From: Flavobacteriia bacterium
Lineage (GTDB): Bacteria; Bacteroidota; Bacteroidia; Flavobacteriales; Flavobacteriaceae
Reading direction: 5' to 3'
Assembly: GCA_011330545.1 (NCBI GenBank)
Contig: DRQI01000142.1
Coordinates: 1 to 15,910, forward strand
Length of the DNA: 15,910 nucleotides
Shown: positions 1 to 15,910 of the stretch, one piece after another
Position numbering within the stretch: the stretch's first letter is position 1
Layout of the letters: each line of letters starts with the position of its first letter
Program-made: the position numbers and the translations under genes
Notes under the pieces: model-generated
What the model saw: only the letters and a program-made list of their open reading frames with translations
Database searches by the model: none
What the model was told of the DNA's origin: nothing

Positions 1-332
1 CAGATTAAGGTTGTCGCAAAATGCTCGCCTTTAAAAATGGGTTTGTTTTGCTGGATAGATGTAACCACATGCAAACCGTCTTCTTTTTTGCTGTTTTCAG
101 AATCTGCCAGCCAATGCGCGTCTCCTGTAGGAAAGATAACAATATCGCCGGCATGTAGTTTGACGGTTTCTTCTTGATTTATCTGTAACAAGCATTTTCC
201 TTTTACCACCATGTGAAATTGAGCGACATCACTTGTTGAAATAGTCATTCCCCATGGCGAAGAAAAATCGGCTTTAAAGTAAACGGCACTTTTAATTTTA
301 ATAATTTCTAATAGAGAACTTAAAGCATCCAT
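1..332 (-). CDS. AraC-family transcriptional regulator, N-terminal cupin part (cut by window edge)
   Basis: The reverse strand opens at ATG 330-332 and stays open to the window edge, giving 110 codons. The N-terminus reads MDALSSLLEIIKIKSAVYFK, followed by a DFSSPWGM segment, FHMVVKGKCLL, and HAGDIVIFPTGDAHWLAD. This is the pattern of the cupin_6 (AraC_binding_2) domain: an effector-sensing beta barrel that precedes a C-terminal AraC helix-turn-helix. The DNA-binding half lies beyond the window, so the regulator class is inferred from the sensor domain. It is transcribed divergently from the peroxiredoxin-like gene at 437, with 104 bp between the two starts. Regulators of this type often control the gene they diverge from, so control of that gene is a reasonable inference. 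The effector cannot be told from the sequence. Confidence 0.8.
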   Translation of the reverse strand, partial: MDALSSLLEIIKIKSAVYFKADFSSPWGMTISTSDVAQFHMVVKGKCLLQINQEETVKLHAGDIVIFPTGDAHWLADSENSKKEDGLHVVTSIQQNKPIFKGEHFATTLI

Positions 333-355
333 AATTTACGAATTGTACTAAAAAG

Positions 356-363
356 CAAAAATA
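356..363 (-). promoter_or_regulatory. Putative -7 box for the AraC-type gene
   Basis: The reverse strand reads TATTTTTG, matching the Bacteroidota -7 consensus TAnnTTTG, 24 bp before the ATG. No TTG -33 element sits at the usual 17-23 bp spacing. The region is very AT-rich, so a chance match is possible. Confidence 0.35.
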
Positions 364-400
364 ATGTATTATATGATACTAATAATACATTTTTCAATTT

Positions 401-408
401 TATTTTTG
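401..408 (+). promoter_or_regulatory. Putative -7 box for the peroxiredoxin-like gene
   Basis: TATTTTTG matches the Bacteroidota -7 consensus TAnnTTTG and lies 28 bp before the ATG at 437, a normal leader length. It faces away from the box at 356-363, giving a back-to-back promoter pair. No clear -33 element is visible. Confidence 0.35.
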
Positions 409-436
409 GCTTGTAATAAATTTAAAAACAGCAAAA

Positions 437-1075
437 ATGAATTTAAAAAAAGAATTAAGTGACTTTGCCCAGCAAATGTCACAGCAAGCACCCTCTGAAA
501 TATTACAAACCATGGGCGAAGAAATTGGTAAGTTATCCCAAAGCAACATTGTTGAGAATGCACTTTCAAAAGGTGCCAAAGCGCCCGATTTTACCTTGGA
601 AAATTCTGATGGGAAACAGGTTTCTCTATCCGGCTTATTAGAAAAGGGAAATGTTGTATTAAGTTTTAATAGAGGCAATTGGTGCCCGTTCTGTAATTTA
701 GAATTTAAGGCCTTGCAAGAATCGATATCAGAAATCAAAAATGCAGGCGCAAATTTGGTGGTAATTTCTCCACAGTTACCCATATTTTCTAGGGAATTAA
801 AACAGAAAAATGGATTTGAGTACGACATTTTATACGACAAGGGCAATGAAGTGGCAAAACAATTCAGAATTGCCTTTGCTTTGCCCGAGCCTTTAAGGCC
901 TATTCACGATGCTTTTGGGATGGATATCCCTGCCCATAACGGGGATACCGGTTTTGAATTGCCTTTGGCAGCAACGTATGTAATTCATAAAAATGGCACG
1001 ATTGCGTATGCTTATCTCAATGCCAATTGGATGGAAAGGGCCGAACCCGAAGAATTTCTGGTTGCTCTGCAATAA
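437..1075 (+). CDS. Peroxiredoxin-like protein (AhpC/TSA family)
   Basis: This 212-residue protein has a thioredoxin-fold peroxiredoxin domain at about residues 42-212. APDFTLENSDGKQVSL is the usual opening strand and is followed by NVVLSFNRGNWCPFCNLEF, where Cys83 and Cys86 form a CPFC motif. By alignment with the classical PxxxTxxC peroxidatic motif, Cys86 takes the peroxidatic position and Cys83 replaces the conserved Thr. Residues 1-40 are an extra helical N-terminal segment. There is no signal peptide, so it should be cytoplasmic. The likely role is reduction of peroxides or a related thiol-disulfide function; the substrate cannot be read from the sequence. The start is the ATG at 437, placed sensibly after a -7 box. 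The divergent AraC-type gene suggests regulated rather than constitutive expression. Confidence 0.85.
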   Translation: MNLKKELSDFAQQMSQQAPSEILQTMGEEIGKLSQSNIVENALSKGAKAPDFTLENSDGKQVSLSGLLEKGNVVLSFNRGNWCPFCNLEFKALQESISEIKNAGANLVVISPQLPIFSRELKQKNGFEYDILYDKGNEVAKQFRIAFALPEPLRPIHDAFGMDIPAHNGDTGFELPLAATYVIHKNGTIAYAYLNANWMERAEPEEFLVALQ

Positions 1076-1146
1076 CCTTATTTTTTGTTTGTATCTATAT
1101 ATTTGATATCTAATAAGATAGTTATACTCATCTTACGATAATTTCT

Positions 1147-1154
1147 TATATTTG
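1147..1154 (+). promoter_or_regulatory. Putative -7 box ahead of the histidine kinase
   Basis: TATATTTG matches TAnnTTTG. Transcription would begin near 1160, run through the hairpin and T-run at 1194-1222, and continue to the kinase start at 1263. No convincing -33 TTG is seen at the usual spacing. Confidence 0.4.
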
Positions 1155-1193
1155 CTCAAATTGCACAAAGAGAATAGATAAAATATTCATAAT

Positions 1194-1222
1194 AACCACC
1201 TGCAAAATAGGTGGTTTTTTTT
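1194..1222 (+). terminator. Rho-independent terminator or leader attenuator
   Basis: AACCACCT (1194-1201) pairs perfectly with AGGTGGTT (1209-1216) around a 7-nt loop, and a run of eight T follows (1215-1222). This is a textbook intrinsic terminator. It lies 118 bp after the peroxiredoxin stop but only 40 bp before the kinase ATG, downstream of a -7-like box at 1147. It may therefore act on a kinase leader RNA or end a short RNA, rather than simply ending the upstream gene. Confidence 0.75.
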
Positions 1223-1262
1223 AAGGCACAAACCAACATCACCCAATTGTATTCCCAAATTA

Positions 1263-3257
1263 ATGAAAAATTCTTCTTTCAAAAGTTTTAAATTTCAAAA
1301 ATATATTTTGTTACTGTGTTTTTTGTTGTTTGCTTCTAATCTGGTAGCACAGATAAAAGGCGCCGACAAAAAAATTGATTCTATCCTTCAAGGATTGAGT
1401 CAAAAAAAGTTAGACAAAAAAGAAAACAATCAAACCTTAGGCATCATCGGTAAATTAAACTACCCTAAAAAGTCAAAAAAAATCATTTCAAATATATTAG
1501 AATTTTCACAACAACAAAATGATAAAAACCAACTGGTAAATGCTTACTATGCCATGGGCAATTATTATTTTTTTAATGCAAAGCTAGACTCTTCTTTAAT
1601 TTGTATCAAAAAAGCAGAATCTTACCTGCAAGAAGGTGTATATATGCCTTTGCTCAAAGCCTCTCTTAAAATGACCAAGGGAGGTGTTTATAAGAGAAAA
1701 GGCAATTTGGTTACGGCAAATCACAACTATTTAGAAGCCTTAAAAATTTTAGATGCAATAGATACCCTTACCCTTTCAAAAAGAGATAAGATTAAACGCA
1801 ATGGCAATAAAATGATATTGTTTAATAGCATTGCTATTTTTAATAAAGGCACCAAAAACTATGAGAAAGCTAATTTTTATTATGAGAAAGCATATCATAT
1901 GGCAATCAGCCTTAACGATAAGAGAATTGCAAGTATTTTATTGTCAAACCAAGGAGATTTGTTGTTAGAAACAAAAGAATATGACAAAGCCCTTGAAATA
2001 TTGACTAAAAGCAAAAAATTAAAGCAAGAGATTAATTATTCGCAAAGCTCAATTACATTGACCGATTTAAACATTGCACTGGTTTATTTAGGAACCAAAG
2101 ATTACGGCAAAGCACTGGCTATTTTTAATAAGATTATTCCTGTTTTTGAAACTAAAAACAATCAAAATAATTTAACCTATGCCTTGGTAGGCCGTGGACA
2201 GTTGTTTCTTCAAACAAATAAGTTTACAAAAGCAATAGCCGATTGTGAAAGAGCGTATAATTTTGCAAAAAAATCAGATAATATAGCATATCAGAGCGTG
2301 GCAAGCGAATGTTTGTCAGATGCTTATAGTAAAATTGAAGATTATAAGAAAGCATTTTTTTTTCAACAAAAACACACTTCATTAAAAGACTCTATCTTTA
2401 ATACAAACAATGTGAAGAAGATAACGCAAATGCAAATGCAATATGATTTTGATAAAAAAAATGAATTACAAGCCGTTGAAATTAAAAATAAGGCAAAAGA
2501 AAATAAAATTATCATTATCAGTTTGGCCCTCGGTATATTGAGTTTACTCTTTTTTTCAGCCATCCTCTATAAACAGTTTCAAAATAGAAAAAAGAACAAT
2601 CGGCTATTGGCCATAAAAAACACACAAATTCAAAAGGCCTTGGCAGATAATGAAGTCTTGTTAAAAGAAACACACCACCGAGTAAAAAATTCACTGCAAA
2701 TGATTTCCAGTTTACTCTATTTACAATCAGAGAATATCGAAGATAAAAAAGCGGCAGCCTCGGTTAAAGACGGACAAATTCGTGTCAAATCAATGGCTTT
2801 AATACATCAAAAGCTATATCAAAAAGAGAATTTGACCGGTGTAGAAGTTTCTGATTATATCAATGATTTGGCCGAAAGTATTTTTCAATCACATAAGGTG
2901 AGCAACGATAAAATTAAGCTGCGTATTGATGTTGAAAAGTTAATATTGGATATCGATACCATTACCCCAATCGGAATTATTATTAACGAATTGATTGTCA
3001 ATGCTTTAAAGCATGCATTTTCAAAAGAAACAACAGATGCAGAGATACGAATTTCACTGCATAAAAAAGATAATATATTATTGTTAACAGTTACCGATAA
3101 TGGCAAAGGCTTTAATCCGGCTGATAAAAAAGAAAAGTCTTTTGGCTTAAAATTAATAAATTCGTTATCGAGAAAATTGAAAGCCGATTTAACCATTACG
3201 CATAAAAACGGAACTTTGGTAGAACTTAAAATCAAACGCTTTATAATTAAACAATGA
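1263..3257 (+). CDS. TPR-containing membrane sensor histidine kinase (HisKA_2 type)
   Basis: This 664-residue protein starts with a signal peptide (residues 1-30, hydrophobic LLLCFLLFASNLVAQ). A large periplasmic region of tetratricopeptide-type helical repeats follows (about 90-390; examples are EYDKALEILTKSKKLK and DYGKALAIFNKIIPVFE). One membrane helix lies at about 416-434 and a cytoplasmic linker coil follows. The HisKA_2 dimerisation/phosphoacceptor segment KETHHRVKNSLQM has the likely phosphorylated His472. The ATP-binding domain shows the N box INELIVNALKHAF (Asn575, Asn580), the G1 box DNGKGF (612-617) and a G2-like FGLKL (627-631). It probably senses an envelope or extracellular signal through the TPR region and phosphorylates the LytTR regulator encoded next. 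The two genes overlap by ATGA (3254-3257), so they are translationally coupled partners. The ligand cannot be told from the sequence. Confidence 0.92.
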   Translation: MKNSSFKSFKFQKYILLLCFLLFASNLVAQIKGADKKIDSILQGLSQKKLDKKENNQTLGIIGKLNYPKKSKKIISNILEFSQQQNDKNQLVNAYYAMGNYYFFNAKLDSSLICIKKAESYLQEGVYMPLLKASLKMTKGGVYKRKGNLVTANHNYLEALKILDAIDTLTLSKRDKIKRNGNKMILFNSIAIFNKGTKNYEKANFYYEKAYHMAISLNDKRIASILLSNQGDLLLETKEYDKALEILTKSKKLKQEINYSQSSITLTDLNIALVYLGTKDYGKALAIFNKIIPVFETKNNQNNLTYALVGRGQLFLQTNKFTKAIADCERAYNFAKKSDNIAYQSVASECLSDAYSKIEDYKKAFFFQQKHTSLKDSIFNTNNVKKITQMQMQYDFDKKNELQAVEIKNKAKENKIIIISLALGILSLLFFSAILYKQFQNRKKNNRLLAIKNTQIQKALADNEVLLKETHHRVKNSLQMISSLLYLQSENIEDKKAAASVKDGQIRVKSMALIHQKLYQKENLTGVEVSDYINDLAESIFQSHKVSNDKIKLRIDVEKLILDIDTITPIGIIINELIVNALKHAFSKETTDAEIRISLHKKDNILLLTVTDNGKGFNPADKKEKSFGLKLINSLSRKLKADLTITHKNGTLVELKIKRFIIKQ

Positions 3258-3961
3258 AAAAGAAAATTTATATTGTTGAAGACGAACCTTTAATTGCAGA
3301 TTCTATTGCCCACGCCCTTGAAAAAGATGGTTATAGCGTTTGCGGCATTGCTGATAATGCTAAAGAAGCCCTTTATGATATTGAAGAGTTATGTCCTGAT
3401 TTAATTTTATTAGACATTAATATTGTGGGTACCATTACCGGTGTAGCGTTGGCCGGAAAAATCAATAAAAAATTCAAAATACCATTTATATTTTTAACCT
3501 CATTAGCTGATGAAGATACTATCAATAAAGTCAAAGAAACCAATCCTTCAGGGTTTTTAAGTAAGCCTTTTAATGAAGCCGGGTTGCGGTCAAATATAGA
3601 AATAGCCCTTTTTAAATTTGAACAGAAAAAAGAAGAGAAAAAACTAATAGAAAATTCGTTTTTTGTTAAAAATAGGGGCGAGTTGGTAAAAGTAAATAAA
3701 ACAGATATACAGTATGTTGAAGCCTATGATAATTATTCAAAACTAGTCTGTTGCAGCAATGAATATTTATTGAGCTTTACATTGAAAAAAGTATCTGAAA
3801 AGTTAGACGACGCTAATTTTATTAGAATACACCGCTCTTACCTTATCAATATTAATAAAATTGATTCTCTTTTTGACGGGTATGTTTTTATTAATAATAA
3901 AAAATTGCCCATAGGAAAATCGTATAAAGAGGCTCTTATGAGTTCTATTTCGCTGCTTTAA
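3254..3961 (+). CDS. LytTR-family response regulator (REC-LytTR)
   Basis: The protein has 235 residues and two domains. The receiver domain (about 3-120) has the acidic pocket Glu9/Asp10, the phosphoacceptor Asp54 in LILLDINI, Thr82 in FLTS and Lys104 in SKPF. The LytTR DNA-binding domain (about 134-235) has VNKTDIQYVEAYDNYSKL, FIRIHRSYLININKI and KLPIGKSYKEAL, which are the conserved positions of that beta-rich fold. LytTR proteins bind short direct repeats spaced about two helical turns apart. The repeats at 4084-4140, just downstream, have exactly 21-bp spacing and are a natural candidate target. The start overlaps the kinase stop, confirming an operon. It is probably a transcriptional activator of the secreted-protein genes that follow; that last point is inference. 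Confidence 0.93.
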   Translation: MKKKIYIVEDEPLIADSIAHALEKDGYSVCGIADNAKEALYDIEELCPDLILLDINIVGTITGVALAGKINKKFKIPFIFLTSLADEDTINKVKETNPSGFLSKPFNEAGLRSNIEIALFKFEQKKEEKKLIENSFFVKNRGELVKVNKTDIQYVEAYDNYSKLVCCSNEYLLSFTLKKVSEKLDDANFIRIHRSYLININKIDSLFDGYVFINNKKLPIGKSYKEALMSSISLL

Positions 3962-3967
3962 CGCGCT

Positions 3968-4027
3968 CCTTCCTGTGCCGCTTCGGCTGGCGAGAAGGTG
4001 GTTTATGTACTGCCGTCGGTAGGCAGG
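3968..4027. repeat. GC-rich palindromic patch with a diverged CCTGCC...GGCAGG repeat
   Basis: Directly after the regulator stop, base composition jumps to GC-rich. The outer arms CCTTC (3968-3972) and GAAGG (3994-3998) enclose a hairpin GCCG-CTT-CGGC (3977-3987). At 4010-4027 CTGCCGTCGGTAGGCAGG is an imperfect palindrome related to the two copies at 15423-15442 and 15457-15475 (identical over GGTAGGCAGG). No T-run follows, so this is not a standard terminator. It is probably a dispersed, REP-like intergenic repeat; a function in RNA 3'-end stability is possible. Confidence 0.55.
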
Positions 4028-4083
4028 CTTATATCTAGGCGATTTTAAGTAAGAAATGGTATAAAATTTTCAAGACCCCAAAG

Positions 4084-4140
4084 GCCTTCCCTAAAAATAA
4101 ACTGCCCTTCCCTAAAAAAATGGGTGCCTTCACCAAATAA
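4084..4140. promoter_or_regulatory. Triple direct repeat with 21-bp spacing, putative LytTR operator
   Basis: Boxes begin at 4085, 4106 and 4127. CCTTCCCTAAAAA is identical in boxes 1 and 2, and box 3 reads CCTTCACCAAATA. The spacing is exactly 21 bp twice, putting all three on the same DNA face. They lie 123 bp after the LytTR regulator stop and end 55 bp before the ATG at 4195, where an activator would bind. The boxes do not match the classical LytTR GTT-containing consensus by eye, so the assignment rests on spacing and location. Confidence 0.55.
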
Positions 4141-4167
4141 TTCATTTTTAATTTATTGATAAACATA

Positions 4168-4185
4168 CTTTTACATCAATAAATA
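4168..4185 (+). repeat. 18-bp leader repeat, copy 1
   Basis: CTTTTACATCAATAAATA ends 9 bp before the ATG at 4195. The same 18 bases recur at 5154-5171, 7 bp before the ATG at 5179. The preceding TA makes TACTTTTA, one base off the -7 consensus, so the repeat may contain the -7 box and the transcribed leader. Confidence 0.6.
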
Positions 4186-4194
4186 CAATAATGT

Positions 4195-4422
4195 ATGTCA
4201 ATTAAAAGTATTTCAACTTCAAATAATTTGACCATCACAACAGTAAACAACAAGAATTATTTGATTGAAATACGTACTTTTTTAGGAACCACCGTTTTTA
4301 AAGATACTGTCAAACCTAATAATAATACCATTCAAATAAAAGGCTTAAACCCCGGAAAATATATCATTCATATTTCAAACGATGCCAACGCAATAAAACA
4401 GCAAATACACATTAAAAAATAA
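4195..4422 (+). CDS. Stand-alone T9SS type A sorting-domain-like protein
   Basis: These 75 residues look like an isolated type IX secretion C-terminal domain. The segments run NLTITTVNNKNYLIEIRTFLG (a strand and the hydrophobic VYNxLG-like turn), TIQIKGLNPGKYIIHIS (matching the hallmark xIxLxxLxxGxYxVxI) and a basic C-terminus IKQQIHIKK. In normal cargo this domain of about 70-80 residues follows a large secreted passenger and directs it through the T9SS. Here there is no passenger and no signal peptide. In-frame extension is blocked by TAA at 4189-4191, and the ATG at 4191 in another frame stops after four codons. It could be a decay remnant, a cytoplasmic decoy or regulator, or a real small protein. 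Its intact frame, its operator-like upstream region and its shared leader argue against simple debris. Confidence 0.6.
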   Translation: MSIKSISTSNNLTITTVNNKNYLIEIRTFLGTTVFKDTVKPNNNTIQIKGLNPGKYIIHISNDANAIKQQIHIKK

Positions 4423-4553
4423 CAGCACTATCATTCAAACCAAAAATTACAAATCAAATATTTATAAACCCTTTAAACCCATTAATTATGAAAAAGAAAA
4501 TTAGTAACACAAGACCAATTATTAAAAATGTATTTAACCTAAAAACTACCAGT

Positions 4554-5099
4554 ATGAAAAAAATAACAGTATTATTTGTTATTGCACTATTCGCTTTTAG
4601 CATTCAAACAGAAGCGCAAAATTGTAATCAAGGCGCAAAACTTGCAAAAAAAACGTGGCAAAAGTGGGGCCCTTGGAAACCAAATATCACCCTAAACCCT
4701 TTTAAAGCCTCTGTTCAACATGTAAAAAATGTTTGGAATTGGATTGCGGCAAATGGCGGTGCCAATATCGGGCCCCGTTTTATAGAAATAGGCGAAGGCA
4801 TACAGCAAGGTACTATTACCGGGCAAACCAAAAGAACCTTTGTTACACACCCTTCTTTTAATAACACGGCGATTATTACCATAAATAAATATGATGGTAG
4901 GGCTGAAACCGGAGTGGTTGTTTGCGTTCAGGGAAAAGACGGAGTAACCACACAAAAAACTTTTTATACATTTCAGAACAGCAGAAACGGAAAAGTAAAA
5001 AAGATTACCGTTAACCATGTAAAAGGAAAAATCATCATCATTGCTATGAAAAACAAATCTGTTGGTAATAAATTTAAGTACAGAATTAAAGTTGACTAA
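4554..5099 (+). CDS. Secreted protein of unknown function
   Basis: I do not recognise this family. From the ATG at 4554 the protein has 181 residues and begins with a clean signal peptide (MKKITVLFVIALFAFSIQTEAQ, cleavage after the AQ). An in-frame ATG at 4488 would add 22 polar residues in front. I prefer 4554 because it gives a canonical signal peptide, but 4488 cannot be excluded. The mature part of about 159 residues opens with a Trp-rich stretch (KKTWQKWGPWKPN and NVWNWIAANGG) and continues with alternating strand-like segments, suggesting a beta-rich C-terminal half. It has one Cys near each end of the first 110 mature residues, which could pair. It is basic and has no T9SS sorting domain or lipobox. 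It lies between the sorting-domain gene and the beta-helix gene, and a strong terminator follows it. Confidence 0.75.
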   Translation: MKKITVLFVIALFAFSIQTEAQNCNQGAKLAKKTWQKWGPWKPNITLNPFKASVQHVKNVWNWIAANGGANIGPRFIEIGEGIQQGTITGQTKRTFVTHPSFNNTAIITINKYDGRAETGVVVCVQGKDGVTTQKTFYTFQNSRNGKVKKITVNHVKGKIIIIAMKNKSVGNKFKYRIKVD

Positions 5100-5112
5100 C
5101 CAACCAAATTTA

Positions 5113-5143
5113 GGGCTGCGCTGAAAAGGCCAGCCCTTTTTTT
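5113..5143 (+). terminator. Rho-independent terminator after the unknown secreted protein
   Basis: GGGCTG (5113-5118) pairs with CAGCCC (5131-5136) and seven T follow (5137-5143). It starts 13 bp after the stop at 5099, so the beta-helix gene downstream should have its own promoter. Confidence 0.85.
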
Positions 5144-5153
5144 AATTAAAAAT

Positions 5154-5171
5154 CTTTTACATCAATAAATA
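5154..5171 (+). repeat. 18-bp leader repeat, copy 2
   Basis: CTTTTACATCAATAAATA is identical to 4168-4185 and occupies the same position relative to its gene, 7 bp before the ATG at 5179. It lies just past the terminator, where a promoter and leader are expected. The three 21-bp boxes seen before copy 1 are not found here. Confidence 0.6.
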
Positions 5172-5178
5172 AAAAAAC

Positions 5179-6513
5179 ATGAAAAATATCTCAAAAATAT
5201 CACTTTACTTGTTTTTAGTAACAACGGCATTTTGTTATAGCCAAAGTACATCTAAAAATTTTGCCAATAAAGGAAGAGAATGGTATATAAGCAAAGCGAA
5301 AGGTTCCGGGCAATTGGGCACCAAAGAACGCCCGGCCAAAGACCTCGGAAATATCATCCATCGTTTAAAACCCAATGATGTAGTTTATATTGCCGGAGGT
5401 ACGTATATGAGCAAAGGCAAAAGAGGCTCAGATGAAATCAATGTGCCTGTAAAAATCTATGGCGGCTATGACGAAACATTTACTACCAGAGACCCTTGGG
5501 GAGCCTATAAAACCATTTTTACAGGTGTTAATGAATATATGAAATTAACAACACCAAGGTTGTATATAAGAACAGACCAACAACGCGAAAGCAATGGACA
5601 ACGTTCACAAGGTTCGGTAATTATCGTAGACGGAATCATCATAGATAACGGCCCGAGAAACAGATATCATCAAGATAAAAACTTAGCCATAAGGAGGCAA
5701 GCGAGCCCAAAATCAGGGCAAAACCCATCTCCCGAATCAGGAGGTATCGTAATTGTAGGCAGTAAATATACCAATATAGCAGTGCAAAATTGTGTGGTAA
5801 TGAATACGGCTCCCACAGAAGGAGCTATTTCTGTCAGGGTTTTTCAAGGCGGAAAAGGAATTATACAGAATAATTTTTGTATCAATAATACGGGTTATGG
5901 CATCCAAGCACGAACCGGTTATGTGGGTAGCGATGCCAGTAAGATTCCTGTTTTTACTATTAAATATAATACATGCCTATTCACTTGGAAACACGATGCT
6001 GTGGCATCTTATGGAGGAGATGGATTGGCATTAGACAAAAACCTCGTTGCCGTGGTAGAGAATAATGTTTTCGGTTTTGGACACATGGGCGGAATTTATA
6101 GTAAAGGAGCCGATTTAACCTTAAATAATAATCTTTTTACCGGTAACAGTAAATATGATTTTAAAGAAATCAATGCTAAAATGAGAGCAGAAGATATTTT
6201 AGACGAATCAGAAAAACTAAACCCTGATAGTATGGGCAATGAATCATTACTCATTAAAATTCCGGTAGCCGAAAGGTGGGCAAAAATTTATGCAAGCCGG
6301 GTAGAAATAAGAAGAGAAGATGTAGATGCTGCAGTGAGTGCCAGTAATTCGGGGGCTAACCAATTAAGGAGTATGTTGGGTATAAATTTACGAGGCAATG
6401 ATGTGGCGATGGATGCTGAAGTATTTTTACCACTTATAACGGTAGAAGAAGCCTTGCCGGCCGGCCAATTGCCATGGAATGGTAAAGGGTGCGCTGCGCC
6501 TAAGTCAAAATAA
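5179..6513 (+). CDS. Secreted right-handed parallel beta-helix protein
   Basis: This 444-residue protein has a signal peptide at residues 1-22 (LYLFLVTTAFCYSQ). Residues 34-75 (EWYISKAKGSGQLGTKERPA, then DLGNII, then NDVVYIAGGTY) match the DUF1565-type opening of beta-helix proteins. The phrase VKIYGGYDETFTTRDP near 91-106 is the IYGG(Y/F) signature found in many such secreted proteins. Repeated Asn-rich turns follow at about 180-330 (VQNCVVMNT, IQNNFCINNTG, VENNVFGFG, LTLNNNLFTGN), as expected for a pectate-lyase-like solenoid. The last 115 residues are charged, helical and not part of the solenoid. Such folds often bind or cleave polysaccharides, but I see no catalytic signature and assign no substrate. 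It carries no T9SS sorting domain, although a free one is encoded 1 kb upstream. Confidence 0.85.
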   Translation: MKNISKISLYLFLVTTAFCYSQSTSKNFANKGREWYISKAKGSGQLGTKERPAKDLGNIIHRLKPNDVVYIAGGTYMSKGKRGSDEINVPVKIYGGYDETFTTRDPWGAYKTIFTGVNEYMKLTTPRLYIRTDQQRESNGQRSQGSVIIVDGIIIDNGPRNRYHQDKNLAIRRQASPKSGQNPSPESGGIVIVGSKYTNIAVQNCVVMNTAPTEGAISVRVFQGGKGIIQNNFCINNTGYGIQARTGYVGSDASKIPVFTIKYNTCLFTWKHDAVASYGGDGLALDKNLVAVVENNVFGFGHMGGIYSKGADLTLNNNLFTGNSKYDFKEINAKMRAEDILDESEKLNPDSMGNESLLIKIPVAERWAKIYASRVEIRREDVDAAVSASNSGANQLRSMLGINLRGNDVAMDAEVFLPLITVEEALPAGQLPWNGKGCAAPKSK

Positions 6514-6527
6514 AAATTTGCTGAATG

Positions 6528-6583
6528 AATACCATTTTGAGTTTATTTGAAAGAATAAACTCAAAATGGTATTATACTTTTTT
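6528..6583. terminator. Bidirectional terminator with perfect 20-bp stem
   Basis: The arms at 6528-6547 and 6554-6573 are perfect 20-bp inverted repeats around a 6-nt loop, followed on the + strand by seven T (6577-6583). It sits between two convergent genes and its right arm includes part of the leftward gene's stop codon. On the - strand a shorter T-run lies about ten bases past the stem, so termination should be better for the rightward gene. Confidence 0.85.
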
Positions 6584-7543
6584 TCGATTATAAATGGGTA
6601 GAAAAATAAATGACAACCCACCAAAAAGTAATACCATTAGGGTTTGTGCAGTCCACATAATCCACCCGAAAGCCCTGGCAGGATTCAGGTCAACATTATA
6701 TAAAATAAGGGCACTGGCAACAGAAATAGGATAAATCCCCAAACCTCCATTAGTCAAAGCCATACTAATGCCACCAACAACAAACCCAACAATAATTGCC
6801 GAAAATGGCAAATTAGTAGTCTCAGGCAATGCAAAAGTAACGGCATAAAACATCAATACATACATCACCCAAATAAAAATAGTATGAAAAATAAAAGGCC
6901 ATTTTTTCTTCATTTTAAAGACACTGATAGCGCCTTCGATCAATCCGTTTATAAAATCTCTAATTTTTATAATAAAGGGTTTTTTAGATTTTTTAATCAA
7001 TCGATATAATAAAAATGCAACAGCAGCCAATAGTACGAGCAAGCCTCCCATTAGCAAATATGCAGAGGTAGATTTTGTAAAGATGTATTTTTTTAAAAGT
7101 TCGGCTTGTGCAAAAAAAGCGATACCAATGATAAAGAAAAGCATGATAACATCTGCAACACGTTCGGCAACAATGGTGCCGAAAGCTTTTTCAAAAGGAA
7201 TATCTTCATATTTTGAAATGGCGGTTGCCCTTGCTATTTCGCCAGACCTCGGAATTAATAAATTTAATAAGTAGGCTATTAAAACAGTCATTATGGTATT
7301 GGCAAATTTTGGTTTATAGCCAATAGGCTCTAATATAAATTGCCATCGATAGGCTCTTGATAAATGACTCAAAATACCAAAAAGTAAAGACACTAATACC
7401 CACCAATAATTTGCAGATTTAAAAGAGTTTGTGATGTCAATTTTATCTTGGGGAGAGAGCCTTGATAAAAAATTCCAAATTAAAATCAATCCTATGGCAA
7501 TAGGAATAGTTATAAATAATGTCTTTTTAGTTTTTTTGTTCAC
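6572..7543 (-). CDS. YbhN/LPG-synthase-TM-family membrane protein (flippase-like)
   Basis: This 323-residue multi-pass membrane protein has about eight hydrophobic segments spread over residues 8-315. Family hallmarks are present: LSRAYRWQFIL (about 61-71), LIPRSGEIARA (96-106), AERVADV (126-132) and TNGGLGIYP. These match the lysylphosphatidylglycerol-synthase transmembrane / UPF0104 family (PF03706). Members are thought to act in lipid translocation, but this protein has no catalytic LPG-synthase domain. It follows panC on the same strand by 35 bp, so co-transcription is likely. In other Flavobacteriaceae, from memory, panD usually lies between panC and this gene; it is not present here. 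The stop codon lies inside the convergent terminator stem. Confidence 0.88.
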   Translation of the reverse strand: MNKKTKKTLFITIPIAIGLILIWNFLSRLSPQDKIDITNSFKSANYWWVLVSLLFGILSHLSRAYRWQFILEPIGYKPKFANTIMTVLIAYLLNLLIPRSGEIARATAISKYEDIPFEKAFGTIVAERVADVIMLFFIIGIAFFAQAELLKKYIFTKSTSAYLLMGGLLVLLAAVAFLLYRLIKKSKKPFIIKIRDFINGLIEGAISVFKMKKKWPFIFHTIFIWVMYVLMFYAVTFALPETTNLPFSAIIVGFVVGGISMALTNGGLGIYPISVASALILYNVDLNPARAFGWIMWTAQTLMVLLFGGLSFIFLPIYNRKKV

Positions 7544-7578
7544 CTATAAAAGTTAGTATAATGAGTTTGCTAAAGTAA

Positions 7579-8421
7579 CTAATTTAAAGCGATATTATCA
7601 ATCAACCTGATATCTCCGGCAAATGCGGCTATAAAACCTCTATAAGAAGCTTTTTTACTTTTTCTTCTTACGGGCTTGAGGGTTTTACTATGGGCAATTT
7701 CAAAATATTCTAGTTGTAAAACAGCATTTTTTTTAAATTCGCCCTCAACCCATTCGATAACGGTTTGAATGGAGTCTTTTTTTAGTTTTTCTTTAGCTTT
7801 CATCAAAGTCTTATAAATAAAAGGGGCTTCTTTTCGTTGTGCTTTTGTCAATCTGACATTTCGCGAACTCATAGCCAAGCCATCAGGCTCACGATAAATC
7901 TCACAACCTATAATTTGAACCGGTATCCTATATTTTTCAACAAGTTTTTTAATAATCTGAAGTTGTTGAAAATCTTTTTCGCCAAAATAGGCTTTTAGGG
8001 GTTTTACAATTTCAAAAAAACGTTTTACTATGGTGCCCACTCCGTCAAAATGGCCCTTGCGGTGTTTGCCTTCCATTTCAAATTCAAGTCCGTCAAAGTC
8101 GAAATGCAAAGCATTGATATTGTCATCGTAAATTTCACTTACAGACGGCACAAAAACAACATCGCATTTTATAGTTTGTAACAATGCCAAATCTTCTTCT
8201 ATGGTACGCGGATAACTCCTCAAGTCTTCTTTTTTGTCAAATTGTGTAGGGTTTACAAAAATACTCACTACAGAAATGTCATTTTCATTGTTGGCCTTCT
8301 CAATTAATGATAAATGCCCTTTGTGTAAAGCCCCCATAGTAGGAATGAAACCAATAGAAGCCCTGATAGTTATTTCGGCTAAATGCTCTTGTAATAATTC
8401 TTTTTTATAGAAAACCTTCAT
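7579..8421 (-). CDS. panC: Pantothenate synthetase (pantoate--beta-alanine ligase)
   Basis: PanC condenses pantoate with beta-alanine using ATP to make pantothenate, the vitamin B5 precursor of coenzyme A, in the cytoplasm. The protein has 280 residues, the usual length. Visible motifs are FIPTMGALHKGH with the nucleotide-binding HxGH motif at His33-His36, VSIFVNPTQF (52-61), GKHRKGHFDGV for pantoate contact (118-128), YFGEKDFQQ (145-153) and EPDGLAMSSRN, the KMSKS-like loop (178-188). The ATG at 8419-8421 opens directly into MKVFYKKELL. It is divergent from the GT5-domain gene at 8526 (104 bp between starts) and leads a leftward pair with the YbhN-like gene. Confidence 0.97.
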   Translation of the reverse strand: MKVFYKKELLQEHLAEITIRASIGFIPTMGALHKGHLSLIEKANNENDISVVSIFVNPTQFDKKEDLRSYPRTIEEDLALLQTIKCDVVFVPSVSEIYDDNINALHFDFDGLEFEMEGKHRKGHFDGVGTIVKRFFEIVKPLKAYFGEKDFQQLQIIKKLVEKYRIPVQIIGCEIYREPDGLAMSSRNVRLTKAQRKEAPFIYKTLMKAKEKLKKDSIQTVIEWVEGEFKKNAVLQLEYFEIAHSKTLKPVRRKSKKASYRGFIAAFAGDIRLIDNIALN

Positions 8422-8492
8422 TGAAAGATGTTATATTAGTGTTAAAAGCTCGTAAACTTAGTATTTTAAGTTTAAATCTAAGTAAAAATTTG

Positions 8493-8500
8493 TAATTTTG
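8493..8500 (+). promoter_or_regulatory. Putative -7 box for the GT5/DUF4270/glmS genes
   Basis: TAATTTTG is a full match to TAnnTTTG and is followed by CA as in typical Flavobacterium promoters. It lies 25 bp before the ATG at 8526. No strong -33 element is visible. It could drive the three rightward genes up to glmS, which are spaced by only 26 and 13 bp. Confidence 0.5.
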
Positions 8501-8525
8501 CATATCCTTAATTTTAGATGGGTTT

Positions 8526-9332
8526 ATGAAAGATAAGAGAATATTGTATGTGTCTTCAGAGGTAGTCCCTTATTTACCGGAAACAGAAACGTCAAGTACT
8601 TCATTTGAGATTGCCAGAAAAATGCACGGCAACGGTGCGCAAACACGTATTTTTATGCCTAGGTTTGGCGTCATTAACGAACGGAGGCATCAATTGCATG
8701 AGGTTATTCGTTTATCAGGAATGAACCTGATAATCAATGATATGGATATGCCGTTGATTATCAAAGTGGCTTCTATTCCGAAAGAAAGAATGCAAGTATA
8801 CTTTATTGATAATGATGAGTATTTTAAGCGGAAAGCGCTCTATACCGATGAAGATGGCAATTTGTTTGCTGATAACGATGAGCGTACCATATTTTTTGCC
8901 AAAGGCGTTGTTGAGACGGTAAAAAAATTGAATTGGGCTCCCGATATTATTCATGTACACGGATGGATGGCTTCACTATTGCCATTATACTTGCGAGAGT
9001 ATTATAAAAACGACCCTTTATTTTCTGACAGTAAAATTGTAACCTCTATTTATGGCAATGGTTTTAAAGGTACTTTAGGGAATGATTTAGTAGATAAAAT
9101 TAAGTACGATGCGATAGCTGAGGATAAATTGAGCACCTTGTCAAAAGCAAGCCATAGCAATCTTTTAAAAATTGCCATTGAAAATTCTGATGCTGTTATT
9201 AAAGGGAGTGAACATCTTTCTGAAGAAATCGAAAAATATATCCAAGAAAATAAAATCCCTGTGTTAGCATTCCAATCAGAGGAAGATTATAACGAAGCAT
9301 ACTCCAACTTTTACCTTACCGAAGTTTTATAA
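8526..9332 (+). CDS. Glycogen/starch synthase catalytic-domain-like protein (GT5 N-domain only)
   Basis: This 268-residue protein resembles the N-terminal Rossmann domain of GlgA (glycosyltransferase family 5). KRILYVSSEVVPYLPETE matches the domain start, with RIFMPRFGVINERRH (the MPxYG-like strand) and DIIHVHGWMASLLPLYLREY (the HxHDWxTxLxPxxL segment). A full GlgA has about 480 residues and a second GT-B domain that binds ADP-glucose; that half is absent. The KxGGL nucleotide-sugar motif after the SEVxP phrase is replaced by an ETSSTS stretch. It is therefore unlikely to be an active glycogen synthase. The same short form sits next to panC and DUF4270 in other flavobacteria, from memory, so it is a conserved protein and not a recent truncation. 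Its true role is unknown. Confidence 0.85.
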   Translation: MKDKRILYVSSEVVPYLPETETSSTSFEIARKMHGNGAQTRIFMPRFGVINERRHQLHEVIRLSGMNLIINDMDMPLIIKVASIPKERMQVYFIDNDEYFKRKALYTDEDGNLFADNDERTIFFAKGVVETVKKLNWAPDIIHVHGWMASLLPLYLREYYKNDPLFSDSKIVTSIYGNGFKGTLGNDLVDKIKYDAIAEDKLSTLSKASHSNLLKIAIENSDAVIKGSEHLSEEIEKYIQENKIPVLAFQSEEDYNEAYSNFYLTEVL

Positions 9333-9358
9333 AAATATTAAAAAATAATTTTTTGTTT

Positions 9359-10957
9359 ATGACAATACGAATTGTAAACAGTGTGAAGTATGTCGGGCTT
9401 TTTACCCTTGCTTTACTTAGTATAATTGCCTGTGAAAGAGATTTTGAAAATATAGGCGTACAATTAGTCGATAATAATCAGTTTGATACTAAAGATACCA
9501 TTTTTGAAATAATTGTTAATACCAAAAATGTAGTCTCTTCACAAGTAAATCAAGATGACCCTACAACAAGAGATATTGATGGCCTGACACAATATTTGTT
9601 AGGGGTTTATAAGAGCGATAAATTCGGATTGCTCAAAACTACTTTTGTAAGTCAATTGGGATTGCCCTCAAAAGTTGATTTTGGCGATAACCCTTCTATC
9701 GATACGATCGTTCTGAATATTCCGTATTATTCAACAAAACTTGCTGATAATAGTGACCGGACACCCAATTTTAAATTAGATTCTATTTTAGGCAACCGAG
9801 ATGCCGAATATACCCTTTCGGTATACGAGCTAGGCACTTTCTTAAATGCCTTAGACCCTATAGACCCTACTAAGAAAAAAAGATATTTTTCCGATGAGTC
9901 ATATAATAAGAGAGCAATGCTTTATTCAGGGATGTTCAAGCCCAATAAGAATGACACTGTTTTATACGTAAAAAGAAGGTTTTTAGACAGTGATAGAAAC
10001 ACGGTAGATGACATTGATACCGTTAAAACAGAATCGGTGTCGCCTTCAATTAAACTCCCCTTAGACACGCTCTTTTTTAGAAATAATTTTATCAATCAAC
10101 AAAATTCAGGAGTATTCGACTCAAATGATAGTTTCTTAGATTATTTTAGGGGGATTCTTATAGAAGCTGATGGAACCGACGGGGCGTTGATGACACTGGC
10201 AATGGTAAATGCTTCTATTACTATCTATTATACCAATACCGAATTGAAAGATGAAACAGATACCGATTTAAACGGCAACGGAACTACTGATGATACCAAT
10301 GTACCCGTACGTACAAAACAATCATTGGCTTTCTCTCTTTCGGGTATCAGGGCTAGCCAGTATAATAGAGATTATGCCGACGGTGAAGTAAACTCCTTTT
10401 TTGACCCGAATGTGAATGTAACTATCGGCCAAGAAAAGATATACGTTCAAGGAGCTGCCGGTTCTATGGCAGAAATACAACTGTTTAGAGATGCCGATCT
10501 CGAGGCCATTAGAAATGAAAATTGGCTGATTAACGAAGCAAACATAACCCTTTATGTCGATAATCCTAGTATAGATACTATTGTACCTAATAGGTTGCAA
10601 TTGTATAACTTAGACAATAATTCGCAAATAAGAGACGTTTTCACAGAGGCTCAAATAAACGGTATTGGCGGATCGTTAGAAAGAGATGACAATGGAAACC
10701 CTTACCGGTATAAATTTAGGATTACCGATTATATTTCTGAAGTATTGAAATCAGACAATCCGTTACCATTGTCAAGATTAGGGCTTAAAGTATTTCATCC
10801 AACAGATGTGCCTAGTGCTATCATTGCCAATGATACCCTAAACAAAAAATTTAGTTGGATAGCAAAAGGGGTAGTGCTAAAAGGATTTGACCCGATGAAT
10901 GCAAATGACCCTCAAAGAATAAAATTAGAAATTTTCTATACAATAAATAACGAGTAA
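9359..10957 (+). CDS. DUF4270 family lipoprotein, probably surface-exposed
   Basis: From the ATG at 9359 the protein has 532 residues; a TTG two codons earlier is less likely as start. The N-terminus is a lipoprotein signal peptide, VGLFTLALLSIIAC, with lipobox IIAC and lipidated Cys25. The residues after Cys, ERDFE, resemble the SDDFE lipoprotein export signal described for Flavobacterium johnsoniae, pointing to the outer leaflet of the outer membrane. The body is beta-rich and Asp/Asn-rich, with the DUF4270 (PF14092) pattern: DTKDTIFEIIVNTKNV, then a YLLGVYKSDKFGLLKTTFVSQL segment, and late SRLGLKVF and KLEIFYT. The function of DUF4270 proteins is not known to me. It lies 26 bp after the GT5-domain gene and 13 bp before glmS, a conserved flavobacterial order. 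Confidence 0.88.
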   Translation: MTIRIVNSVKYVGLFTLALLSIIACERDFENIGVQLVDNNQFDTKDTIFEIIVNTKNVVSSQVNQDDPTTRDIDGLTQYLLGVYKSDKFGLLKTTFVSQLGLPSKVDFGDNPSIDTIVLNIPYYSTKLADNSDRTPNFKLDSILGNRDAEYTLSVYELGTFLNALDPIDPTKKKRYFSDESYNKRAMLYSGMFKPNKNDTVLYVKRRFLDSDRNTVDDIDTVKTESVSPSIKLPLDTLFFRNNFINQQNSGVFDSNDSFLDYFRGILIEADGTDGALMTLAMVNASITIYYTNTELKDETDTDLNGNGTTDDTNVPVRTKQSLAFSLSGIRASQYNRDYADGEVNSFFDPNVNVTIGQEKIYVQGAAGSMAEIQLFRDADLEAIRNENWLINEANITLYVDNPSIDTIVPNRLQLYNLDNNSQIRDVFTEAQINGIGGSLERDDNGNPYRYKFRITDYISEVLKSDNPLPLSRLGLKVFHPTDVPSAIIANDTLNKKFSWIAKGVVLKGFDPMNANDPQRIKLEIFYTINNE

Positions 10958-10970
10958 AAAAACAATTGCT

Positions 10971-12824
10971 ATGTGTGGAATTACAGGTTATATAGGTTAT
11001 CGAGAGGCGTATCCGATTATTATCAACGGATTACAGCGCTTAGAATACAGAGGTTATGACAGTGCCGGAGTAGTATTGTATGACGGTTCTCAAATCAACC
11101 TATCAAAAACCAAAGGAAAAGTTAGCGACCTTATTGAAAAAGTAACAGGCCAAATCTCAAAAAAAGGCAATTTAGGAATTGGCCATACCCGATGGGCCAC
11201 CCATGGTGTGCCTAATGATGTAAACTCACATCCTCATACATCGCAATCAGGCAATTTGGTAATTGTGCATAATGGTATTATTGAAAATTATGATACTATT
11301 AAAAAAGAATTGGTTAATAGAGGATATATTTTTCAGAGTGATACTGATACAGAGGTGTTGGTAAATTTGATAGAAGAAATAAAAAAGCAAGACAATGTAA
11401 AGCTCGGAAAAGCGGTTCAAATAGCATTAAACCAAGTAGTTGGGGCTTATGCCATTGCTGTTTTTGACCAAACCAAACCCGATGAAATAGTAGTGGCGCG
11501 TTTAGGAAGCCCTATTGCTATCGGTATCGGAAAAGACAATAAAGAATTTTTTATTGCTTCAGACGCTTCACCTTTTATAGAATATACAAAAAATGCCATT
11601 TATTTAGAAGATGAAGAAATGGCTATTATTCGTTTAGGAAGAGATGTTAAGATTCGAAAAATTAAAGACGATTCGTTGGTAGATGCCCATATTCAGAAAT
11701 TACAATTAAATTTAGAGCAAATTGAAAAAGGGGGCTATGAGCATTTTATGTTAAAAGAAATTTATGAGCAGCCCCATGCCATAAACGATACCTATAGAGG
11801 AAGGCTTCTCAGAAATGCTGCAATCATTAAAATGACAGGTGTAGAAGATAATATGAAGCGGTTTTTAAATGCAAACAGAATCATTATCGTGGCTTGTGGC
11901 ACATCATGGCATGCCGGATTGGTAGCTGAGTACTTATTTGAAGATTTGGCAAGAATCCCCGTAGAAGTTGAATATGCTTCAGAGTTCAGGTACCGCAATC
12001 CGATTATTAGCGAAAAAGATATTGTGATTGCCATTTCACAATCGGGTGAAACGGCTGATACGTTGGCGGCCATAAAATTAGCAAAATCGAAAGGCGCTTT
12101 TGTCTTTGGCGTATGCAATGTAGTAGGCTCTTCTATTGCCCGAGAAACCGATGCCGGGGCATATACACATGCCGGCCCTGAAATTGGCGTGGCATCTACC
12201 AAAGCATTTACCACTCAAATAACCGTATTGAGTTTAATTGCTCTGCGGTTGGCCAGAGCCAAAGGCACAATCACAAGTTCAGATTATCGTTACCATCTGC
12301 AAGAATTAGAATTGATTCCTAAAAAGGTAAAAACATTATTAACTATTGATGACAAGGTAAAATACATTGCCGGTATTTATAAAGGTGTGAGTAATTTCCT
12401 ATACCTCGGAAGAGGGTATAATTTTCCGGTGGCTCTTGAAGGTGCCTTAAAATTGAAAGAAATATCTTATATCCATGCCGAAGGCTATCCTGCTGCCGAA
12501 ATGAAACACGGGCCTATTGCCTTGATTGATGAAAATATGCCCATAGTAGTTATTGCTACCAATAAAGGGCATTACGATAAGGTTGTTAGTAACATTCAAG
12601 AGATAAAATCGCGTAAAGGCCAAATTATTGCCATTGTTACCGAGGGCGATGTTGTGGTAAAAGAAATTGCTGACCATGTGATTGAAATACCCGAAACCCA
12701 CGAAGCTTTTACTCCGTTATTAACTACTATTCCGTTACAATTATTATCCTATCATATAGCCGTGATGCGAGGTTGTAATGTTGACCAACCTAGGAATTTG
12801 GCGAAGTCGGTTACCGTGGAGTAA
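10971..12824 (+). CDS. glmS: Glutamine--fructose-6-phosphate aminotransferase (isomerizing)
   Basis: GlmS makes glucosamine-6-phosphate from fructose-6-phosphate and glutamine, the first committed step towards UDP-GlcNAc for peptidoglycan and LPS. The protein has 617 residues, typical for the family. The N-terminal glutaminase starts MCGITGYIGY with catalytic Cys2 after Met removal, and has GHTRWATHG (71-79) and VHNGIIENY (99-107). Two SIS sugar-isomerase domains follow: IIVACGTSWHAG (306-316) with ISQSGETADT (355-364) in the first, and the LEGALKLKEISYIHAEGYPA region with EMKHGPIAL in the second. The C-terminus LAKSVTVE is the family ending that closes the fructose-6-phosphate site. Only 13 bp separate it from the DUF4270 gene, so there is no room for a glmS ribozyme or a long leader. 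Confidence 0.98.
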   Translation: MCGITGYIGYREAYPIIINGLQRLEYRGYDSAGVVLYDGSQINLSKTKGKVSDLIEKVTGQISKKGNLGIGHTRWATHGVPNDVNSHPHTSQSGNLVIVHNGIIENYDTIKKELVNRGYIFQSDTDTEVLVNLIEEIKKQDNVKLGKAVQIALNQVVGAYAIAVFDQTKPDEIVVARLGSPIAIGIGKDNKEFFIASDASPFIEYTKNAIYLEDEEMAIIRLGRDVKIRKIKDDSLVDAHIQKLQLNLEQIEKGGYEHFMLKEIYEQPHAINDTYRGRLLRNAAIIKMTGVEDNMKRFLNANRIIIVACGTSWHAGLVAEYLFEDLARIPVEVEYASEFRYRNPIISEKDIVIAISQSGETADTLAAIKLAKSKGAFVFGVCNVVGSSIARETDAGAYTHAGPEIGVASTKAFTTQITVLSLIALRLARAKGTITSSDYRYHLQELELIPKKVKTLLTIDDKVKYIAGIYKGVSNFLYLGRGYNFPVALEGALKLKEISYIHAEGYPAAEMKHGPIALIDENMPIVVIATNKGHYDKVVSNIQEIKSRKGQIIAIVTEGDVVVKEIADHVIEIPETHEAFTPLLTTIPLQLLSYHIAVMRGCNVDQPRNLAKSVTVE

Positions 12825-12826
12825 TT

Positions 12827-12868
<42 letters not shown>

Positions 12869-12883
12869 TGGTTACGGATTGCT

Positions 12884-13510
12884 TCATTTGCCATTAAATG
12901 CGCTCATGGTATTGGCGATGCCCGCAGTACCAAAAGAGAGAATCAAATCACAGGCTTTGTCTAATCTTTCAGGCAGCTTTGAAGTTTCGTCATCATTCCA
13001 TTCGCCTAGCACATAATCAATTTGTTTTCCTTTTTTAAACTCAGCACCAACGCCAAATCGAAAACGGGGATAGTTTTGCGTATTTAAAGCAGCATTGATA
13101 TCTTTCAGCCCATTGTGGCCACCATCGCTGCCTTTTGCTTTTAAACGGAAAGTACCAAAAGGAATATTCAAATCATCACAAACAACAAGTACATTTTCCA
13201 GGGGTATTTTTTCTTTGGTTATCCAATACTTTACGGCTTTTCCACTTAAGTTCATATACGTAGACGGCTTTAATAAAATAAAAGTCCGGCCTTTAAACCT
13301 AAATTTTGTGATAGCCCCCAGTTTTTTATTTTCAAAATTGACACTTTGTTTAGAAGCTAGCGCATCTAAAATTTTAAAACCGATATTATGCCTGGTATTT
13401 TCGTAGTTGGCACCGATATTTCCTAAACCGGCAATCAAGTATTTTTTCATAGTATCTGAGGTATCTTTTTTAAAGCCGAAAATAGATTTTAACAAAGAAA
13501 TAAGTTCCAT
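12884..13510 (-). CDS. pth: Peptidyl-tRNA hydrolase
   Basis: Pth cleaves peptidyl-tRNA released by abortive translation and recycles tRNA in the cytoplasm. From the ATG at 13508-13510 the protein has 208 residues; the core enzyme begins at Met21 (ATG 13448-13450, [13 protein letters not shown]). The 20-residue leader [20 protein letters not shown] resembles extensions I recall from other flavobacterial Pth proteins, so I keep the longer start, though the short one is possible. Conserved residues are Asn31 in GLGNIG, catalytic His41 in NTRHNIGF, Asn87 in STYMNLSG, Asp113 in [11 protein letters not shown], and the [10 protein letters not shown] loop with Asn133. GLGNIG in place of GLGNPG is common in Bacteroidota. 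It lies downstream of rplY on the same strand, with a terminator-like hairpin between them. Confidence 0.95.
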
Positions 13511-13521
13511 CGAGTAAAAAT

Positions 13522-13547
13522 AAAAAAAGCTCCGCGAAAGCGAAGCT
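13522..13547 (-). terminator. Rho-independent terminator after rplY
   Basis: On the - strand AGCTTCGC pairs with GCGGAGCT (one G-U pair) around a 4-nt loop, followed by seven T. It lies between the rplY stop and the pth start, so pth probably depends on read-through or a weak local promoter. Confidence 0.8.
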
Positions 13548-13571
13548 CTTTTTAGTAAATTTTATAATGAC

Positions 13572-14228
13572 TTATTGTTTTGCATCACCTTCGGCAGCCG
13601 GAGCTTCTCCACCCTCAGCCGCAGTTGCTTCGCCTTCTTCGCCTTCTTCACCTTCTTCTTCGTCAACTTCGTCAACAATTGCAGCACGTGCCATTCTTAC
13701 TTGAACGATTACCATATCTTCGGGATGCAGAATCGTATAAGCATCATTGATTATATCCCTTATAAATATTTTATCTCCAATTTTTAGTTCAGAAATATCG
13801 GCATTGATAAAATCGGGTAAATTTGCAGGAATTGCCCTTATACGTAATCTACGATTAGGGAAACGCAGCACGCCACCATTTATAACTCCGGGGGCACTAC
13901 CTAATAATTTTACCGGAATATTCATAGTAACTTCTTTATCATCAAATAATTGATAAAAGTCAATATGTAAAATTTTATCAGTAACAGGATGAAACTGAAT
14001 ATCTTGTAAAATGGCATTTAATTTTTCGCCACTGTCTAGTTCAATCGTTGCAGTGTAAACATTGGGAGTATAAACCAAGTTTTTGAACGATAATTCGTCA
14101 GCTGAAAAGTGAATTGGCTTGTCTCCTCCGTATAGCACGCAAGGAACCTTTCCAGCATTACGTAAGGCTTTGGTAGCAACCTTGCCCACGCTTTCTCTTT
14201 GAGATCCTTTGATTGTAATAGATTTCAT
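13572..14228 (-). CDS. rplY: 50S ribosomal protein L25 / general stress protein Ctc
   Basis: This is the long (TL5/Ctc) form of L25, which binds 5S rRNA in the large subunit. I choose the ATG at 14226-14228, giving 218 residues that start [16 protein letters not shown], the conserved beginning of the family; an ATG 39 bases earlier adds [13 protein letters not shown], which looks like leader sequence. The N-terminal L25 domain covers about 1-92 ([26 protein letters not shown]). The C-terminal Ctc beta domain covers about 95-180 ([32 protein letters not shown]). The last 35-40 residues are an acidic Glu/Gly/Ala tail, common in flavobacterial L25. It follows prs on the same strand after a gap of about 96 bp. 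Confidence 0.95.
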
Positions 14229-14324
14229 CTGTTTGTATTTATTGTTTTTTGTTGTTAGATAGAACACCCAAAATAACTATCCGTATTCTTAAAAAATGTA
14301 ACTAAGGGTGTTTAATTGTTTAAA

Positions 14325-15266
14325 TTACATTAAAAATTGATCACTGATAGATTGATTGGTTTGCACCTTATGCATCACGTCAGCGAATAAGGGGGCGCAA
14401 GATATAACTTTTATTTTAGAAATTTGCTTTTTTAATGGGATAGTATCGGTTATAATTAATTCTAATAATTTCGAATTTTCAATACGCTCATAAGCCTTAC
14501 CCGAAAGCACCCCATGGGTACAAATGGCACGTACGCTTTTGGCGCCTTTTTCTAGCATTAAACCGGCAGCTTTTGCCAATGTTCCGGCAGTGTCTACCAT
14601 GTCATCAACAATGATTACATTTCTGCCTTTTACCTCGCCGATAAGTTCCATGTGAGAGATTACATTTGCTTTTTTTCGTTGTTTGTAGCAAATAACAACT
14701 TCACTTTCAAGAAACTTAGAATAAGCATATGCCCTTTTAGAACCGCCCATATCAGGTGAAGCAATGGTAATATTGTCTAAGTTTAAACTTTTAATGGCAG
14801 GCAAAAAAATAGTTGACGCATATAAATGGTCAACTGGTTTTTCAAAAAATCCTTGAATTTGGTCGGCGTGTAAATCCATCGTAACAATTCGGGTAGCGCC
14901 GGCTGCTTGCAATAAATTGGCTATCATTTTTGCGGCGATGGGTACTCTCGGCTTGTCTTTTCTATCTTGCCGTGCCCATCCGAAATAAGGAATAACAGCG
15001 GTGATATGCCTGGCCGATGCGCGTTTGGCAGCATCAATCATCAAGAGCATTTCCATTAAATTATCTGAAGACGGAAAGGTAGAGCCGATGATAAAAATGC
15101 GTCGTCCCCGTATAGATTCTTCGAAAGAAACTTGGAATTCTCCATCGCTGAAAATATTTTTTTTAGATTTTCCGAGCTCTGTGCCGTAAGCTTTGGCTAT
15201 TTTTTGTGCCAATTCTATTGATTGAGAACAAGCAAAGAGCTTGGGTTTGGGTACTTTAAGTTTCAT
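14325..15266 (-). CDS. prs: Ribose-phosphate pyrophosphokinase (PRPP synthetase)
   Basis: Prs transfers pyrophosphate from ATP to ribose-5-phosphate to make PRPP, needed for purine, pyrimidine, NAD, histidine and tryptophan synthesis. The protein has 313 residues, the usual class I length. Key motifs are FSDGEFQVSFEESIRG (39-54), the flexible catalytic loop YFGWARQDRKDKPR (94-107), TMDLHADQIQGFF with active-site His133 (129-141), SPDMGGSKRA (170-179), and the PRPP-binding loop VIIVDDMVDTAGTL (217-230). Gene order prs-rplY-pth on one strand is usual in Bacteroidota. A -7-like box at 15314-15321 lies upstream. Confidence 0.98.
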   Translation of the reverse strand: MKLKVPKPKLFACSQSIELAQKIAKAYGTELGKSKKNIFSDGEFQVSFEESIRGRRIFIIGSTFPSSDNLMEMLLMIDAAKRASARHITAVIPYFGWARQDRKDKPRVPIAAKMIANLLQAAGATRIVTMDLHADQIQGFFEKPVDHLYASTIFLPAIKSLNLDNITIASPDMGGSKRAYAYSKFLESEVVICYKQRKKANVISHMELIGEVKGRNVIIVDDMVDTAGTLAKAAGLMLEKGAKSVRAICTHGVLSGKAYERIENSKLLELIITDTIPLKKQISKIKVISCAPLFADVMHKVQTNQSISDQFLM

Positions 15267-15313
15267 TTGTTGCTTATTAGTTGTGTTGTTTTTAAATAGT
15301 TAGCTATAGATGG

Positions 15314-15321
15314 CAAAAGTA
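15314..15321 (-). promoter_or_regulatory. Putative -7 box for prs
   Basis: The reverse strand reads TACTTTTG, matching TAnnTTTG, 47 bp before the prs ATG. No clear -33 TTG is visible at the expected spacing. Confidence 0.45.
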
Positions 15322-15385
15322 AAAATTATTTAAAAAAGAAGTTGTAGTTATCTTATAAAATATGGGATAGACCAAAAATATTTTT

Positions 15386-15393
15386 TAGCTTTG
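15386..15393 (+). promoter_or_regulatory. Putative -7 box of the tRNA-Leu locus
   Basis: TAGCTTTG, followed by CA, matches TAnnTTTG. It lies 20 bp before the first base of the broken tRNA-Leu fragment, as expected for the original promoter of a tRNA gene. In the present arrangement it would transcribe the fragment, the GIY-YIG gene and the intact tRNA together. Confidence 0.5.
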
Positions 15394-15422
15394 CAGTCTG
15401 AATTTTATTTTTTGCCTTGGTG

Positions 15423-15442
15423 CCTGCCTGCCGGTAGGCAGG
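15423..15442. repeat. Palindromic repeat inserted in the tRNA fragment, copy A
   Basis: CCTGCCTGCCGGTAGGCAGG is a palindrome with one mismatched pair. It separates base 9 from base 10 of the tRNA-Leu sequence, as shown by comparison with the intact copy at 15742. A diverged copy lies at 4010-4027. Confidence 0.85.
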
Positions 15443-15456
15443 GCGGAATTGGTAGA

Positions 15457-15475
15457 CCTGCCTACCGCAGGCAGG
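15457..15475. repeat. Palindromic repeat inserted in the tRNA fragment, copy B (inverted)
   Basis: CCTGCCTACCGCAGGCAGG is the reverse complement of copy A with one base deleted. It interrupts the tRNA-Leu sequence near base 23-24; the exact edge is ambiguous by one C. Only 14 bases of tRNA sequence separate copies A and B. Confidence 0.85.
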
Positions 15476-15481
15476 CGCGCT

Positions 15482-15770
15482 TAAAGATTGAAATGTATTA
15501 CGTATATGCAATATCAAGTTTAGGACATAATTATATTTATGTAGGATTAACACAAGATATTGAAAAACGGATAAAAAGGCATAATGACGGTAGAGAAAGA
15601 ACTACGAAATTTTATAGGCCTTTTGAATTAATATATTCAGAGGTTTGTAATACTAGAATGGAAGCTAGAACACGAGAAAAGTATTGGAAATCTGGTATTG
15701 GTAAAGAGAAGTTGCGAAAAATTAGAGATTCTCTAAAATAGGCCTTGGTGGCGGAATTGGTAGACGCGCT
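15482..15770 (+). mobile_element. Candidate GIY-YIG cassette that restored tRNA-Leu
   Basis: Removing this interval would join the upstream 29-base fragment (without its two palindromes) to base 30 onward of the intact tRNA and recreate one complete tRNA-Leu gene. The interval consists of the GIY-YIG gene plus a second copy of the tRNA's first 29 bases. This is the layout left when an element enters a tRNA gene and supplies a replacement end. No integrase is present and the boundaries are inferred from the 29-base direct repeat only. Confidence 0.4.
15493..15741 (+). CDS. Small GIY-YIG nuclease-domain protein
   Basis: From the ATG at 15493 the protein has 82 residues and is a single GIY-YIG domain: MYYVYAISSLGHNYIYVGLT carries the YVY...YVG pair of the motif. 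RIKRHNDGRERTTKFYRPFEL follows with the catalytic-type Arg and the conserved HN...T.....P segment, then Glu in TRMEARTREKYWKSGIGKEKL. This matches the stand-alone UvrC-like GIY-YIG proteins common in Bacteroidota. The domain cleaves DNA or RNA in related proteins, but the target here is unknown. The frame is open upstream to 15391, but that part would translate the tRNA fragment and palindromes (GGIGR, LPAGRQ), so I reject the longer start. Its TAG stop ends at 15741, and the intact tRNA-Leu begins at 15742. Confidence 0.88.
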   Translation: MYYVYAISSLGHNYIYVGLTQDIEKRIKRHNDGRERTTKFYRPFELIYSEVCNTRMEARTREKYWKSGIGKEKLRKIRDSLK

Positions 15771-15825
15771 GGATTCAAAATCCAGTTCTGGCAACGGAGT
15801 GTGGGTTCGATTCCCACCCAAGGTA
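15742..15825 (+). tRNA. tRNA-Leu (anticodon CAA)
   Basis: This 84-nt class II tRNA has acceptor strands GCCTTGG (15742-15748) and CCAAGGT (15818-15824), with G1-U72 as a wobble pair and discriminator A at 15825. The D arm contains GAATTGGTAGAC. The anticodon stem is CTGGA/TCCAG with loop TTCAAAA and anticodon CAA at 15776-15778, reading UUG. The long variable arm is TCTG-GCAA-CGGA, and the T arm is GTGGG-TTCGATT-CCCAC. CCA is not encoded. Its first base directly follows the stop codon of the GIY-YIG gene, so it has no promoter of its own nearby and probably depends on the one at 15386. Confidence 0.97.
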
Positions 15826-15831
15826 CAAAAG

Positions 15832-15858
15832 CCTCAACAGTGATGTTGAGGTTTTTTT
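15832..15858 (+). terminator. Rho-independent terminator after tRNA-Leu
   Basis: CCTCAAC (15832-15838) pairs with GTTGAGG (15845-15851) around a 6-nt loop and is followed by seven T. It starts seven bases past the tRNA and ends this transcription unit. Confidence 0.9.
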
Positions 15859-15910
15859 ATAAAGAACTAATAAATATAAATACTAGACGTTATTGCTATG
15901 TTATTTACTA

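Follow-up and report, generated by a model that had tools for sequence, protein, structure and literature searches.

A small gene for a putative GIY-YIG nuclease lies near the end of the window, as we call the whole stretch of 15,910 nucleotides that was analysed (contig C142; the draft genome comprises 544 contigs totalling 3.13 Mb, and its relatives mark it as flavobacterial), with a broken 5′ piece of a tRNA-Leu gene on one side and an intact tRNA-Leu(CAA) gene on the other. The same architecture recurs at tRNA genes of many relatives, and we think it probable, though by no means assured, that it represents a minimal selfish cassette: a free-standing gene for a homing-type endonuclease that occupies tRNA genes and restores the gene it enters, while hairpins put the second copy out of action. 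The features of the locus are as follows, those from the box to the intact tRNA being in order on the + strand.

14325–15266, − strand: prs-like gene (presumably prs), a conserved neighbour outside the cassette that, by sequence, marks the same chromosomal site in relatives
15386–15394, + strand: TAnnTTTGC box ahead of the tRNA-Leu fragment, read in the sequence and taken by us to be the −7 box of a promoter; L139 and L143–L145 have a similar box ahead of their empty-site tRNA
15414–15422, + strand: tRNA-Leu fragment, tRNA positions 1–9, identical to 15742–15750
15423–15442, + strand: 20-nt near-palindrome CCTGCCTGCCGGTAGGCAGG at the linker/D-stem border of the fragment, read in the sequence
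15443–15456, + strand: tRNA-Leu fragment, tRNA positions 10–23 (5′ strand of the D-stem and D-loop), identical to the intact tRNA
15457–15475, + strand: 19-nt near-palindrome CCTGCCTACCGCAGGCAGG at the border of the D-loop and the 3′ strand of the D-stem, read in the sequence
15476–15481, + strand: tRNA-Leu fragment, tRNA positions 24–29, from sequence comparison
15493–15741, + strand: GIY-YIG nuclease gene (82 amino acids; PF01541), its stop codon abutting the tRNA
15742–15826, + strand: intact tRNA-Leu(CAA) (ARAGORN; Rfam RF00005, 60.8 bits)

An earlier note on this DNA had reported a duplication of the first 29 bases of tRNA-Leu(CAA), with a broken copy upstream and a GIY-YIG gene in between, and sequence comparison, ARAGORN/Rfam and PF01541 confirm it. 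The breaks are hairpin inserts, which that note had not mentioned: the two near-palindromes (20 and 19 nt) split the upstream copy (15414–15481) into 9 + 14 + 6 bases. Alignment of the fragment with the tRNA scored 37, whereas 20 shuffles reached 18 at most. For the first palindrome, 0.04 matches were expected in the window and two were found, at a single place read on both strands. Given that the stop codon of the nuclease gene abuts the tRNA, the latter appears to lack a promoter of its own; it is probably co-transcribed with the nuclease gene. Between the two tRNA copies of the window there is no recombinase, the GIY-YIG open reading frame occupying that space, and no intron RNA was found at the locus, where RF00005 alone among Rfam models reached its threshold in the window and the downstream tRNA is contiguous. 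No second full-length tRNA-Leu(CAA) was among the matches listed for the draft genome, the others being a weaker partial match and contig C442 (L147), which overlaps 15766–15910 of the window, starts at tRNA position 25 and may reflect a variant strain or a branch in the assembly. By eye, another locus of the same genome (L011; C496:112, reverse strand) holds a second tRNA-Arg-like piece, whose anticodon loop contains a palindrome; behind it another GIY-YIG frame begins and is cut off by the contig edge.

The window protein matches PF01541 with an E value of 1.2e-18 (67.6 bits, cut-off 22.6), residues Y5, Y16, G18, R26, H30 and E62 are invariant across 21 sequences, and by sequence the protein is a predicted member of the GIY-YIG nuclease superfamily. 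An NCBIfam search with it returned no family. Its nearest solved relatives by sequence (PDB 1ywl, E 8e-9; 1zg2, E 5e-8) are UPF0213-type proteins, which resemble it in being a small single GIY-YIG domain and for which we know of no link with tRNA fragments or hairpins; weak profile matches point to homing endonucleases (PHROG 5123, E 6e-4; PADLOC HEase, E 0.0015). The cassette gene appears to be under purifying selection, with dN/dS of 0.10–0.11 for the window gene against L016–L018 (dS saturated) and of 0.05–0.37 in 13 chosen pairs (dS saturated in several). Short or broken copies occur in L036, L047, L069 and L078, as expected for homing genes, which decay after fixation in the homing cycle.

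Relatives were sought with six peptide patterns in one genome for each of 84,980 species, a scan whose reach is close relatives, and 72 loci encoding them were returned. By record labels these are mostly from Bacteroidota, with singles from Moraniibacteriota (L070), WOR-3 (L071), Chlorobiota (L076) and a few others, and are largely metagenome bins. A prs-like gene lies within the fetched flank in 42 of the 72 (in L026 as a partial match ~3 kb off), mostly together with what we take to be an L25-like gene. Within the phylum of the window, the protein family was found at E 1e-12 in 86 of 198 sampled genomes, the window's own included; among the 29 best-scoring other genomes, for which tRNA adjacency was examined, the best match had a same-strand tRNA within 200 bp in 26. 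Phage and plasmid records gave weak matches (two phage records and one plasmid), none convincing as a vector, and viral contigs gave no match within a search that reaches close relatives.

Adjacency to tRNA genes was surveyed in the window and L016–L116 (102 sources, the gene being found in 101). At matches of at least 60 bits, a tRNA lies within 600 bp in 72 of 78 loci, on the gene's strand in all 72; five of the remaining six end at a contig edge (L020, L051, L056, L057 and L081), and in L038 the tRNA bears a hairpin. A same-strand tRNA at this distance was found in four of five loci at 45–60 bits, one of them being a tmRNA, and in 6 of 18 under 45 bits. A tmRNA lies 441 bp upstream in L096; it was dropped as a target, as no fragment there exceeded shuffles. 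The tRNAs used include Leu, Arg, Ser, Ala, Pro, Asp, His, Val, Cys and Met, counts that retain three doubtful ARAGORN labels: L080 (Pro; true neighbour beyond the contig end), L083 (Gln; a tRNA-Leu without an anticodon arm) and L100 (SeC; really a tRNA-Val 3′ fragment). From its position outside any intron or intein and next to its presumed target, the gene appears to be free-standing. Two loci involve protein genes. In L094, the GIY-YIG gene precedes an epimerase-like gene, and upstream of it lie a small hairpin and a diverged copy of the 5′ part of the epimerase-like gene, which is the same architecture on a protein gene; in L191, it lies within a gene that looks by eye like a tyrosine recombinase, at the motif LLGH/KSVKNTMIYTH, and is flanked by a 17-base inverted repeat.

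On the far side of the gene, 70 of 76 loci, the window included, show part of the same tRNA again. Each of the 70 beats its own shuffles, which rules out a chance repeat, and the recurrence of the structure in many separately assembled genomes rules out an assembly artefact. This test left out L075, L080, L085 and L087 (short flanks), loci under 39 bits, loci without a same-strand tRNA within 600 bp and the tmRNA locus. Genes without a fragment, which the earlier note would have counted against its reading, are few: six of the 76 fail the shuffle test, yet L035, L037 and L090 among them show a fragment by eye, and the genes of L072, L086 and L092, which show none, look truncated or frameshifted.

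Two layouts occur, one with the 5′ fragment, gene and intact tRNA in that order and a mirror image with the intact tRNA, gene and 3′ fragment, the last often followed by a terminator-like hairpin. Among loci of at least 39 bits, the nearest ARAGORN tRNA follows the gene in 63 and precedes it in 18, and both layouts are present beside the prs/tRNA-Leu site in different species. The 5′ half is therefore not a special feature, contrary to the earlier note. The proposal that a cassette had entered the tRNA gene holds in that the tRNA is restored and the unit has one gene, for a GIY-YIG protein, and no integrase; entry within the anticodon stem is not general, since the fragments end at varying points (about 29 to 58) and the feature that recurs is the D-loop/D-stem border or the T arm. 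Tandem arrays also occur; L202 comprises eight units and L203 five. Regeneration of the tRNA is not universal, given that no ARAGORN-recognised tRNA accompanies the eight units of L202 in the 5.5 kb fetched, that L038 has an otherwise complete tRNA with a D-loop hairpin where the intact tRNA is expected, and that in L198 the gene is followed by no more than the 3′ part of a tRNA-Arg-like sequence, which has a hairpin in the D-loop and lacks a recognisable 5′ acceptor strand. Speculatively, the product in L038 could have arisen when the intact tRNA was cut and then repaired off the fragment.

In L021 and L026, a second junction is present at the same tRNA-Leu, where the native tRNA is broken after about position 43 and followed by a complete tRNA-Leu of different type with similar downstream sequence, an arrangement like that at the end of an integrative island. 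Such island-like junctions, and the combination of a restored tRNA with a partial one reminiscent of attL/attR, would be accommodated if the cassettes were remnants of classical integrase-type islands at a tRNA attachment site. We regard this as extremely unlikely, as the ~330-bp unit holds no recombinase, the part that recurs across loci is the GIY-YIG gene and both ends of the tRNA are used.

The tRNA class follows the protein tree, changing twice on it against a minimum of 15 in 100 shuffles (71 of 80 rows with a class, the labels of L083, L080 and L100 being assigned by hand), and the tree separates Leu/Ser targets from other tRNAs; it has few columns and many unsupported forks, and leaves out eight proteins of <50 amino acids, L099 and matches under 40 bits. 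This tracking of tRNA class, with the fragment preceding the gene in 5′ types, could also suit a toxin–antitoxin-like pair acting at the RNA level, in which the protein cuts the tRNA and the hairpin-bearing fragment serves as an RNA decoy. We give this little credence: the fragment follows the gene in 3′ types and fragments often retain one arm only, the insertions at the epimerase-like gene (L094) and inside the recombinase-like gene (L191) fit it poorly, and it leaves the adjacent intact tRNA unaccounted for.

Outside the hairpins, fragment and intact tRNA are mostly identical, species-specific acceptor bases included. Since most fragments are nearly the same as the intact tRNA there, decay of an old tRNA copy is rejected as the principal explanation. 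The same identity, and the duplication of promoter-side bases as well in L040 and L070, would be expected from a target-site duplication, in which staggered cuts and long fill-in make both tRNA copies the host's own and no donor tRNA is carried. We judge this unlikely. The duplication is variable in length (about 24 to >60 nt), the cassette has no enzyme for such an insertion, the upstream epimerase-like piece of L094 differs from the intact copy at several positions, and the copies are of different type at the displaced sites of L021/L026 and in L033, where the fragment is from one tRNA-Leu type and the intact tRNA of another. The mixed types of L033 are what a donor origin of the restored tRNA would produce.

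Hairpins are a regular feature of the fragments. A strong stem (score of at least 16) is present on the fragment side in 67 of the 70 loci, compared with 67 of 345 control segments, and at least 49 of the 70 fragments have a counted insertion, the 5–6 matching bases after the hairpin often falling below the gap cost. The junctions could be placed outside a helix in 57 of 60 cases, with 41.3 expected under the same lenient rule (P 4e-7, an optimistic value because the loci are related); the three exceptions are tRNA-Pro pseudo-copies in which the anticodon arm is seemingly replaced by another hairpin. Recurring positions are the 3′ border of the D-loop (Leu, Arg, Ala and Asp), the linker/D-stem border and, in 3′ types, the T-stem/T-loop border or the T-loop. 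Indeed, both junctions of the window recur: the insertion at the linker/D-stem border is found to within a base in L024, L030, L032, L036, L042, L045, L050 and L060, and that at the D-loop/3′ D-stem border in other Leu loci (GGTAGA^CGC), in Arg (GGATA^GAAT/GAGC) and in Ala. An exact uninterrupted D arm is absent from 51 of 52 5′-type fragments (mislabelled L100 left out; 52 of 53 with it).

Cassette-less alleles exist at the same site, consistent with the earlier expectation of an empty site in relatives. The tRNA-Leu(CAA) locus lacks a GIY-YIG gene in 29 of 29 relatives' genomes collected for it (25 with at least 400 bp on both sides), and the filled locus L148 and empty locus L146 show a good upstream alignment with one 339-bp insertion; the same-genus empty sites L143 and L144 align more loosely with the window. 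A duplication already present without the gene would have spoken against insertion of the cassette. No 5′ copy upstream exceeded shuffles at the 29 gene-less loci (the side of L119 being too short for the test), although in L140 a 15-base copy of the 3′ end lies downstream of the tRNA and may be an old scar. Elsewhere, hairpin-bearing tRNA 3′ copies with no GIY-YIG gene before the intact tRNA occur in L167 (about 1501–1662) and downstream in L033 (about 3380–3490), and are possible solo scars.

A tRNA-homing role for the gene, as the earlier note proposed, is plausible. We infer from sequence comparison both that the nuclease cuts and homes into tRNA genes and that the hairpins protect the second copy from cutting or recombination. 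The nuclease would cut an empty tRNA gene in an arm (the D arm for 5′-type and the T arm for 3′-type cassettes), and the break would be repaired by recombination from a cassette-bearing copy, the tRNA fragment on one side and the complete tRNA on the other serving as homology arms. The gene would thereby be left between a partial and a complete tRNA, and the tRNA would survive. By destroying the arm in the partial copy, the hairpins would leave neither a second cut site nor a clean direct repeat through which the cassette could excise itself, and repeated rounds would give rise to tandem arrays.

Several observations sit less easily with this homing cassette. In 10 of 48 filled tRNA-Leu(CAA) loci, the restored tRNA is identical over 81 nt to an empty-site tRNA, and protection through an altered restored tRNA was not observed; the donor thus keeps a target, which counts against a textbook homing system. 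According to PMC13096335, free-standing GIY-YIG enzymes typically cut their donor with low efficiency, which would soften the objection from an unchanged, presumably cleavable, restored tRNA. In addition, one recurring hairpin sequence is not an obvious by-product of break repair, and at the prs site vertical inheritance of old insertions could account for many of the cassettes. The loci without a regenerated tRNA, the incomplete loss of the SegB-like motif from 3′-type fragments described below and the absence of a convincing vector among the phage, plasmid and viral sequences searched also count against it.

Free-standing GIY-YIG homing endonucleases are a known kind. Integrative elements likewise enter tRNA genes and then restore them, but they use recombinases and carry cargo, whereas the cassette has a single nuclease gene and no recombinase. 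Group I introns with GIY-YIG genes also occur in tRNA genes; here, by contrast, no intron model matched and the downstream tRNA is uninterrupted. SegB has more than the catalytic domain, in contrast to the 82-amino-acid window protein, and, compared by description, belongs to phages, whereas the genes described here are chromosomal. In the accessible text of PMC13096335 and PMC2988022, SegB of phages T4 and T6 is a free-standing GIY-YIG homing endonuclease in a tRNA cluster; the purified enzyme cuts within tRNA genes by SITE-seq (PMC13096335), and tandem amplification of segB with a tRNA requires its nuclease activity (PMC13096335; PMC2988022). The likeness thus extends to a GIY-YIG nuclease gene beside tRNA genes, cutting inside tRNA genes and nuclease–tRNA tandem amplification, as these texts present SegB; a regenerated tRNA and a hairpin-bearing fragment in the cassette are not described for SegB in the same texts (PMC13096335; PMC2988022). 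In our own reading, the SegB motif RAWTSGAAC, GTTCSAWTY on the other strand, fits the tRNA T-loop. The SegB-like motif is lost from only six of the nine 3′-type fragments whose intact tRNA has it, which rules out that the hairpin always breaks it.

Among the matches listed in the open-licence literature, the combination of a regenerated tRNA, use of both tRNA ends and a hairpin-bearing remnant in bacterial chromosomes was not described. If homing is correct, the cassette would be a very small self-spreading element (~330 bases) that resides in tRNA genes and leaves a usable copy in most loci, and it would account for pseudo-tRNAs with hairpins, for incomplete tRNA copies and for many small GIY-YIG proteins without an assigned function. 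It would also offer a natural test case of how homing nucleases spare their own chromosome, and it raises the new question of what places hairpins at tRNA loop borders.

The protein itself may have a part in this placement, as relatives with the gene more often contain the CCTGCC palindrome, which occurs in 7 of 10 genomes with a GIY-YIG match of at least 40 bits and in 10 of 50 without (Fisher P 0.003, ignoring kinship and palindromes inside cassettes). One explanation built on this is that the GIY-YIG protein acts on hairpins or helix–loop borders and itself inserts palindromes, comparable to SLX1 on branched DNA or to REP hairpins moved by RAYT transposases. The position of junctions at helix/loop borders would agree with it, as would the unlike hairpin sequences found at the same D-loop border across lineages (CCTGCC.., CCCGCCCG.. 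and TCCCGAG..), a distant SLX1 match (E 5e-4) and repeat copies in the window's own genome that differ by an 18–20 nt palindrome. We nevertheless doubt it, as the palindrome is present in those 10 genomes without such a match, common layouts have no hairpin at both cassette ends and Y1-transposase genes compete as a palindrome source (11/27 versus 6/33, P 0.08), with two Y1 matches in the window's own genome, one on a contig with the palindrome repeat. REP/RAYT and Rickettsia palindromic elements are likewise short palindromes inserted in genomes, RAYT being a Y1 transposase, whereas the palindromes described here lie in tRNA fragments beside a GIY-YIG gene. Short of probable, though a serious possibility in our view, is a distinct and widespread minimal mobile element, in which a one-gene GIY-YIG cassette would enter a conserved gene (mostly tRNA, sometimes protein) and regenerate it, the same machinery marking the leftover copy with hairpins at helix–loop borders, at sites chosen by structure and sequence.

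In the window's own genome, L004–L010, L012 and L015 form a repeat family of stacked hairpins whose copies vary in having the 18–20 nt palindrome, and a weak Y1-transposase match shares a contig with one copy (L009). In five 3′-type loci (L052, L056, L059, L061 and L065), the GIY-YIG frame enters the tRNA fragment and its stop codon is supplied by the palindrome, so that the protein tails read ..GLSTDR or ..GLSADR.
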